Assembly (NCBI GenBank): GCA_023663725.1
Contig: JAMPGX010000013.1
Location: 37,489-101,488 of the forward strand
DNA length: 64,000 nucleotides
Direction of reading: 5' to 3'
Origin: a bacterium
GTDB lineage: Bacteria > Bacillota > Clostridia > Lachnospirales > Lachnospiraceae
The translations under genes were made by a program, and so were the position numbers. How positions within the stretch are numbered: position 1 is the stretch's first letter; each line of letters starts with the position of its first letter. The notes below the pieces were generated by a model. The model ran no database searches, had not been told where the DNA came from, and worked only from the letters and a program-made list of their open reading frames with translations. This document shows, piece after piece, positions 1 through 64,000 of the stretch.

Positions 1-64
1 TCTTATTTTTTGCCGGAAATGGGCTGGGCGTTGCCGCACGCGCGTCCATCTGGAGGTTGCCGCG

Positions 65-1765
65 TCAAACGCCCCGCAGGATCGCCACAGTCCCGTTGCC
101 GGTCAGCGGGTCGCGCTTATCATATCCGAACAGCACCAGGGTGGGCTCGTCAAAGATCGCGGTAAATACTTCCGCGTGCAATGCCTTGGTGAGTTCCCGG
201 TAACTGTGCCCTGTCAGTTCGGGAAACAACGTATGTTCCTGAGACTCCCTGTGCAGCGCGTCGTGGATCACGTCTTTCCAGAGATCCAGGGAGGGGGCGA
301 AGGCAGGGCGGTTTTTCATGTGCTCGCGCAGATACAGATCATAGAGAAGATATTCTCGCAGCGCCAGGAGCGGGCGGTCTGCCTGCGTCTGCTCCTGGCG
401 CAGAAACTGTGCGGTTCCCCATTCCATCAATATCTCATACTTGCGCACGCGGGAGGACTGCACCCCGGACAGTCCATTTTTTTCATACCACTTTGCCAGA
501 CTGTCATACATGGAGAAGGCGTTCTCAAACAGCGTGCCGATATACTCCAGCGTATGGGTGAACTGACCGCTGTTGTAGTAGGTCTCCACCATCTCCTCCA
601 CCTGTTTCAGACCGCAGATATCCTCGTAAGAAAGCCATCCGGTGGACAGTACCTCATACGGGGGACGGCCTGTGTACAACAGGTCGTATGCGGGAGCCTG
701 CCGCTCCATCTGCGAGCCCTTCAGCACTTTGAGAAAACCGAGCTGTAACTGCTGGGGACGAAGGGTATACACGTCATTGAAGGAGATCTGAAAGCGCCGC
801 AGATCCTCAAAGGGCAGTCCGGCGATCAGATCCAGATGGATATGGATATTTCCCCAGGAGGAGATGCGCCGGACGACGGCGGCCACCCGCTCAAAGTCCA
901 TCTTGCGGCGAATCTCGGCGATAGTCTCCTCGCAGGTCGACTGCACGCCGATCTCCAGTTGTACGGCGCCGGGCCGCAGCTTTTCCAGCACGGCGAAATA
1001 ATCCTCGTCCAACAGGTCGGCGGCGATCTCAAAGTGAAAGTTCGTCACGCCGTTGTCATGCTCCAGAATGTGCCGCAGGATGGGCAGGGCGTGTTCCTTT
1101 TTGCAGTTAAAGGTGCGGTCAACGAATTTTACCTGGGGCACTTTTCTCTCCAGAAAGAAATCCAGCTCCCGGCACACCCGCTCGGGACGGCGAAAGTCCA
1201 TGGTTCGGTCGATGGAGGAGAGGCAGTAGCTACAGGAGAACGGGCAGCCCCGGCTGCTCTCATAATAAACGATGCGGTGCTCGAAGTCCCCCATGTCCTC
1301 ATACCAGAAAGGAATCTCATCCAGCGTAAGCCTCGGCATGCTGTTCCCATCCAAAACGGCGGGCAGCTCCCAGGACTTGCCCGTCCCGTAGGCCGCAGTC
1401 AGGCGGGCGAAGGCGGCCTCCCCCGGCCCGGTCATCACGCCCCGCAGTCCCCACTCGGCGGCGGTCTCGGCGGCGTCGTAGGAGACTTCCGGCCCTCCGG
1501 CCCAGATATCCGCCTGGGGCAGGATCCTGTGCAGATCAGGAATGAGCGCGTCCATCACTTCCCGATTCCAGATATAGCAGGAAAAGGCGATCACGTCGGG
1601 CCGTCTCTTATAGATCTCCCGCAGGATAAACCCGGTCGGCTGGTTGATGGTAAACTCCGCGATCTCTGTGCAGGACTTGTATTCCCCCGCGCAGGAACGC
1701 AGGGAGTGGACTGCCGGATTGGAGTGGATGTACTTGGCGTTGATGGCGACTAACAGGATCTTCAT
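65..1765 (-). CDS. B12-binding radical SAM protein, DUF4080-type
   Basis: 566 aa. The N-terminal ~130 residues look like a cobalamin-binding Rossmann domain (opening MKILLVAINAKYIHSNPAVH, later AGGPEVSY). A radical SAM core follows, with the cluster motif CPFSCSYC at C174, C178 and C181. A helical C-terminal region of ~170 residues matches the DUF4080 type. Members are predicted to use a [4Fe-4S] cluster, S-adenosylmethionine and cobalamin; the substrate is unknown. The start ATG is the first in the frame and is followed by the typical family opening. It is a single gene on the minus strand, divergent from the small toxin gene. The 64 bases beyond its stop show nothing recognisable. Confident of the family; the function is open. 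Confidence 0.9.
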   Translation of the reverse strand: MKILLVAINAKYIHSNPAVHSLRSCAGEYKSCTEIAEFTINQPTGFILREIYKRRPDVIAFSCYIWNREVMDALIPDLHRILPQADIWAGGPEVSYDAAETAAEWGLRGVMTGPGEAAFARLTAAYGTGKSWELPAVLDGNSMPRLTLDEIPFWYEDMGDFEHRIVYYESSRGCPFSCSYCLSSIDRTMDFRRPERVCRELDFFLERKVPQVKFVDRTFNCKKEHALPILRHILEHDNGVTNFHFEIAADLLDEDYFAVLEKLRPGAVQLEIGVQSTCEETIAEIRRKMDFERVAAVVRRISSWGNIHIHLDLIAGLPFEDLRRFQISFNDVYTLRPQQLQLGFLKVLKGSQMERQAPAYDLLYTGRPPYEVLSTGWLSYEDICGLKQVEEMVETYYNSGQFTHTLEYIGTLFENAFSMYDSLAKWYEKNGLSGVQSSRVRKYEILMEWGTAQFLRQEQTQADRPLLALREYLLYDLYLREHMKNRPAFAPSLDLWKDVIHDALHRESQEHTLFPELTGHSYRELTKALHAEVFTAIFDEPTLVLFGYDKRDPLTGNGTVAILRGV

Positions 1766-1802
1766 GACAGATCGATCCTTTCCAGAATATAAAATAAACT
1801 CA

Positions 1803-1831
1803 TTGCGCCAGAAAGAGTCCTATGGTACACT
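1803..1831 (+). promoter_or_regulatory. Promoter of the small hydrophobic toxin gene
   Basis: -35 TTGCGC (1803-1808), 17-base spacer, -10 TACACT (1826-1831) preceded by TGG, an extended -10. Transcription would start near 1838 and give a leader of ~87 bases. That leader contains a perfect 18-bp palindrome at 1878-1895 (GGAGGGGCATGCCCCTCC), which could fold and hide the ribosome binding site, as is common for type I toxin mRNAs. Confidence 0.6.
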
Positions 1832-1924
1832 GCCCATATGGGGAACCAGAGAGCCCGGCGGCTTTACCCTTCGTTTCGGAGGGGCATGCCCCTCCAGACG
1901 CAAGGAAGGGGGGCGATATCATTG

Positions 1925-2017
1925 ATGATTACATACTCTGATCTGATTCAGACAGGAATATTCATCGTTGCCCTTATAGGATTGTGTTATACAATCTTTA
2001 AGGAAAAAAGAAAATAG
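1925..2017 (+). CDS. Small hydrophobic type I toxin, Hol-Tox/TxpA-like
   Basis: 30 aa: one transmembrane helix (about residues 8-25, rich in I, V, L, F) followed by a short basic tail, KEKRK. The opening MITYSDLIQ is typical of the 'putative holin-like toxin' peptides of Firmicutes. A GGAAGGGGGG ribosome binding site lies ~11 bases upstream; a TTG three bases before the ATG is an alternative start. The stop codon lies in the first bases of an inverted repeat that a divergent minus-strand promoter transcribes, so the mRNA 3' end would pair with an antisense RNA. In known systems such peptides depolarise the membrane when the antitoxin RNA is lost. Family assignment is by pattern; the toxin role is inferred. 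Confidence 0.7.
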   Translation: MITYSDLIQTGIFIVALIGLCYTIFKEKRK

Positions 2018-2107
2018 CCGCCACTACCACAAATAGTGACGGCTGACCTCTTTAAGAGGTTAGTTACAACCGTTTAAGGGTAGAGCCGCGTCTCTGGCTT
2101 TCCCTTT
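2003..2107 (-). ncRNA. Probable antisense antitoxin RNA of the small toxin
   Basis: The minus-strand promoter at 2114-2142 would start a transcript near 2107. It ends in a hairpin at 2016-2044 (arms AGCCGTCACTA and TAGTGGCGGCT, closed by one G-U pair) followed by a T-rich tract, a good intrinsic terminator on this strand. On the plus strand the same stem has a C-A mismatch, so the minus strand is the better-folding one. The ~105-base RNA overlaps the 3' end of the toxin mRNA, the arrangement of TxpA/RatA-type systems. No expression evidence is available. Confidence 0.6.
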
Positions 2108-2113
2108 ATTTAC

Positions 2114-2142
2114 AATATAGCATATTCCCTCCCGCAACGCAA
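2114..2142 (-). promoter_or_regulatory. Promoter of the antisense antitoxin RNA
   Basis: Read on the minus strand: -35 TTGCGT (2142-2137), 17-base spacer, -10 TATATT (2119-2114) preceded by TGC, an extended -10. It fires towards the toxin gene and sits just upstream of the HD-domain gene on the other strand. Confidence 0.6.
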
Positions 2143-2171
2143 GGGGTTTCGGCGAATGAAAGGACAAAACC

Positions 2172-2813
2172 ATGACAAACATTGAGAAAACAGAGATCTT
2201 CCTGCGGGAGCAGTTTGAAAACTGCGCCTATTTCAAGGAGCATCCCGCCGACGGGGAATACCGTCTGCAGCATTCCTATCGAGTGGCCAATATAGCCAGA
2301 GAAATCGCCCGCAGAGAGGGGCTGGACGAGGAGGGACTGGTGATCGGCGGGCTGCTGCATGACGTGGGCTACAGCCTGCTCTTTGAGTCGGAGGACGGCT
2401 GGATAGAGCATGGGCGCATGTCGGCCCGGCTGGTCCGGCCCTTTTTGGAGGGGCTTGACCTGAGAGCAGAGCGGGTGCAGGAGATCTGCTACGGCATAGC
2501 GATACATGCGGACGGCAAGGCGGACTTTGCGGGGGAGGAGACGGCCTTTGCCCTGAGTATCGGGGAAGCGGATGATGTGGACCGGTTTGGCGCCTACAGG
2601 ATCTATGACGCCATGGAGTACGCGGATTTCCGCAATCTGAAAATAGAGGACAAGCGCAGTTGGCTCAGGGAGAAGCTGGAGTGGGTCAGCTGGCGTCTGG
2701 AGCAGAGAGCAGGCACGGAGACGGCCCGGCAGATGATCACACAGTGTCTGCTGTACCAGCGGCAGTACTATGAGAAGGTGCTGGAGCAGATGGAACACAG
2801 CGAGACAGTCTGA
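2172..2813 (+). CDS. HD-domain hydrolase
   Basis: 213 aa. It carries the metal-binding HD signature: an early His (QHSYRVANIA, ~residue 36) and LLHDVGYS (~residues 63-70), followed by helical segments with further His and Asp residues (IAIHADGKADF). Small HD proteins of this type are metal-dependent phosphohydrolases acting on nucleotides or phosphoesters; the substrate cannot be read from sequence. ATG with an AAAGGA ribosome binding site. It appears to be transcribed alone. Confidence 0.85.
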   Translation: MTNIEKTEIFLREQFENCAYFKEHPADGEYRLQHSYRVANIAREIARREGLDEEGLVIGGLLHDVGYSLLFESEDGWIEHGRMSARLVRPFLEGLDLRAERVQEICYGIAIHADGKADFAGEETAFALSIGEADDVDRFGAYRIYDAMEYADFRNLKIEDKRSWLREKLEWVSWRLEQRAGTETARQMITQCLLYQRQYYEKVLEQMEHSETV

Positions 2814-2860
2814 GAACCCCAAAGGCAGGGGAGATCAAAAATTGCCATCCGTGGAAATAA

Positions 2861-2940
2861 CGATTCTATAGCGGTTTTGGCGGTCCCGTAGCGGATTTGA
2901 CGGTTCTATGGTGGCTTTTGCGGTTACGCAGCGGTTATGG
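2861..2940 (+). repeat. Degenerate 20-bp tandem repeat, four units
   Basis: Four successive 20-base units, starting at 2861, 2881, 2901 and 2921, follow the pattern cGGTTCTaTaGCGGtTTTGg with several substitutions each. A fifth unit begins (CGGGCG) and breaks off. It fills the gap between the HD gene and the ABC exporter. No long clean reading frame with its own ribosome site runs through it. Confidence 0.7.
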
Positions 2941-3030
2941 CGGGCGTCGATGCGACCTGTGCGCATGGAAAAAGGACTTGCGCACTTTCGGTAAATATGG
3001 CATTATATTTGAGGATAGGCGCGCAGCGTC

Positions 3031-3060
3031 GCAGGCAGTCCTGCGATATGCGGGCGTATA
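3031..3060 (+). repeat. Short hairpin leader repeat (copy 1)
   Basis: Reads GCAGGCAGTCCTGCGATATG followed by CGGGCGTATA. With the base before it, it forms a perfect 7-bp hairpin TCGCAGG/CCTGCGA. Related sequences precede the start codons at 5696, 42464 and 54991. Here it lies ~50 bases before the exporter start. Confidence 0.5.
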
Positions 3061-3111
3061 TCCGCAGAATATGTTGTAGATATTGTGGGGAAAAGAGGTT
3101 TGGCAGGAACT

Positions 3112-4881
3112 ATGGCAGAGAGTAAGCAAAAACGGGCGGGACAGATGGAAACGATAAAAAAAGTGATGCATTATATCAAGAGATACTGGCTGCTGGTGGG
3201 ACTGTCCCTGGTGCTGGCGGCTGTGATCGTGGCGCTGACGCTGTATGTGCCCATACTGACGGGGGACGCGGTGGATCTGATCGTGGACAGGGGACTGGTA
3301 GATATGCCCGGGATCCTGGACATACTGGTAAAGATAGCCGTTGCCATGCTGCTGACCGCCGTGGCCCAGTGGGTCATGAATACTGCCAACAACTATATCA
3401 CTTACCATGTGATCCAGGATATCCGGCAGGACGCTTTTCACAAGCTGGAGAATCTGCCGCTGAGATATCTGGACGCTCAGTCCTATGGAGATATCGTCAG
3501 CAGGGTCATCGCGGATGTGGATACCTTTGCGGACGGTCTGCTGATGGGATTTACCCAGCTCTTTACCGGCGTCCTGACCATATTTGGCACACTGTTTTTC
3601 ATGCTGATCACCAATGTGCCCATCGCCCTGGTGGTGATCTGTATCACGCCGGTATCCTTTTTGGTGGCAAAATTCATCGCCACCCGCACTTATACGATGT
3701 TTAAGGAGCAGTCCGAGACCAGAGGGGAACAGACCGCGCTGGTGGAGGAGATGGTGGGCAACCAGAAGATCGTGAAGACCTTTTCGCGGGAGGAGGCAGT
3801 TACGGAGCAGTTTCGGGAGATCAACGGCAGACTGGAAAAGTGTTCTCTGAAAGCGATATTCTACTCCTCTCTGACCAATCCCTGCACCCGTTTTGTCAAC
3901 AGTCTGGTGTATGCGGGGGTTGGCGTCTTTGGCGCGCTGGTGGTTATTAAAACAGGAGGGGCAGGTCTCAGCGTGGGCAGGCTGTCCTGCTTTTTGAGCT
4001 ATGCGAATCAGTACACCAAGCCCTTCAACGAGATATCCGGCGTGATCACGGAGCTGCAGAACGCCATCGCCTGCGCCGCCCGCATATTTGAACTGATCGA
4101 GGAGGAGGCTCAGACTCCGGACGCGGCGGACGCGGGAGTCCTCACGGACGCCCAGGGCAATGTGCGCCTGGAGCACGTGTATTTCCAGTATGTACCGGAT
4201 AAAAAACTGATTCAGGACTTCAACCTGAATGTACAGCCGGGACAGAGAGTGGCTATCGTAGGTCCCACCGGCTGCGGCAAAACGACGGTTATCAACCTGC
4301 TGATGCGATTCTATGATGTGGACAGCGGCAGCATCAGCGTGGACGGAAGGGATATCCGCAACCTGACCAGAGGGAGTCTGCGCACCAGCTACGGCATGGT
4401 GTTACAGGAGACCTGGCTGCGGGCCGGCACGATCCTGGACAATATCCGCATGGGCAATCCTCAGGCCACGGAGGAAGAGGTGATAGCGGCGGCGAAGGCG
4501 GCTCATGCCCACAGCTTTATCAAGCGCTTGCCGGAGGGCTATCACACCGTGATCACGGAGGACGGCGGCAGTCTGTCCCAGGGACAGAAACAGCTCCTGT
4601 GTATCGCCAGAGTCATGCTGTGCCTGCCGCCCATGCTGATCCTGGACGAGGCCACCTCCTCCATAGATACCCGCACTGAGATCCGGATCCAGAAAGCCTT
4701 CGCCCGCATGATGGAGGGCAGGACCAGCTTTATCGTGGCCCATCGCCTGTCCACGATCCGCGAGGCGGACATCATCCTGGTCATGCGGGACGGCAACATC
4801 ATCGAGCAGGGCAACCACGAGAGCCTGCTGGCCCAGGGCGGATTCTACAAAGAACTGTATAACAGCCAGTTCGCTGGATAA
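3112..4881 (+). CDS. ABC exporter, fused permease and ATPase
   Basis: About 589 aa. An N-terminal six-helix exporter domain (residues ~25-310) is followed by an ATPase domain with Walker A GPTGCGKT (~384), signature LSQGQ (~488), Walker B LILDEATSS (~510) and the switch AHRLS (~543). This is the layout of homodimeric or heterodimeric multidrug/lipid exporters. The conserved Glu follows the Walker B Asp, so the site looks active. The start is uncertain: GTG 3085, ATG 3112 (chosen) and ATG 3145 are in frame, none with a strong ribosome site. It lies 75 bases before the bceR gene and might be co-transcribed, though a repeat fragment lies in between. Substrate unknown. Confidence 0.9.
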   Translation: MAESKQKRAGQMETIKKVMHYIKRYWLLVGLSLVLAAVIVALTLYVPILTGDAVDLIVDRGLVDMPGILDILVKIAVAMLLTAVAQWVMNTANNYITYHVIQDIRQDAFHKLENLPLRYLDAQSYGDIVSRVIADVDTFADGLLMGFTQLFTGVLTIFGTLFFMLITNVPIALVVICITPVSFLVAKFIATRTYTMFKEQSETRGEQTALVEEMVGNQKIVKTFSREEAVTEQFREINGRLEKCSLKAIFYSSLTNPCTRFVNSLVYAGVGVFGALVVIKTGGAGLSVGRLSCFLSYANQYTKPFNEISGVITELQNAIACAARIFELIEEEAQTPDAADAGVLTDAQGNVRLEHVYFQYVPDKKLIQDFNLNVQPGQRVAIVGPTGCGKTTVINLLMRFYDVDSGSISVDGRDIRNLTRGSLRTSYGMVLQETWLRAGTILDNIRMGNPQATEEEVIAAAKAAHAHSFIKRLPEGYHTVITEDGGSLSQGQKQLLCIARVMLCLPPMLILDEATSSIDTRTEIRIQKAFARMMEGRTSFIVAHRLSTIREADIILVMRDGNIIEQGNHESLLAQGGFYKELYNSQFAG

Positions 4882-4905
4882 ACAATATAATGTATAGACA
4901 ATTGC

Positions 4906-4932
4906 GGAATATACAATATGCACAATGACACT
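4906..4932 (+). repeat. Isolated right end of the 160-bp palindromic repeat
   Basis: GGAATATACAATATGCACAA followed by TGACACT matches the right end of the elements at 10336-10495 and 22985-23144. The similarity continues into GCAAAGC. Left and central parts are missing or too diverged to see. As in the full copies, this end faces the next gene, the regulator at 4957. Confidence 0.6.
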
Positions 4933-4956
4933 TGCAAAGCAACCGGGGAGAGAACT

Positions 4957-5631
4957 ATGTACAGGATACTGATCGTGGAGGATGACGAGGGAATAGCGGA
5001 CTCCCTGTCCCGGCAGATCGCGAGCTGGGATATGGAGCCCTGTTGCGTGTCGGACTTTCATAAGGTGATGCAGGAATTCGCGGCCTTTGATCCGCAACTG
5101 GTGTTGCTGGACATCATGCTGCCCTTCTACAACGGATACTATTGGTGCAGTGAGATCCGCCGCGTGTCCAAGGTGCCCATTATCTTTCTCTCCTCCGCCT
5201 CCGACAACATGAATATCGTCATGGCCATGAATATGGGCGGGGACGACTTTATCGCCAAGCCCTTTGACATGGCGGTGCTGATCTCCAAGATGCAGGCCAT
5301 TCTGCGCCGTACCTATGATTTTGGAGGCACATTGCCGGTGCTGGAGCACAGGGGAGCGCTGCTGAACACCGGAGACAATACCCTGACCTATCAGGGGGAG
5401 CAGATTCCCCTGAGCAAGAATGAGTACCGTATCCTGCTGACCCTGCTGGAGAGCAAGGGCCAGGTGGTGAGCAGGGAGCGTCTGATGGAGAAGCTGTGGG
5501 AGACCGATAATTTCGTGGACGACAACACACTGACGGTCAACGTGAACCGCCTGCGCAGGAAGCTGGAGGCGGCGGGACTTGCGGACTTCATTGTCACAAA
5601 GTTCGGAGTGGGGTATCTGGTCTGCGGCTGA
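4957..5631 (+). CDS. bceR: OmpR-family response regulator, BceR-type
   Basis: 224 aa. Receiver domain with the acidic pair ED near residue 9 and phospho-acceptor D52 in LLDIMLPF. Winged-helix DNA-binding domain at residues ~125-223, ending KFGVGYLVCG. Start chosen at the ATG with a GGGGAG ribosome site, giving MYRILIVEDDEG. The kinase gene follows 64 bases later, then the ABC pair. The regulator should activate the transporter operon when cell-wall-active peptides are sensed. Direct repeats at 6851-6879 upstream of bceA are its probable binding site. Assignment to the Bce class rests on the neighbours and the kinase type. Confidence 0.9.
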   Translation: MYRILIVEDDEGIADSLSRQIASWDMEPCCVSDFHKVMQEFAAFDPQLVLLDIMLPFYNGYYWCSEIRRVSKVPIIFLSSASDNMNIVMAMNMGGDDFIAKPFDMAVLISKMQAILRRTYDFGGTLPVLEHRGALLNTGDNTLTYQGEQIPLSKNEYRILLTLLESKGQVVSRERLMEKLWETDNFVDDNTLTVNVNRLRRKLEAAGLADFIVTKFGVGYLVCG

Positions 5632-5660
5632 TATCAGAAGGGATATCGAGATGCAGCATC

Positions 5661-5690
5661 GCAAGCAGGCGTGCGATATGCAAAGGGGTA
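5661..5690 (+). repeat. Short hairpin leader repeat (copy 2)
   Basis: GCAAGCAGGCGTGCGATATG followed by CAAAGGGGTA, ending in the ribosome binding site of the kinase gene. It is the same pattern as 3031-3060 and 54958-54987: hairpin, ATATGC, then a G-run and TAT before the start codon. Confidence 0.5.
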
Positions 5691-5695
5691 TAGCC

Positions 5696-6829
5696 ATGAA
5701 ACAATTTATTCGCATCTATTTCAGACAGCAGAAAAAGCAGATGTTTACTGCTCTGTTGTTCTGCGCTATCTTTTCGGTTATCTTCCTGCTGTATCAGCTT
5801 CCGCCCGCAGGGGTGGCGTATCCCTTGCTGCTGTGCGCGTTGGCTTATCTGCTTTTCACAGCTGTGGATATGCGCCTTGCCTGGCAGCGCTACCGTTCCC
5901 TGCAGCACATATTGAAAGCTGTGGGGCTGGATCGGGTTCAGGAGATGTTTGAGGATGAGGCTGGCGGAGGCCGTGGTCGTCATCAGACGCGTGGAGGTCG
6001 TGAAGTACAGGAGAGGACAGAGGAAGATGGCCAGGCGGAGGAGCACTGCGATTGGGAGCTGTTTGGGGAGCTGCTGAGAGAGCGGGGGGACAGCGGGGAA
6101 TGGGAATGCACAGTCTACCGGGAGCTGGTGGAGCGGCTGTTGAAGGAACGGCGCCGGCAGAGAGATGACCTGATGATACAGTATCAGGATACCATAGACT
6201 ATTACACGACCTGGGTACATCAGATCAAGACGCCCATCGCCTCCATGGGCCTGGCGCTGCAGAAGGAGGACACGGAGCACTCCCGCAGACTCAGCGAGGA
6301 CCTGCAGCGCATTGAACAGTATGTAGACATGGTGCTGACCTACCTGCGGCTGGGCAGTCAGGAGACGGACTATGTGTTTACGCAGGTGAATCTGGACCGG
6401 CTGGTCAGGGATTGCATCAAGAAATACGCCAGCCAGTTTATCCGCAGGCATCTGGCGCTGGACTATCAGGGCGTAGACTGCCTGGTGCTGACGGACGAGA
6501 AATGGCTCTCCTTCGTGGTGGGTCAGGTGCTGTCCAATGCGCTGAAATATACCCGCTCCGGGAGCGTCAGCATCTATATGGAGACTCCTCTCACCCTGTG
6601 CATTCAGGACACGGGTATCGGCATCTCCCCGGAGGATCTGCCCCGCATATTCGAGAAGGGCTACACCGGCTACAACGGGCGCAGCGACAAGAAGGCTACC
6701 GGTCTGGGGCTGTATCTGTGCAAGCAGGTCTGCGACCGGTTGAAACATGGTATTACCGTGCAGTCTCTGCCGGGTGAGGGGACGACCGTCCGCATCGATC
6801 TGCGCCGCGAGGTGTTGGAGGTCGAATAA
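5696..6829 (+). CDS. bceS: Sensor histidine kinase, BceS-type
   Basis: 377 aa. Two closely spaced transmembrane helices (~residues 15-60) with almost no extracellular loop, the mark of intramembrane-sensing kinases that read the state of their BceAB transporter. H175 in WVHQIKTPIASM is the phospho-acceptor. The ATPase part has an N-box (GQVLSNALKYT), DTGIGI and GLGLYL. A charged, Gly/Glu-rich stretch between the membrane part and the H-box (about residues 85-125) is longer than usual. The start is the ATG after AAAGGGG; longer in-frame starts upstream lack a ribosome site. It pairs with the regulator at 4957. Confidence 0.9.
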   Translation: MKQFIRIYFRQQKKQMFTALLFCAIFSVIFLLYQLPPAGVAYPLLLCALAYLLFTAVDMRLAWQRYRSLQHILKAVGLDRVQEMFEDEAGGGRGRHQTRGGREVQERTEEDGQAEEHCDWELFGELLRERGDSGEWECTVYRELVERLLKERRRQRDDLMIQYQDTIDYYTTWVHQIKTPIASMGLALQKEDTEHSRRLSEDLQRIEQYVDMVLTYLRLGSQETDYVFTQVNLDRLVRDCIKKYASQFIRRHLALDYQGVDCLVLTDEKWLSFVVGQVLSNALKYTRSGSVSIYMETPLTLCIQDTGIGISPEDLPRIFEKGYTGYNGRSDKKATGLGLYLCKQVCDRLKHGITVQSLPGEGTTVRIDLRREVLEVE

Positions 6830-6850
6830 GGTGATAGAACTTGTGACAAC

Positions 6851-6917
6851 AATGTAAGATTTTTTCGGGGAAATGTAAGGCGATTCGATGGCGGCCATTT
6901 CCCCGTTTTTTTATAAT
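6851..6917 (+). promoter_or_regulatory. Probable BceR-controlled promoter of bceAB
   Basis: Two copies of AATGTAAG, at 6851-6858 and 6872-6879, are 21 bases apart (two helical turns), the spacing expected for an OmpR-type dimer. A TATAAT -10 lies at 6912-6917, and the -35 position (6889-6894) has no consensus. This is the usual look of an activator-dependent promoter. The site is inferred, not tested. Confidence 0.55.
6866..6912 (+). terminator. Terminator after bceS
   Basis: Arms CGGGGAAAT (6866-6874) and ATTTCCCCG (6897-6905) are followed by seven T. It would end the bceRS message and overlaps the promoter of bceAB. Confidence 0.6.
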
Positions 6918-7019
6918 AAGTCCATAGTCATTGAGCTGTCGGCGTGAGAGGAAGCAGGCGGGAGAGTCTGTCCGAAGGATAAAGCACACAGTTCGGCAGC
7001 GGGAATATGGAGGTAAGCT

Positions 7020-7835
7020 ATGAGTATATTGGAAGTCAAAGAAGTGAAAAAGATCTATACCACGCGCCTGGGGGCCAACCGGGTGGAGGCGCTGAAAAAT
7101 GTGTCCTTCAGCGTGGAGCAGGGTGAATATGTCGCGATCATGGGAGAGTCAGGCTCCGGCAAAACCACGCTGCTGAATATCCTGGCGGCTCTGGACCGCC
7201 CCACCGGGGGCAGCGTGACGCTGGGCGGTCAGGAGCTGGGACGGATCAAGGAGTCTGCGGTGGCGGCGTTTAGGCGGGACAATCTGGGATTTGTGTTTCA
7301 GGATTTCAATCTGTTGGACACCTTTACCCTGGAGGACAATATCTATCTGCCGCTGGTGCTGGCCGGCAAGCGCTATGATGAGATGCGGGCCAGGCTGCAG
7401 CCCATTGCCGAGGAGCTCGGCATCACGGAGCTATTGAAAAAATATCCCTATGAGGTGTCCGGCGGTCAGAAGCAGCGGGCGGCGGTGGCCAGGGCCCTGA
7501 TCACCACCCCCAAGCTGGTGTTGGCGGACGAGCCCACAGGAGCGCTGGATTCCAAGGCTACGGATGAGCTGCTGCGGCTGTTCGGGAAGATCAACAGAGG
7601 CGGACAGACCATACTGATGGTGACGCATTCCGTGAAAGCGGCCAGTCATGCGAGCAGAGTGCTGTTCATCCGAGACGGCGAGGTGTTTCATCAGATCTAT
7701 CGGGGCAGTGGCACCAATGAGCAGCTCTACCAGAAGATTTCGGATACTTTGACCCTGCTGGCCACCCGGTCGGGAAAGCTGCCCCAGCAGGGTCAGGCAG
7801 AGCAGCCTGTTGCCGGAGAGGAGGGAGAGAGATGA
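7020..7835 (+). CDS. bceA: Peptide-detoxification ABC transporter, ATPase
   Basis: 271 aa, MacB/BceA type. Walker A GESGSGKT at residues 42-49, a Q-loop in FVFQDFNLLDTF, signature VSGGQ near 146, Walker B LVLADEPTGALDS and switch H in VTHSVKAA. A C-terminal tail of ~40 residues is longer than needed for the fold. ATG with GGAGG. The stop overlaps the start of bceB by four bases (ATGA), so translation is coupled. With BceB it forms a transporter that frees lipid-linked cell-wall precursors from antimicrobial peptides and signals to BceS. Confidence 0.93.
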   Translation: MSILEVKEVKKIYTTRLGANRVEALKNVSFSVEQGEYVAIMGESGSGKTTLLNILAALDRPTGGSVTLGGQELGRIKESAVAAFRRDNLGFVFQDFNLLDTFTLEDNIYLPLVLAGKRYDEMRARLQPIAEELGITELLKKYPYEVSGGQKQRAAVARALITTPKLVLADEPTGALDSKATDELLRLFGKINRGGQTILMVTHSVKAASHASRVLFIRDGEVFHQIYRGSGTNEQLYQKISDTLTLLATRSGKLPQQGQAEQPVAGEEGER

Positions 7836-9862
7836 GGATCGCTTTCTATCCCCGCCTGGCCTGGTCGGGCATCCGCAAGAACAAAGAGCTCTATATTCCC
7901 TATCTGCTCACCTGCACCGGCATGATCATGATGTTCTACATCGTGAGCTACCTCTATTCCAGCAATCTGATGCTGGCGATGCGGGGCGGGGCGGTGATTG
8001 CGACGTTGATGGGGCTGGGGCGCATAGTGGTCGGCGCGTTCTCTATCGGTTTTTTGTTCTACACGCATTCCTTCCTGATCCGCAGGCGTAAAAAGGAGTT
8101 CGGGCTCTACAGCATCCTGGGAATGAACAAAAATAACCTGGCCCAAGTCATGATCTGGGAGAGCGTGATGGTCGCCGGAATCAGCCTGACGTCCGGCCTG
8201 ATTTTGGGCATAGTCTTCTCCAAGCTGGCGGAACTATTGATGTTCTTAATTCTGCGGACGGACGTGAATTATGCCATGCGGATCAGCCCGGATAATATAC
8301 GACAGACAATAACGCTCTATCTGGTTATTTTCTTGCTGATCCTGGTCGTGACGCTGTGGCAGGTGCGAATGGCGGACCCTATTCAACTGCTGCGCAGCGA
8401 GAATACGGGCGAGCGCCCTCCAAAGGCGAACTGGCCCATGGCGCTTGCCGGCGCAGTGCTGCTGGGGCTGGCGTATTATCTGGCAGTGTCCATTGAAGAT
8501 CCCATATCCGCTATATTGTGGTTTTTTGTGGCGGTGCTGCTGGTCATCGCGGGCACTTATCTGCTGTTTGTGGCTGGCTCCGTGGCACTGTGCCGGATGC
8601 TGCAAAAGAATAAAAAATATTATTACAAGACTAATCATTTTGTGTCTGTGTCTTCCATGATATATCGCATGAGAAGGAATGGCGCGGGGCTGGCGTCCAT
8701 CTGTATCCTGTGTACTATGGTGCTGGTCATGCTGTCCTCCACCGTGTGTCTGTACGGGGGGATGGAGAGCAGCCTCCGCGCCCGCTATCCCCGCAACATT
8801 ATAACGGATTGTCGTGCGAACAGCTACGGGGAACTGCGGGAGGAGAATATTGCGCCGGTGCGCGCCGCGGTCTCGGAGGTGCTGGAGGCCCATGGACAGA
8901 CGGATGCGGCTCACAATGTTCTGGAATATTCCTACGCTGCTCTGGTGGGAATTCTGAGCGATGGCGTTGTGGAGACCGGTACTTCCGATATCTATAACAC
9001 TTATCGGGATCTCTGGCAGATATTCATCGTACCTCTGGCGGATTACAACCGGCTCATGGGAACGCAGGAGACTCTGGAAGCGGGGGAGGTGCTGATGTGT
9101 ACCACGAAGATGTGGTTTCATCAGGACAGCTTGCAGTTCACAGGGACAGATCAGGTGTGGCGGGTGAAAAAGGCCGAAAGCTTTGTGAAGAACGGCGTGG
9201 ACAGCATGCAGATCATTCCCTCCATGTTTCTGTTTGTGGAGGATGTGGAGAGCTTCGTCGAGCCCCTCAAGGGACGGGCGGATTACGCAGGGGACCAACT
9301 GCTGCAATACGATTGGATATACGGGTTTGATCTGGACTGCTCCGGTGAGGAGCAGGGGACGGTCTTCTATGAGATACAGGGGAAGCTGAATGAGCTTGCC
9401 CAGGCAGGATATTCGCTTAATTGTACCGTAGAGTCCATTGCGCTGAACAGGGATGATTTCGCGGAGATATATGGCGGTCTGTTTTTCCTGGGAATCCTGC
9501 TGAGCATCGTGTTTGTGGCGGCCACCACGCTGATCATGTACTACAAGCAGATTTCGGAGGGATACGAGGACCAGGGACGCTTCGAGATCTTACAGAAGGT
9601 GGGCATGACGAAGCGGGAGGTCAAAAAGAGTATTAACAGTCAGGTGATGACCGTATTTTTCCTGCCTCTGATCGTGGCCGGAATCCATCTGGCCTTTGCG
9701 TTCCCATTTTTATACAAGGGCCTGATGCTGTTGAACTTCTATAATCTATGGCTGCTTGTGTGGGTGGCGGCGCTGGCGTACCTGCTCTTCGGCGTGGGCT
9801 ATGTGATCGTGTACCGCATCACCTCCAGGGCTTACTATCACCTGGTCGGCGGCGCCAATTGA
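7832..9862 (+). CDS. bceB: Peptide-detoxification ABC transporter, permease
   Basis: 676 aa with about ten transmembrane helices: one near the N-terminus, groups at ~50-250 and ~285-310, and a last group at ~545-665. A large extracellular region (~310-540) lies between the seventh and eighth helices. This split FtsX-like arrangement is diagnostic of BceB permeases, whose outer domain binds the target peptide complex. It shares the operon with the ATPase at 7020. The nearest Bce kinase and regulator lie directly upstream, so the four genes make a complete sensing and resistance module. The exact peptide, bacitracin or another, cannot be read. Confidence 0.92.
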   Translation: MRIAFYPRLAWSGIRKNKELYIPYLLTCTGMIMMFYIVSYLYSSNLMLAMRGGAVIATLMGLGRIVVGAFSIGFLFYTHSFLIRRRKKEFGLYSILGMNKNNLAQVMIWESVMVAGISLTSGLILGIVFSKLAELLMFLILRTDVNYAMRISPDNIRQTITLYLVIFLLILVVTLWQVRMADPIQLLRSENTGERPPKANWPMALAGAVLLGLAYYLAVSIEDPISAILWFFVAVLLVIAGTYLLFVAGSVALCRMLQKNKKYYYKTNHFVSVSSMIYRMRRNGAGLASICILCTMVLVMLSSTVCLYGGMESSLRARYPRNIITDCRANSYGELREENIAPVRAAVSEVLEAHGQTDAAHNVLEYSYAALVGILSDGVVETGTSDIYNTYRDLWQIFIVPLADYNRLMGTQETLEAGEVLMCTTKMWFHQDSLQFTGTDQVWRVKKAESFVKNGVDSMQIIPSMFLFVEDVESFVEPLKGRADYAGDQLLQYDWIYGFDLDCSGEEQGTVFYEIQGKLNELAQAGYSLNCTVESIALNRDDFAEIYGGLFFLGILLSIVFVAATTLIMYYKQISEGYEDQGRFEILQKVGMTKREVKKSINSQVMTVFFLPLIVAGIHLAFAFPFLYKGLMLLNFYNLWLLVWVAALAYLLFGVGYVIVYRITSRAYYHLVGGAN

Positions 9863-9948
9863 GCAGGCGGAAAAGCTGGCATAAAAGAGATTGAAAATTT
9901 CCAGCAAAGCGGGAAATTGTAGAAATATTACAAAAATCAAAAAAGTGG

Positions 9949-9977
9949 TTGCAATTTTCGTGGAAATATATTATAGT
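9949..9977 (+). promoter_or_regulatory. Promoter of the tRNA-Glu pair
   Basis: -35 TTGCAA (9949-9954), 17-base spacer, -10 TATAGT (9972-9977). The start of transcription would be near 9984, about 22 bases before the first tRNA. Confidence 0.65.
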
Positions 9978-10005
9978 AAACAAGTGCCACGTAAATGGCG
10001 ACCAC

Positions 10006-10077
10006 GGCTGATTGGTCAAGCGGTTAAGACGCCGCCCTCTCACGGCGGAAACAGGGGTTCGATTCCCCTATCAGCTG
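10006..10077 (+). tRNA. tRNA-Glu (anticodon CTC), copy 1
   Basis: 72 bases. Acceptor arm GGCTGAT/ATCAGCT, D-loop GGTCAAGCGGTTAAGAC, anticodon stem CCGCC/GGCGG with loop CTCTCAC giving anticodon CTC, and T-arm AGGGGTTCGATTCCCCT. Discriminator G; no encoded CCA. The first acceptor pair is G-U. Confidence 0.95.
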
Positions 10078-10109
10078 TTTTCTTTTCTGAATATTGCGAT
10101 AACGGTTAT

Positions 10110-10181
10110 GGCTGATTGGTCAAGCGGTTAAGACGCCGCCCTCTCACGGCGGAAACAGGGGTTCGATTCCCCTATCAGCTG
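10110..10181 (+). tRNA. tRNA-Glu (anticodon CTC), copy 2
   Basis: Identical over all 72 bases to the copy at 10006-10077, 32 bases further on. The two share the promoter at 9949 and the terminator at 10211 and are probably processed from one transcript. Confidence 0.95.
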
Positions 10182-10210
10182 TTGTTCTTTTTGAACAGCC
10201 CAACCCGAAA

Positions 10211-10244
10211 GTGCCTCAAACAATTTGTTTCAGGCATTTTTTTT
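10211..10244 (+). terminator. Terminator of the tRNA-Glu transcript
   Basis: Stem TGCCTcAAACAA/TTGTTTcAGGCA followed by eight T. A strong intrinsic terminator 30 bases after the second tRNA. Confidence 0.8.
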
Positions 10245-10335
10245 GTCTAAATATCACAGAGCATTTTTCGTCAAGATAAAAACTTTGCGCGGCTGTATGC
10301 TGTACTTGTAACTTGTAGGCAATTGCAAAACTGTT

Positions 10336-10495
10336 TATTGCCAGTACCGAATTGTGCATATTGTATATTCCATAAGCAATGCCCTTTCGAACCGTCGGTA
10401 CTTAGATGCCGTATTTTGGCATCTTATGTACCGCTACGGTGAGAACGGAGCGAGAGCGTGCTTGCGTTGGAATATACAATATACACAATGACACT
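10336..10495 (+). repeat. 160-bp palindromic interspersed repeat (copy A)
   Basis: It begins TATTGCCAGTACCGAATTGT and ends CACAATGACACT. Outer inverted arms lie at 10352-10372 and 10468-10488. Inside is a second hairpin with arms around GATGCC/GGCATC, flanked by CGGTAC and GTACCG. The same 160-base element is at 22985-23144, and a right-end fragment is at 4906-4932. It fills most of the 300-base gap between the tRNA terminator and the AraC-type gene; nothing else is recognisable in that gap. Confidence 0.8.
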
Positions 10496-10553
10496 GACAT
10501 AGAAACCAAGCTTAGCAATCGTCTATCACAACTCAAGACAGGAGGTGGAGGAA

Positions 10554-12047
10554 GTGAAGCGCTATGATACGATCTTTTCTTCCCTGGAGTTGATCGAGGA
10601 GAGAATCCGAGAGAGACTCACAGTGGAAAACCTGGCGGGCAGCGCACATTTTTCCAAATATCACTACCAGAGGCTCTTTCGCGAGGCGGTGGGAGAGAGC
10701 GTGATGAGATATGTGGCCGGACGCAAGGTGGCTCTGGCGGCTCAGGAGCTGGTCGAGACAGATGCCTCTGTGCTGGAGATCGCCCTGAGATACGGGTATG
10801 ACTCCCACGAGGGCTTCACCCGCAGCTTTCGGACGCATATGGGCGTGACTCCCGCAGAGTACCGGAAGTATCATTCCTCCATAGGCCTCCCACAGACGCG
10901 AAAGGAGAGAGGAAGTATGGGAGCAAAAATGAAGGTTTCCAAGAACACAGACGAGATTATTCGGGAGTTGAACGGGCTGATCGTCCAGATTCGGGAGACA
11001 GCGGCTTTTACCCGAAGGAATCAGGGAGCTTTAGGTTTGGAGCGGTACGGGGAATTCTGGACTACCGTGGCGGGCAGGGCGGAGGCTGCGGCGGACGCAC
11101 TGGCGGAGATGCTGGAGCGCGTCACAGCCATTGTCCGGCGACCCGACGAGATATCCGCCCGCTTTATGATCATCAAGGCCATTGAGGACGCCACATTCCG
11201 GCTTCAGCTAACCGCGTTCCAGGTCAGACTCACCGTGGCGAGGGCTATGCTGGAGCACCGCATGGTCTTTGAGCCCATATGTGAACGGTATGACGCTCTG
11301 GCCCGCAATGCCGGAATGCGGACAGAGCGGATCGCCGCCTTTTTGAGTGAGCTGGCACAGCTCATCTTCCGAGATATGAGGGAGAATGCTGGGCAGTGTC
11401 TGCGAAGAGCCGCAGAGAGCGGCAGGGCGGCAGCGGAAAAGCTCTCCGGTGATCCGGCGCTGCCCTACGGCTATATCGCGCAGGCGGTGGACGGACTTGC
11501 GCAGGAGTTGGCCGACCTGCCCCCAGAGGAGGCGAAGGTGAGCTGTCTGGAGGACTTCCGTATCAGGCTGGATATCATCGAAACCGCCGCAGATTTGGAC
11601 GGACTGCGTACGCCGAAGCACAGAGCGCTGCTGGAGTGCATAGGCGATTTTCGGGTCCGACTCGACGAGGCAGTGGACTTTTTCAGGAATCTTCCGACAA
11701 ACGTGGCGGATACTGTGCAGGAGACGGGGGCGATGGGGCGCACGGCCGCCAAAGCGCGCGAGGATATGGTTTTTCAGGGCAGTATCCTGCTCTTTTATCT
11801 GAGAGGCGAGATGCAGAAAATGGGACTACATTTGGATATGGAGCGGAGAACGGCGCTGGAGGAGATCTGCGGCCGGATGGAGATGACGCTCGGACAGAAG
11901 GCGCCGGACGCGGAGAGCCAGGCAGATGACATTGCGCAGGGCCTGAGGGCAATCGAGCGCGAACTGGCGCAGCAGGCACAGGAGCTGGGAGAGTGCGGAA
12001 CGGCGATAGCTTATATCGCAAAAGAGATCGGCAATATGTCAAAATAG
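10554..12047 (+). CDS. AraC-family regulator with long helical C-terminus
   Basis: 497 aa. Residues ~8-105 form an AraC double helix-turn-helix (SAHFSKYHYQRLFREAVGES; ALRYGYDSHEGFTRSFRTHMGVTPAEYRKYH). The remaining ~380 residues are almost entirely helical and Ala/Glu/Arg-rich, match no domain I know, and may be a sensor or oligomerisation part. The start is GTG 10554, eight bases after GGAGG; GTG 10545 is the alternative. An in-frame ATG at 10917 has its own strong AAAGGAGAGAGGAAGT site, so the C-terminal part may also be made alone. It lies directly upstream of the blaI-like gene. Confidence 0.8.
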   Translation: MKRYDTIFSSLELIEERIRERLTVENLAGSAHFSKYHYQRLFREAVGESVMRYVAGRKVALAAQELVETDASVLEIALRYGYDSHEGFTRSFRTHMGVTPAEYRKYHSSIGLPQTRKERGSMGAKMKVSKNTDEIIRELNGLIVQIRETAAFTRRNQGALGLERYGEFWTTVAGRAEAAADALAEMLERVTAIVRRPDEISARFMIIKAIEDATFRLQLTAFQVRLTVARAMLEHRMVFEPICERYDALARNAGMRTERIAAFLSELAQLIFRDMRENAGQCLRRAAESGRAAAEKLSGDPALPYGYIAQAVDGLAQELADLPPEEAKVSCLEDFRIRLDIIETAADLDGLRTPKHRALLECIGDFRVRLDEAVDFFRNLPTNVADTVQETGAMGRTAAKAREDMVFQGSILLFYLRGEMQKMGLHLDMERRTALEEICGRMEMTLGQKAPDAESQADDIAQGLRAIERELAQQAQELGECGTAIAYIAKEIGNMSK

Positions 12048-12050
12048 GTC

Positions 12051-12107
12051 TTGACAGAATATGTCTAATGCGTTAGACTTACTATAGGTCTAACGCATTA
12101 GATTTTT
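12051..12107 (+). promoter_or_regulatory. Promoter and double operator of the blaI-like gene
   Basis: -35 TTGACA (12051-12056), 17-base spacer, -10 TAGACT (12074-12079). Two 16-base dyads, GTCTAATGCGTTAGAC (12063-12078, covering the -10) and GTCTAACGCATTAGAT (12088-12103), are inverted copies of each other, so the whole forms a large palindrome with 15-base arms. It is followed by a T-run, so read-through RNA from upstream could also end here. The pattern fits binding of the BlaI-type repressor encoded next. Confidence 0.75.
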
Positions 12108-12124
12108 TAAGGAGGGGAATGCAG

Positions 12125-12487
12125 ATGGAGATACCGAAAATTTTTGAGAGCGAATACCGCTTCTGTGAGATTCTGTGGGAGAATGAGCCCATCGGCAGCG
12201 GGGAATTGGTGGAGCTGTGCAAGGAGCGCCTGGGATGGAAGAAATCCACCACCTACACGGTCATCAAGCGGCTGGCGGAGAGGGGCGTGGTCAGATCGGA
12301 AAAGGCTGTTGTGACCGCTCTGATCTCCAGAGAACAGGTGCAGGAGGCGGAGAGCAGGGAGATCGTCACCAAAAGCTTCTCTGACTCCCTGCCGCAGTTC
12401 GTGGCGGCTTTTACCAGAACCAGAAAGCTGCGCCCTGAGGAGGCGGAGGAAATTCGCAGACTGATTGAGGAGTACAGGGAGAAATGA
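12125..12487 (+). CDS. BlaI/MecI/CopY-family repressor
   Basis: 120 aa. Winged helix-turn-helix (residues ~8-75; SGELVELCKERLGWKKSTTYTVIKRLAERGVV) with a C-terminal dimerisation helix, as in the family. Start ATG 12125 is 7 bases from GGAGGGG; ATG 12119 is too close. It overlaps the following M56 gene by four bases, the usual blaI-blaR1 arrangement. The double palindrome at 12063-12103 is its likely autoregulatory site. Such repressors are cleaved or released when the M56 sensor detects a beta-lactam or other cell-wall stress. No beta-lactamase gene is near. Confidence 0.9.
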   Translation: MEIPKIFESEYRFCEILWENEPIGSGELVELCKERLGWKKSTTYTVIKRLAERGVVRSEKAVVTALISREQVQEAESREIVTKSFSDSLPQFVAAFTRTRKLRPEEAEEIRRLIEEYREK

Positions 12488-12978
12488 ATCATATGGAAGG
12501 ACTATTTTTGAAAATACTGGAGATGAATCTGGCGGGATGTGCCTGCATTTTGGCAGTGCTGGCGCTGAGGCTGCTGCTGCGGAGAAAGCCGCGGAGCTTT
12601 TCCTATGTGTTGTGGGCGGTGGTGTTCTTGCGGTTGCTGTGTCCTTTTACGCTGCAGAGCCGCTATTTCGGTCTGGAGCTGGGGAATATGGAACAGAGGC
12701 TGGAGGCCGCGGCCTATGAACAGGAAGTGCTGCAGTACCAGACGCTGATACACAAGGACGGCACGGTGGAGACCTCCGTGAGCCGAGGGAGACTGGGAGG
12801 GCCTGTAGAAGTTTTTGTCTCTCTGGATGCCCAGGGTGTCAATCCTGCTGAATCTGCGCCCGATCGTGGGATAGACAGGGGGCCTGCCGCGGCTCCTGGG
12901 AGGAGCAGATCAGCAGACGGTACAGCCACAGTGAGGTGCTGTATCAGACCCGTAGCTGGGTTACTGTGGGTAGCCTGA
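12484..12978 (+). pseudogene. M56/BlaR1-like sensor, N-terminal part before a frameshift
   Basis: 164 codons. The first ~60 residues are the usual start of an M56 membrane protease (LRLLLRRKPRSFSYVLWAVVFLRLLCPF), with two membrane segments and an extracellular loop. After about residue 120 the sequence becomes Arg/Pro/Gly-rich (DRGIDRGPAAAPGRSRSADG) and ends without the expected second helix pair. The proper continuation (EEQISRRYSHSEVLYQTRSW) is in another frame, open from about 12852. A single-base change between about 12852 and 12960, perhaps at the five-G run 12878-12882, would join them. Either a real inactivating mutation or a sequencing error. Confidence 0.7.
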
Positions 12979-14549
12979 TCTGGGGAGCAGGAGCGGCGGC
13001 ACTGTTGGGATACAGTATGATATCATATCTGTTGCTGCGCAGGCGGCTGAGACAGGCTGTGCGGATACAGGAGGGTGTGTATGAGAGCGAACGGATCGCT
13101 ACTCCGTTCCTGCTGGGAATAGTAGATCCCCATATCTATCTGCCCGTGGGACTGTCTCAGGAGGAGAGGGCTTATGTGCTGACCCATGAGCTGGTGCATC
13201 TGAAGAGGAGGGATTATCTGGCCAAGGTGCTGGCATGGCTGGCAGTGTCTTTCCACTGGTTCAATCCGCTGGTGTGGTTGGCCTATGGCCTGATGGTGCG
13301 GGATATGGAGATGTCCTGTGACGAGCAGGTGATCCGGCGGATGGGAGAGGGGAACAAAAAGGCATATTCTCAGGCGTTGCTGGCTATATCCAGCGTGTCA
13401 GGGGACAGCTTTGGCAGGCGTGTGTTGACGGTTACGCCCCTCGGTTTTGGGGAGAATGATATTCGCAGCAGAGTGAAAAATATCCTGGCCTACCGCGGGG
13501 TAAAGCTCGGAACAGGAGTGGCGTTGGCGGTGTTGTTTGTGGCGCTGGGACTGTTATTGATGACGGATAACAGGCAGAGGGAGGAAGGCGACGCAGTGCA
13601 GCTGTCAAAAGATGCACAGACGGTAGAGCCAGAGGCGGAGAAAGTGCCGGAGGCCGGTGGGAGCCTGGACGAACGGGAGCTGACCTGGGAGCTGTTGCAG
13701 ACTCTGGTGGAGGCGGACAAGCCGCGGCTGGAGGACTATGTCGGTTACGCGGGGGCGAGCTGGTCGGAGTATGAAGGAGGTACACGGCGGCTGTTCTATT
13801 ATCTGGAGGATGCGGACAATGGACAGAATTACCGTCTCGATGTCTATTGTGACAGGGAAAGTCTGGAGCTTGACAGCGTATATCTGTATCGGGAGAGCGA
13901 CGGGGACCAGCGGTTGCTGTATTGGGACAGGGCGGACGGCTCAGAACCCAGACGCTATACGGATATCGCAGCGTTTCGCCGCGATATCAGGCAGCTTGGC
14001 GACTGGGTGAGCGGCTGGGAGCTTCCCCACGAAGAGCAGGTACAGGTTGGCGCATATCGGGCGGATCTATATCTGGAGGGCGGGGGTGTCCTGTTCCATT
14101 GGAAGGAGGAGAGCCGTAATCTGGAGGAGATGTGGGCGCCGGAGGAATGGAAGAGCGCCGGAGGCTTTATGCAGGTGGCCAACATGGAAGAGGGCGAAAC
14201 GAGCTTTGTATTTGACCGTGCAGGACATCTGACAGATATGGTTCTGAGCATGAATCACTCGGAGAAGCTGGGGGACGGCGAAGTCCTGGAGGGCTGTCAG
14301 GAGCAGGCTGTGCTCATATCCATGAACCACGATCTGTATACGATCTCCGATCTGGATGAGCTGGCGGAGGCGGGCCGGCCGGTGCCGGAGGAGGAGAGCA
14401 CGGCGAATATCTGGTATATCGGCTTTGCGAGAGAGGATGCGCCCTATGCCTATATCCTGTTTTTGTCGGAGCGCTATTATACGAAGGAGGAGGCCATAGC
14501 CATGGCCCGCAGCGTCCGCTTTACCCAGGAGGCATGGAATATGGAATAA
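12936..14549 (+). CDS. M56/BlaR1-like metalloprotease, C-terminal part
   Basis: 537 codons from GTG 12936; the homologous reading begins upstream near 12900, so this start is probably not native. It contains membrane helices, the zinc protease motif HELVH (~residue 83), the family block FHWFNPLVWLAY and SCDEQVIRRM. After a further helix (~190-207) comes an extracellular region of ~330 residues with no penicillin-binding SxxK site that I can see, so it may sense something other than beta-lactams. It is the second half of the gene beginning at 12484. If the frameshift is real, the protein lacks its first membrane segments. Confidence 0.75.
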   Translation: MLYQTRSWVTVGSLIWGAGAAALLGYSMISYLLLRRRLRQAVRIQEGVYESERIATPFLLGIVDPHIYLPVGLSQEERAYVLTHELVHLKRRDYLAKVLAWLAVSFHWFNPLVWLAYGLMVRDMEMSCDEQVIRRMGEGNKKAYSQALLAISSVSGDSFGRRVLTVTPLGFGENDIRSRVKNILAYRGVKLGTGVALAVLFVALGLLLMTDNRQREEGDAVQLSKDAQTVEPEAEKVPEAGGSLDERELTWELLQTLVEADKPRLEDYVGYAGASWSEYEGGTRRLFYYLEDADNGQNYRLDVYCDRESLELDSVYLYRESDGDQRLLYWDRADGSEPRRYTDIAAFRRDIRQLGDWVSGWELPHEEQVQVGAYRADLYLEGGGVLFHWKEESRNLEEMWAPEEWKSAGGFMQVANMEEGETSFVFDRAGHLTDMVLSMNHSEKLGDGEVLEGCQEQAVLISMNHDLYTISDLDELAEAGRPVPEEESTANIWYIGFAREDAPYAYILFLSERYYTKEEAIAMARSVRFTQEAWNME

Positions 14550-14728
14550 TCTGTAACCTTTCCCAGATATCCCTGTCATATATCGTGAAACATAATTTCA
14601 CATCCTGATATGAGTACCCGCTGAAGCTGGCAGCAGGCGTTTGTGCGAAGAGAAGCTCTAATGCACACAAGGGCTGCTTCGTGGGAAGAGTCAGGAACAG
14701 GGAAATTTGGGAAAGGGGTATCAGAGAT

Positions 14729-16060
14729 ATGAGAAAGCATTGGAAATGTTTTTTGGGAATCCTGTTGGCGGGAAGTGTGCTGGCGGGCTGCGGCAGCCAG
14801 TCGGGAGGCGCGGAGCCATTTACGAGGGGCGGTGAGCAGGGCGTTGCGGGTGACGGCGGGACGGTTCATAGCGGAATGGACGCATCGGCGGGTGTTTTGG
14901 AGCCGTCCCGAATGCAGATGACACAGGAACCAGTCTGGGACAGACAGGATACGGCTTCATATGAGGCGCTGCGTCTCTTTTCCCAACAGTTGATGTTGGA
15001 GAACATGGAGAAGGAGAATCCTCTGCTGTCGCCGGTGTCCGCTTATCTGGCGCTGGGCATGGTAGGTATGGGCGCTCGGGGGGATACTCTGGGAGAATTT
15101 CAAGCTGTGATGGGTGTCAATATGCCGGCTCTGTCAGGAGAACTGATGGAACGTTATCTGCAGGAGCAGGAGGGCATGACTCTGACAGTTGCCAACTCCG
15201 TCTGGGTGGATCAGCAGTTTGAGCCAGATGAAAAATGGGTTGCGGATATGGAGAATATCTTCAGAGGAAAAGGCTATCGGGGCGTGCTCTCCAGCGAGGA
15301 AGTCATGGAGCAGATCAATACCTGGTGCAGCGACAACACCAGAGGTCTGATCCCGACGATGCTGGATGAGCCCCTGCCCGAAGATGCTCGTCTGGCGCTT
15401 TTGAATGCCATATACTTCAAGGGGGACTGGGCCAGTCCCTTTGATACCGCGAACACTGCAGAGCGCCCTTTTACCAGAGAGGACGGAACGGAATTGCAGG
15501 TGGACACCATGAGCAAGTACAGCAAAAGCCAGAGTTATTTGAGCAGCGCTCTGGGAGAGGGAGTGGTGTTGCCCTATCAGGGGGAGGACTTTGCCTATGT
15601 CGCTATTTTGCCCAGAGAAGGGACTACGGTGCGGGAGTTATACCGGCAGCTTACCCCGGAGGCGTTGGCGGAGCTGCTGGAGAGTGAGAGCGTGGAGCTG
15701 TGTGATCTGCGCCTGCCCAAGTACGAGATCAGCTTTGACCAGAAATTGAACCAAAGCCTGCAGGCCATGGGGCTGACCAGAGCCTTTGACGGGAGTGAGG
15801 CCGATCTTTCCGGCCTGGGCAGAACAGAGCAGGGCGATCCTCCGTGCATCAATCTGGTGAAACAGAAGGCGGTCTTTAAGGTGGATGAGGAGGGGACGGA
15901 GGCCGCCGCCGTGACGCTGGTGTCTGTCAAATGCACGGCTATGGAAGTGCAGCAGGAACCCAGGGAGCTATATTTTGATCGGCCCTTTGTCTATATGATT
16001 CTGGATGTGAAGACCCAGGTGCCGCTGTTCGTAGGGATCATGGACGACCCCAGTAAATAA
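14729..16060 (+). CDS. Lipoprotein serpin (protease inhibitor) 1
   Basis: 443 aa. Lipoprotein signal with lipobox LAGC at ~residues 18-21, a low-complexity linker of ~50 residues, then a full serpin fold (~residues 70-443). Family marks: NAIYFKGDW, FDRPFVYMI and the reactive-loop hinge EEGTEAAAVT. The loop after the hinge reads LVSVKCTAMEVQ. Serpins trap a serine or cysteine protease in a covalent complex; here the protein would sit on the outer membrane face. Start at the ATG 10 bases from GAAAGGGG. It is a tandem paralogue of the next gene, equal in length and mostly identical outside the loop. Probable targets are host or competitor proteases. Confidence 0.93.
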   Translation: MRKHWKCFLGILLAGSVLAGCGSQSGGAEPFTRGGEQGVAGDGGTVHSGMDASAGVLEPSRMQMTQEPVWDRQDTASYEALRLFSQQLMLENMEKENPLLSPVSAYLALGMVGMGARGDTLGEFQAVMGVNMPALSGELMERYLQEQEGMTLTVANSVWVDQQFEPDEKWVADMENIFRGKGYRGVLSSEEVMEQINTWCSDNTRGLIPTMLDEPLPEDARLALLNAIYFKGDWASPFDTANTAERPFTREDGTELQVDTMSKYSKSQSYLSSALGEGVVLPYQGEDFAYVAILPREGTTVRELYRQLTPEALAELLESESVELCDLRLPKYEISFDQKLNQSLQAMGLTRAFDGSEADLSGLGRTEQGDPPCINLVKQKAVFKVDEEGTEAAAVTLVSVKCTAMEVQQEPRELYFDRPFVYMILDVKTQVPLFVGIMDDPSK

Positions 16061-16186
16061 GATAATGCCTATTGGTAACCTTTTTCATTTTTCCCTGTCA
16101 TATAGGGAAAGACACAAAATCTAATCTGGATTTGGGAAGTTCTAAGTCTCATAGACGGTAAAACGATGGAAAGGGGTATCAGAGAT

Positions 16187-17518
16187 ATGAGAAAGCATTG
16201 GAAATGGGTGTTGGGAATACTGTTGGCAGGGAGTGTGCTGGCGGGCTGCGGCAGTCAGACGGGAGGCGCGGAGCCGCTTACAAGGGGCGGCGAATCGGGT
16301 GTTGCGGGAGACGGCGGGACGGTTCAGGGCGAACCGGATGCGCTGGCGGACATCGTTGAGCCGACCCGGACGCAGATGACACAGGAACCGGTCTGGGACA
16401 GACAGGACACGGCCTCCTATGAGGCACTGCAGCGCTTTTCCCAGCAGTTGATGTCGGTGAATATGGATGGGGACAATCCTCTGCTGTCGCCGGTATCCGC
16501 GTATCTGGCGCTTGGCATGGTGGGCATGGGAGCGCGGGGAGACACCCTGCAGGAGTTCCAGAATGTGTTGGGCGTCAATATGCCGGCGTTGTCAGGGGAG
16601 GTGATGAGAAGATATCCCCAGGAGCAGGAGGGCATGATCCTGACGGTCGCCAACTCCGCCTGGGTGGACCAGCAGCTTGAACCGGACGAACAGTGGATCG
16701 CGGACATGGAGGATATCTTCAAGGGCAAGGGCTATCGGGGTGTGCTCTCCAGTGAGGAGATCATGGAGCAGATCAATAGCTGGTGCAGCGACAATACCAG
16801 AGGACTGATCCCGAAGATGCTGGAGCGGCCTTTGAACGTGGAGGCCCGGCTTGTTCTGTTGAACGCCATCTATTTCAAGGGGGACTGGGCCAGTCCCTTT
16901 GACGCCATGGACACTGCTGAGCGCCCTTTTACCAGGGAGGACGGGACGGAATTGCAGGTGGATACCATGAGCAAGTACGGTGAGGACCAGAGGTACTTAA
17001 GCAGCAGCCTGGGCGAAGGGGTAGTGCTGCCCTACCGGGGTGAGGACTTTGCCTATGTAGCCATTCTTCCCAGAGAGGGTATGCAAGTGCGGGAGCTGTA
17101 CCGACAGCTCACCCCGGAGGCGCTGGCGGAGCTGCTGGAGAGTGAGAGCACGGAGCTGTGCAATCTGCGTCTGCCCAAGTACGAGGTCAGCATGGACAGA
17201 AAGTTGAATGAAAGTTTGCAGGCCATAGGACTGGTCAGGGCCTTTGACGAGGAGTTGGCAGACTTTTCCGGACTGGGAAAAACAGAGCAGGGGGATCCGC
17301 TCTATATCAGTTTGGTGAGACAGAAAGCGGTATTTCGGGTAGATGAGAAGGGGACGGAGGCCGCCGCCGTGACGATGGTTGTCATGGATGAATGTGGGAT
17401 GGTGCTGTCACAGGAGCCCAGAGAGCTGTATTTTGACCGTCCCTTTGTCTATATGATTCTGGATGTGAAGACTCAGGCGCCGCTGTTTGTGGGGATCATG
17501 GATGACCCCGGCAAGTAG
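16187..17518 (+). CDS. Lipoprotein serpin (protease inhibitor) 2
   Basis: 443 aa, exactly as long as the serpin at 14729, with the same start context (AAAGGGGTATCAGAGATATG), the same lipobox LAGC and near-identical core blocks. The hinge is EKGTEAAAVT, but the following loop is MVVMDECGMVLS, sharing only two of 12 residues with its twin before both continue with QEPRELYFDRPF. The copy thus changed just the bait segment that selects the protease. Upstream sequence (GTAACCTTT, then CCCTGTCATATA) is also shared with the first copy, so the duplication included the promoter region. Confidence 0.93.
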   Translation: MRKHWKWVLGILLAGSVLAGCGSQTGGAEPLTRGGESGVAGDGGTVQGEPDALADIVEPTRTQMTQEPVWDRQDTASYEALQRFSQQLMSVNMDGDNPLLSPVSAYLALGMVGMGARGDTLQEFQNVLGVNMPALSGEVMRRYPQEQEGMILTVANSAWVDQQLEPDEQWIADMEDIFKGKGYRGVLSSEEIMEQINSWCSDNTRGLIPKMLERPLNVEARLVLLNAIYFKGDWASPFDAMDTAERPFTREDGTELQVDTMSKYGEDQRYLSSSLGEGVVLPYRGEDFAYVAILPREGMQVRELYRQLTPEALAELLESESTELCNLRLPKYEVSMDRKLNESLQAIGLVRAFDEELADFSGLGKTEQGDPLYISLVRQKAVFRVDEKGTEAAAVTMVVMDECGMVLSQEPRELYFDRPFVYMILDVKTQAPLFVGIMDDPGK

Positions 17519-17541
17519 ATAGTTGGACGAACAAAAATGAA

Positions 17542-17570
17542 TTGATTTTCGGGAGCAGAAAGGATATATT
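17542..17570 (+). promoter_or_regulatory. Promoter upstream of the LytTR regulator
   Basis: -35 TTGATT (17542-17547), 17-base spacer, -10 TATATT (17565-17570). It would start a message near 17577 carrying the small reading frame at 17621 and the two-component genes. Confidence 0.5.
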
Positions 17571-17620
17571 ATTGCTATAGGGGATGACATATATAAAAAA
17601 CGCGGCGGGAGGAAAAAAAC

Positions 17621-17677
17621 ATGGCAGGGACGGTCAGCATGGAAGGTCAGCATAGAAGGGCAGGATATGGGTGCTGA
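17621..17677 (+). CDS. Possible 18-residue leader or signal peptide
   Basis: A short frame, MAGTVSMEGQHRRAGYGC, starts 8 bases after a clear GGGAGG site, in the leader of the LytTR regulator gene, and ends 22 bases before that gene starts. It has no hydrophobic segment, so it does not resemble AgrD-type precursors. It may be a leader peptide or chance. Listed because the ribosome site is as strong as those of real genes here. Confidence 0.25.
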   Translation: MAGTVSMEGQHRRAGYGC

Positions 17678-17699
17678 TCAGCGAAGGTGGAGAGACGGT

Positions 17700-18401
17700 A
17701 TGAGACTTCAGATAGTCATCTGCGACGATGAGCAGGAGCAGGCGCAGACCTTGAGAGCGGCCGTCCTCGCGTGGGCGGAGTCAGCCGCGCATCACTGTGA
17801 GATTCGGGTGTTTCCGTCCGCAGAAGCTTTCTGGTTTGCGAACGGCGCGGATTCGTGTTTTGATATCCTGCTGTTGGATATTGAAATGGCGGGACAGAGC
17901 GGCATCGACCTGGCGAAGCGGCTGCGGCGTGAGGGCAGCCGAGCGGAGATCATTTTTGTCACATCTCACACCGAGTTCTACGGGGAGGGGTATGAGGTTG
18001 ACGCGCTCCATTATCTGCTCAAGCCGATAGACGCACAGAAGCTTGGCAGTGTGTTGACCAAGGCGGTGCGGCAGTTGGAGACAGAGCCGCCTTTTGTAAT
18101 CATTCGCTGTGAGGGGGACACCGTCAAGCTCTATGAGCGCGACATCCTGTACGTTGAGTCATCCCTGCATTATATCGAAATCTGTACGACGAACGGAATG
18201 TATCGGATCAAGGAGAATCTGACGACTTTTGCGGCGCGGCTTTCAGAAGATTTTTACCATACGCATCGCAGCTACTATGTATCGCTGAAGCATGTCACGC
18301 GGATATCCCGCGCGTCGGTCACTCTGGACGGGGGATATGAGCTTCCGCTTGCCCGTGGCCGGTATGACGATATCAACCGTGCGTATATCGAGAGAAACTG
18401 A
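17700..18401 (+). CDS. LytTR-type response regulator
   Basis: 233 aa. Receiver domain with CDDEQEQ near the N-terminus and phospho-acceptor D60 in LLLDIEMAGQSG. LytTR DNA-binding domain at residues ~135-233 (LYVESSLHYIEICTTNGMYRI; FYHTHRSYYVSLKHV). It is of the AgrA/VirR kind. Start is the ATG after AAGGTGGAG; an upstream in-frame start lacks a site. The GHKL kinase gene follows after eight bases, and two ABC exporters lie beyond. The set resembles regulators that control peptide export or immunity, but no precursor gene is visible. Confidence 0.9.
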   Translation: MRLQIVICDDEQEQAQTLRAAVLAWAESAAHHCEIRVFPSAEAFWFANGADSCFDILLLDIEMAGQSGIDLAKRLRREGSRAEIIFVTSHTEFYGEGYEVDALHYLLKPIDAQKLGSVLTKAVRQLETEPPFVIIRCEGDTVKLYERDILYVESSLHYIEICTTNGMYRIKENLTTFAARLSEDFYHTHRSYYVSLKHVTRISRASVTLDGGYELPLARGRYDDINRAYIERN

Positions 18402-18409
18402 GGCATGTT

Positions 18410-19063
18410 ATGACAAGGAAGAACTATTTAAAGCTCGTGGAGTACCAGACGGAGCAGTCGTCCCGCCATCTGGACGAGGTGCGGGGCATTTACATGGAGA
18501 TGCGGGGCTACAAGCATGACCTGCGCCATCATCTGCAGACGCTCAGGGGATACCTCTCGTCAGGGGAGTATGAGCGCGCTCTTTCCTATATCGACGCGCT
18601 GGACAGGGAATTGCAGAGCGTGGATACTCTCTTAAAGACCGGCAATGTATCCGTCGACGCCATCCTTTCCGCGAAGGTCGCTCAGGCTGGAGCGGAGCAT
18701 ATCGCGGTGAATGTCAAGGCCAATATTCCCGATTCCCTCACGATTTCCGATCTGGAACTCAGCATTGTGATCGGCAATCTGCTGGATAACGCGATTGATG
18801 CCTGCCGCGGCGTCACTGGAGAAAAGTTTATCCGCATCTATATGGCGATGAAAGGGAAAATGCTCTATTTCAGTATGCTCAACTCGGCAGAGCGCAAGGA
18901 GGAAAAAGTCTGCAGCCTGTTCCCCTCGCATAAGCAGGGCTTCCATGGCTTCGGGCTGCGCCGGGCCGAGGCGATCATCGAGGAGCACGGAGGCTGGTGC
19001 AAGTATAACAGCGAGGAGGGGGCCTTTACCTCAGAGTTTCTGGTTCCGGCTATGGAATCATAA
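18410..19063 (+). CDS. GHKL sensor kinase without membrane domain
   Basis: 217 aa. Contains the H-box YKHDLRHHLQTL (~residue 34), a dimerisation helix pair, N-box NLLDNAIDAC and a G-box GFGLRRAEAI, as in AgrC/NatK-type kinases. The usual N-terminal membrane sensor of five to seven helices is absent: the protein begins ~25 residues before the H-box. It is either a soluble kinase or the remnant of a longer one; no membrane-coding sequence precedes it, since the response regulator ends eight bases upstream. Ribosome site weak. Confidence 0.85.
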   Translation: MTRKNYLKLVEYQTEQSSRHLDEVRGIYMEMRGYKHDLRHHLQTLRGYLSSGEYERALSYIDALDRELQSVDTLLKTGNVSVDAILSAKVAQAGAEHIAVNVKANIPDSLTISDLELSIVIGNLLDNAIDACRGVTGEKFIRIYMAMKGKMLYFSMLNSAERKEEKVCSLFPSHKQGFHGFGLRRAEAIIEEHGGWCKYNSEEGAFTSEFLVPAMES

Positions 19064-19173
19064 AAATATAAGGCTTAAAACGCAGATCGTGCACAGTGGG
19101 AAACTACTCGTGTACGATTTTACTTTTTTCGGGGCAGTCTATGATAGAATAGCGCAGAAGGGAGTTGAGACAA

Positions 19174-21018
19174 ATGAGAGAAAAGAAGAAAAAACAATCC
19201 CCCAGCCATTCCATGTTGGCGAACGCGCTATGGTCAACCGGTATGCTGGCGCGCAGCAGCCCTGCGGCCTTTGTCATCATGGCGTTGATGATTCCGGTCA
19301 ATATCGGAACTCAGTATCTGGGCATCTGCCTGCCTGCGCTTGTCGTGTCTGAGGTGACGGCAGGGCAGACAGCGAGGCATACCCTGATATCCGTGGGCGG
19401 AATCATACTTGCCCTTATGATGGGTAATCTGTTCAAGCAGGCGCTTCGGCATGTCGAGGACGCCAAGCTCGGTATATACCGCTATAAGCTCAGCGATATG
19501 CTCACCAGAAAAGGTCTGGGTATGTTCTATCAGAACTATGAGAAAAAGGAGGTCCGCGACCTGAAATACAGGGCGGAGCACACGACCTGGATGTGGAACG
19601 GCAAGCTGCCGGTGGCGGATATCGTCAAGAACGCTTTTGGGATCGTGGAAAATCTGCTCGGCTACGCGCTGTTTGGAACGGTGGTGTCCCTGGCCAGCCC
19701 GTGGCTGTTGCCGCTCCTGACGGCGACGCCCCTGGTCCACATCCTGTCGGCGCGATTCTATGATAAGTGGAGATATGCGCACCGCGAGGAGATGGCCGTC
19801 ATCGATGACAGACTGCAATATGTCACAAGACTTCCCGACGACTTTGCCACCGCCAAGGATATCCGCGTATACGGTATGGCAAAGTGGCTGCGGCAGCGCT
19901 TTTGCAGCCTCTCGGCGGAGTGCGCGGTGTGGGAGAGGCGGGACGCCAGGCGTCGCATGGGGACTTCTGTGCCGGATCTGCTGGTGATCCTCCTCAGGGA
20001 CGGCGGCGCCTATGCCCTCCTGATCGCCATGTACTTAAGGGGCAGCATTACGATCAGTCAGTTTGTCCTCTATTTTGCCGCCGTCTCATCCTTTGCGGAG
20101 TGGGTGGGCGGCATCGTGCGCTGTTTTAACGAGATTCGCGCAGGCAGTCTTGCGATCTGTGACTTCCGCGACTATCTGAACTATCCGGACGAGGATGGCA
20201 GCGGCGCGGCGTCGGCGCAGGAGCATATGGCTCACGCGCCGGAGATTGTCTTCGACAGGGTGTGTTATCGGTATGAGGGGGCGCAGGAGGACGCGGTCCA
20301 CGATCTGTCCTTTGCCCTGAAGAGCGGCGAGAGATTGGCGCTGGTGGGCATGAACGGCGCTGGAAAGACCACGGTAGTCAAGCTCCTCTGCGGGCTGTAC
20401 CGTCCCACGGCCGGAGAGATCCGTCTGGATGGGATACCGCTTGACAAGTTTAAGCGGGAGGATTATTACCGGCTGTTCTCCCCTGTATTTCAGGACGTGT
20501 CCACCGCGTTCTTTTCCCTGGCCGAGACGGTCTCCTGCACCCGACTTGCGGACACCGATCTGGAGCGCGCGGCGGAGTGTATGCGCCGGGCAGGACTTGA
20601 GGAGAAGTTGGCGGACTTGCCGCAAGGGATATTGACTAAGTTGGATAAGCATGTCAACCGGGACGCCACGGAGCTGTCGGGAGGTGAAAGCCAGAAATTG
20701 ATGCTGGCCCGCGCGCTCTATAAGGACGCGCCTGTGCTGGCGCTCGACGAGCCCACCGCCGCTCTGGACCCCATTGCCGAGAGCAGAATATATACGCAGT
20801 ATCAGGAGATGTGCAGGGACAAGACATCGCTCTTTATCTCCCATCGTCTCGCCTCCACCTCGTTCTGCGACAGGATTCTGTTCATGGACCACGGACAGAT
20901 CATCGAGGAGGGAACTCATGCCGCGCTGCTGCGACAGAACGGGGAGTATGCCAGACTGTTTGCGATACAGAGCTGCTGGTATCAAGAGGATAGGGAGGTG
21001 GAAGAGTATGACGCTTAA
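19174..21018 (+). CDS. ABC exporter half-transporter 1, peptide-type
   Basis: 614 aa. Membrane domain with six helices (~residues 25-320), ATPase domain with Walker A GMNGAGKTT (~395), signature ELSGGESQKLMLARALYKDA, Walker B VLALDEPTAALDP and switch SHRLAS. The YKDAPVLALDEPTAALDP wording is typical of exporter pairs near peptide or bacteriocin loci in Firmicutes. No N-terminal C39 peptidase, so no leader cleavage. Start ATG 19174 has AAGGGAG at nine bases. The 3' end overlaps the next exporter gene by 11 bases, indicating a heterodimer. Confidence 0.9.
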   Translation: MREKKKKQSPSHSMLANALWSTGMLARSSPAAFVIMALMIPVNIGTQYLGICLPALVVSEVTAGQTARHTLISVGGIILALMMGNLFKQALRHVEDAKLGIYRYKLSDMLTRKGLGMFYQNYEKKEVRDLKYRAEHTTWMWNGKLPVADIVKNAFGIVENLLGYALFGTVVSLASPWLLPLLTATPLVHILSARFYDKWRYAHREEMAVIDDRLQYVTRLPDDFATAKDIRVYGMAKWLRQRFCSLSAECAVWERRDARRRMGTSVPDLLVILLRDGGAYALLIAMYLRGSITISQFVLYFAAVSSFAEWVGGIVRCFNEIRAGSLAICDFRDYLNYPDEDGSGAASAQEHMAHAPEIVFDRVCYRYEGAQEDAVHDLSFALKSGERLALVGMNGAGKTTVVKLLCGLYRPTAGEIRLDGIPLDKFKREDYYRLFSPVFQDVSTAFFSLAETVSCTRLADTDLERAAECMRRAGLEEKLADLPQGILTKLDKHVNRDATELSGGESQKLMLARALYKDAPVLALDEPTAALDPIAESRIYTQYQEMCRDKTSLFISHRLASTSFCDRILFMDHGQIIEEGTHAALLRQNGEYARLFAIQSCWYQEDREVEEYDA

Positions 21019-22834
21019 GGAACATTGGAAGATAGAAAAGCGCGCGGTAAAAAAGTGCTTTGAACTGGAGAAAAAATTTATGATATTTCTGATGCTGGGG
21101 GCGTTCCTGGAGGCGGCGACGGGCTATATCCCGATCTATTTTTCCGCCAGGCTGATCGACGCTCTGGCAGCGCGCGCTCCGCTGGCCGAGTTGGTAAAAT
21201 ATGCCGCTTTGACGGTGGGACTTGTCTTTGCGGTTCGGCTGTTGGGCCTGTTTTTCACAACCAGGAGGGACCTTTACAGGAGCGCAATGTGGCGAAATGA
21301 GGACTGGTCCTACTCTCAAAAGGCTATGGAGATGGCTTATGAGTCGATCGAGGACCCTCAGGTCACACGTCTGAAGTACCGCATCCGCAAGGAGTCGCAG
21401 ACCGGCTTCAACTGGTTTTATCTGATCAACGGTGTGGAGCGTCTGATTCAGGATATGACTCGAATCGCGGTATCCGTAACCATGGCGGCATCTTTTTTCA
21501 TGATTCCCAGCCTGTCTGCGGCAGTTAAGCTGGCCCTGGTTACGGGACTTGCGCTGACGCTTGCGGTCTCGATGCGCCAGACTGCGAGGATCGAAAAGCT
21601 GGAGCGGGAGTTCTGGGACGCAAGCGTGGAGATGAACGTGTACGGCGAACAGTTTTCGAGATATACCGAGGATTACAGTTCGGGCAAGGATATTCGGCTC
21701 TACGGCATGAAGGATTATCTGGCGGATGAGACATTAAGGTATCATGCCGAGTATTACGGCATGGGTGTACAGAAAGCCTGGCGGCAGGCCCTCTGTACAG
21801 TTCCCAATACCCTGCTGAGCTATGTGTTCCGATATGGGGTCTATGCCGTGCTGATCTGTGCCGCCCTCTCCGGGCAGCTCACAGTGGGCTCCATCGCAAA
21901 ATATGTGGCGTGCATCAATCTGCTGATTGCTGCGGTTCTGGATACAGTGAGGGTAGCGCAGCGCATGTTTCAGAACCATCACTACCTCAAACGGTATTTT
22001 GGCTATTTTGACATACCGAACCACATGTACCATGGAAGTCTGACCGTCGAAAAGCGGGATGACAACGATTATCAGGTAGAGTTTCGCCATGTCAGCTTCC
22101 GCTATCCGAACACAGCGAGCTACGCCCTGAAGGATGTCAGTATCCGGTTTAACATCGGGGAAAAGCTTGCCCTTGTGGGTCAGAATGGCTCCGGCAAGAC
22201 CACATTCATCAAGCTCCTCTGCCGTCTGTATGACCCGACGGAGGGAGAGATCCTGCTAAATGGCGTGAATATCAGGAAATACGATTACGACGAGTATATG
22301 TCTATCTTCTCGGTGGTGTTCCAGGATTTTCAGCTCTTTGGCTTTAAGCTGGGCGAGGTGATCGCGTCGGGGGAGCAGTTTTCCCATGATCGTATCGAGG
22401 AATGCCTGGAGAGAGTGTATTTCGGGGACCGATTCCGCGAACTGGCGGACGGCGCGGACACTTATCTCTATAAGAGCTACGACAAATCCGGCGTGGAGAT
22501 CGCAGGGGGCGAGGCGCAGAAGATTGCCCTTGCGCGGGCGCTCTATAAGGACGCGCCGTTTATTCTCCTGGATGAGCCCACCGCGGCGTTGGACCCTGTC
22601 TCGGAATACGAGGTCTACTCCAATTTCAACGCCATCTCCGGAGACAAGACGGCAATCTATATCAGCCACAGGCTGGCCTCCTGCCGCTTCTGCGACAAGA
22701 TCGCCGTATTTGACAGCGGCAGAATCATACAGACAGGCAGCCATGAAAGTCTCCTCTCCGACGCAGCGGGCAAATACCGAGAACTCTGGGAAGCGCAGGC
22801 CCAATACTACACGCGCCAGAGCGCCCCCGCATAG
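21008..22834 (+). CDS. ABC exporter half-transporter 2, peptide-type
   Basis: 608 aa. Same layout as its neighbour: six membrane helices (~25-320), Walker A GQNGSGKTT (~390), signature EIAGGEAQKIALARALYKDA, Walker B ILLDEPTAALDP and switch SHRLAS. The start ATG lies inside the end of the previous gene, with an AGGGAGGTGGAAG site. Both ATPase halves have intact catalytic Glu residues. Substrate unknown; the upstream LytTR/GHKL pair suggests the exporter is induced by a peptide or membrane signal. Confidence 0.9.
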   Translation: MTLKEHWKIEKRAVKKCFELEKKFMIFLMLGAFLEAATGYIPIYFSARLIDALAARAPLAELVKYAALTVGLVFAVRLLGLFFTTRRDLYRSAMWRNEDWSYSQKAMEMAYESIEDPQVTRLKYRIRKESQTGFNWFYLINGVERLIQDMTRIAVSVTMAASFFMIPSLSAAVKLALVTGLALTLAVSMRQTARIEKLEREFWDASVEMNVYGEQFSRYTEDYSSGKDIRLYGMKDYLADETLRYHAEYYGMGVQKAWRQALCTVPNTLLSYVFRYGVYAVLICAALSGQLTVGSIAKYVACINLLIAAVLDTVRVAQRMFQNHHYLKRYFGYFDIPNHMYHGSLTVEKRDDNDYQVEFRHVSFRYPNTASYALKDVSIRFNIGEKLALVGQNGSGKTTFIKLLCRLYDPTEGEILLNGVNIRKYDYDEYMSIFSVVFQDFQLFGFKLGEVIASGEQFSHDRIEECLERVYFGDRFRELADGADTYLYKSYDKSGVEIAGGEAQKIALARALYKDAPFILLDEPTAALDPVSEYEVYSNFNAISGDKTAIYISHRLASCRFCDKIAVFDSGRIIQTGSHESLLSDAAGKYRELWEAQAQYYTRQSAPA

Positions 22835-22984
22835 TGAGAGACAGCTCCTTAGCATTTCCCTGCTGTAACATTTTACTTTCTTTTCCCCAAAATATCTGGT
22901 ATGATAAAAACAGCATTTAAAAACGGATTCCGATCATACGTTTCTGGCAATACTTATATATTGGCAAACAATTGTAGCACTATC

Positions 22985-23144
22985 TATTGCCAGTACCGAA
23001 TTGTGCATATGGTATATTCCATAAGCAATGCCCTTTCGAACCGTCGGTACTTAGATGCTGTTCTTTAGCATCTTATGTACCGCTACGGTGAGAACGGAGC
23101 GAAAGCGTGCTTGCGTTGGAATATACCATGTACACAATGACACT
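22985..23144 (+). repeat. 160-bp palindromic interspersed repeat (copy B)
   Basis: Same length, orientation and boundaries as 10336-10495. Differences fall in pairs: outer arms ATGGTATATTCC/GGAATATACCAT here against ATTGTATATTCC/GGAATATACAAT in copy A, and inner stem GATGCT/AGCATC here against GATGCC/GGCATC. These keep the pairing, so the fold is under selection or is copied as a palindrome. Its right end faces the NUDIX gene ~60 bases on. The 370-base gap 22835-23205 holds nothing else recognisable. Confidence 0.8.
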
Positions 23145-23205
23145 AGCAAAGCATCTAAATTTTGCAAATGTCCATAATAGCATGGAAAAGAGAGGGGACA
23201 TACCA

Positions 23206-23823
23206 ATGAACAGGGTAAAGCAGATCAAAAAGCAGACGGACAACCGCTTCCTGAACCTCTATGAGTTCGAGGCGGAGCATCGGGACGGCGTGACCACACC
23301 CTACTTTGTGGCTTCCCGTGCCAGGAGTCAGGAGGAGCTGAAGGCGCTGTGCCACGATAAACGCTCGGATGGTGTGATCATCTACGCCGTCTACGGGGAG
23401 CAGAAAGATAAGGTGGTGCTGATTCGCCAGTTCCGTTATCCGATCAACGATTATATCTACGAATTCCCCGCCGGACTCGTGGAGGACGGGGAAGACATGT
23501 TTGAGGCGGGAGTGAGAGAGATCTATGAGGAGACAGGACTTACCTTTACTCCCAGGAAGGTGGACGACGCTTACGCCAAGCCCTACTATACGACAGTTGG
23601 CATGACGGACGAGTGCTGCGGCACCGTGTACGGCTACTGCACAGGCGTTCCCAGCAACAGCCATCAGGAGGACTCGGAGGATATTCAGATCGTGCTGGCG
23701 GACCGAGAGGAATGCAAACGAATTCTGCGGGAGGAGAATGTGTCGATCATGTGCGCATATATGCTGATGCACTTTATTCACAGCAGGGAGGAGGACCCGC
23801 TGGCTTTTACGGAGGAGATATAG
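23206..23823 (+). CDS. NUDIX hydrolase, ADP-ribose pyrophosphatase-like
   Basis: 205 aa. A complete NUDIX box, GLVEDGEDMFEAGVREIYEE followed by TGL, lies at ~residues 90-112, giving the metal and pyrophosphate site. The preceding strand pattern (VVLIRQFRYPINDYIYEFPA) is typical of NudF-type enzymes that split ADP-ribose or related nucleotide sugars. Start chosen at the ATG 8-9 bases from GAGAGGGG; an earlier in-frame ATG at 23182 is possible. It lies behind repeat copy B and ahead of the acyltransferase gene. Confidence 0.88.
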   Translation: MNRVKQIKKQTDNRFLNLYEFEAEHRDGVTTPYFVASRARSQEELKALCHDKRSDGVIIYAVYGEQKDKVVLIRQFRYPINDYIYEFPAGLVEDGEDMFEAGVREIYEETGLTFTPRKVDDAYAKPYYTTVGMTDECCGTVYGYCTGVPSNSHQEDSEDIQIVLADREECKRILREENVSIMCAYMLMHFIHSREEDPLAFTEEI

Positions 23824-23860
23824 AGAAGGCAAGACGCTGGCCAGTCTGGGAGGTGATCGC

Positions 23861-25165
23861 ATGGCTGCGGAACAAAAACGTACAGAAGATTGGTATCAGC
23901 TCGATCTGTCAGCTATCGTCTACCCGACTCTGCAGCGGAGGGATTTTTCTTCCGTCTATCGCCTGTCGGTGATCCTGAAGGAAGAGATCGATCCGGCTGT
24001 GCTGCAGCAGGCGGTGGATCAGGTGATGCCCCGTTTTCCCACCTACAAGGCGGCTATCAGAAAAGGTGTATTCTGGCGGTATTTGGAGCCCAATCACCGG
24101 CCCGGCCCCTTTGTGCAGCCGGATGTAAAGAACCCCTGCCAGCCCATGCATTTCAAGGGAAACAATCGGTATCTGGTGCGGTTTTACTACTACGGGGGCA
24201 GGATCGCTCTCGAGGCGCATCACAGCCTGGGCGACGGCACCGGCGGCATGTGTCTGCTGATGACGGTGACGGCCCGGTATATCTGGTTGAAGCATCAGGT
24301 GCGGATACGGCCGGAGGGCTTTGTGCTGGACCCGGAGGGCCAGCCTGACCCGGAGGAGCTGGAGGACGCCTATATGCGTTATGCCAACGCCAAGGTGTGT
24401 CCGCCCAGACCGGGCGAGAAGACCTATCGCGTCAGGGGAACGATGGAGCCCTTTTACACGTTGAACATCATTGACGGAATCATGCCGGTGAAGCAGGTGT
24501 TGGAGGTGGCAAAGCGTTACCGGGCGACGATCACCGAGTATCTCAATGCCGTGCTGATCTATGCCCTGCTGCAGAAGCAGGAGCAGGAGAAGAACCGCAG
24601 GCCCAGGCCGGTAAAGATTGCGATGCCGGTGAATCTGCGCCGTTTTTTCCCATCAAAGACGCTGCGGAACTTTATCACAATGATTTATCCGGGGGTGGAC
24701 CCCAGATTGGGTGAATACACTTTCCCGGAGATCGTGGAGCAGGTGCATAATTATATGCGCTATTATCTAAATGAGAAGCTGCTGCGGGGAGACATCACCA
24801 CCAACGCGGCCACACAGCGCCATCCGCTGATTCGGGTGGTGCCCCTTTTTATCAAGGATTTCGTGGTGCGGCAATTCTATACCAAGGTGCAGGATAAGAA
24901 TTCCTCGGCGGGTCTGACCAATATGGGAGCGCTGCAGGTGCCGGAGGCCATGAAGCCCTATATCGAGCGCTTTGATATCTATATGGGACAGCCTTTTTCT
25001 TCCCGCACGAACTGCGCGATCATCAGCTTTGGCGATGTGTTGACCGTCAATTTTGCCAGCAGCATCATTGAGGCGGATGTGGAGCGGTATTTCTTTCGCA
25101 AGCTCGTGCAGGACGGTATTCATGTGAAGATCGAGAGCAACCGCGGCGATGCGGTCAGGGAATGA
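23861..25165 (+). CDS. Condensation-like acyltransferase
   Basis: 434 aa. Related to alcohol acetyltransferases and condensation domains: two-lobed CoA-dependent acyltransferase fold with the catalytic motif HHSLGDG at ~residues 119-125 and a later structural block (SAGLTNMGALQVPE). No carrier-protein or adenylation gene is near, so a free-standing O-acyltransferase is more likely than peptide synthesis. ATG with a very strong GGGAGGTGATC site. It heads a three-gene run with the zinc-ribbon membrane protein and the esterase, spaced 33 and 26 bases apart. Confidence 0.8.
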   Translation: MAAEQKRTEDWYQLDLSAIVYPTLQRRDFSSVYRLSVILKEEIDPAVLQQAVDQVMPRFPTYKAAIRKGVFWRYLEPNHRPGPFVQPDVKNPCQPMHFKGNNRYLVRFYYYGGRIALEAHHSLGDGTGGMCLLMTVTARYIWLKHQVRIRPEGFVLDPEGQPDPEELEDAYMRYANAKVCPPRPGEKTYRVRGTMEPFYTLNIIDGIMPVKQVLEVAKRYRATITEYLNAVLIYALLQKQEQEKNRRPRPVKIAMPVNLRRFFPSKTLRNFITMIYPGVDPRLGEYTFPEIVEQVHNYMRYYLNEKLLRGDITTNAATQRHPLIRVVPLFIKDFVVRQFYTKVQDKNSSAGLTNMGALQVPEAMKPYIERFDIYMGQPFSSRTNCAIISFGDVLTVNFASSIIEADVERYFFRKLVQDGIHVKIESNRGDAVRE

Positions 25166-25198
25166 CAATCCGTAATGGAATGAAAATGAGGAGCGACT

Positions 25199-25903
25199 AT
25201 GTCATATTGTGTGAATTGTGGTGTGGAATTGGATGGGGCGCTGGAGGAGTGTCCCCTGTGCAATACGCCGGTGATCAATCCCAGAGAGCTGGCCCTTCAC
25301 AGAAAGGAATCCCCTTTCCCAACTGAAAAGGGGGCGGTGGAAACGGTTCGGCGCAAGGATCTGGGCATACTCACCACCAGTATTCTGGGAGCCACGGCGG
25401 TGGCTTGCGGCGTGATAAATCTGCTGGTATTTACAGGGGTCGCCTGGTCCCTGGCGGTCATCGGGGCATGTCTGTTGGTGTGGGTCATGATGGTGCCGCT
25501 GATGATGGACAGCCATCAGCCGGTGTATATTTATCTGTTGTTTGACGGTATAGCGGCAGGCCTGTATCTGTTTATGCTGAGCTTTCTCACCTCCGGACAG
25601 AGATGGCTGTGGGGACTGGGAATTCCAATTGTGCTTCTGGTGACGATTATGGCGGAGCTTTTGACGGTATGTGTCCGCCATCTTCCCAATTCTTTTCTCA
25701 CCAACGCCTTGTATGTGGTCAATGTGGTCGGGCTGTTGTGTCTGGGGCTGGAGATATTGATTGACCGGTATATCTCAGAGCATATCGCTCTGAGCTGGTC
25801 TGTGGTGGTGCTGGCGGTAATGGGGAGTGTGGATGTGATGCTGATCACGGTGCTGTCCCGGCGCAGACTGCGCAATGAGGTGCGGCGCAGGCTGCATTTT
25901 TAG
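25199..25903 (+). CDS. Zinc-ribbon membrane protein, DUF6320-type
   Basis: 234 aa. N-terminal zinc ribbon CVNCGVELDGALEECPLC (residues 4-21), then five or six transmembrane helices from ~60 to 220. The basic C-terminus is cytoplasmic (SRRRLRNEVRRRLHF). I recall this as the DUF6320 family, found next to acyltransferases of the kind at 23861. It may anchor or regulate that enzyme; the role is not established. Confidence 0.75.
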   Translation: MSYCVNCGVELDGALEECPLCNTPVINPRELALHRKESPFPTEKGAVETVRRKDLGILTTSILGATAVACGVINLLVFTGVAWSLAVIGACLLVWVMMVPLMMDSHQPVYIYLLFDGIAAGLYLFMLSFLTSGQRWLWGLGIPIVLLVTIMAELLTVCVRHLPNSFLTNALYVVNVVGLLCLGLEILIDRYISEHIALSWSVVVLAVMGSVDVMLITVLSRRRLRNEVRRRLHF

Positions 25904-25929
25904 GTGAAAGGATTGACGGGGGTATACAG

Positions 25930-26835
25930 ATGACGACGAAAAAGAAAGAGACCGGCCGCAATCAGAGGCTGATGCAGCTGGTGAGGCGGGCTCACGGCCT
26001 GGTGGAGAATCAGGATATCGAGAAGCACAGGCAGTCACAGGACCACATAGGGGAGATACTGGGGAACACCAGAGAGATACATTATGAGGAGTTCCGCATC
26101 GGGGAGATGAATGCGGAGTGGGTCTCGGTGAATCGTTCCCATATGAAGAAATATGTGATCCTGTATTGCCACGGCGGAGGATATTCCACCGGCAGCAGCA
26201 AATATGCCCGCACTCTGACATCCAAGCTCGCTTCCTCAACATTCATGAATGTGCTGAGCTTTGACTATCGGCTGGCACCGGAGCATCCCTATCCGGCCGC
26301 GCTCGAGGATGCGGTAAAGGCGTGGGACTACCTGATGCTACAGGGTTATGGGGCCAGGGAGGTGATCGTGGCGGGAGACTCCGCTGGGGGCAATCTGGCG
26401 CTGGTGTTGACGCTATATCTGAAGGAACAGCGGAGAATGTTGCCCAGAGGGTTGGTGCTCATGTCTCCCTGGACGGATCTGACATCTTCGGGGGAATCCT
26501 TTCAGGCGCGGGCAGAGCAGGACCCGGTGTTGACTGCGGAATATATTGACCGGATGAAGCTGGCCTATGCGGGAGAGCGGGACCTGAAGGACCCGCTGAT
26601 CTCTCCGCTGTGGGGAGATTACGCGGATTTCCCGCCAGTCTGCATTCAGGTGGGGGAGAACGAAATTCTCCACAGTGATGCCAGACGCCTTTACGAACGC
26701 CTGTTGGAGCGGCATGTGCCAGTGCGCTTTGAAGAGTTCCCGGGGATGTGGCATGTATTCCAGATGTCTCCGTTTAAAACGGCCTATGAAGCAATGGATC
26801 GAATCGCAGGATTTATGTATGATATATGCAGGTAA
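25930..26835 (+). CDS. Alpha/beta hydrolase, HSL-type esterase
   Basis: 301 aa. Oxyanion motif HGGGYSTGSS at ~residues 81-90, nucleophile elbow GDSAGG (Ser ~152), catalytic Asp in the segment GENEILHSDA and His in GMWHVFQM. This is the hormone-sensitive-lipase family of carboxylesterases, acting on short acyl esters. Third gene after the acyltransferase and zinc-ribbon protein, so the set probably makes and removes ester groups on one class of compound; this is inference. No signal peptide. Confidence 0.87.
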   Translation: MTTKKKETGRNQRLMQLVRRAHGLVENQDIEKHRQSQDHIGEILGNTREIHYEEFRIGEMNAEWVSVNRSHMKKYVILYCHGGGYSTGSSKYARTLTSKLASSTFMNVLSFDYRLAPEHPYPAALEDAVKAWDYLMLQGYGAREVIVAGDSAGGNLALVLTLYLKEQRRMLPRGLVLMSPWTDLTSSGESFQARAEQDPVLTAEYIDRMKLAYAGERDLKDPLISPLWGDYADFPPVCIQVGENEILHSDARRLYERLLERHVPVRFEEFPGMWHVFQMSPFKTAYEAMDRIAGFMYDICR

Positions 26836-26969
26836 GGTCTTGGCATCTGCCTTAACTGTATGTATTTTATTTTTTGAAAAGAAAAAGGATTCGGGGATAA
26901 CGTGCAGAATATATGAAGTAGAGGACAGAGTGGCCGGCTGTGGCCGGTTGCGGGAAGGGCATGGTGCAG

Positions 26970-27974
26970 ATGACAATACGGGAGAGTTTGGAGCAGTGGG
27001 AGGAGCAGTATCTGAGCCCCTATGCCGCCCTGAGCAAGCGCTCTAAGGGCAGGCAGCGGGAGGAGGAACCGTGCGATATCAGACCGGTGTTTCAGAGGGA
27101 CCGAGACAGGATATTGCACAGCAAATCTTTTCGCAGACTTAAGGATAAGACGCAGGTGTTTCTGGCGCCGGAGGGGGATCATTATCGCACCCGTCTGACC
27201 CATACCCTGGAGGTGTCTCAGAATGCGCGCACCATCGCCAAGGCGCTCAGACTGAATGAAGATCTGGTGGAGGCGATCGCGCTGGGACATGATCTGGGGC
27301 ACACGCCCTTTGGACATGCGGGAGAGAGGGCGCTTGATGCCGTCTGTCCCTATGGTTTTGAGCACAGCCAGCAGAGTGTGCGAACAGTGGAGCGCCTGGA
27401 GAAAAAGGGCCAGGGGTTGAATCTGACCTACGAGGTGCGGGACGGAATATTGAACCATCAGACCAGCGGCAAGCCCCATACGCTGGAGGGCAAGATTGTG
27501 CGTCTGTCGGACAAGATCGCCTATATTCATCACGACATGGACGACGCGATCAGGGGCGGCATCCTGACGGAAGCGGATGTGCCGAAGGAGATCGGGGAGG
27601 TCATCGGCTTTACCACAGGTGAGAGGCTGGATCATTTTATTCATGATATTGTGATACACAGCATGGGTGAGGGAGATATTCTCATGTCTCCGGAGGTGGA
27701 GGCTGCCATGCGCAGGCTCAGGGGTTTTATGTTTGAGCGTGTGTATCAGAATCCGGTGGCCAAGAGCGAGGAGGGCAAGGCGGAGGCCCTGATCCAGACG
27801 TTGTATCAATATTATCTGGGACATATAGACGATATGCCGGAGGAGTACCGGAATCTGATCAATGAGGGAGAGCCCCGAGAAAGGGTTGTCTGTGACTATG
27901 TGGGCGCAATGAGCGATCGATTTGCCATCGCCCAGTATGATGAAATCTACATACCGAAGTCCTGGATTATATAG
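26970..27974 (+). CDS. dgt: Deoxyguanosinetriphosphate triphosphohydrolase-like protein
   Basis: 334 aa. HD-domain enzyme with FRRLKDKTQVF, HYRTRLTHTLEVSQ (metal His ~71) and ALGHDLGHTPFGHAGE (HD pair ~106). It splits dNTPs to the deoxynucleoside and triphosphate, adjusting DNA precursor pools. The start ATG 26970 gives the usual family opening MTIRESLEQ, with GGAAGGG ten bases upstream; ATG 26961 is too close to that site. It lies just before dnaG-rpoD, a common position in Clostridia. Confidence 0.92.
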   Translation: MTIRESLEQWEEQYLSPYAALSKRSKGRQREEEPCDIRPVFQRDRDRILHSKSFRRLKDKTQVFLAPEGDHYRTRLTHTLEVSQNARTIAKALRLNEDLVEAIALGHDLGHTPFGHAGERALDAVCPYGFEHSQQSVRTVERLEKKGQGLNLTYEVRDGILNHQTSGKPHTLEGKIVRLSDKIAYIHHDMDDAIRGGILTEADVPKEIGEVIGFTTGERLDHFIHDIVIHSMGEGDILMSPEVEAAMRRLRGFMFERVYQNPVAKSEEGKAEALIQTLYQYYLGHIDDMPEEYRNLINEGEPRERVVCDYVGAMSDRFAIAQYDEIYIPKSWII

Positions 27975-28089
27975 AATCTGCAATCGTCCGAAAAGTGCAG
28001 GGCAGATGTTTTTCATGCCAGCACAGCGGAGCAGCGTGCATATTGATCGAACATATCTGTATCGAAAAATGATTTAGAAGAGAGGAAAA

Positions 28090-29862
28090 ATGTTTTATCC
28101 GGAAGAACTTATCGAGGAAGTCAGAATTAAGAATGATATTGTGGACGTGGTCTCAGGGTATGTCAGGCTGCAGAAAAAGGGTGCTAACCACTGGGGATGC
28201 TGCCCGTTTCACAATGAAAAGACCCCTTCCTTTTCTGTCAATGGAGCCAAGCAGATGTATCATTGCTTCGGTTGCGGCGCAGGCGGCAATGTTTATACAT
28301 TTGTCATGAACTATGAGAATTATACTTTTCCGGAGGCTGTCAAGATGCTGGCGCAGCGGGCCGGAGTCACTCTGCCGGAGATAGAGTATGATGAGGAGCA
28401 GAAGCGTAAGCAGAATCACCGTCAGGAGCTTCTGAATATCAACAAGGCGGCGGCGACTTACTTTTACTATCAGCTCAGAAGCCCGCAGGGACAGGTTGGC
28501 TACCGTTATCTGTCGGAGCGCGCCCTGTCGGATGAGACGATGAAGGCGTTTGGTCTGGGCTATGCAGGTAAGAGTGGGGCCGGATTGATCCAGTATCTCA
28601 AGCAGCAGGGCTTTGAGGACAAGCTGATCATCGAAGCGGGGCTGGGCAGCTACAGCGAGCGCACAGGTCTGCTCAGTCAGTTCTGGAACAGAGTTATGTA
28701 TCCGATTCAGGATATTCATAACAGGGTCATTGGATTCGGCGGCCGTGTCATGGGGGAGGGGGAACCCAAGTATCTGAATTCTCCGGAGACGCCGATATTT
28801 GACAAGCGGCGCAATCTGTACGGGTTGAATTTTGCCCGCACCGCCCGCAGCGGAAATATCATACTCTGCGAGGGCTATATGGATGTGATTGCCATGCATC
28901 AGGCGGGATTTAAGCAGGCGGTAGCCTCTCTGGGGACTGCCTTTACAGCGGGGCAGGCGATGCTGCTTAAGCGATATACGGACAATGTGCTGTTAGCTTA
29001 TGACAGCGATGGGGCGGGGGTCAAGGCAGCCCTGCGGGGTATTGGCATCCTGCGGGATGCGGGACTCTCAGGCAAGGTCATCAATATGCAGCCCCACAAG
29101 GACCCGGATGAATTCATCAAGAAGCTGGGCAAGGAGGCTTTTCAGGAGAGAATCGACCAGGCGGAGAACAGCTTCTTCTTTGAGATTCGTATGCTGGAGC
29201 GGGATTATGACCTGGGGGACCCGGAGTCCAAGACTTTGTTTTATAAGGAGATTGCCAGAAGGCTCTGCGGTTTTTCAGTGGATGTGGAGCGGGAGAATTA
29301 TCTGGAAGCCATAGCGGAGAAATATCACATTGGTCTTCAGAATCTCCGCAAGCTTGTGGGCAGCTATGCTCTGCAGACTGGCGTGGACAAGCCTCCAGAG
29401 AGGCCCAGATCGGGGGTGCAGCGCAAGAATACCCCAGAGGAGGGGGGCAAGCGCTCACAGAGGCTGCTGCTGACCTGGATCGTGGACGATCCGTCACTCT
29501 ATCCGAAGCTCGCCCGCTATGTGGGACCAGAAGATTTTACGGAGGAGTTGTACCGCCAGGTGGCGGAGAGGCTTTTTCGAGAGTTGGAGGTCGGGCAGTA
29601 CCAGCCGGCGGCTATTATCAGTATGTTTGCCGATGAGGAGCAGCAGCGCCAGGTGGCGGAGCTGTTCAACACCAAGCTGCCACAGCTACATACCAGACAG
29701 GAGCGGGAGAAGGCTCTGCACGACATCCTGTACGCGGTGAAGAAGAACAGCTATGAACGGCTGATCAGCGATCTGGGGGCGGATGTCAATGCGCTGAGCA
29801 AGGCGGTAGCAGGCAGGAAGGCCCTGGAAGAACTGGCCAAAACGCATATTTCACTGGAATGA
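28090..29862 (+). CDS. dnaG: DNA primase
   Basis: 590 aa. CHC2 zinc ribbon at ~residues 37-62 ([23 protein letters not shown]), catalytic core with the TOPRIM block [14 protein letters not shown] (~258) and the acidic [10 protein letters not shown], then a C-terminal helicase-binding domain (~430-590). It makes RNA primers for replication. Full family length; ATG with GAGAGG. First gene of the dnaG-rpoD-trmK run. Confidence 0.97.
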
Positions 29863-29900
29863 AGTCAATACTAGTACGGAGTGGAAAGGAAACCATAGGA

Positions 29901-31013
29901 ATGGATGAAAACACACAGGCACAATTTGAGGAGAAGATAAAGAATCTCCTGGCGGTTGCCAAGAAAAAGAAGAATGTATTGGAGTATCAGGAGATCAATG
30001 ATTTTTTCTCCAATATGACGCTGGAGGAGGATCAGTTTGACCGGATACTGGAGACTCTGGAGCAGAACAATGTAGATATACTGCGCATCACCGAGGAGGA
30101 TGATGTGGACGACGAGGAGATCCTGCTGGCTGGCGAGGAAGATCTGGATGTGGAGAATCTGGATCTGTCCATTCCGGACGGTATCAGTATCGAGGATCCT
30201 GTTCGTATGTATTTAAAGGAAATTGGAAAGGTGCCTCTGCTGTCGGCTGAGGAGGAGATCGAGCTGGCCAAGAGGATGGAGTTGGGTGATCAGGAAGCCA
30301 AGAAGAGGCTGGCAGAGGCAAATCTGCGTCTGGTGGTCAGCATTGCCAAGCGCTATGTAGGCAGGGGGATGCTGTTTCTGGATCTGATTCAGGAGGGTAA
30401 TCTGGGACTCATCAAGGCGGTGGAAAAGTTCGATTACCGCAAGGGATATAAATTCTCGACTTATGCCACCTGGTGGATTCGCCAGGCCATCACCCGGGCC
30501 ATCGCAGACCAGGCCAGGACGATCCGCATTCCGGTGCATATGGTGGAGACAATTAACAAGCTGATTCGCGTCAGCCGCCAGCTATTGCAGGAGCTGGGAC
30601 GGGAGCCCTCCCCTGAGGAGATTGCGGACGAGATGAATATGCCTGTGGATCGGGTGCGAGAGATCATGAAGATCAGCCAGGAGCCAGTGTCTCTGGAGAC
30701 GCCGATCGGTGAGGAGGAGGACAGCCATCTGGGTGATTTTATTCAGGATGACAATGTGCCTGTACCGGCTGATGCGGCGGCTTTTACTCTGCTGAAGGAG
30801 CAGCTGGTGGAGGTGTTGGGCACATTGACAGAGCGGGAGCAGAAGGTTCTGCGCCTGCGCTTCGGTCTGGACGATGGGCGCGCCCGAACGCTGGAGGAGG
30901 TTGGCAGAGAATTCAACGTGACCCGTGAGCGCATCAGGCAGATCGAGGCCAAGGCGCTGCGCAAGCTTCGTCATCCCAGTCGCAGCCGCAAGCTGAAGGA
31001 CTATCTGGACTGA
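29901..31013 (+). CDS. rpoD: Housekeeping RNA polymerase sigma factor
   Basis: 370 aa. Region 1.1 at the N-terminus, region 1.2 [11 protein letters not shown], region 2 [20 protein letters not shown] with [20 protein letters not shown], region 3 and region 4 [16 protein letters not shown]. Start chosen at ATG 29901 (MDENTQAQ) behind GAAAGG; ATG 29859 overlaps the dnaG stop but lacks a site. Directs transcription of most genes in growth, consistent with the TTGnnn/TATAAT promoters seen here. Confidence 0.97.
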
Positions 31014-31783
31014 TGCGAGATGAGGTGGCGCTGTCGGCCAGAATGCGGGCATTGACTGAAATGGTCACTCCGGGGAATCGAGTCTGTGATGTGGGCTGTG
31101 ACCACGGGTGGGTGTCCATCTACCTGGTACAGCAGGGAATCAGTCCTCGGGTATTGGCCATGGATGTAAGGAGAGGTCCTTTGTCCAGAGCGCAGAAGCA
31201 TATCCGGCAGCGGGGGCTGGAGGCATACATAGAGACAAGGCTTTCCGACGGCGTGGCGGCGATGCGGGCTGGAGAGGCTGATACCGTGATCTGCGCCGGC
31301 ATGGGCGGCAGGCTGATGCAGAGAATCATTGAAGAGGGCAGGGATAAGCTGGTGTTGGCGCGGGAACTGATCCTGCAGCCGCAGTCAGAATTGCGCCTTT
31401 TTCGGGCGTATCTGCGCAGGGCAGGATATCTGACTCTGGCGGAGGATATGGTATATGAGGATGGGAAATATTATCCGATGATGAAGGTGACAGCGGCTCC
31501 GGAGAGAGAGACGGAAAATGTCGGGTGCAGGGACAGGCTGACAGATTCGACACAGGATACGGATCAGCAGGCGATGTGGGATTGCTTCGGGGAGCAGTTG
31601 TTGGCAGGGCGACATCCGGTACTCAGGCAGTATCTACTGGCGATGGAGCAAAGCTGCGGGCAGATATTGGAGCAGTTGGAGCGGGGCGCTGCGGACAGGG
31701 AGCGGGCGATGCTTCGCTGCCAGGAGCTGGAAGAGGAGCGGCGACTGGTTCTGCTGGCGTTGGAACAGTACTATTCACGATGA
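31013..31783 (+). CDS. trmK: tRNA (adenine-22-N1)-methyltransferase
   Basis: 256 aa. SAM-binding Rossmann fold with VCDVGCDHGWVSIYLVQQG (~residues 24-42), AMDVRRGPLSRA and CAGMGGRLM. This is the TrmK family, which methylates A22 of tRNA. The start ATG shares one base with the rpoD stop (TGATG), so translation is coupled. The C-terminal ~60 residues are a helical arm (EQLERGAADRERAMLRCQEL), normal for the family. Confidence 0.9.
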   Translation: MRDEVALSARMRALTEMVTPGNRVCDVGCDHGWVSIYLVQQGISPRVLAMDVRRGPLSRAQKHIRQRGLEAYIETRLSDGVAAMRAGEADTVICAGMGGRLMQRIIEEGRDKLVLARELILQPQSELRLFRAYLRRAGYLTLAEDMVYEDGKYYPMMKVTAAPERETENVGCRDRLTDSTQDTDQQAMWDCFGEQLLAGRHPVLRQYLLAMEQSCGQILEQLERGAADRERAMLRCQELEEERRLVLLALEQYYSR

Positions 31784-31842
31784 TAACAAGCATCAAAGCG
31801 GTGTCACAGGTACGGCCTGTGGCACGCGGAAAAGAGGATGAG

Positions 31843-33495
31843 ATGAAAGTAGAGATAATGGGAGAGGTAAAGGACTATCCCCAGGGAATTACCTACGAAC
31901 AGATTGCGGCAGACTATCAGGAGCGGTTTGAAGGTCTGATCGCGCTGGCCAGCGCGGACGGCAAGCTGAGAGAGCTGTTCAAGCATGTAAACAGGGACTG
32001 CAAGATCAGATTTTTTACCCTGAAGGATTCTGTAGGACATAAAGCGTATGTGCGTTCCGCTTCCATGCTGTGTCTAAAGGCTATCCATGACACCATGGGG
32101 GAGCAGGCTGTGGCAGCCTGCCGCATAGAGTTCTCCGTGGGTAATGGAATCTACATCAGCACGGGAGGAGCATTTGACGCCACGGTGGGAAATGCGGAGT
32201 GGATTAAAGGCCGGATGGACGAGCTTCGAGTTATGGCGATGCCCTTCCATAAAAAGTCACTGCCTCTGGAGGAGGCGGTGGATCTGTTCAGGGGGAAGGG
32301 GATGACGGACAAGACGGAGCTGTTTCGTTATCGCCGCAGCTCTTTTGTGAACGTCTATGAGATGGATGGATATTTTGACTATTACTATGGCTTCATGTTG
32401 CCCAATGCCGGTTATGTGGAATGGTATGACCTGCAGGCTTACGAGGATGGCCTGATGTTGGTGCTTCCGAACCAGAAGGAGCCCACCGTGGTCAGACCGC
32501 TCACGCAGCGCAGGAAGCTTTTTAAGACGCTGCTGGCTTCCGCACAGTGGGGACATGAGGTGGGGATAGAGAATGTCGGAGAGCTGAATAATCAGATCTG
32601 CAGCGGCTCTATCAGTGATATGATCCTGGTGCAGGAGGCTGAGCAGGAGCGCAAGATCGGTGAGATCGCCAGAGAAATATGCGGGAGAAGGGGCGTAAAA
32701 TTCGTGATGATTGCTGGTCCTTCCTCTTCAGGAAAGACCAGCTTTTCCCACAGACTGTCCATTCAACTGCGGACACTGGGTATGACACCCCATCCCGTGG
32801 CGCTGGATAATTATTTCGTAAATCGGGAAGATACGCCGCTGGACGAGAATGGGGATTACAATTTCGAGTGTCTGGAGGCCATTGACGTCAAAAAGTTTAA
32901 CGACGATATGGTGAAGCTTCTGGCGGGGGAGCGGGTGGAGATTCCGGAATTTAATTTCAAGATAGGCCGCAGGGAGTACAATGGCAACTATATGCAGCTC
33001 GGCAAGGAGGATGTGCTGGTCATTGAGGGGATTCATGGGCTTAATCCCAAGATGAGTTACGCCCTGCCAAATGAGAGTAAATTTAAGATATACATCAGTG
33101 CGTTGACCAATCTGAATGTGGATGCCCATAATCGCATCCCGACCACGGATGGGAGGCTGCTGCGCAGGATGGTCAGGGACGCCAGGACCAGGGGCGCTTC
33201 CGCCCAGCGCACGATACAGATGTGGCCGTCGGTGCGTCGGGGGGAGGAGGAATATATCTTTCCTTTCCAGGAGGAGGCGGACGTGATGTTTAATTCCGCC
33301 ACAGTCTATGAGCTGGCGGCGCTGAAGCAGTACGCGGAGCCCCTTCTGTTCCACATAGAGAAGGACCAGCCGGAGTATTATGAGGCCAAGCGCCTGTTGA
33401 AATTCCTGGAATATTTTCTGGGCATCAGCAGCGAGGAGTTGCCGAGGAATTCCATCTGCAGGGAGTTCGTGGGCGGGAGCTGTTTCAGAGTGTAA
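31843..33495 (+). CDS. Nucleoside (uridine-type) kinase with N-terminal TGS/SAD-like domains
   Basis: 550 aa. The N-terminal ~250 residues resemble the TGS and second additional domains of threonyl-tRNA synthetase, although the synthetase core is absent. The C-terminal half is a P-loop kinase with GPSSSGKTSFSHRL (~292-305) and the uridine-kinase-type HPVALDNYFVNRE. The family is frequent in Clostridia, often as 'nucleoside kinase'; why it carries tRNA-synthetase editing-type domains is not settled. Start ATG 31843 with AAAGAGGA; the long upstream extension of the frame overlaps trmK and was rejected. Confidence 0.88.
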   Translation: MKVEIMGEVKDYPQGITYEQIAADYQERFEGLIALASADGKLRELFKHVNRDCKIRFFTLKDSVGHKAYVRSASMLCLKAIHDTMGEQAVAACRIEFSVGNGIYISTGGAFDATVGNAEWIKGRMDELRVMAMPFHKKSLPLEEAVDLFRGKGMTDKTELFRYRRSSFVNVYEMDGYFDYYYGFMLPNAGYVEWYDLQAYEDGLMLVLPNQKEPTVVRPLTQRRKLFKTLLASAQWGHEVGIENVGELNNQICSGSISDMILVQEAEQERKIGEIAREICGRRGVKFVMIAGPSSSGKTSFSHRLSIQLRTLGMTPHPVALDNYFVNREDTPLDENGDYNFECLEAIDVKKFNDDMVKLLAGERVEIPEFNFKIGRREYNGNYMQLGKEDVLVIEGIHGLNPKMSYALPNESKFKIYISALTNLNVDAHNRIPTTDGRLLRRMVRDARTRGASAQRTIQMWPSVRRGEEEYIFPFQEEADVMFNSATVYELAALKQYAEPLLFHIEKDQPEYYEAKRLLKFLEYFLGISSEELPRNSICREFVGGSCFRV

Positions 33496-33503
33496 GAGTC
33501 AGA

Positions 33504-33541
33504 GAAAAAGGCATCGGCGAGAACGCGTCGGTGCCTTTTCT
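33504..33541. terminator. Bidirectional terminator
   Basis: Stem AAAAGGCATCGGC/GTCGGTGCCTTTT with two wobble positions and A/T runs on both sides. It separates the nucleoside kinase gene from the convergent Rpn-type gene, whose stop lies three bases beyond. Confidence 0.75.
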
Positions 33542-33543
33542 AA

Positions 33544-34536
33544 TCAGCTTGTCCTACAGCCCGTCTGCTCTACAAATTCTTCCACACTGTTGCACCTGGC
33601 GGCAATGCGGCACCAGCTGCGCAGTGTGGGCAGATCCTTTTGCTCTGTGATCGCTGCCTGCAGCTCTGCGGGCACATCGCCGTGCGCCGACAGAAGCTCC
33701 AGTATCACATCTGCACGTTCTTGAAGCATGCCCTCGGCCATTCCCTCTTCTCTTGCATCCCGCTTCAACAGCCGGATATGTTTTTTCTCATCATACTCAG
33801 TCAGTAGTCTCAGCATACCCAATACCCCCGATCTGTTTTCTATTAGAAAATCCGCAAGGATTCCCTGCTCCAGACAATAATCTACAGCCTCCTCCACGGA
33901 GGCTCTGGTGGACATTCCTTCTGACAGGTTTTCTTTAATTCGTCCCACCAGACTGGCGTATTCCCGCAATCTCGGGCATCTGTCCATCAGGGACTGGTTG
34001 CGTCCCAGATTAATATTCCGCAGATGCACGGTCAGCTCTAAGTCCGCCGGAATATCTCTGTTCTGAAAGGCATCCGAGAGACGCAGGACTTCTTCATCCC
34101 CTGTCTCTCTGTCTCCGTTGTAAAATACCACGCACTGCGGTGTCGGCAATGTCACCAGTTTCTCCCCATAGAGATTCATGTCCTGGCCATGGACAATCCG
34201 GTCATATTCTTCCGCTATGTAGAGCAGGAAACGCAGCGGCATGTTAGGATTGTAGGTGCTTTGATGCTCGTACAGATTCAAGGCGCCGGCAATCATGAAA
34301 GCCAGATCATTTACCATCTTCATATAGATGATGTTGTCCAGCGTGATCACGGTGAGTTGGTTTGAATCTGTGTAAGCCGTGCCATTCAGCGCGTTGTACA
34401 GTTGTAACAGTGCATCCCTGTCCCGACTGAAAAGGGTGCAGAACAGTCGATCCTTGTACCTCCTGTTGACATGCAGCCTGCGCATGTATCTGTCCGGACG
34501 TAAACCGGTGTCTGGAAAGATCTTCTTTTTCCCCAT
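33544..34536 (-). CDS. Rpn-family nuclease / PD-(D/E)XK transposase-like protein
   Basis: 330 aa. Opens with RRLHVNRRYKDRLFCTLFSRD, the usual start of the Rpn (recombination-promoting nuclease) / PDDEXK-transposase family, followed by LYNALNGTAYTD, the predicted catalytic region (LDNIIYMKMVNDLAFMI, NLYEHQSTYNPNMPLRFLLY) and a C-terminal helical part ending in repeats of acidic and basic residues. Members nick DNA; some act in phage defence or horizontal transfer. The start ATG follows AGGAGG. No inverted repeats of a mobile element flank it. A perfect 24-bp palindrome sits two bases upstream of the ribosome site. Confidence 0.85.
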   Translation of the reverse strand: MGKKKIFPDTGLRPDRYMRRLHVNRRYKDRLFCTLFSRDRDALLQLYNALNGTAYTDSNQLTVITLDNIIYMKMVNDLAFMIAGALNLYEHQSTYNPNMPLRFLLYIAEEYDRIVHGQDMNLYGEKLVTLPTPQCVVFYNGDRETGDEEVLRLSDAFQNRDIPADLELTVHLRNINLGRNQSLMDRCPRLREYASLVGRIKENLSEGMSTRASVEEAVDYCLEQGILADFLIENRSGVLGMLRLLTEYDEKKHIRLLKRDAREEGMAEGMLQERADVILELLSAHGDVPAELQAAITEQKDLPTLRSWCRIAARCNSVEEFVEQTGCRTS

Positions 34537-34549
34537 AAATACCTCCTGT

Positions 34550-34573
34550 ATATTGCGGATATATCCGCAATAT
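34550..34573. repeat. Perfect 24-bp palindrome before the Rpn-type gene
   Basis: Arms ATATTGCGGATA and TATCCGCAATAT, perfectly self-complementary, two bases upstream of the AGGAGG site in the 5' leader of the minus-strand gene. It could be a repressor site, a hairpin that limits translation, or a target of the nuclease itself. Confidence 0.7.
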
Positions 34574-34707
34574 GGAAACCAAGGCGAGGGTACGGTATCC
34601 TCCAAAACATAATCCAACCCTGCCAATCCATATCATAACAATTGAGTCATTGGCAGAAGCTGCCCGAACTGTAAAGAATACAAGATTCACTGATAACTCA
34701 TGAATTT

Positions 34708-34736
34708 ACTATAGCATGGTCTACTATGCATGTCAA
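34708..34736 (-). promoter_or_regulatory. Promoter of the Rpn-type nuclease gene
   Basis: Minus strand: -35 TTGACA (34736-34731), 17-base spacer, -10 TATAGT (34713-34708) preceded by TGC. Near-consensus. The leader would be about 165 bases and include the 24-bp palindrome. Confidence 0.7.
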
Positions 34737-34829
34737 TTGCTTTTTTCTATATGGGACATGCATTCGTATCATAAAAAGCTGGTTCTGGCGCCGCCTGTGT
34801 CATAAAATCAACCAGATATCGCAAAACGA

Positions 34830-34857
34830 TTGCGTCGGTTTATTTTTTGCCTATAAT
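34830..34857 (+). promoter_or_regulatory. Promoter of the LytTR-DUF3021 pair
   Basis: -35 TTGCGT (34830-34835), 16-base spacer, -10 TATAAT (34852-34857). Start expected near 34864, giving a leader of ~90 bases. Nothing else is recognisable between the two divergent promoters. Confidence 0.65.
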
Positions 34858-34952
34858 AGAGATCAAGATAGCTGTCTGAGAATAGTAAACAGTATACCCT
34901 GGGGATATGTGGAACTTATACTGACTTATAAATGGAAGGAGGAGATGTCAGA

Positions 34953-35393
34953 GTGCAGATAGAAGTTAAGATTGACCCGTCCTGCGCGGAGCCTAAGGTC
35001 GTCATAGTGGCGGATTCCATGTCTGAGGAGGTACAGAATCTTGTCAAAAGGCTGTCCGCGGATATCCCGCAGGTGATCTCTGGCATTCGGGACGAGCGGC
35101 TGGAGGTGTTAAAGGAGGAAGAATTAATTCGCGTGTACGCGGGCTCCGGTAAGGTCTTCGCAGTCACGGAGCAGGGAGAATATGTGGTGCGTCTACGGCT
35201 CTATGAATTGGAGGAGAGACTGGACAGACAGAGGTTTGTGAGGATATCGAACTCCGAGATCATTAATCTGAAAAAGGTGAAGGCTTTTGACTTAAGCTTC
35301 GCGGGCACAGTCTGCGTGGAATTTATAGACGGGACAGTCACATATGTATCGAGAAGATATGTGCCGAAGATCAAGAAAATATTGGGAGTATAA
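34953..35393 (+). CDS. LytTR DNA-binding regulator without receiver domain
   Basis: 146 aa. Residues ~45-146 form a LytTR domain (YVVRLRLYELEERLDRQRFV; NLKKVKAFDLSFAGTVCVEF; YVSRRYVPKIKKIL). The N-terminal ~45 residues replace the receiver domain, as in the small LytTR regulators that work with a DUF3021 membrane partner. Start GTG 34953, nine bases from GGAGGAG; ATG 34932 lies before that site. The partner gene follows 15 bases on. Such pairs commonly regulate their own operon. Confidence 0.88.
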   Translation: MQIEVKIDPSCAEPKVVIVADSMSEEVQNLVKRLSADIPQVISGIRDERLEVLKEEELIRVYAGSGKVFAVTEQGEYVVRLRLYELEERLDRQRFVRISNSEIINLKKVKAFDLSFAGTVCVEFIDGTVTYVSRRYVPKIKKILGV

Positions 35394-35408
35394 GAGGAGA
35401 ATAAAGGG

Positions 35409-35882
35409 ATGGAAAAGAAGACAGGAAAAAATGGAGAGTTTCGTAAAATATGCAGATATGGTGTTCAGGGTTTGCCCTTGGGTGTCACAATAGGTCATCT
35501 GATTAGTATATTGACCTCCATGGTATGGGGGCAGGGCTATTATTCTCCCTGCGTTCCACAGATGATAGAGGTCGTGGGCAGTGAGATTGGCGCGGTGCTG
35601 TTGCAGACAGTATTATATGCCCTGCTGGGAGTATCGTTCGGGGCGACCGCCGTAATATGGAAAAATGAATCGTGGAGTATTATAAAACAGACAGGGGTAT
35701 ATTTTGCGATCGATTCAGCAGTCATGATGCTGGTGGCGTATCTCTGTTACTGGATGGAGCACAGTGTGAGAGGATTTCTCAGCTATTTAGGCATCTTTGC
35801 CGCGGTTTTTGCCGTGGTGTGGCTGGTACAGTATATGCGTGTCAGGAATGATCTGAAAAAGATTAATTCCAGGCTGAAATAA
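35409..35882 (+). CDS. DUF3021 membrane protein
   Basis: 157 aa with four predicted transmembrane helices (~20-40, 58-82, 90-112, 118-140) and a basic C-terminal tail (RVRNDLKKINSRLK). Member of DUF3021, found next to LytTR regulators, where it is thought to hold the regulator at the membrane in an inactive state. ATG with AAGAGGAG. The two genes form an operon from the promoter at 34830. Confidence 0.87.
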   Translation: MEKKTGKNGEFRKICRYGVQGLPLGVTIGHLISILTSMVWGQGYYSPCVPQMIEVVGSEIGAVLLQTVLYALLGVSFGATAVIWKNESWSIIKQTGVYFAIDSAVMMLVAYLCYWMEHSVRGFLSYLGIFAAVFAVVWLVQYMRVRNDLKKINSRLK

Positions 35883-35907
35883 GAAATCAGGTGTACCACG
35901 GGGGAGT

Positions 35908-36005
35908 TGCGAAAACCGTCAGACTGTGGTACAATAAATAAAATGCTTTGCGTTTAACTTTACTCAACGGAATGTGCGCTGAAGCGCACGAAACTATGGT
36001 ATCAT
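35908..36005 (+). promoter_or_regulatory. Two likely promoters of RNase P RNA
   Basis: Upstream promoter: -35 TTGCGA (35908-35913), 17 bases, -10 TACAAT (35931-35936) preceded by TGG. Downstream promoter: extended -10 TGGTATCAT at 35997-36005 with no clear -35, placing the start near 36012, close to the mature 5' end. Between them lies a hairpin GTGCGCT/AGCGCAC at 35974-35989. Confidence 0.55.
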
Positions 36006-36015
36006 TTAGAAATGT

Positions 36016-36362
36016 AAGTAGAACAGGCGATCGCAGCCACGCGTGCGTGGGTGAGGAAAGTCCGGGCTTCACAGGGCAGGATGCCGGATAACGTCCGGTG
36101 GAGGCGACTCCAAGGCCAGTGCAACAGAAATATACCGCCTGGAGATCATGGTTTATCTCCGGGTAAGGGTGGAAAGGCAGCTTAAGAGACTACCGTCCGT
36201 CTGGCAACAGGCGGAGCCATGTAAACCCCATCCGAAGCAAGACCAAAACGAGGGCTACAGGCTTGCCCGGCCTGCTCTCAGGTAGGTCGCTGGAGGCGTC
36301 TGGCAACAGGCGTCCTAGATAGATGATCGCTCAACGACATAACCCGGCTTATCGTTCTGCTT
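36016..36362 (+). ncRNA. rnpB: RNase P RNA, type A
   Basis: The catalytic RNA that trims the 5' ends of pre-tRNAs. Conserved blocks are present in order: GAGGAAAGTCCGGGC, CAGTGCAACAGAAA, the GGGTAAGGGTGGAAAGG segment, ACCCCATCCGAAGCAAGACC and ATAACCCGGCTTATCG. Ends were set by the P1 helix, AAGTAGAAC (36016-36024) with GTTCTGCTT (36354-36362). The architecture is the ancestral type A of Clostridia, not the Bacillus type B. Confidence 0.95.
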
Positions 36363-36370
36363 ATCGCAAA

Positions 36371-36404
36371 ATCCCAGTATTTGTCAAGAATACTGGGGTT
36401 TTGC
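36371..36404 (+). terminator. Terminator of RNase P RNA
   Basis: Stem CCCAGTATT/AATACTGGG extended by A/T pairs, loop TGTCAAG, then GTTTTG. It directly follows the RNase P RNA. Confidence 0.7.
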
Positions 36405-36492
36405 TATGCGTTATGGGAAGTGAATCCGAAGGCCATGCGGCGCAGCTGGCTCGGCAGCTATAGACATGTGGGCAGAGACAAAGGGTACTGGC

Positions 36493-37251
36493 ATGAAAAT
36501 AGGGAAGAAAAGCTTTGGCGCAGGGTGCTGTCTGTTGTTTGTGTCGCTGACAGCCTGTGGTATGCAGTCGGATAACCTGGGGATGGACAGGGAACAAAGA
36601 AAGGTGGCGCAGGAGGCAGCTTTGCAGGGGGAAGCTCTTGAAGAAGAGTCGGAGCCGGAGGATAGAGGCGAACAGGAGGAGCTGAGGCGCTATCTTGTGC
36701 AGACAACCGTGCAGATACAGGGGGCTCGGTATCTGGGCAGCGGCGTGATCTGGGACGCGTCGGAGGAGAGACTGGTGATTGCCACGGCAGCGCATGTGAC
36801 GGAAAACAATGCTCCCCTGGCGGTGCAGTTTGGCCAGGGAGAACCGGTGCAAATCGAATTGTGTCATACTTCAGATCAGGTGGACGTGGCCTTCCTGGAG
36901 GTGCCGTTGGAAGCGGTATCAGAGCAGGGAATTATTTGGCAGACTGCCTGGCAGGACAGGGAGACCTGTGACCGGCTGGCCGCGGGGGATGAACTGCTGA
37001 TCATGGGTTCTGTCGAGGAGGCCGCGGACCGCACCTATGAGGGTATGGTGATAGAACCGTGGATTGATCTGGAGGATTTTGGGAATTATATGTTGTTGGG
37101 ACGGGCGTATGCTATCCCTGGAGTTTCAGGGGGAGGCGTGTTTACCAGAGAGGGGATATTGGCGGGCATTCTCTGCGGCGGCAATGACGATGATCAGATT
37201 GCGGTGCTGCCCTGGAGCGTGATGGAGGCAAGTTGGGAGAACATTTCATAA
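36493..37251 (+). CDS. Trypsin-like serine protease lipoprotein
   Basis: 252 aa. Lipoprotein signal with lipobox LTAC (~residues 17-20), a Glu-rich spacer, then a chymotrypsin-fold domain: IATAAHVTENN with the catalytic His, DQVDVAFLEVPL with Asp, and GVSGGGVFTREG with Ser. The triad looks complete. Short for an HtrA protease and without a PDZ domain. It would act on the outer face of the membrane. Start ATG 36493, seven bases from AAAGGG. It is a single gene between rnpB and the COG0523 genes. The two serpins at 14.7-17.5 kb could in principle hold such proteases in check. Confidence 0.85.
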   Translation: MKIGKKSFGAGCCLLFVSLTACGMQSDNLGMDREQRKVAQEAALQGEALEEESEPEDRGEQEELRRYLVQTTVQIQGARYLGSGVIWDASEERLVIATAAHVTENNAPLAVQFGQGEPVQIELCHTSDQVDVAFLEVPLEAVSEQGIIWQTAWQDRETCDRLAAGDELLIMGSVEEAADRTYEGMVIEPWIDLEDFGNYMLLGRAYAIPGVSGGGVFTREGILAGILCGGNDDDQIAVLPWSVMEASWENIS

Positions 37252-37271
37252 AATTTTCAGTTATACAGATA

Positions 37272-37300
37272 TTGACAAGTATATCGATTTGGTAGAAAAT
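37272..37300 (+). promoter_or_regulatory. Probable promoter of the His-rich GTPase
   Basis: -35 TTGACA (37272-37277) with GAAAAT (37295-37300) 17 bases on, in an A/T-rich stretch; TAGAAA at 37293 is an alternative -10. I could not see a clear Zur-type palindrome. Confidence 0.4.
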
Positions 37301-37394
37301 AAAATTTAAGCTTATTTTAGGAATGTATGTATTTGTATCGTATCTGGGTTTCACAAACATCTTTAGACATAATATAGGGAAAGGAAGAAGAAAA

Positions 37395-38672
37395 ATGACG
37401 AAGATTGATATTGTATCCGGCTTCTTGGGAGCTGGAAAGACCACCTTGATCAAAAAGCTGCTTCAGGAGGCGCTGCAGGATACTCAGGTGGTGCTGATTG
37501 AGAATGAATTTGGTGAGATCGGTATTGACGGCGGCTTTTTAAAGGATGCGGGAATCGAGATCAAGGAGATGAACTCCGGATGTATCTGTTGTTCTCTGGT
37601 GGGGGATTTCGGAGCCTCTCTGAAGGAGGTTCTCACTACTTACAAGCCGGAGCGGGTGCTGATTGAGCCATCAGGGGTGGGCAAGCTCTCTGATGTGGTG
37701 AAGGCGGTGGAGAATGTGGCGGCTGACCTCGAGGTGAGGGTAAACAGCGCCGTGGCCGTGGTGGATGCCTCCAAGTGCAAGATGTATATCAAGAATTTCG
37801 GAGAATTCTTTGTCAATCAGATCGAGCATGCGGGAACCATTATCCTGAGCAGAACTGGCAAGATGTCTCAGGAGAAGCTGCAGGCGGCGGTGGAGCTGAT
37901 CCGCCAGCACAATGCGAAGGCCACCATTATCACTACGCCATGGGAAGAACTGGAGGGCAGGGCGATTCTGGAGACCATAGAGGGTGTGGACAATCTGGAC
38001 GATATGATGAAGGAGATGCTGGAGCATGCCAGAGAGCATGAACATCATCATCACTATGACGAGAACGGCGTATGTAGCTGTGGGCATCACCATGAGCATG
38101 AAGAGGAGTGCGAGCACCACCATCATGATCATGAGGAAAGCTGCGGTCACCATCATTATGAGGAGGAGTGTGGTCACCATCATGAGCATGAAGAGGAGTG
38201 CGAGCACCACCATCACGAGCATGAGGAAGAGCACGAGCATCACCATCATGAGGAAGAGCATGACCACCATCACGAGCATGAGGAGGAGCATGAGCATCAC
38301 CACCATTATGATGAGAACGGCGTGTGCAGTTGTGGCCACCACCATGAAGAGGAGGACGGTCACGGGCATCACCATGACCATCATGGCCACCACCATGCGG
38401 ATGAGGTGTTCGGCAGTTGGGGCAAGGAGACGCCGGGCGCTTACACAGCGGAGGAGATCGAGAGTATTCTGTCCGCTCTGGACGGCGGCGATTATGGTAT
38501 GATTCTGCGCGCCAAGGGTATGGTTTCCGCCGGAGATGGAGGCTGGGTTTATTTTGACTATGTGCCCGAGGAGCATGACATTCGGGAGGGCAAGCCGGAG
38601 GTGACAGGCAAGATCTGTGTCATCGGCTCCCAGTTAAACGAGGAGAAGCTTACAAGGCTGTTTAGCAAATAA
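37395..38672 (+). CDS. COG0523 (CobW/ZNG1-type) metallochaperone GTPase, His-rich
   Basis: 425 aa. G3E GTPase with Walker A GFLGAGKTT (~residues 10-18), the metal-binding CICC motif (~66-69; SGCICCSLVGD) and EPSGVGKLSD. Residues ~210-336 are a low-complexity metal-binding insert with more than 50 His plus Glu, Asp and Cys, in units such as EHEEECEHHHHDHEE. HHHHYDENGVCSCGHHH occurs twice, near its start and end. A C-terminal CobW domain follows (~345-425). These proteins deliver or store zinc or a related metal. Start ATG with GGAAAGGAAG. The smaller partner gene follows 46 bases later. Confidence 0.92.
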   Translation: MTKIDIVSGFLGAGKTTLIKKLLQEALQDTQVVLIENEFGEIGIDGGFLKDAGIEIKEMNSGCICCSLVGDFGASLKEVLTTYKPERVLIEPSGVGKLSDVVKAVENVAADLEVRVNSAVAVVDASKCKMYIKNFGEFFVNQIEHAGTIILSRTGKMSQEKLQAAVELIRQHNAKATIITTPWEELEGRAILETIEGVDNLDDMMKEMLEHAREHEHHHHYDENGVCSCGHHHEHEEECEHHHHDHEESCGHHHYEEECGHHHEHEEECEHHHHEHEEEHEHHHHEEEHDHHHEHEEEHEHHHHYDENGVCSCGHHHEEEDGHGHHHDHHGHHHADEVFGSWGKETPGAYTAEEIESILSALDGGDYGMILRAKGMVSAGDGGWVYFDYVPEEHDIREGKPEVTGKICVIGSQLNEEKLTRLFSK

Positions 38673-38718
38673 TGGGATAAACACGACTAGGGAAACAGCG
38701 CGGGAGGATATGCAGAAT

Positions 38719-39648
38719 ATGAAACCGGTCTATATCATCAACGGATTTCTGGAGAGTGGAAAGACAGAATTTATCACCTATACCATCGCCCAGCCCTACT
38801 TTCGGATTCAGGGCAAGACTCTGATTATCGCCTGCGAGGAGGGCGAGGTGGAGTACGGAGAAGAGCTGCTGCGCAGATGCGGCGCGGTGTTGGAGGTCAT
38901 CGAGGAGGAGGCGGACTGCAATCCGAATCATCTGGTAGAGCTGGAAAAAAAGCACAAGCCGGAGCGTATTATCATTGAGTACAACGGTATGTGGAATTTC
39001 AAGAATCTGAAGCTTCCCTGGCACTGGAAGGTGGAGCAGCAGATCACCACCATAGACGGCTCTACCTTCCCTATGTACTATACCAATATGCGCTCTCTGC
39101 TGGCGGAGATGGTGCGGAAGTCGGAACTGATCATTTTCAATCGCTGCGACGGCATCCAGGAGTTGAACGTCTACAAGCGAAATATCAAGGCGGTCAATCA
39201 GAATGCGGAGGTGATCTTTGAGGACGCCAACGGCGAAGTCAACGAGATATTTGAGGAGGATCTGCCCTATGACCTGCAGGCTCCGGTGATCGAGCTGAGT
39301 GACGAGAGCTATGGTATCTGGTATCTGGACTCTCTGGAACATCTGGAGCGCTATGAGGGCAAGACGATCCGTTTTATCGCCATGGTGTTAAAGCCGGAGG
39401 GCATATCCAGCGGATACTTTGTGCCCGGGCGTATGGCCATGACATGCTGCGCGGACGATATGGCCTTCCTGGGTTTCGCCTGTAAATATGACGGCGCAGA
39501 CGCCTTGAAACAGAGGGAGTGGGTGCAGGTGACGGCCACGGTAAAAAAAGAGTATTGGAAGGACTATGAGGGAGAGGGGCCGATACTCCACGCCGTCTCT
39601 GTGACCAGGACCAAAGCCCCCAAAAATGAGATTATCAGTTTCACATAA
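38719..39648 (+). CDS. COG0523-like GTPase fused to a DUF1980/TIGR03943-like domain
   Basis: 309 aa. P-loop GFLESGKTEF (~residues 10-19) and a G3E-type nucleotide domain to ~residue 195. It then has a C-terminal OB-like domain with FVPGRMAMTCCADDMAFLGF, closely resembling the CCAxD block of DUF1980 (YcgQ) proteins, which accompany zinc-related permeases. The usual CxCC of COG0523 is not seen; a single Cys-containing segment (EEADCNPNH) is at its place. Start ATG 38719 or 38710; the nearer ATG is only two bases from the ribosome site. Probably acts with the His-rich GTPase upstream in zinc handling. Confidence 0.8.
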   Translation: MKPVYIINGFLESGKTEFITYTIAQPYFRIQGKTLIIACEEGEVEYGEELLRRCGAVLEVIEEEADCNPNHLVELEKKHKPERIIIEYNGMWNFKNLKLPWHWKVEQQITTIDGSTFPMYYTNMRSLLAEMVRKSELIIFNRCDGIQELNVYKRNIKAVNQNAEVIFEDANGEVNEIFEEDLPYDLQAPVIELSDESYGIWYLDSLEHLERYEGKTIRFIAMVLKPEGISSGYFVPGRMAMTCCADDMAFLGFACKYDGADALKQREWVQVTATVKKEYWKDYEGEGPILHAVSVTRTKAPKNEIISFT

Positions 39649-39673
39649 CATTGCGCATACAGGGGGTACAGGT

Positions 39674-40375
39674 ATGAAATTTGAAAATACAGAGGTTTAC
39701 GGATTCAGGAGCGCATTGAGGGGGATGCGGAATCCTTTGAACTCGTGGGATAAGAGCGACAGTCAGTCGGTTCCATCTGAAGACCATGCGGGATGTTGCT
39801 TTTTGATTGGGCCTAAGGATATGACCCTTGCGCAAAAACTGATCAGAGCAGGCTCAGAACACAGAAAGTTCATGCGTCAGATATTTGTGTCCGTCGATAT
39901 TACAGCCCCGCTCTACTGGTGGAAGGAATTCGATACCTATAAGGTGGGGACGGTTGCAAACAGCACCAGCACAATGCATAAGCTGGCGACGACGCCCATC
40001 ACGCTGGACTGCTTTGAGACAGACGATTTTCAGCCTGACACACCGGTGTATCGGGAACAGGTAGAGCTTGAGGATATTGTTAATACGGAGATCATTCGGC
40101 TTCTCGAGGCATTGCGCCAGCGCTATCTGAAGACAAAGGATAAAAGATACTGGAAGGAACTCATTCGCTGGCTCCCAGAGGCCTGGCTGCAGACGAGGAC
40201 GGTTACCATGTCCTATGAGAATCTGCTCGCCATGTGCAGTAAGGGACAGAGACGCTACCACAAATTGAACGAGTGGAGCGGCCAGGATGATAACAGCAAA
40301 CCCAACTTTATTGCATGGGCGCGGACACTGCCCTATGCACAGGAATTGATATTTATTGATGAAGTGGAACAATAA
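39674..40375 (+). CDS. Conserved phage-like protein of unknown function
   Basis: 233 aa. I recognise a conserved segment, HRKFMRQIFVSVDITAPLYW followed by WKEFDTYKVGTVANSTSTMH, which recurs in proteins of Clostridia and their phages without a known role. Preceded by an N-terminal part with RGMRNPLNSWDKSDS and followed by a helical C-terminus (residues ~120-233). It is rich in Trp and His, as expected for an enzyme or nucleic-acid-binding protein, but I do not assign one. Start ATG 39674 behind AGGGGG. It overlaps the following S4-domain gene by 17 bases. No other phage gene is near. Confidence 0.8.
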   Translation: MKFENTEVYGFRSALRGMRNPLNSWDKSDSQSVPSEDHAGCCFLIGPKDMTLAQKLIRAGSEHRKFMRQIFVSVDITAPLYWWKEFDTYKVGTVANSTSTMHKLATTPITLDCFETDDFQPDTPVYREQVELEDIVNTEIIRLLEALRQRYLKTKDKRYWKELIRWLPEAWLQTRTVTMSYENLLAMCSKGQRRYHKLNEWSGQDDNSKPNFIAWARTLPYAQELIFIDEVEQ

Positions 40376-41126
40376 CGAAATTCAACAACTGAAAAACCGC
40401 CTGAAAGATCTGGCGAACCGCTCATATCGGCAGAATCTCTACTGCTTTACAGGCTTTCTTGGACTGGGGGAGCAGGAATGTCTGTGGGACATGGAAAAGG
40501 AACTGTGCGGTTTTCCTTATCAGCTCTGGGGTGGCTATGAGCAGGCGGAGAGGAAGGTAGTGCGCTTTGGCAGCAAAGAGGAACTGGGCTACGAGGAGGA
40601 TTATCCCATAGCCTGCATTCATATCGCGCCATTGCAGGCTAGATTTGCACAAGACTTAAGCCATCGGGATTTTCTGGGGGCATTGATGAATCTGGGCATA
40701 GAGCGCAGCACTCTGGGAGATATCAGGGTGGGAGAAAAGGAAGCCTATCTGTACTGCTTATCCAACATGGCGGAATATATCTGCGAGCATTTAAATCAGG
40801 TGCGGCATACCAGTGTGCGGTGCGACCAGGTAAAGGAGAGTGGGGATGTGCCTCTGGAGGAGCCACGGGAACTGGCGGTACAGGTTCCCTCCCTGCGCAT
40901 CGACGTCTGCCTGGCTAAAGTGTACAACCGGTCAAGAGGAGAGATTCTGGAGGCCTTTCAGGGCGGCAGGGTCTATGTGGATGGACGTCTGTGTGAAAAC
41001 AATGCCCGTCAGCTCAAGGGCGGTGAGACGGTAAATTTACGTGGATATGGAAAATTTGTCTTCACTGGCGAACAGAGGGAGACCCGCAAGGGTAAGTTGT
41101 CGGTGAAGGTTCTGATATATATGTGA
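40359..41126 (+). CDS. ylmH: S4-domain RNA-binding protein, YlmH-type
   Basis: 255 aa. N-terminal YlmH region (~residues 1-170; PIACIHIAPL, FLGALMNLGIERSTLGDI) and a C-terminal S4 domain (~175-245; RIDVCLAKVYNRSRGEILEAFQGGRVYVDG). YlmH proteins bind RNA and ribosomes, and in Bacillus help rescue stalled ribosomes; here it is away from the usual division-gene cluster. The start is the ATG right after an in-frame TTG, inside the end of the preceding gene; the ribosome site is weak, suggesting translational coupling. Confidence 0.88.
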   Translation: MKWNNNEIQQLKNRLKDLANRSYRQNLYCFTGFLGLGEQECLWDMEKELCGFPYQLWGGYEQAERKVVRFGSKEELGYEEDYPIACIHIAPLQARFAQDLSHRDFLGALMNLGIERSTLGDIRVGEKEAYLYCLSNMAEYICEHLNQVRHTSVRCDQVKESGDVPLEEPRELAVQVPSLRIDVCLAKVYNRSRGEILEAFQGGRVYVDGRLCENNARQLKGGETVNLRGYGKFVFTGEQRETRKGKLSVKVLIYM

Positions 41127-41190
41127 CAACGGATATTTCAGGAAATAGATGATCGCCCTGTGGAATCAAGATACGTTGGGAGGAAAAATA

Positions 41191-42195
41191 ATGTACGAAT
41201 ATTCCGTGATTCAGTGGCTGTTTTTCTTCTATTTTTATTGTTTTGTGGGCTGGTGTATCGAGTCTGTCTATGTATCTGCGCACAAAAAGCATTGGGTAAA
41301 CAGAGGGTTTATGCGGGGACCGTTCCTGCCTCTGTACGGCAGCGGGGCCATCATGATGCTGGTAGTGTCCATGCCCTTTCAGGAGCAGTTACCGCTGGTG
41401 TATGTCGCCGGCTGTATCGGTGCCACCGCGCTGGAATATGTGACTGGCGTGACCATGGAGGCGTTGTTTAAGGTGCGGTATTGGGACTATTCGGACAAAA
41501 AATTCAACTTTCAGGGACATATCTGTCTGGGTACCTCTCTGGCATGGGGATTGCTCACCATACTGATGACCAGGGTGGTACACAGACCGGTGGAGCGTCT
41601 GGTGCTGGCCATTCCAGGGTCGGTGCTCACGGTTCTTACGTTGGTGCTGACGGTGGCGATTGCCTGCGATTTCGCCCTGTCCTTCAAGGCAGCCATGGAT
41701 CTGCGGGACATCCTGGTGATGATGGAGAAGGCCAAGGAGGAGATGCTGCATATTCAAAAGCGTCTGGATGTGATCATCGCCCTGGCGGACAGCGATCTTC
41801 AGGCTCGCAGGGAGGAGTGGAACGAGACGAAGGAGAATTGGATCGAGGCGAGCGAGGTTCGCAAGGCTGCGGCAGCACAGCAGAGGGCGCGAATCGGCGA
41901 GAGCGTCACTGTGAAAGCGGCGGAGCTGAAGGCTGGCATCGAGGAGAAATTTGCAGATCTGAAACAGAGGGCCATGGACAAGCCCTCGGCCTACCTGGAG
42001 AGCGTGCGGGAGGAGATCGGCGAGCTGCGGGTCAAATACCACATCAACGTTCACGGTCAGGAGGGGGATGGACGGCGCCGGCGCTTTTGCCGCAGCCTGA
42101 TTCGTTCCAATCCATCCATGACCTCCAAGGTTTTCAAGGATGTCTGGGAGGATTTGAAAAAATATACCGCGAGCGAGTCGGAGGAGGAAGAATAA
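41191..42195 (+). CDS. Membrane protein, putative ABC-transporter type IV (CmpB-like)
   Basis: 334 aa. Five or so transmembrane helices in the first ~180 residues, containing YFYCFVGWCIESVYVSAHKK, the hallmark of the PF06541 'CmpB' family, with RGPFLPLYGSGA. The remaining ~150 residues are a charged, helical, probably cytoplasmic domain (KAAAAQQRARIGESVTVKAA) of coiled-coil character. Transport function is only a family name; no ATPase gene is adjacent. ATG with GGGAGG. Confidence 0.8.
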   Translation: MYEYSVIQWLFFFYFYCFVGWCIESVYVSAHKKHWVNRGFMRGPFLPLYGSGAIMMLVVSMPFQEQLPLVYVAGCIGATALEYVTGVTMEALFKVRYWDYSDKKFNFQGHICLGTSLAWGLLTILMTRVVHRPVERLVLAIPGSVLTVLTLVLTVAIACDFALSFKAAMDLRDILVMMEKAKEEMLHIQKRLDVIIALADSDLQARREEWNETKENWIEASEVRKAAAAQQRARIGESVTVKAAELKAGIEEKFADLKQRAMDKPSAYLESVREEIGELRVKYHINVHGQEGDGRRRRFCRSLIRSNPSMTSKVFKDVWEDLKKYTASESEEEE

Positions 42196-42217
42196 CGGGT
42201 ATCCTGTCAAAAGTACC

Positions 42218-42246
42218 TTTAAAAATCAAATCATATGTGGTATAAT
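42218..42246 (+). promoter_or_regulatory. Promoter firing into the structured element
   Basis: -10 TATAAT (42241-42246) preceded by TGG, an extended -10, with TTTAAA (42218-42223) at the -35 position. The start would be near 42252, four bases before the first stem of the structured element. Confidence 0.6.
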
Positions 42247-42255
42247 GTCCGTAAA

Positions 42256-42371
42256 GGGCAGAGTCAAGGGGTCAAATAAGCAACTGCCCAGCTTGCTGGA
42301 GCAGTTGCCTATTTGACCGTTTGACGAGCGAAGCGAACCCGGAAAACCGAAGGTTTTTCGGGTCTCTGCCC
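42256..42371 (+). other. Multi-stem structured RNA-like element
   Basis: An outer stem GGGCAGAG/CTCTGCCC (42256-42263 with 42364-42371) encloses two long hairpins. The first is GGTCAAATAaGCAACTGC with GCAGTTGCcTATTTGACC (42270-42318), topped by CCAG/CTGG. The second is a 12-bp stem at 42337-42363 (ACCCGGAAAACC with GGTTTTTCGGGT). Together they make a closed three-way junction of ~116 bases directly behind a promoter. No T-run follows, so it is either the leader of the esterase at 42464, a processed small RNA, or a palindromic repeat of the genome. It matches no riboswitch class I know. Confidence 0.6.
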
Positions 42372-42437
42372 GTAACATGCAGCAATCAAGAATATACGCC
42401 GAAGCGCACGAAAAATATTATAACGAGTGAAAACGCG

Positions 42438-42460
42438 TTGCACGGCAATGCGGGGGTATA
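42438..42460 (+). repeat. Short hairpin leader repeat (copy 3, shortened)
   Basis: TTGCACGGCAATGCGGGGGT followed by ATA: a small TTGC/GCAA hairpin, then the ATGCGGGGGTATA tail just before the start codon at 42464. Same tail as at 54958-54987. Confidence 0.45.
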
Positions 42461-42463
42461 GAT

Positions 42464-43534
42464 ATGAGGGAGATACATATAGATCAGGAGCATGTTAAGC
42501 GGACAGGCAGATGGCATCAAATAGGAGATACATTATGGCTGGCTATGTCCGGCAGCGGCATAGCGATGCATTTTAGAGGCAGATATCTGGAGATTCCCAT
42601 AAAAGGCGGTTATGTGGCCGGACATGGGGAACAGGATGGCAATTATGCCAGGGTTGCTGTATATGTGAATGGCGTGCGAGTATTGGATGAGATGATAGAC
42701 AGTTCTATGCGGCGGCTGACCGTGATCGACCAGGAGCAGCCGCGGGACGCCGAGGTACAGCTGATCAAGCTGTCGGAGAGCGCTATGTCCGTGATCGGTA
42801 TTGAGCCGCTGATTATCGGAGATGAGGACTGTGTGGAGCCCGCGGCTGACAAAGCGCATCTTGTTGAATTTATCGGCGATTCCATCACCTGTGGCTATGG
42901 CGTGGACGATGAGGACTGTAATCACCATTTTGCTACGTCCACGGAGGATGTAACCAGGGCCTATGCCTTTCATACGGCCAGGCTGCTGGATGTGGACTGT
43001 ATGCTGTTTTCCGCCAGTGGGTTCGGCATAATCTCAGGATATACGGCGGATCCCGCTAGGCGTCTGCCGGAGCAGCGGATTCCTGACTATTATCACAGCG
43101 TGGGCTTCAGCAGGGACTATTTTGAGGATGGGAGCAGTCCGACGGAAACGCAGTGGGATTTTTCCAGACTGCGGCCGGAGGCTGTGGTGATCAATCTGGG
43201 CACCAATGACGACAGCTTCTGTCAGGATGATCTGGAGAAGCAGCAGGAGTATAGGGAAGCATACGGGCGGTTCCTGCTGGACGTGAGGCAATGCAATCCT
43301 CAGGCGGAGCTGTTCTGTGTGCTTGGCATCATGGGGCAGCGTCTATGCCCTTGGATGGAAAAGGCGTGCGAGGACTATCGAAAGCGCACGGGGGATAGTC
43401 GGATACATACTCTGCGTCTGCCGGAGCAGGACGGAGGTATAGGCTATGTGGCGGATTACCATCCGCTTGAACGCTTTCATGTGGCGGCGGCGGAGGTTCT
43501 CGCGCCGTATATAAAGCATATTATGAACTGGTAA
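42464..43534 (+). CDS. SGNH/GDSL esterase, CE2-like
   Basis: 356 aa. N-terminal beta-rich domain (~1-130) followed by an SGNH hydrolase: FIGDSITCGYG with the nucleophile Ser (~140), a Gly and NLGTNDDS with the block III Asn, and ADYHPLERFH with the catalytic Asp/His. The two-domain arrangement and block wording fit carbohydrate esterase family 2, which removes acetyl groups from xylan or other polysaccharides. No signal peptide, so probably cytoplasmic, acting on imported oligosaccharides. Preceded by the structured element at 42256. Confidence 0.85.
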   Translation: MREIHIDQEHVKRTGRWHQIGDTLWLAMSGSGIAMHFRGRYLEIPIKGGYVAGHGEQDGNYARVAVYVNGVRVLDEMIDSSMRRLTVIDQEQPRDAEVQLIKLSESAMSVIGIEPLIIGDEDCVEPAADKAHLVEFIGDSITCGYGVDDEDCNHHFATSTEDVTRAYAFHTARLLDVDCMLFSASGFGIISGYTADPARRLPEQRIPDYYHSVGFSRDYFEDGSSPTETQWDFSRLRPEAVVINLGTNDDSFCQDDLEKQQEYREAYGRFLLDVRQCNPQAELFCVLGIMGQRLCPWMEKACEDYRKRTGDSRIHTLRLPEQDGGIGYVADYHPLERFHVAAAEVLAPYIKHIMNW

Positions 43535-43558
43535 GCGCAGAATGGGAAAGGAGAAAAA

Positions 43559-44785
43559 ATGCTGGTTACATTAATTCCACTTTTTGATGAAAATCTGAAT
43601 ATTGGGGCTTACTCCCTGTTTGTGCAGAAGAAGAATGTCTTTTTGAACCCCAGCCTGCTGGGATCGGGCCGTTTCGACGGCGCGGCCAGGGTGGAGGGGC
43701 TGGAGGTCATCCAGAGCATGGGCATCGAGAGCCTCTCCTCGGACAGCGATGTATTCGTGACGGTGAACAATATGTCTGTCTTCTCCGATCTGTCTGAGCA
43801 GTGTGATGCTCCACATGAGCGTCTGGTGCTGTTGATGGATCCTACCGTGAAGCCGGAGCCCATGTATATAGACAGACTCGCGGAGCTGAAGAAACAGGGC
43901 TATAAGCTGGCAATCCGCAAGCTGCAGGTGGCAGAGTTCGAGGCCTATCGCGAGATTCTGAAGCTGATGGACTATGTGTTCTTGAACCATAAGAAGATTG
44001 ATATCAGCAAGGCAAAGATTTATTTTCACAAACTGTTCCCACATATTCGTCTGTGCGCGGTTGGGGTGGATAATCAGGAGGAATTTGCCTCGCTCAAGGC
44101 TTCGGGCGGATACGATCTGTATGAGGGAGATTTCTACCGCATTCCTGTGAATCGCGATGAGCATGAGGTGGCTCCATTAAAGGTTAACTATATTGAATTG
44201 CTCAATACTGTCAATAACGATAATTTTGAGTTGACTCAGGCGGCGGATATTATCGGACGCGACACAGCATTGACAATCTCTCTGTTGCGGATGGTAAACC
44301 GTATGGCCATTAACTCGGAGATTACTTCCATACGTCATGCTGCTGCGATGCTGGGGCAGAAGGAACTGAAAAAGTGGATTACTACCGCAGTGGTGGGAGA
44401 GTTATGTGCGGATAAGCCCAATGAGATCACTCGCCTCTCCCTGTTGCGGGCCAGGTTCGCGGAGAATCTGGCAGGCGCGTTCGGCATGGGCGGTCAGGCT
44501 TCCGAGCTGTTCCTGATGGGTTTGTTTTCCGTGCTGGATGTCATACTGGATAAGCCCATGGCGGACGCTCTGTCCATGGTGCATGTCAGCAAACAGATTA
44601 AGGAAGTATTGATTGATAAGAAGGGGCCGCTGGTCAAGGTATACGATTTTATCCTGCAATATGAGAGCGCAAACTGGCAGGAGGTGTCCCGACAGATGAT
44701 TCTGGAGAATATCGAGATGCCTGTTCTGTACGACGCCTATATCCAGACTTTGGTGTGGTATCGCAAGCTGACTCTTGGACAATAA
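43559..44785 (+). CDS. EAL-like and HDOD two-domain signalling protein
   Basis: 408 aa. N-terminal EAL-type fold (~1-195) with a degenerate active site: the EAL triad and most metal ligands are absent, so it should not hydrolyse cyclic-di-GMP. C-terminal HDOD domain (~200-400; LLNTVNNDNFELTQAADIIG, SLLRMVNRM, SIRHAAAMLG). This is the YuxH-type architecture, thought to act through protein contacts. ATG with AAAGGAG. It stands alone before rarA. Confidence 0.87.
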   Translation: MLVTLIPLFDENLNIGAYSLFVQKKNVFLNPSLLGSGRFDGAARVEGLEVIQSMGIESLSSDSDVFVTVNNMSVFSDLSEQCDAPHERLVLLMDPTVKPEPMYIDRLAELKKQGYKLAIRKLQVAEFEAYREILKLMDYVFLNHKKIDISKAKIYFHKLFPHIRLCAVGVDNQEEFASLKASGGYDLYEGDFYRIPVNRDEHEVAPLKVNYIELLNTVNNDNFELTQAADIIGRDTALTISLLRMVNRMAINSEITSIRHAAAMLGQKELKKWITTAVVGELCADKPNEITRLSLLRARFAENLAGAFGMGGQASELFLMGLFSVLDVILDKPMADALSMVHVSKQIKEVLIDKKGPLVKVYDFILQYESANWQEVSRQMILENIEMPVLYDAYIQTLVWYRKLTLGQ

Positions 44786-44827
44786 ATTGCCGGAGTAGCT
44801 CTTTAACCTGGCGGACAGAGGATGTTT

Positions 44828-46171
44828 ATGGATTTGTTTGAATACATGAGAAGCGCCAATATGGAGAAGGAGTCGCCGTTGGCGGCGAGGATGCGCCCCA
44901 GGACACTGGAAGAGGTGGTGGGGCAGGAGCATATCGTCGGCAGGGATAAGCTGTTGTATCGGGCGATACAGGCGGACAAGATCAGCTCCGTGATCTTCTA
45001 TGGGCCACCGGGTACAGGTAAGACCACTCTTGCCCGGGTAATTGCGGGCAGTACCAGCGCCGAATTTACGCAGATCAATGCCACGGCTGCAGGCAAGAAG
45101 GATATGGAAGAGGTGGTGGCCAAGGCCAAAGAGCTGCAGGGTATGTATGGCAAACGCACGATCCTGTTCATCGATGAGATACATCGTTTTAACAAAGGAC
45201 AGCAGGATTATCTGCTTCCCTTTGTGGAGGATGGCACGCTGATCCTGATCGGAGCCACCACGGAAAATCCTTATTTTGAAGTCAATGGAGCGTTGATCTC
45301 CCGCTCCATTATATTCGAGTTAAAGCCCATTCCCCCGGAGGCGGTGAAGGAACTGCTGCGCAAGGCCGTGTATGACACGGAGCGGGGAATGGGCTCTTAT
45401 CATGCTGTCATTGAGGAGGAGGCTCTGGATTTTCTGGCGGAGCTCTCCGGAGGGGATGCCAGACATGCACTGAACGCCGTAGAACTGGGAATTATGACCA
45501 CACAGCGCGCCGAGGACGGGCAGATACACATTACCCTGGAGGTAGCGCAGGAATGCATCCAAAAGCGGACTTTGCGCTATGACAAGGGTGGGGACAACCA
45601 CTATGACACGATCTCCGCCTTTATCAAGAGCATGAGAGGCTCGGATGCGGATGCAGCAGTATATTATCTGGCCCGAATGCTATATGCGGGGGAGAGTGTC
45701 ACGTTCATTGCCCGCCGTATTATGATCTGTGCCGCGGAGGATGTGGGTAACGCGGACCCGATGGCTCTGGTGGTTGCGACCAACGCTTCTATGGCCGTGG
45801 AGCGTATCGGTATGCCGGAGGCCCAGATCATCCTGTCTCAGGCGGCGGCTTATGTGGCATGCGCGCCCAAGAGTAACGCCGCCTGCGGAGCTATCATGTC
45901 CGCCATGCAGGAGGTGGGACACTCAGGTGATCTACCCATACCCGCCCATCTGCAGGATGCACATTACAAGGGCGCTGCCAAGCTGGGGAGAGGGACAGGC
46001 TATAAATATGCTCATGACTACCCAAACAACTATGTCCGGCAGCAATACCTGCCCTATGAGCTGACTGGCAGGGAGTTCTACCAGCCCAGCGGCAATGGCT
46101 ACGAGCAGAAGATCAGGGAGCATATGAGAAGGATCAGACAGGAGGCTGCAGGACAGGAGGAGAAGAGCTGA
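44828..46171 (+). CDS. rarA: Replication-associated recombination protein A
   Basis: 447 aa. AAA+ ATPase with Walker A GPPGTGKTT (~residues 59-67), Walker B ILFIDEIHRFNKGQQDYLLP and sensor ATTENPYFEVN, followed by the clamp-loader-like C-terminal domain (LRYDKGGDNHYDTISAFIKS). RarA/MgsA works at stalled replication forks. Start ATG 44828 is six bases from AGAGG; ATG 44822 abuts it. Its 3' flank carries the structured leader repeat of the next gene. Confidence 0.93.
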   Translation: MDLFEYMRSANMEKESPLAARMRPRTLEEVVGQEHIVGRDKLLYRAIQADKISSVIFYGPPGTGKTTLARVIAGSTSAEFTQINATAAGKKDMEEVVAKAKELQGMYGKRTILFIDEIHRFNKGQQDYLLPFVEDGTLILIGATTENPYFEVNGALISRSIIFELKPIPPEAVKELLRKAVYDTERGMGSYHAVIEEEALDFLAELSGGDARHALNAVELGIMTTQRAEDGQIHITLEVAQECIQKRTLRYDKGGDNHYDTISAFIKSMRGSDADAAVYYLARMLYAGESVTFIARRIMICAAEDVGNADPMALVVATNASMAVERIGMPEAQIILSQAAAYVACAPKSNAACGAIMSAMQEVGHSGDLPIPAHLQDAHYKGAAKLGRGTGYKYAHDYPNNYVRQQYLPYELTGREFYQPSGNGYEQKIREHMRRIRQEAAGQEEKS

Positions 46172-46183
46172 GAAAGCCTGACA

Positions 46184-46243
46184 GGTGCGCGCCGAAGGAA
46201 CTTCGCCCTTTCGTGCCGTCGCGCGGCGACTTAAAATAGGAGG
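46184..46243 (+). repeat. Structured leader repeat ending in the ribosome site (copy 1, partial)
   Basis: Contains GCGCGCCGAAGGAACTTCGC, CCCTTTCGTGC, the hairpin GCCGTCGCGCGGCGAC and TTAAAATAGGAGG; the last bases are the Shine-Dalgarno of the esterase at 46251. The same order of motifs precedes the genes at 47744 and 52520. Confidence 0.7.
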
Positions 46244-46250
46244 ATGCATT

Positions 46251-47435
46251 ATGAGTGAAAGTAAAAAGGTAATTACACCCATGTCATGGGTTACCACATG
46301 GGGAACAGCGGAGGAGAACTTTATCGCCACTCCGGAGGGGATGCCTCAGCCCCTTGAAAACACAACGGTTCGTCAGATTGTCCGAGTGACGACCTCAGGG
46401 GACGAGATGAAGCTGAGACTTTCCAATCGGTATGGAAAACGTGATGTTGTGATACGCTCTATGCATGTGGCAAAACAGGTAAGAGCAGATCAATCTACGA
46501 TAGACACATCAACGGATACTGTAGTTGAAGCGCTTGGTTCAGAGAAAATAGTTATTCCTGCCGGCGGGGTTATTGAGACGGATGCGTTTAGATTCAGCGT
46601 TAAGGCTCTTGATAATATCGCGATAACCATGTACTTTGGCGCCGCTCCTGTGACCGCGGACGAGATGACAGGGCACAGGGGAGCAAGGGCAACTACCTAT
46701 CAGGTGTCGGGAAACGAAGTTTCGACGGAGACCTTTTCTACACCTGCGACAACTACGTCATGGTATTTTCTGGCGGACGTATCGCTTATGTCTCCGGCGG
46801 GAAGTAAGGCTATAATCTGTTTTGGAGATTCCATAACGGACGGCTTCGGAACAGATTGGGCGGTGCAGGGAAAGAGACCTGACACTTACACGCGATGGGT
46901 GGACTTTTTCGCGAGGAGGCTTCAGGCAAACGATAGCACGAAGCGTCTATCTGTGGTCAACAAGGGCATCGGCGCCAATTCCATATTGGGATCATGGCCT
47001 ACGGATGCAGGGAGGGACAGGTTCAAAAGGGATCTTCTCGGACATGATGGGGCAGGATACTGTATCCTTCTGTTCGGTGTCAACGATCTGCTCTCCCTTT
47101 CCGATACTGGTAAATATGACAGGCTTATCCCCGAATATCAGAAGATGGTGGCGCTGTGCCACGAAAACGGAATTAAAATATATGGTGCGCCCATCCTTCC
47201 TTTTGGAAAGAGCCGAGATCATACCGAGGCTGCCGAGGAGGTGAGAACGAGGATCAACAGCTGGATGCGCAGTCCCGATTCCCATATGGACGGTATCATC
47301 GACTTTGAAAACGCATTGGCAGACCCGACTGACCCCAAGAGTATTTTGCCCCAATACGCTCCGCTAGACGGTCTCCATCCATACGAAGGATATGAAACAA
47401 TGGCTGAAGCAATCGATCTGACAATGTTTGAATAA
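46251..47435 (+). CDS. SGNH/GDSL hydrolase, probable carbohydrate esterase
   Basis: 394 aa. Beta-rich N-terminal part (~1-185; MSWVTTWGTAEENF, KLRLSNRYGKRDVVIRSM), then an SGNH domain with CFGDSITDGFG (Ser194), block III GVNDLLSL and the catalytic Asp/His in DGLHPYEGYE. The opening resembles secreted GDSL esterases, but no signal peptide is seen. It lies between rarA and the GH115 gene; by eye both have lower GC and more A/T-ending codons than their neighbours. Likely to remove ester groups from plant polysaccharide fragments. ATG follows AGGAGG of the leader repeat. Confidence 0.87.
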   Translation: MSESKKVITPMSWVTTWGTAEENFIATPEGMPQPLENTTVRQIVRVTTSGDEMKLRLSNRYGKRDVVIRSMHVAKQVRADQSTIDTSTDTVVEALGSEKIVIPAGGVIETDAFRFSVKALDNIAITMYFGAAPVTADEMTGHRGARATTYQVSGNEVSTETFSTPATTTSWYFLADVSLMSPAGSKAIICFGDSITDGFGTDWAVQGKRPDTYTRWVDFFARRLQANDSTKRLSVVNKGIGANSILGSWPTDAGRDRFKRDLLGHDGAGYCILLFGVNDLLSLSDTGKYDRLIPEYQKMVALCHENGIKIYGAPILPFGKSRDHTEAAEEVRTRINSWMRSPDSHMDGIIDFENALADPTDPKSILPQYAPLDGLHPYEGYETMAEAIDLTMFE

Positions 47436-47447
47436 TAGGTACAGCGC

Positions 47448-47734
47448 GAGAGAACATTACCCTTTAGAGCTGTCGCGCAGCGACTCAAGGTAAAGTTGCG
47501 AAGGCGCACGAGAGGAACTTTCGTGAGAGCACTTTCGAATGAAAGTTCCTCTCATGTGAGTGTGCCGAGAGAACTTTACTCTTTAGTGCTGTCGCGCAGC
47601 GACTCAAGGTAAAGTCGCGAAGGCGCACGAGAGGAACTTTCATGAGTGTATTTTCGAATGAAAGTTTCTCTCACAAGGGCGCGCCGAGAGAACTTTACCC
47701 TTTAGTGCTGTCGCGCAGCGACTCAATTAGGAGG
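47448..47734 (+). repeat. 119-bp tandem structured leader repeat (2.4 units)
   Basis: Units begin GAGAGAAC at 47448, 47567 and 47686, exactly 119 bases apart; the third breaks off at the AGGAGG of the GH115 gene. Each unit folds into CTTTACC/GGTAAAG around the GTCGC/GCGAC hairpin, and a stem GAGAGGAACTTTC/GAAAGTTCCTCTC. It fills the whole 308-base gap. Related single copies lie at 46184 and 52528. Confidence 0.85.
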
Positions 47735-47743
47735 AAACCTAAA

Positions 47744-50700
47744 ATGATACTTGAAGGTACGATCCGTATCGGTTATTACAATGGTGAAACATCCGCAGTG
47801 AAGATCGCCCTTGACAATCTGAAAAATGACTTAAAGAAAATCACGGATGCGGACATACAGCTCGTTGAGCTACGAGCGGAAGAAAGTATGGACGGTATCG
47901 ATATAATGGCCGCCACAAAAAATATCAAAAAATTCGATATTTGTAACAAATCTCCGGAGGAAACAGAGATTCTTGATGCGTGGGAAGGATATGTTATTAA
48001 AGAAAGTGACGGAACTCTCTATATAAACGGAGCCGACAGGCGCGGTACGATCTATGGAATATATGAAATGTCGGCTTATTTTGGCGTATCCCCCTGGTAT
48101 TTCTTTGCGGATGTACCTGTGAGGAAGAAGGCTCGTATTCTCATTCCGGACCGATTTTTTAGAGCAGACTATCCGTCGGTTCAGTACAGGGGTATCTTTT
48201 TAAATGATGAGGAAGAACTGGAGCAGTGGGCCATAAAGCATACAAACGACGACACTATAGGGCCCGAATTGTATGAAAAGATATATGAACTGATCCTTCG
48301 GCTTAAGGGCAATTATCTGTGGCCTGCCATGCATGTCAATTATTTTCAGGAGAATCCCAGGAGCGCATGGTTAGCCAATGAAATGGGCATCGTGATCGGC
48401 ACGTCCCACTGTGATATGCTCATGCGGAGCAACCAGAACGAATGGACGCCCTGGCTTGACAAAAAAGGCTATAAGAGCGATTACAACGCCGTTCACGCAG
48501 GGAAATTGAATACCTCTGAGGCTAAGGAACGGGAAACGATCTATTATGACTATTCGATACCTGGCAAGAACAGAGAGGTGATCAGAGAATACTGGCGCGA
48601 AAGCGTGGAAATGAATCGGGATTACGAGGTCTGTTATACCATTGGCATGAGAGGCGTTCACGATTACGGTTTTTCCACGAGAATGATCAATGAGGACGCT
48701 ACGCTTACTGAAGAGGAAAAGCTCTCGGCAAAAATCAGGCTCTTAGAGACGATCATGGACGACCAGAGGCAGCTCATCAAGGCGGAATGCGGTCTTTCAT
48801 CTGCTGCCTGCGCTTTGCAGTCATTTATACCGTACAAGGAGGTTCTCGAGCTCTATAACGCAGGTCTTGTGATCCCTGATGACGTCACTCTCATTTGGGT
48901 AAATGATAATTTCGGGCATATACGGCGTTATCCGGATGAAAAGGAGAGAGAAAGAGCCGGCGGGCACGGATTGTATTTTCATGCCTCCTATTGGGGAGCC
49001 ACCGAGATGAGCTATCTTTTCTTCAATACGATGCCTCTTTCGCATACTACAAATGAGCTTAGAAAAGCATATGCCAACGGCATACGAAGGATGTGGGTCT
49101 TGAACGTAGGCGCACTCAAGCCGCTTGAAATGGACATGGAAACGTTTCTTGCCTACGCGTGGGACGCGGGTAAGGATACGCCTGTGACCTGTGATATTCA
49201 TGCCTATACTGCCCAGTGGTTTGATTCCTACTTTTCGGGCGGATATGGCGAGGAGCTTGCGGATTTATACGAGGAATACGTGCATCTGACCAACGCCAGA
49301 AAGATAGAGCATATGCAGCCCATGATATTTGCTCAGGCAGGCTATGGAGACGAGGCCGGAGCGCGTCTGTGCGGACTCGAAAGAGTATTTGCACGGTCCA
49401 ATGAGATATATACATGTCTTCCCGACGATGAGAAGGATGCCTTTTTTCAGATGTTTTTGTTTAAGGTACATGCCTCCTATTATGTGAATCATGCGTTTTA
49501 TTATGCCGACCGCAGCGTTCTGTCTTATGACAGAGGAAACGATATGGCTGCGGATCTTTATACAGAATATTCGCGCAAAATGACCCAGTATCTAAAAAAG
49601 ATGCTGCGTTATTACAATGTGCATATGCAGGACGGAAAGTGGGAAGGTATTCTCACTCCCGACTCTTTCCCGCCCCCAGGCATCTGTTTTTATCCTGTGT
49701 GCAGACCTTCAATCAAGAGAAGAGAGCTTGCTGTTAAGGCCATTCTGTGGGACGGCAGCGAAACTTTGACGGAGGGGAGCCTTGTATTTTACAGTGGAGG
49801 CATACGGAAAAAATGGTTTGAACTCGGCAATACCCGCGCGCGTGCTATCTCGTATGAAATAACCGGAAAACCGGCATGGCTTGATATATCCGAGGAATCA
49901 GGCGAAATCAATGCGGAGAAACGTATCTACATAAGTGTTAACGAGGAGACAGCCTATGTGGAGAACAAGGAGGCTGAACTGACAATCCGCCTCGTTGAAC
50001 AGGAGCAGGAAATCCATGTGAAGGTCAGGGCGAAGGCCGGATGTGCAGATGGTGAAAGCCGCCTGTCCCATGCGGAGGACGACGGGGCGGTTTGTATCTA
50101 TGCGGAAGATTACAAGGAGTGCTGCTGCGCGCCCGTACATATACCGCCGCTTGAGAAAACCGGCTGGTATAAGATATATGGTATGGGGCGGGAAGGTCAC
50201 AGCGCGGTTATGGCATATAATTCCAAGCTTGGTCCGTTAAGCGACGCATCTCTAACGGATAATCCTTACATTACATATGAGTTTTCCCTCTTCAGCGAGG
50301 GCGAATTTGAGCTGGAGATCACAAGATTCCTCACGCTTGACTCTGTGGGCAGAGTCAGATTTGGCATCGGTATTGACGGTATTGAGCCGTTTATTATGGA
50401 GTCGAATACTAACGACGAATGGCGGGCAAACTGGCATGACAGCGTTATGAATAACGGTGAGAAATTGTATACAAAACTCCCGTATTTGTCCGCAGGCAGG
50501 CATACGATAAGGGTGTATATGATCGATAATTATGTGACGCTGGATAAGCTTGTCATATACACGTTAACGAGGCGCGAAACCTATTATGGAGCCTTTTTCG
50601 TGCATTCTAACGCAGATGAACCCAAGGTATGCTGGGAGGAGCTTGACAGCATTCGAGCGAAGCTTTATCGCGAGGACAGCGCAGTACTATTGCCCGATAT

Positions 50701-51388
50701 GGTATATGCCGATCAGGAATTCTGGAAGTATAACAGGCTTTATATGAAAAATGACATTGTCAGGCAGTCCTATATGGATAGGGGACGGTATGACAGTTAT
50801 TACGAGGACGGGTCTACAGAGGATATAACGGCTTTGTTTGGCAGAGGCGTCTTTGCCGAACAGAATGGGAGGATTGCCATCGACGCGGAGTATGCGCTTG
50901 CGGATGATGCAGACGCATATCTCACGCCTGACGCGACAGGTAAGATATATTGGAGACATGTGCGCGCGCTGACCGACGCAGGCCATGGCCTTGCGATGCA
51001 GGTATCCGGCAGACCACATACCTGGGAAAAGGCAAAGGATGCTCCGGGGATGCATTATCGCATTCAGGTTTCGGAGGAAGGTGAGTATCATGTATGGCTC
51101 CTTATATTGTATGAGAACCATATGTCGGATAGCTGCTATTTCGCGGTTGACGGCGAAGCGCTTCCCCGAAGCATGCAGTACAATAACGGTCAGCTGTGTC
51201 AGTATGCAACGCTGCATATGTATTATTGGTGTCTGACAGGTAAGATACATTTCTCCTCAGGAGAACACATCTTCTCCATATATGCATGCGATACAGGACT
51301 TCAGATAGACAGAATCTACTTAAGTCAAGGGGAGGAGCGACCGCCGCTCGATAAGGATTGGACGGTTTCCCCTAGATATATTTTTTGA
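47744..51388 (+). CDS. GH115 family glycosidase, probable xylan alpha-1,2-glucuronidase
   Basis: 1214 aa. N-terminal hexosaminidase-like domain (~1-130), catalytic barrel from ~140 (YRGIFLNDEEELEQWA, LRLKGNYLWPAMHVNYF, YTIGMRGVHDYGF), a long linker and C-terminal GH115-type beta domains (WLDISEESGEINAEKRIYIS; MHYRIQVSEEGEYHVWLLIL). Family 115 enzymes remove (4-O-methyl-)glucuronic acid from xylan. No signal peptide, so it should act on imported oligosaccharides. Start ATG 47744 with AGGAGG; an upstream in-frame ATG at 47642 lies in the repeat and was rejected. Its last 17 bases overlap the convergent malic enzyme gene. Confidence 0.93.
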   Translation: MILEGTIRIGYYNGETSAVKIALDNLKNDLKKITDADIQLVELRAEESMDGIDIMAATKNIKKFDICNKSPEETEILDAWEGYVIKESDGTLYINGADRRGTIYGIYEMSAYFGVSPWYFFADVPVRKKARILIPDRFFRADYPSVQYRGIFLNDEEELEQWAIKHTNDDTIGPELYEKIYELILRLKGNYLWPAMHVNYFQENPRSAWLANEMGIVIGTSHCDMLMRSNQNEWTPWLDKKGYKSDYNAVHAGKLNTSEAKERETIYYDYSIPGKNREVIREYWRESVEMNRDYEVCYTIGMRGVHDYGFSTRMINEDATLTEEEKLSAKIRLLETIMDDQRQLIKAECGLSSAACALQSFIPYKEVLELYNAGLVIPDDVTLIWVNDNFGHIRRYPDEKERERAGGHGLYFHASYWGATEMSYLFFNTMPLSHTTNELRKAYANGIRRMWVLNVGALKPLEMDMETFLAYAWDAGKDTPVTCDIHAYTAQWFDSYFSGGYGEELADLYEEYVHLTNARKIEHMQPMIFAQAGYGDEAGARLCGLERVFARSNEIYTCLPDDEKDAFFQMFLFKVHASYYVNHAFYYADRSVLSYDRGNDMAADLYTEYSRKMTQYLKKMLRYYNVHMQDGKWEGILTPDSFPPPGICFYPVCRPSIKRRELAVKAILWDGSETLTEGSLVFYSGGIRKKWFELGNTRARAISYEITGKPAWLDISEESGEINAEKRIYISVNEETAYVENKEAELTIRLVEQEQEIHVKVRAKAGCADGESRLSHAEDDGAVCIYAEDYKECCCAPVHIPPLEKTGWYKIYGMGREGHSAVMAYNSKLGPLSDASLTDNPYITYEFSLFSEGEFELEITRFLTLDSVGRVRFGIGIDGIEPFIMESNTNDEWRANWHDSVMNNGEKLYTKLPYLSAGRHTIRVYMIDNYVTLDKLVIYTLTRRETYYGAFFVHSNADEPKVCWEELDSIRAKLYREDSAVLLPDMVYADQEFWKYNRLYMKNDIVRQSYMDRGRYDSYYEDGSTEDITALFGRGVFAEQNGRIAIDAEYALADDADAYLTPDATGKIYWRHVRALTDAGHGLAMQVSGRPHTWEKAKDAPGMHYRIQVSEEGEYHVWLLILYENHMSDSCYFAVDGEALPRSMQYNNGQLCQYATLHMYYWCLTGKIHFSSGEHIFSIYACDTGLQIDRIYLSQGEERPPLDKDWTVSPRYIF

Positions 51389-52520
51389 CGGCGGCGGCTA
51401 CTACCTCTGCTACCTTGGGGTTGAAGGCCTCGGGCATGATGTTCTCATCCGAGAGCTCCTCCTCCGGCACCAGAGAGGCGATGGCCTCCGCAGCGGCCAG
51501 CTTCATCTCCTCAGTGATCTGTCGTGCGCGTCCCTCCAGAGCGCCTTTGAAGATGCCGGGGAACGCCACCACATTGTTCACCTGGTTGGGGAAATCGCTG
51601 CGGCCGGTTCCCACCACGCGGGCTCCGGCGGCTCTGGCAATATCGGGCATGATCTCAGGCACGGGGTTAGCCATGGCAAAGAGGATGGAATCATGATTCA
51701 TGGAAGCCACCATCTCGGGCGTGACAATATTGGGGGCGGAGACACCCACAAAGATATCCGCGCCTCGCAGAGCGTCAGCCAGAGAGCCGGTCCTGCCCTC
51801 CAGATTGGTAACCTCGGCCATCCTCTGTTGCATCCAGTTCAGTCCCTCCGTGGATTTGGAGATGATGCCCACCTTGTCACACATGATGATATGGGGAAAA
51901 CCGTATGTCAGCAGAAGTCTGGTGATGGCCACCCCAGCGCTTCCGGCACCGTTGACCACGATATGGCAGTCCTCCTTTTTCTTGCCGACGACCTTGAGGG
52001 CGTTGATAATTCCCGCCAGCACCACGATGGCGGTGCCATGCTGATCGTCGTGGAATACGGGGATGTCCAGAGTGGCCTTCAGCCGCTCCTCGATCTCAAA
52101 GCATCTGGGGGCGGAGATGTCTTCCAGATTGATGCCTCCGAAGCCGGGAGCCAGCCAGGTTACGGCCTTGATGATCTCCTCCGTGTCCTGAGTATCCAAG
52201 CAGATGGGTACGGCGTTGACCCCGCCAAATTCCTTGAACAATACGGCCTTGCCCTCCATGACCGGCATGGCGGCATAGGGACCGATATTTCCCAGTCCCA
52301 GCACGGCGCTGCCGTCAGATACCACGGCCACGGTATTGGCCTTCATCGTATAAGTGTATGCTGCTTCCGGATCCTGGGCGATGACCTTGCAGGGTTCAGC
52401 CACGCCGGGAGTGTATGCCAGTGCGAGGTCTTCTCTGGATTTTACGGGAGTCTTGGAAATGGTCTCCAGCTTGCCATTCCACTGCTCGTGAAGCACCAGT
52501 GCTTTTTCGTTGGTTGTCAT
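51372..52520 (-). CDS. Malic enzyme
   Basis: 382 aa. Malic domain with [18 protein letters not shown] at the N-terminus and [20 protein letters not shown], then an NAD(P)-binding domain ([20 protein letters not shown]). The short bacterial form without phosphotransacetylase domain. It converts malate to pyruvate and CO2, reducing NAD(P). The start ATG 52520 follows AGGAGG, which belongs to a leader repeat; a longer upstream reading is repeat sequence. It converges on GH115 with 17 shared bases and no terminator between. Confidence 0.95.
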
Positions 52521-52527
52521 GGTGTTA

Positions 52528-52656
52528 CCTCCTATTTTAAGTCGCTGCGCGACGGCACTAAAGGGCGAAGTTCCTTCGGCGCACACCAGGGAGAGACAAA
52601 TTTCATTCGTAAGGTATCTCATGAAATTTGCTCTCGTGCGCCTTCGCAACTTCACC
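52528..52656 (-). repeat. Structured leader repeat ending in the ribosome site (copy 3)
   Basis: Read on the minus strand it has the same order as the 119-bp units: GCGAAGGCGCACGAGAGCAA, a stem AAATTTCAT/ATGAAATTT in place of AACTTTCAT/ATGAAAGTT, GTGCGCCGAAGGAACTTCGC, CCCTTTAGTGC, the GTCGCGCAGCGAC hairpin and AAAATAGGAGG. The stem bases change together. Beyond it lies a perfect 14-bp palindrome TGTCAAGCTTGACA at 52657-52670. Confidence 0.75.
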
Positions 52657-52783
52657 TGTCAAGCTTGACATTTCCTAGTTGATATTTCTTAGCTGAACTA
52701 ATTTAAAGTCGTTGCGCTATGCTTTCTATTTTAACGGCAATATGTCTATTTTTCAAGAAAATTATTTTTTTTCAAAAATTGGC

Positions 52784-52812
52784 TTCCTATTTTTAGAAAA
52801 GTGTATTATAAT
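52784..52812 (+). promoter_or_regulatory. Probable promoter of rho
   Basis: -10 TATAAT (52807-52812) with TTCCTA at the -35 position (52784-52789), 17 bases apart, in an A/T-rich stretch. A leader of ~125 bases to the rho start would follow; rho leaders are often autoregulated. The rest of the 425-base gap holds the malic enzyme leader repeat and nothing else that I recognise. Confidence 0.45.
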
Positions 52813-52945
52813 CAAAGCAGTAAGTTCATTCCGTTATGGGACACGTCTGGAATATTATCGATAGATACCCCTTAAGGCGAATTGAATAGGAACAGGATAT
52901 ATAAAAACATGTAACCAATGTTGCAAGAAAGAAATAGGAGGAGTA

Positions 52946-54448
52946 ATGAGAGAAAAGTATGAATCACTTGCACTTGTACAACTGAAGGAGCTTGCCAAGG
53001 TGCGTGGCATCAAGGGTGTATCCACCATGAAGAAAGCGGAGGTCATCGAGGCAATGCTGGCTCAGGACGAAAAAGACAGAGCCAGAGAGGAAGCGACTAA
53101 GGCTGCGGAGAAGCCTGCTGGCAAAGCGGTGGAAAAGGATGAGATGTCCAAGCCGGAGGTGGTCAAGCCGGAGCCGTCCAGGGTGGAGACAGTCAGGGTC
53201 GAGGCGCCGAGAGGGGAATCGGTCAAGTCGGAGACGACTAGAATAGCCGAGGGGGAGCAGCCAGCCAAACCTGTGCGTCTGAATGAGGCTTATGATTCCT
53301 CCCAGTATCCGGTTGAACTGGACAGCGGTATCGAGGCCAGGGGCATCCTGGAGGTTATGCCGGACGGCTACGGTTTTATCCGCAGCGACAATTACCTGCC
53401 CGGTTCGGAGGACGTGTATGTAGCACCCAGCCAGATCAGGCGCTTCGGCCTGAAGACAGGAGATATCCTGCGGGGCAATAAGCGTATCAAGACCCAGCAG
53501 GAGAAATTCAGCGCGCTGTTGTTCGTGAGGACCATCAACGGTTACACTCCGGAGGAATCCGCCAAGCGGACAGCCTTTGAGGATATGACTCCGATCTTTC
53601 CGAATGAGCGCATCCGTCTGGAGACACCGGGATGCAGCGTGGCTATGAGGGTTATGGATCTGATCAGTCCTGTGGGCAAGGGGCAGCGCGGCATGATCGT
53701 ATCCCCGCCTAAGGCCGGTAAGACGACTCTGTTGAAGGAAGTGGCACAGTCTATTCTGCGCACCAATCCCCATATGCATATGTTGATCCTGTTGATTGAT
53801 GAGCGCCCTGAGGAGGTGACGGATATCAAGGAGGCAATCTGCGGGGACAATGTGGAGGTTATCTACTCTACCTTTGACGAGCTGCCCGAGCATCACAAGA
53901 GGGTGGCGGAGATGGTGGTGGAGCGCGCCAAGAGATTGGTGGAACATAAAAAGGAAGTCGTGATCTTGCTGGATTCCATCACCCGTCTGACCAGGGCATA
54001 CAATCTGGTGGTTCCCCCCAGCGGACGTACTCTCTCCGGCGGTCTGGATCCGGCTTCCCTGCATATGCCGAAGAGATTTTTCGGCGCGGCCCGCAATATG
54101 CGCGAGGGCGGCAGCCTGACGATCCTGGCCACCGCATTGGTGGAGACTGGCTCCAAGATGGATGATGTAATCTATGAGGAATTTAAGGGCACTGGCAACA
54201 TGGAGATCGTGCTGGACCGCAAGCTTTCGGAGAAGCGTATCTTTCCGGCTATTGATATCGCCAAGTCCAGTACCCGCCGTGAGGATCTGCTTCTGGACAA
54301 CGAGGAGTTGGGTGCCATCAGCATCATGCGTAAGGCGCTGAACGGCATGAAGCCTGATGAGGCGACGGACCGCATTCTGGACATGTTTGCCCGCACCAAA
54401 AATAATCGAGAGTTTGTCGCAATGGTAAAAAAGAACAGATTTATTTAA
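52946..54448 (+). CDS. rho: Transcription termination factor Rho
   Basis: 500 aa. N-terminal Rho-N helical domain (~1-48; [20 protein letters not shown]), then a Lys/Glu/Val-rich disordered insert (~50-115) with repeated [20 protein letters not shown]-like units. Next come the cold-shock-like RNA-binding domain (~130-200; [15 protein letters not shown]) and the RecA-type ATPase with [10 protein letters not shown] (~255) and [15 protein letters not shown]. Longer than the E. coli protein because of the insert, as in many Clostridia. ATG with AGGAGG. Confidence 0.97.
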
Positions 54449-54456
54449 AAAAACTA

Positions 54457-54485
54457 TTGCATTCGGCGTAAACTCATGGTACAAT
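54457..54485 (+). promoter_or_regulatory. Promoter of rpmE
   Basis: -35 TTGCAT (54457-54462), 17-base spacer, -10 TACAAT (54480-54485) preceded by TGG. The start near 54492 gives a leader of ~165 bases. Confidence 0.65.
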
Positions 54486-54565
54486 AACAACGCTGTTTGT
54501 GGTTGCATAGGCAGTGCGGATGAGAAACAGAACACATTATCAAGACCATATTCACAGCAGTAAAC

Positions 54566-54623
54566 GGCCAAATGGCCATCTATATCATGATTGGAGCAAT
54601 CTCATGATTGGAGCAATCATGAT
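54566..54623 (+). promoter_or_regulatory. Possible L31 leader structure
   Basis: GGCCA/TGGCC palindrome (54566-54577), then TCATGATTGGAGCAATC twice in tandem (54585-54601 and 54602-54618). The outer parts form an inverted repeat ATCATGATTG/CAATCATGAT (54584-54593 with 54614-54623). L31 mRNAs of Firmicutes can carry autoregulatory leaders; whether this belongs to that class I cannot tell. Confidence 0.4.
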
Positions 54624-54655
54624 AGAATACGAGATGATATAGAGAGGTGAGAAGT

Positions 54656-54862
54656 ATGAAAGAAGGAATTCATCCCCAGTACTATCAGGCAACGGTAACC
54701 TGCAACTGTGGTAACACATTTGTCACTGGCTCCACCAAGCCTGAGCTGCATGTAGAAGTCTGCTCCAAGTGCCATTCGTTCTATACTGGCCAGCAGAAGT
54801 CAGCAAGAGCTGACGGACGTATTGACAAGTTCAACAAGAAATACGGCGTTACAAGCAAATAA
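54656..54862 (+). CDS. rpmE: Ribosomal protein bL31, zinc-binding form
   Basis: 68 aa. [20 protein letters not shown] and [14 protein letters not shown] are characteristic. The Cys residues of CNC and CSKC form the zinc site, so this is the zinc-containing (C+) form. ATG with GAGAGGTGAG; an upstream in-frame ATG three codons earlier lies before that site. It is placed after rho, the usual Firmicutes order. Confidence 0.97.
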
Positions 54863-54874
54863 GAGGCAGCGAAG

Positions 54875-54906
54875 GGTTGAGGTAGCAATTATCTCAACCT
54901 TTCTTA
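54875..54906 (+). terminator. Terminator after rpmE
   Basis: Stem GGTTGAG/CTCAACC with an 11-base loop, followed by TTTCTT. The T-run is interrupted, so some read-through into the DUF1385 gene is possible. Confidence 0.55.
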
Positions 54907-54957
54907 CTCTTTACATGAGGGAGAGGTTATTTTTCAACTCTTAATCGGTGCGGTATC

Positions 54958-54987
54958 GCATGCAGACTTGCAATATGCGGGGGTGTG
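54958..54987 (+). repeat. Short hairpin leader repeat (copy 4)
   Basis: GCATGCAGACTTGCAATATG followed by CGGGGGTGTG. The pattern is as at 3031 and 5661, with the G-run serving as ribosome site for the start at 54991. Confidence 0.5.
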
Positions 54988-54990
54988 ATT

Positions 54991-55989
54991 ATGGCAAAAC
55001 GAAAAGGTTGCTATTCCGGAATCGGCGGACAGGCCGTTCTGGAAGGCGTGATGATGAAGAACGGAGACCGATATGCGGTCGCGGTGCGCAGACCTGACGG
55101 AGGAATTAGCTGTGAGCTGGAGGATTTCTCAGGCGTGCTTGCGGGAAGCAGGCTGAAAAAGATTCCTTTTGTCAGGGGTATTTTTAACTTTATTGATTCG
55201 ATGATTCTGGGGACCAGATGTCTGAATTATTCCGCAGGCATCTATGAGGAGGAAGTGGAGGAATCCAAGCTGGATAAGGCGCTGAACAAAGCGTCGGGCG
55301 GCAATGCCGAGAAGGTGCTGACCGCCTTTGTGACGATGATATCCATCGTTTTGGCAGTGGGTATTTTTATTGTGCTTCCGTATTTTCTGTCAGGTCTATT
55401 GAAAGGCTATATCCGCAATGAATCCCTGATGGCAATCATTGAAGGGGCAATTCGGATTGCTATATTTGTCTTATATATCCTGCTGATCAGCTTGATGAAG
55501 GATATTCGCAGACTGTTTATGTACCATGGGGCGGAGCACAAGTGTATCAACTGTATTGAGCACGGTCGTCCATTGACGGTGCGCAATGTACGGCGCAGCT
55601 CTCGCCAGCACAAGCGCTGCGGAACCAGCTTTATCTTCTTTGTGTTTATTGTCAGCATTGTGTTGTTTTTCTTTATTCGTGTAGATAACACGCTGCAAAA
55701 GGTGGTGCTGAGGATTCTGCTGATCCCTGTAGTCGCGGGGATATCCTATGAAATCATCCGCCTTGCGGGGCGCAGCAACAATATTTTAGTGAGAATACTG
55801 TCTGCTCCTGGAATGCTCGTGCAGAGGCTGACTACCAGGGAGCCGGATGAAAAGATGATCGAGGTGGCCATTGCCGCGGTGGAGGCTGTGTTTGACTGGA
55901 AAGGTTTTTTAAACGAGAAGTTTGGCTATGTGGAAGAACCGGAACCGGTACCGCAGGAGGATGATGAGGACAAAGACGAGCCAACATAG
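54991..55989 (+). CDS. DUF1385 membrane protein
   Basis: 332 aa. Opens GIGGQAVLEGVMMKNGDRYA, the DUF1385 signature, with conserved HGAEHKCINCIEHGRPLTV (~residues 178-196) and RRSSRQHKRCGTSF (~203-216), predicted metal ligands. Four transmembrane helices (~108-132, 147-165, 210-228, 236-252). Acidic C-terminal tail. A conserved neighbour of rpmE and prmC in Firmicutes; function not established. ATG 54991 seven bases from GGGGG. Confidence 0.9.
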   Translation: MAKRKGCYSGIGGQAVLEGVMMKNGDRYAVAVRRPDGGISCELEDFSGVLAGSRLKKIPFVRGIFNFIDSMILGTRCLNYSAGIYEEEVEESKLDKALNKASGGNAEKVLTAFVTMISIVLAVGIFIVLPYFLSGLLKGYIRNESLMAIIEGAIRIAIFVLYILLISLMKDIRRLFMYHGAEHKCINCIEHGRPLTVRNVRRSSRQHKRCGTSFIFFVFIVSIVLFFFIRVDNTLQKVVLRILLIPVVAGISYEIIRLAGRSNNILVRILSAPGMLVQRLTTREPDEKMIEVAIAAVEAVFDWKGFLNEKFGYVEEPEPVPQEDDEDKDEPT

Positions 55990-56019
55990 CGGTATATGTG
56001 ACAGAGACATGTGAAAAAG

Positions 56020-56865
56020 ATGAACTATAAGGATTGTTATGAGAATGGTTGGAAAAAGCTGCTGGAGGCAGGCATAGAAGAGGCGGCGCTGGATGCGCGT
56101 CTGTTGTTGGAGCAGATCTGCGGCACGGACCGCAATGCTCTTCTGGTCCATGGGGACAGGGGAGTAAGTGCGCAGGAGCAGAGGGCCTATGAGGAAGCGA
56201 TTGATCGGCGAAGCCGGCGCATTCCTCTGCAGCAGATCACAGGCATTCAGGAGTTCATGGGGTTGACCTATCAGGTCAATGAACATGTGCTGGTGCCTCG
56301 GCAGGACACGGAGATTCTGGTGGAGGAAGTGCTGCGGGAATTGATGGACGGCATGAGGATACTGGACCTGTGTACCGGCTCCGGCTGTATCCTGATCAGC
56401 CTGCTTCATTACAGCAATGGCTGTGAGGGCGTGGGCATAGATATCTCATCGGACGCGCTGGCTGTCGCCCGTTGCAATGCCGCTGCATTGCTCGGCGCAG
56501 ATAGTCGTTACAATTTATTGGAGAGTGATCTCTTTGCGCAGGTGGAAGGGCGTTATGATATCATTGTTTCCAATCCCCCCTATATCTGTCATAGCGAGAT
56601 AGAGAATCTGATGCCGGAGGTGAGAGATCATGAACCGATGCTGGCTTTGGATGGAGGGGAGGACGGACTGGATTACTACCGCCGAATTGTCGCGGAGAGT
56701 CCGGCCTATCTAAACGGCGGCGGCAGGCTGTATCTGGAGATTGGCTGCGATCAGGGCGATGCAGTGCAGAAGCTATTGCTGGCCCAAGGATTTCGGGAGG
56801 TCAATGTGGTGCAGGATTACGCCGGCCTGGACCGTGTGGTATCTGGGTATTGGCCTATTCTCTGA
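56020..56865 (+). CDS. prmC: Peptide chain release factor N5-glutamine methyltransferase
   Basis: About 281 aa. N-terminal helical domain (~1-75) and a SAM-dependent methyltransferase domain with the LCTGSGCILISL motif (~115) and catalytic NPPY (~185; VSNPPYICHSEI). It methylates the Gln of the GGQ motif in release factors, such as the RF1 encoded next. The start is ATG 56020 or GTG 56011; the ribosome site is weak for both. Confidence 0.92.
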   Translation: MNYKDCYENGWKKLLEAGIEEAALDARLLLEQICGTDRNALLVHGDRGVSAQEQRAYEEAIDRRSRRIPLQQITGIQEFMGLTYQVNEHVLVPRQDTEILVEEVLRELMDGMRILDLCTGSGCILISLLHYSNGCEGVGIDISSDALAVARCNAAALLGADSRYNLLESDLFAQVEGRYDIIVSNPPYICHSEIENLMPEVRDHEPMLALDGGEDGLDYYRRIVAESPAYLNGGGRLYLEIGCDQGDAVQKLLLAQGFREVNVVQDYAGLDRVVSGYWPIL

Positions 56866-56981
56866 CACGGAACTTTAAACAGTGTCCGCCCGAACAGTGC
56901 CCAGAGTAAATTCAGGACGCCGAAGCGTACTGAATTTACTCTGAAGGTGGAGGTGCTGGAAGGGTGGACACGGAACTATAA
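56864..56981 (+). repeat. Inverted repeat flanked by direct repeats, between prmC and prfA
   Basis: A perfect 14-base inverted repeat, CAGAGTAAATTCAG (56902-56915) and CTGAATTTACTCTG (56930-56943), surrounds GACGCCGAAGCGTA. It is flanked by near-identical direct repeats GACACGGAACTTTAA (56864-56878) and GACACGGAACTATAA (56967-56981). The loop resembles the GCCGAAGCGCACGA core seen in the other leader repeats. It fills the gap between the two genes. Confidence 0.65.
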
Positions 56982-57000
56982 TAAGAAAGAGGAAACAGGT

Positions 57001-58080
57001 ATGTTTGACAAATTGGAAGATCTGTTGAGCCGATTTGAGGAGATCATGGGGGAATTACATGAGCCTACTGTGGCTAACAATCAGGACAGATTTCGCAAGC
57101 TTATGAAGGAGCAGAGCGATCTGACTCCTATCGTGGAGGCATATAAAGAATATAAAAAGTGCAGACAGGATATTGAGGACTCCCTGACGATGCTGGACGA
57201 GGAATCCGATGACGAGATGCGGGAGATGATCAAGGAGACCCTGAATGACAGCCGCAGGCGAGTGGAGGAGTTGGAGCAGGAGTTGAAGCTTCTACTGCTG
57301 CCCAAGGACCCCAATGACGATAAGAACGTCATCGTGGAGATCCGTGCCGGAGCAGGCGGCGACGAGGCCGCGCTGTTTGCAGCAGAGCTGTACCGCATGT
57401 ATGTCCACTATGCAGAGGGACGCCGCTGGAAGGTGGAGCTGATGAATGTGGATGAAATTGGTATTGGCGGAATGAAGGAGGTTCAGTTTACCATAATTGG
57501 ACAGGGAGCATACTCTGTCATGAAGTATGAGAGCGGCGTACATCGGGTGCAGAGGGTGCCGGAGACCGAGAGCGGCGGGCGGATTCATACCTCGACGGCC
57601 AGCGTAGCCGTGATGCCGGAGGTGGATGAGGACATCGATATTGTCATCGACGAGAAGGATATTCGTATTGATGTTATGCGGGCTTCCGGAAACGGCGGCC
57701 AGTGCGTCAACACCACGGACTCCGCGGTGCGTCTCACCCATTATCCTACGGGTATCGTAGTGTACAGTCAGACCGAGAAGAGTCAGATTCAGAACAGGGC
57801 TAAGGCTTTTGCCCTGCTGAAATCCAAGCTGTATGATATCGAGCAGCAGCAGCGCCACGACGCGGAGGCTGAGCTGCGCCGCAGTCAGATCGGCACCGGA
57901 GACCGCTCTGAGAAGATCCGCACCTACAATTTTCCCCAGGGACGCGTGACGGATCATCGCATTGGCCTGACGATCTATAAGCTGGATAAGGTGATGAATG
58001 GGGATATCCAAGAAATTCTGGACGGATGTATTGCAGCTGATCAGGCGGCAAAATTGGTTAAGATGGGAGAAAATGGATAG
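57001..58080 (+). CDS. prfA: Peptide chain release factor 1
   Basis: 359 aa. Helical N-terminal domain, codon-recognition region with [18 protein letters not shown], and the catalytic GGQ at residues 232-234 ([17 protein letters not shown]). Full length for RF1, which ends translation at UAA and UAG. Start ATG 57001 behind AGAGGA; the earlier in-frame ATG lies in the repeat region. Confidence 0.97.
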
Positions 58081-58146
58081 CTTCGCCCATGTCAAAGGGC
58101 GAGTCTGCGAAGAGTAGCGCAGGGATAGAAAATACAGTTGGACACG

Positions 58147-58189
58147 CATGTCCGGCATTGACCTCAAAGGCAGTGCCGGACATTTTTTC
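58147..58189 (+). terminator. Terminator after prfA
   Basis: Stem ATGTCCGGCA/TGCCGGACAT with six T after it. Strong; it closes the rpmE-DUF1385-prmC-prfA region. Confidence 0.85.
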
Positions 58190-58308
58190 AAGTCAGCAGT
58201 TTTTATCAATTGCGGATGTGTTGAGAATGATATAATGAATCATAGCGTAATCAGTGATTTAAATGCTTGAGCAGAGCAAGGCTATACCATAAAGATGTGG
58301 GGAGCAGG

Positions 58309-59136
58309 ATGTATTATCAGGAACATTTGGAGAAGGTCATCGACTATATAGAGGAGAATCTGCAGGGAGAGATTCATGTGGAAGACTGCGCCAGGATAAG
58401 CGGTTATTCATCTTATCATTTTCTTAGGATATTTCGGGATGTGGTGGGGCTGACTCCGGCTGATTATATCCGTAAGCGCAGGCTTTCCGAGATAGCCAGG
58501 GAGATCATGGCGGGAAACCAGTATATCTCGGAGATTGCTTTTCGATACGGCTTTAACTCCAAAGAGAACTTTGTGAGAGCGTTCAAGTCGGAGCATCACA
58601 TTTTGCCTACTGAATATAAATCCGCGCAAAACAGTTTGAAATTGTATGAAAAATTCTGTTTTGAGACAGGGGAATGTGCGCAAAAACCGCAGCTTGTGGA
58701 GCTTCAGCCCTTTTCCCTCAGAGTGTACAAAAGCGATGAGTCCTTTATTCCCAATTTCTGGAATAAATACAATGCCAGGGGACTTTCCCTGAGGCTGTCC
58801 GGCGGTAGGGAGGTGTGGGACTATGGCGTTAGCAGCTGGAACTATGAAAAAAGAATACTGGAATACTATATCGGTATTAAAACGGAGTATGCTAAGGGGG
58901 ATATTCGGGATACCCTGGAGCTGCGTATTTCCGGCGGAGTGTATGCGGTATTTTCCACATTGCCCGCGACTCAGGAAAGCTTTGTGACACAGATTCACGG
59001 GACCTGGGATTATATCAACAGGCAATGGCGCCCAGAGCAAGGCTATAAGCGCAGAGCGGATTATGAATTTGAGCGCTACCGAGAGAAGAGCAGGCTGTTT
59101 TCAGAGGAGATATATATTCCGCTGGATAAGGTTTAA
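58309..59136 (+). CDS. AraC-family regulator with GyrI-like effector domain
   Basis: 275 aa. N-terminal AraC DNA-binding domain (~5-105; ARISGYSSYHFLRIFRDVVG, AFRYGFNSKENFVRAFKSEH) and a C-terminal GyrI/BacA-type ligand-binding domain (~125-270). Such regulators bind small, often cationic or amphipathic molecules directly. ATG with GTGGGGAG. The partner gene follows 27 bases on and is the likely co-transcribed function. Confidence 0.88.
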   Translation: MYYQEHLEKVIDYIEENLQGEIHVEDCARISGYSSYHFLRIFRDVVGLTPADYIRKRRLSEIAREIMAGNQYISEIAFRYGFNSKENFVRAFKSEHHILPTEYKSAQNSLKLYEKFCFETGECAQKPQLVELQPFSLRVYKSDESFIPNFWNKYNARGLSLRLSGGREVWDYGVSSWNYEKRILEYYIGIKTEYAKGDIRDTLELRISGGVYAVFSTLPATQESFVTQIHGTWDYINRQWRPEQGYKRRADYEFERYREKSRLFSEEIYIPLDKV

Positions 59137-59163
59137 CCAATCAAATATAAAGGAGATGAAAGA

Positions 59164-60072
59164 GTGAAAAAATTATCTATTACATGGGAAGGAGTCTATG
59201 ACTCCACAGGTTATATGTTTTCTTTTGCGAAGGCTCTGTGCTGCGCGGTCAGGAACAGTCCCTTCGCGGAGGCTGCGGAGGAGATCGTGGCGTCGAGCGG
59301 GTTCGCGTTCCGCATGTGGGTGTCCCCGGACCTCTGCCCCAGCGCTACCAGCATCTGGCAGTTTGACCAGCAGAAGGTATGGGTAGAGCGCGGAGGCATA
59401 AGCTGCCATTATGTCGAGAGAATTTGGGGGCAGGAGGATGTGGAAGAGGAGCGGCGGCATGAGGCGATTCAGATCGTGCGGCAGAGCATAGACAGAGGCA
59501 TCCCTGTCATAAGCTGGGATATCGTCGTGTGCGAGTGGGGACTGATCACAGGCTATGACGACGACGCGCAGAGATTGACAGTGCTATCCGTTACAGGTCA
59601 GGAGGAAGAGATGGACTATGCCCTGCTGGGCAAGCGGGAGATTCCTATTCTGAGCGTGCTTGCGGTGTCCGGAAGGACGGACAGGCCCAAGGAGGATATC
59701 GTCAGGGGAGCCCTGGACATAGCAAAAAATCACCTGCTGGGAAAGGAATGGTGCGAGAATGCCTGCGGCCTGGCGGCCTATCCCGCCCTGATCAGGCATC
59801 TGGAGAGCGACGACGCGCAGATGGCCTGTTCCTGGAATATGGAGTATTTTCTGGGGACCTATGCGCCGCTGAAATGGTACGCGTGGAAATTCCTGGAGCG
59901 GCATGGTCTGGAGGAACTGGCGGCCCTGTATCGGGCGGTCTATGAGAACTGGCAGAAGGCGTTTGAGAGCAGGAAATCTCTGGATCTGTCGGAAGAAAAG
60001 AACCGGCAGGAGATAGCGCGGCTCTTGAGGCGGGCGGAGGCATATGAGAGGCGGGCGGTAGACAGGATGTGA
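59164..60072 (+). CDS. Uncharacterised protein, possibly BtrH/C39-like fold
   Basis: 302 aa, starting with GTG eight bases after AAAGGAG. Residues ~95-170 (GIPVISWDIVVCEWGLITGY, then a beta-rich stretch) resemble the segment in BtrH N-terminal and cysteine-peptidase-like proteins, where a Cys, His and Asp would act; here Cys lies in VVCEWG and CENACG. The C-terminal ~100 residues are helical. No signal peptide or membrane helix. It is paired with the AraC/GyrI regulator, so it may modify or bind the regulator's ligand. Family assignment is tentative. Confidence 0.75.
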   Translation: MKKLSITWEGVYDSTGYMFSFAKALCCAVRNSPFAEAAEEIVASSGFAFRMWVSPDLCPSATSIWQFDQQKVWVERGGISCHYVERIWGQEDVEEERRHEAIQIVRQSIDRGIPVISWDIVVCEWGLITGYDDDAQRLTVLSVTGQEEEMDYALLGKREIPILSVLAVSGRTDRPKEDIVRGALDIAKNHLLGKEWCENACGLAAYPALIRHLESDDAQMACSWNMEYFLGTYAPLKWYAWKFLERHGLEELAALYRAVYENWQKAFESRKSLDLSEEKNRQEIARLLRRAEAYERRAVDRM

Positions 60073-60173
60073 GAACAGTCTAAGCCGGGCGATCAGGGAT
60101 ATCACGGTGCGCTGGATTGGGTGGTCGAAGTGGTATCTCCTGGAAATAAGCTGAAAATTTGACATGATATTGC

Positions 60174-60214
60174 AAAAAAGCAACCTAACTCTGGATGAGG
60201 AGGTTGCTTTTTTT
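60174..60214 (+). terminator. Terminator after the AraC-associated gene
   Basis: Stem GCAACCT/AGGTTGC (60180-60186 with 60201-60207), A-run before and seven T after it. Works in both directions in principle. The rest of the 447-base gap to 60520 holds an A/T-rich stretch and the promoter below. Confidence 0.8.
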
Positions 60215-60376
60215 GATGACTTTCAAGCTTCCAAATCACTTCGAACATCGTTCTGATCAGTATGAAGTATTTTACTCATTTTATCACAGAGACAGGGATT
60301 GGCTAGAAATAACAGAAACAGAATCTTATTTGATTCATAGCGCAAAATTGACAAATTAAAATACAAAATTAACACA

Positions 60377-60403
60377 TTGAGAGAGAAAAAAGAATGATAT
60401 AAT
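60377..60403 (+). promoter_or_regulatory. Promoter of the large secreted protein gene
   Basis: -10 TATAAT (60398-60403) preceded by TGA (extended -10), with TTGAGA (60377-60382) 15 bases upstream. A/T-rich surroundings. The leader to the start codon would be about 110 bases. Confidence 0.5.
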
Positions 60404-60519
60404 TAATAAAAAATTACTATTTTTTTGTGTTCCGGAGAGGAAAGGCAGAATACTGTTAGGCTGTGCTTGTGAAGACATGCGGGATTTTTAGATACAAAAG
60501 TTCAGAATGGAGGATCATT

Positions 60520-63500
60520 ATGAAAAAACGAAAGAGCAGTTTATTACAAAGGATGCTGGCGGTGCTGCTCTCAGTGTCGCTGACGTTGGGGCTGATTTGG
60601 TCTGCTCCGATCAATGTACTGGCGCAGGGAAGCGTCAGCGGAAACGACGCGGAATATGATTGGGATTTAGGGAAGAGCGAAGCGGTATCCGGAGGCGGGA
60701 GCCAGGCGCAGGGAAGCGTCAGCGGAAACGACGTGGAAATGACGGAATTGGCGGTGCCGCCTCAGACCATGCAGGAGGCCGCAGAGGAAGATATGATCAT
60801 GACCGCGGCGGATGACGGCACGGCTGTGCCCGGCAATATTACCTCCAATCAGACATGGAATACGCAGACGCTGGCAGCAGGAACCTATACCATTCCTTCC
60901 GGCGTAACGGTGACTGTTTCCGGGAAACTGACGATTACTGGAAATGTCACGATGAATGGAGGAGGAACTCTGCGCTGGAGCAGCGCGGGAAGAGAAAAGA
61001 ATGCCCTGGAAGTACAGGAAGGCGCTCAGCTTACGCTTGAGAATATAACGTTGGATGGCAATAGAATTAGTTTTAGTCGGTCTGCTTTGTTGCTTCAGGG
61101 AAACGTCACATTGAATAACGGCACGGTAATCAAGAATTTTAAGACATCTGGCGGTAGCGGTTCTCCTGCCGGTATGAAAGGTATGATCGCCGTTTACGAA
61201 AAGGGCGTTTTAAATATTCAGGATGGCGTTACCATTACGGGAAATGAGTGTGGCAGTGGGATCATTGCCCTGTATCAATATGACACAGGATCTTCTTTGG
61301 CGAATTCTACAGCTACTGTCAATATGTACGGCGGCACGATTGCGGGGAATACAGTGAAATCGGCTGTTTCGGATATGGGTGTCATCTGGAACTGGTGCGG
61401 CAACCTGAACATTTCCGGCGGAACAGTGACTGCGGAGGGCGGCGAATATGCGGTCCATACCCAGGGAAATAACAAGTCCTACAATGCCACCACCGTTATT
61501 TCCGGCGGAACATTTACAGGCATGAAAAACGGCGCCGTCTGCGCGGGTAAGGATTCAGGCAATCGAAGCGTGATAAGAATCACGGGGGGCAGCTTTAACG
61601 GAAACATTGCCGCCACTGTCAACTACGGAACAATTGAGATCCGCGGCGGTGTATACAGCGGAACGCAGTATGCGCTGAGCAGCAATGGTGCTGGAGCCCT
61701 GGAGGTGTACGGCGGGGAATTTACGGGCGGTACAAAAGCCTATGACGGGACGATCAATACCAAAACTGAAAAGGTAATTGTGGGAGATGCTAAGGAGACA
61801 GGGGCTAATTGGAATAGACTCACAAGCCTCAACACCTACCAATATGTTGCCATCGGGGAACTGGAGCAGCCGCTTCCGTCTCATTCCCACAACGACATTA
61901 CCTTCACTTCATGGACGGGGACGGACAGTCTGCCGACGATGGTGGGGAATTATTACTTGACGGGAGATGTAACCATGTCCGGGACATGGGAGGCGCCGGC
62001 CGGTACCACTGGCCTCTGTCTCAACGGCTATCAGGTGAAATATACAGGCGCGGAGGAAGATCAAAGCTTCCTTCAGGTAAATGAGAATGCTACGTTGAAT
62101 CTCTACGATTGCGACGGCTCAGGCGGCACTCACACCCTTACAAGCCCTGTGACAAACGGCAGCGTCACCGTTCGAGGCGGGCTGATCACGGGAACCAGTC
62201 AGAAATCCAAAATAGTGGGAAGCTGCATTTGTATCTATCCAAATGGAACCTGTAACCTTTACGGCGGCTCCATTGCCGGATTCAGCGATACCCCCAGCAG
62301 CGGGGGCAGTCACGGAGCCGTCCGGGTGGAGGGTATTTTCCACATGTACGGAGGCGCGATTACCCACAACCGCTCCGGCTGCGGCGGCGGTGTAAATGTA
62401 TGCGGGGTGAATGCGCACTTTTATCTCCATGGCGGCAGCATTTCCGATAACTACGCTGATTTCGATGACGGGGGCGGTATCTGCATAAACGACACAGGCA
62501 GCTTCGAGATGACGGGCGGTGAAATCAGGGGAAACAAAGCCAAGAGCGGCGCAGGAGGAATCCATTGGTATAATGACGGCAACGTCACTTACAGCGTACA
62601 TCTTAGCGGTGGGGAGATCATCGGAAACACGACTGGCGGCGCGGCAGGCGGCTTGAAGTTTGATGCCAATCCCTGGCAGCAGTTCTTTGTCTCCGGCGGT
62701 ATCAAAATAACAGGGAACAAGAATCTGAATGACAAAGACAGCAACCTCTATCTGGGCAGCGACAGTACGATCATGGTTGAGAGCGGCGGATTCAGCCAGG
62801 GCGCTTTGATCGGCGTTACAACCGAGTCCGCGCCCATGGCGCAAACGTCTATAGCTGTCACGGGCCATAATAAAGGCGATTACAGCCAGTATTTTCAAAG
62901 TGACAATCCGGATTATGAGATCAGGAATGAATCCGATACGGTGAAGCTGGCGCTGCCCCATCAGCATACGCCGGTAAAGAAGGAAAAAGTTCTCGCTGAC
63001 TGTACGAATCCGGGTACAGGGGAATACTGGCAGTGTGAGGGGACGACAGGCTGCGGCAAGATGTTTTCAGATCAGGCGTGTACGAAAGAGATTTCCGTGA
63101 AACCCGTTCTTCCCGCGCAGGGACATTCCTATGAAAGCACATGGAAAAAGGACGCAAGCGGACACTGGAAGGTCTGTGCGGACTGCAATTACCGGACGAC
63201 GGCCGCGGCCCACACCTATGACAATGATAGCGACATGAGCTGCAATGACTGCGGCTGGGACAGGACGGGAACGGATAAAACGCCGCCCACAGGCAGCATT
63301 ACAATAGAGGGGAAAAGCTGGGACAAGCTTTCGGAGTCCATCTCTTTTGACCTGTTTTTCAATGAGGCGAAACAGGCGCTCATCCAGGGGCAGGATACGG
63401 CCGGCGATGTGTGTTCCGGCGTGGATAAGGTATACTATTATGTCTCCGATACCGCGCTGTCAGGGGAGGCGGTAAAGGCACTGGGAAGCTCGCAGTGGAA

Positions 63501-64000
63501 GGAAGGAACCTCGATTACCCTGGAGGCAGCGGACTGGAAATGCATTATTTATGTAAAGATAACGGACAAGGCGGGAAATGCGGCGTATGTTTCTTCAGGG
63601 GGATTGGTGTTTGACGTGACCGCACCGGAGATTGGCGGCGTCACGGACGGGGCAGTTTACCGCAGCTCCCAGACAGTGACGGTGACGGACACTAACCTGA
63701 AAACCGTAACGGTAAACGGCGCGGAGGTTACTCTGACGGACAACAGCTTTACGCTTGAGGCGGCATCCGGCCGTCAGACCATCACCGCCGAGGACAAGGC
63801 GGGAAACCGCTCCACAGTAACAGCCGTGGTGAAAACAGCGGCAGAAAATGTGAATGATGCGAAGCAAGTGATAGAAGCGGCTCTGGAGGAGATCTTTAGC
63901 GGCAATCATACCACGGGGGAGGACGTCCGTAGGGCGGTAGAGGCCGCATTGGAAAAGGCCGGAATCAGCGGAGAGGATGTGCAGATCACTCTCAAAGACT
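60520..64000 (+). CDS. Large secreted adhesin-like protein, 3' end outside the window
   Basis: At least 1160 residues; the frame is open to the last base. Signal peptide (KKRKSSLLQRMLAVLLSVSL, cleavage near NVLAQ), then QGSVSGND twice (~residues 35 and 65). A long right-handed beta-helix-like region follows (~110-800) of repeated turns such as NMYGGTIAGNT, NISGGTVTAEGG, EVYGGEFTGG, FEMTGGEIRGNKA. After ~810 there are Cys/His/Trp modules (GEYWQCEGTTGCGKMF; HWKVCADCNY; CNDCGW), then Ig-like repeats (~925-1110). Typical of cell-surface proteins of gut Clostridia that bind host or plant glycans; any wall anchor would lie beyond the window. ATG with GGAGG. Confidence 0.9.
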   Translation, partial: MKKRKSSLLQRMLAVLLSVSLTLGLIWSAPINVLAQGSVSGNDAEYDWDLGKSEAVSGGGSQAQGSVSGNDVEMTELAVPPQTMQEAAEEDMIMTAADDGTAVPGNITSNQTWNTQTLAAGTYTIPSGVTVTVSGKLTITGNVTMNGGGTLRWSSAGREKNALEVQEGAQLTLENITLDGNRISFSRSALLLQGNVTLNNGTVIKNFKTSGGSGSPAGMKGMIAVYEKGVLNIQDGVTITGNECGSGIIALYQYDTGSSLANSTATVNMYGGTIAGNTVKSAVSDMGVIWNWCGNLNISGGTVTAEGGEYAVHTQGNNKSYNATTVISGGTFTGMKNGAVCAGKDSGNRSVIRITGGSFNGNIAATVNYGTIEIRGGVYSGTQYALSSNGAGALEVYGGEFTGGTKAYDGTINTKTEKVIVGDAKETGANWNRLTSLNTYQYVAIGELEQPLPSHSHNDITFTSWTGTDSLPTMVGNYYLTGDVTMSGTWEAPAGTTGLCLNGYQVKYTGAEEDQSFLQVNENATLNLYDCDGSGGTHTLTSPVTNGSVTVRGGLITGTSQKSKIVGSCICIYPNGTCNLYGGSIAGFSDTPSSGGSHGAVRVEGIFHMYGGAITHNRSGCGGGVNVCGVNAHFYLHGGSISDNYADFDDGGGICINDTGSFEMTGGEIRGNKAKSGAGGIHWYNDGNVTYSVHLSGGEIIGNTTGGAAGGLKFDANPWQQFFVSGGIKITGNKNLNDKDSNLYLGSDSTIMVESGGFSQGALIGVTTESAPMAQTSIAVTGHNKGDYSQYFQSDNPDYEIRNESDTVKLALPHQHTPVKKEKVLADCTNPGTGEYWQCEGTTGCGKMFSDQACTKEISVKPVLPAQGHSYESTWKKDASGHWKVCADCNYRTTAAAHTYDNDSDMSCNDCGWDRTGTDKTPPTGSITIEGKSWDKLSESISFDLFFNEAKQALIQGQDTAGDVCSGVDKVYYYVSDTALSGEAVKALGSSQWKEGTSITLEAADWKCIIYVKITDKAGNAAYVSSGGLVFDVTAPEIGGVTDGAVYRSSQTVTVTDTNLKTVTVNGAEVTLTDNSFTLEAASGRQTITAEDKAGNRSTVTAVVKTAAENVNDAKQVIEAALEEIFSGNHTTGEDVRRAVEAALEKAGISGEDVQITLKD

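What the first reader, a model, noticed from the sequence alone, without database searches (positions are those of the whole stretch)
46184..52656. Structured repeats supply the ribosome site of three unrelated genes
Copies at 46184-46243, 47448-47734 (tandem 119-bp units) and 52528-52656 (minus strand) all end in the hairpin GTCGCGCAGCGAC or a close variant, then an A-rich spacer and AGGAGG, directly before an esterase, GH115 and malic enzyme. Translated, the first and third read AEGTSPF(R/S)AVA(R/Q)RLKIGG before the true start. Stems covary: AACTTTCAT/ATGAAAGTT against AAATTTCAT/ATGAAATTT. A repeat that carries its own Shine-Dalgarno and sits exactly at gene starts could be a shared translational switch or a portable leader.
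Basis: seen in the sequence. Interest (0 to 1): 0.8.

Follow-up and report, generated by a model that had tools for sequence, protein, structure and literature searches.

The report
Mobile repeats that rebuild ribosome-binding sites
In a group of gut bacteria, short folded DNA repeats have inserted into the ribosome-binding site just before genes and rebuilt that site with their own end, so the gene keeps its start signal.

Summary
In detail: the three repeats are real, structured, and end at the Shine-Dalgarno (SD) of three unrelated genes. A model blind to the SD finds 67 copies in the genome. Of about 45 array-terminal copies, 43 sit directly before a gene start. Relatives (Acetatifactor and kin) carry up to at least 150 matches.

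Comparing orthologous SDs shows what they are. Full-length family A is about 173 bp: left hairpin, long palindrome, right hairpin, tail ...AATAG. It inserts at AG^GAGG, inside an existing SD. At one site (coding starts 96.6% identical) GCGACTTTAAATAG|GAGG becomes GCGACTTTAAATAG|[A]|GAGG. The repeat supplies TAG; the gene keeps its own GAGG. A different palindrome, family B, ends at the same point with a similar tail. The same SD can be empty, A-filled, B-filled or A+B in different genomes.

Stems covary (17 of 38 pairs). Downstream genes share no pathway. Best reading: non-autonomous mobile elements that target and regenerate SDs. A regulatory switch is not supported. The mobilising enzyme is unknown; IS200/REP-type transposase was not found in 11 carrier genomes.

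The parts
46179..46239 (+). Decayed family A unit before the esterase: inner palindrome deleted, right block kept; hairpin 46218-46230, tail TTAAAATAG ends 46239
   Evidence: deletion read by eye
46238..46243 (+). Shine-Dalgarno AGGAGG: AG from the element, GAGG (46240-46243) of the gene by analogy with empty sites
   Evidence: junction
46251..47435 (+). GDSL esterase gene
47441..47488 (+). First unit of the array, right block only
47489..47607 (+). Second array unit (119 bp: palindrome, linker, hairpin)
47608..47730 (+). Third, SD-proximal array unit; hairpin 47710-47722, tail TCAATTAG ends 47730
47729..47734 (+). Shine-Dalgarno AGGAGG of GH115 spanning the element-gene junction
47744..51388 (+). 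GH115 glycoside hydrolase gene
51372..52520 (-). Malic enzyme gene
52528..52533 (-). Shine-Dalgarno AGGAGG of malic enzyme spanning the junction
52532..52697 (-). Full-length family A unit (166 bp): left end TTCAGCTAAGAAAT at 52697, palindrome, hairpin 52541-52553, tail TTAAAATAG
52698..52722 (-). Relic right end of an older unit (GCATAGCGCAACGACTTTAAATTAG) directly upstream

Best explanation
These are copies of a non-autonomous mobile element (family A) whose insertion target is the Shine-Dalgarno sequence. Insertion falls between AG and GAGG. The element's right end finishes ...AATAG, so the insertion rebuilds an AGGAGG at nearly the old distance from the start codon and adds an A/T-rich spacer and a hairpin 6-7 nt upstream. 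Shown: repeat number, fixed offset to the SD, insertion into native SDs in orthologous pairs, compensatory stem changes, and a second family (B) at the same point. Inferred: that the element is recognised through its folded sense strand and shared 3' tail; that rebuilding the SD is why insertion before essential genes is tolerated; that tandem arrays grow by repeated insertion or unequal recombination at the same point. Not known: the enzyme, and whether copies change translation.
For: (1) 67 copies, 43 of 45 terminal ones at gene starts. (2) In loci of relatives (L213-L325), of 180 right ends classified, 94 are followed by SD and start, 44 by another A unit, 15 by B and 27 by other (5 duplicates and 4 at locus edges set aside); 88 of the 94 have the SD 6-7 nt after the hairpin. 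(3) Clean pairs: L214 vs L088, one full A unit inserted at AATAG^GAGG (coding start 96.6% identical); L264 vs L303, 277 bp inserted at AG^GAGG with flanks 80% and 82% identical; L358 vs L350 and L327 vs L376/L377/L387. (4) The same SD holds A in L353/L357 and B in L332, gene 97% identical. (5) TAG^GAG in 74/95 element-bearing vs 19/204 element-free SDs. (6) Tandem junction often reads ...AATAG|TCCAGC..., as expected if a unit sits at the same point. (7) Covariation: 17 of 38 pairs changed on both sides, 0 of 500 shuffles reach that; slid structures give 3-6. (8) Family B: of 36 candidates, 26 run into SD and start, 6 into another unit, 4 had no tail found (of its 5 'next unit' and 1 'other', the last also continues into a B-like unit by eye).
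Against: No autonomous partner or transposase was found. Most orthologous sites compared are too diverged to show the exact junction (19 pairs listed, one clean). Some relatives of filled sites do not read AG^GAG: GAAAACATGGGAG in L369, L348 and L385, CGGAGG in L341 and L379, CAGAACGGAGG in L391, so the target may be looser than AG^GAGG or the base before GGAG has changed. In one pair (L356 vs L359) the shared unit is the SD-proximal one, so arrays do not always grow at the SD side, or units are lost. Some loci keep the element in distant species (mutL in G000 and G021, iscU, nadE), which could also reflect selection. Some copies end away from a start (2 of 45 here; 6 of the 27 'other' by eye, and 6 more have only a weak SD). 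In one search one of five measures (further pair types, 34 vs 33.7) did not exceed shuffles.
Confidence: 0.84

Rival explanations
1. A shared cis-regulatory RNA (translational switch) that controls a regulon by hiding or exposing the SD.
For: Position at the SD, conserved fold with compensatory changes, more G-U than A-C cells on the sense strand (61 vs 14 in A; columns 16 vs 5, p=0.027), persistence at some orthologous genes.
Against: Downstream genes share no pathway; the same SD is empty, A- or B-filled in relatives; the SD lies outside the consensus fold; matches run from none to at least 150 among relatives; no Rfam match up to E=1 for one A+B stretch.
Confidence: 0.06
2. REP/BIME-like repeats moved by a RAYT or other IS200/IS605 Y1 transposase in trans.
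For: Single orientation to the target, hairpin just inside the right end, no long target duplication; Y1 genes are present in some copy-rich genomes (matches: G078 7, G083 6, G079 4), and the tnpA SD of L401 and L403 itself reads TAGGAGG.
Against: No Y1_Tnp match in G000, G021, G057, G077, G084, G086, G087 or G019, G056, G059, G067, although all carry copies (138 matches in G077; these are drafts, so a lost contig is possible). In 11 of 12 Y1 loci an ORF was read and none is bounded by A or B ends; several show other end hairpins.
Confidence: 0.12
3. Ordinary intergenic repeats that spread at random; copies near SDs are those that survived or were co-opted as ribosome-binding sites.
For: Intergenic space near starts is a common place for repeats; copies decay by inner palindrome loss (by eye).
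Against: A near-constant 6-7 nt offset, 43 of 45 at starts, exact AG^GAGG junctions in the clean pairs and two unlike families at one point need targeting, not survival.
Confidence: 0.06
4. A retro-element (bacterial SINE-like RNA) copied by a reverse transcriptase and primed at the SD.
For: Sense-strand fold with G-U bias, fixed 3' end, shared 3' tail of A and B, variable 5' extent.
Against: 5' starts of copies that reach the right end cluster (others, n=207: 44 at model positions 1-8, 71 at 41-56, 61 at 113-144; own, n=68: 4, 20 and 36) rather than spreading evenly; no reverse transcriptase was tested.
Confidence: 0.1

Closest known systems
REP/BIME sequences with RAYT transposases (recalled)
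   Same: Short palindromic, many copies, non-coding, near genes, tandem arrays
   Different: REPs mostly lie in 3' or extragenic regions and go with a RAYT; here the copies sit in the SD and no Y1 match was found in 11 carriers
BOX, RUP and SPRITE repeats of pneumococcus (PMC3049150; passages read)
   Same: Small interspersed parasitic-looking repeats, clustered, inserting into one another
   Different: The passages read do not place them at SDs; SD is mentioned once, for lack of good candidates in ORFs formed by BOX elements
MITEs of DNA transposons, e.g. MITEAba12 (PMC6382973; search listing only)
   Same: Non-autonomous, short (recalled)
   Different: Family A has separate end hairpins rather than terminal inverted repeats; target is AG^GAGG
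IS110/IS1111 elements with guide RNA (PMC11187229; search listing only)
   Same: Specific target-site selection
   Different: No IS110 transposase match in G000 or G082, both with many copies; no link to SDs known to me
IS200/IS605 ends (recalled)
   Same: Oriented insertion 3' of a short motif; hairpin near the right end followed by a short tail
   Different: No transposase gene inside; target is constrained on both sides

Membership tests
MITE | short, no ORF, many copies | tested here: met
   A is 166-182 bp (tail included) in 45 full units; 67 matches in G000
MITE | terminal inverted repeats | tested here: not met
   In A the left hairpin (cols 2-48) and right hairpin (156-168) are separate; ends do not pair. 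B pairs nearly end to end except for a 15-nt tail
MITE | target-site duplication | tested here: inconclusive
   Junctions share only AG/TAG; this may be target or element end
MITE | autonomous relative with the same ends | tested here: inconclusive
   None seen in the loci held; left-to-right distances are mostly 162-173, shorter with inner deletions; a few longer values follow weak left-end matches
REP/RAYT | Y1 (RAYT) transposase in the genome | tested here: not met
   No match in G000 and ten other carriers; present in others
Riboswitch / cis-regulatory leader | conserved structure in the 5' leader | tested here: met
   that it is transcribed is assumed
Riboswitch / cis-regulatory leader | downstream genes share pathway or ligand | tested here: not met
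   35 of the terminal genes scanned
Riboswitch / cis-regulatory leader | condition-dependent expression | not testable with these tools
   needs an experiment
Known Rfam family | match to a curated model | tested here: not met
   Window at gathering: only RNase P and two tRNAs; L306 5450-5900 with A and B: none at E<=1
SD-targeted mobile element (proposed) | clean empty site with native GAGG | tested here: met
   L214/L088, L303/L264, L350/L358; other relatives of some filled sites lack the AG

The most novel reading that the evidence does not exclude
A new class of bacterial mobile element that recognises the translation-initiation signal itself. Unlike folded families (A and B) share a 3' tail ACTnnAATAG and one unknown machinery that inserts them at AG^GAGG, perhaps through the folded sense strand (RNA or single-stranded DNA). 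The insertion heals the Shine-Dalgarno, so the element can live before essential genes and turns many ribosome-binding sites of a genome into hybrids of host and parasite.
Probability: 0.4. Interest if true: 0.9.

Novelty: new variant of a known kind. Interest (0 to 1): 0.78.

Why it matters
Mobile elements need sites where they do no harm. Known answers (recalled) are tRNA genes, terminators and intergenic palindromes. A self-healing insertion into the Shine-Dalgarno would be a different solution, placing an element at a gene's most sensitive point without breaking it. It would also mean that in some gut bacteria the ribosome-binding sites of dozens of genes, including ones expected to be essential, were rewritten by a parasite. 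The tail and target are short, so the machinery can be looked for directly and might make a tool that inserts leaders at native ribosome-binding sites.

Tried and rejected
Shared pathway of downstream genes: rejected. IS200/RAYT as mobiliser: not supported. IS110: no match in G000 and G082, present in other carriers, so not required now. Phage or plasmid carriage: no match (viral contigs patterns; plasmids and phages by blastn with 47448-47745). Even 5' truncation: not seen; one search's bins mixed in the palindrome read on the other strand (40 such hits printed), so I recounted sense copies only (8 of 9 own and 78 of 85 other short hits were antisense). A third SD-targeted family in L089: rejected by reading; the insert is bounded by TA and lies in the tail of A, so it looks like an ordinary TA-target MITE. 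Other abundant SD-adjacent families: none found in the loci held, most of which were chosen for A. frr and mutL comparisons gave no clean empty site because relatives are too far away. Family B in this genome: none in the window or own stretches fetched; the rest of the genome was not searched for B. Rows dropped: B alignment row L285:2168 is a false member, left and removed. Of the 33 diverse full A units listed, 29 were aligned. The Roseibium locus (L289) is taken as chance. Of the 27 'other', by eye 9 continue into a B-like unit, 5 into another A piece, 1 is Roseibium, 6 have a start with a weak SD, and 6 have none.
Full report
What is there. The full unit in the window is on the minus strand at 52532-52697; a relic right end of an older unit lies just upstream to about 52722. 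The copy before the esterase has, by eye, lost its inner palindrome. The copy before GH115 is an array of three, the first cut down to its right block. The genes are a GDSL esterase, GH115 and malic enzyme.

How many and where. A covariance model ending at the right hairpin, so blind to the Shine-Dalgarno (SD), was built from 20 copies. It finds 67 places in the genome at E<=0.1. One search sorted them into 20 internal and 47 terminal copies, 42 of which pass an SD-plus-start test. By eye two of the five failures are internal and one has a start 28 nt away, giving 43 of 45. Of 123,800 window positions on both strands, 2.3% pass the same test. In the genus sample 15 of 61 genomes, this one included, have a match at E<=0.01 (stricter filters, and G048 and G062 are single matches near the limit). 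The 14 genomes reached through named loci have 8 to 150 matches (150 is the scoring cap). The 80 listed rows are titled Acetatifactor, Lachnospiraceae, Lachnoclostridium, [Clostridium] symbiosum, Clostridia bacterium, Bacterium 1XD21-13 or uncultured bacterium, plus one Roseibium hit that I take as chance.

Anatomy. Family A is about 173 bp (45 full units, 166-182 with tail). From left to right: TCCAGCTAAGAAATGTCAAG with a short left hairpin, a long palindrome, the linker CTTTAGTGCC, the hairpin GTCGCGCAGCGAC, and a tail such as TTAAAATAG. The consensus fold of 29 units has 38 pairs, 17 with a kept change on both sides. 96.9% of cells pair, against 32-44% when partners are slid. Four of five measures exceed all 500 shuffles; the count of further pair types does not (34 vs mean 33.7). 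G-U cells outnumber A-C cells 61 to 14 in A and 60 to 11 in B; by columns 16 to 5 (p=0.027) and 10 to 4 (p=0.18). So the sense strand, as RNA or single-stranded DNA, seems to be the folded form under selection; the case is weak for B. Family B is a different palindrome of about 105 bp ending ATATTACGGAACTGGAATAG. Of 36 candidates 26 run into SD and start, 6 into another unit, and 4 had no tail found. A and B share the tail pattern ACTnnAATAG. No B was seen in the window or the own-genome stretches fetched.

Insertion into the SD. Orthologous sites settle the main question. In L214 the gene is preceded by one A unit, then TTTAAATAG|GAGGATAAAATG. L088 is the same up to TTTAAATAG, then has a further full A unit, then TAG|GAGGATAAAATG; the coding starts are 96.6% identical. 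L303 reads GAGTTTTTACAG|GAGG; L264 reads GAGTTTTTATAG, 277 bp of elements, then AG|GAGG, with 628 and 398 bp of flanks at 80 and 82% identity. L350 reads GAAAACATAG|GAGG; L358 has a shortened A between GAAAACATAG and GAGAG, while L369, L348 and L385 read GAAAACATGGGAG. At one SD, A is present in L353 and L357 and B in L332. Behind elements 74 of 95 SDs read TAG^GAG; in element-free genes 19 of 204 do. The element therefore brings TAG, and the gene keeps GAGG. Whether the target must read AG before insertion is less sure: some relatives of filled sites read CGGAGG or ACGGAGG there (L341, L379, L391).

What it most likely does. The downstream genes are varied (valS, frr, mutL, nadE, ispG, purC, purH, araD, uppP, rsmE, iscU/nifU, ABC transporters and others; 35 of the terminal genes were scanned, several without a match). 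Occupancy differs between relatives. I read this as a mobile element that survives because its insertion heals the ribosome-binding site. Mobility and junction are shown by comparison. Targeting through the tail and fold, and neutrality, are inferred. Direction of array growth is open: L214/L088 shows addition next to the SD, but L356/L359 shares the SD-proximal unit.

What moves it. Unknown. No Y1 transposase match was found in 11 genomes that carry copies, and no IS110 match in G000 and G082; the genomes are drafts. Twelve Y1 loci were examined for A or B ends; one gave no ORF, and none of the other 11 is bounded by them, though stray hairpin or left-end matches lie 0.2-1 kb upstream in five. 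No copy was found in viral contigs, phages or plasmids at the patterns and sensitivity used.

Literature. Eight searches ran; their listings showed no report of SD-targeted repeats. I read passages of PMC3049150 and PMC2229807 and saw PMC11187229 and PMC6382973 in listings only. The library lacks most subscription journals, so absence is not proof.

Noticed in passing
L089 (insert before GAGGATAAAATGTC): A palindrome TA-CTGC...GCAG-TA of about 100 bp has inserted in the tail of an A unit; it looks like a TA-target MITE that struck the repeat.
   Followed up: partly
L394, L342, L392, L386, upstream of SDs: Several element-free SDs are preceded by tail-like scraps (GACTTAAAATCAGGAGG, GCGGAACAGGAG) that may be scars of lost A or B units.
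   Followed up: no
L401 and L403, start of the Y1 transposase gene: The SD of two IS200-like transposase genes reads TAGGAGG, the same form as behind A and B.
   Followed up: no
L144, L403, L401, L143: IS200-like elements of these genomes have their own end hairpins (CCCCCAGC..GCTGGGG or CCCCCAT..ATGGGGG), unlike A and B.
   Followed up: partly
window 10006-10077 and 10110-10181: Two near-identical tRNA genes in tandem.
   Followed up: no
window 14553-17517: Direct repeats at 1458-bp spacing (84-88% identical), perhaps a duplicated gene.
   Followed up: no
window 10320-10526 and 22969-23175 (39 bases also at 4906): A 207-bp direct repeat, 88% identical, beside the tRNA pair and elsewhere.
   Followed up: no
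window 38079-38371: Repeated CAC/CAT and GAG units that would read as histidine/glutamate-rich if coding, possibly a metal-binding protein (not translated).
   Followed up: no
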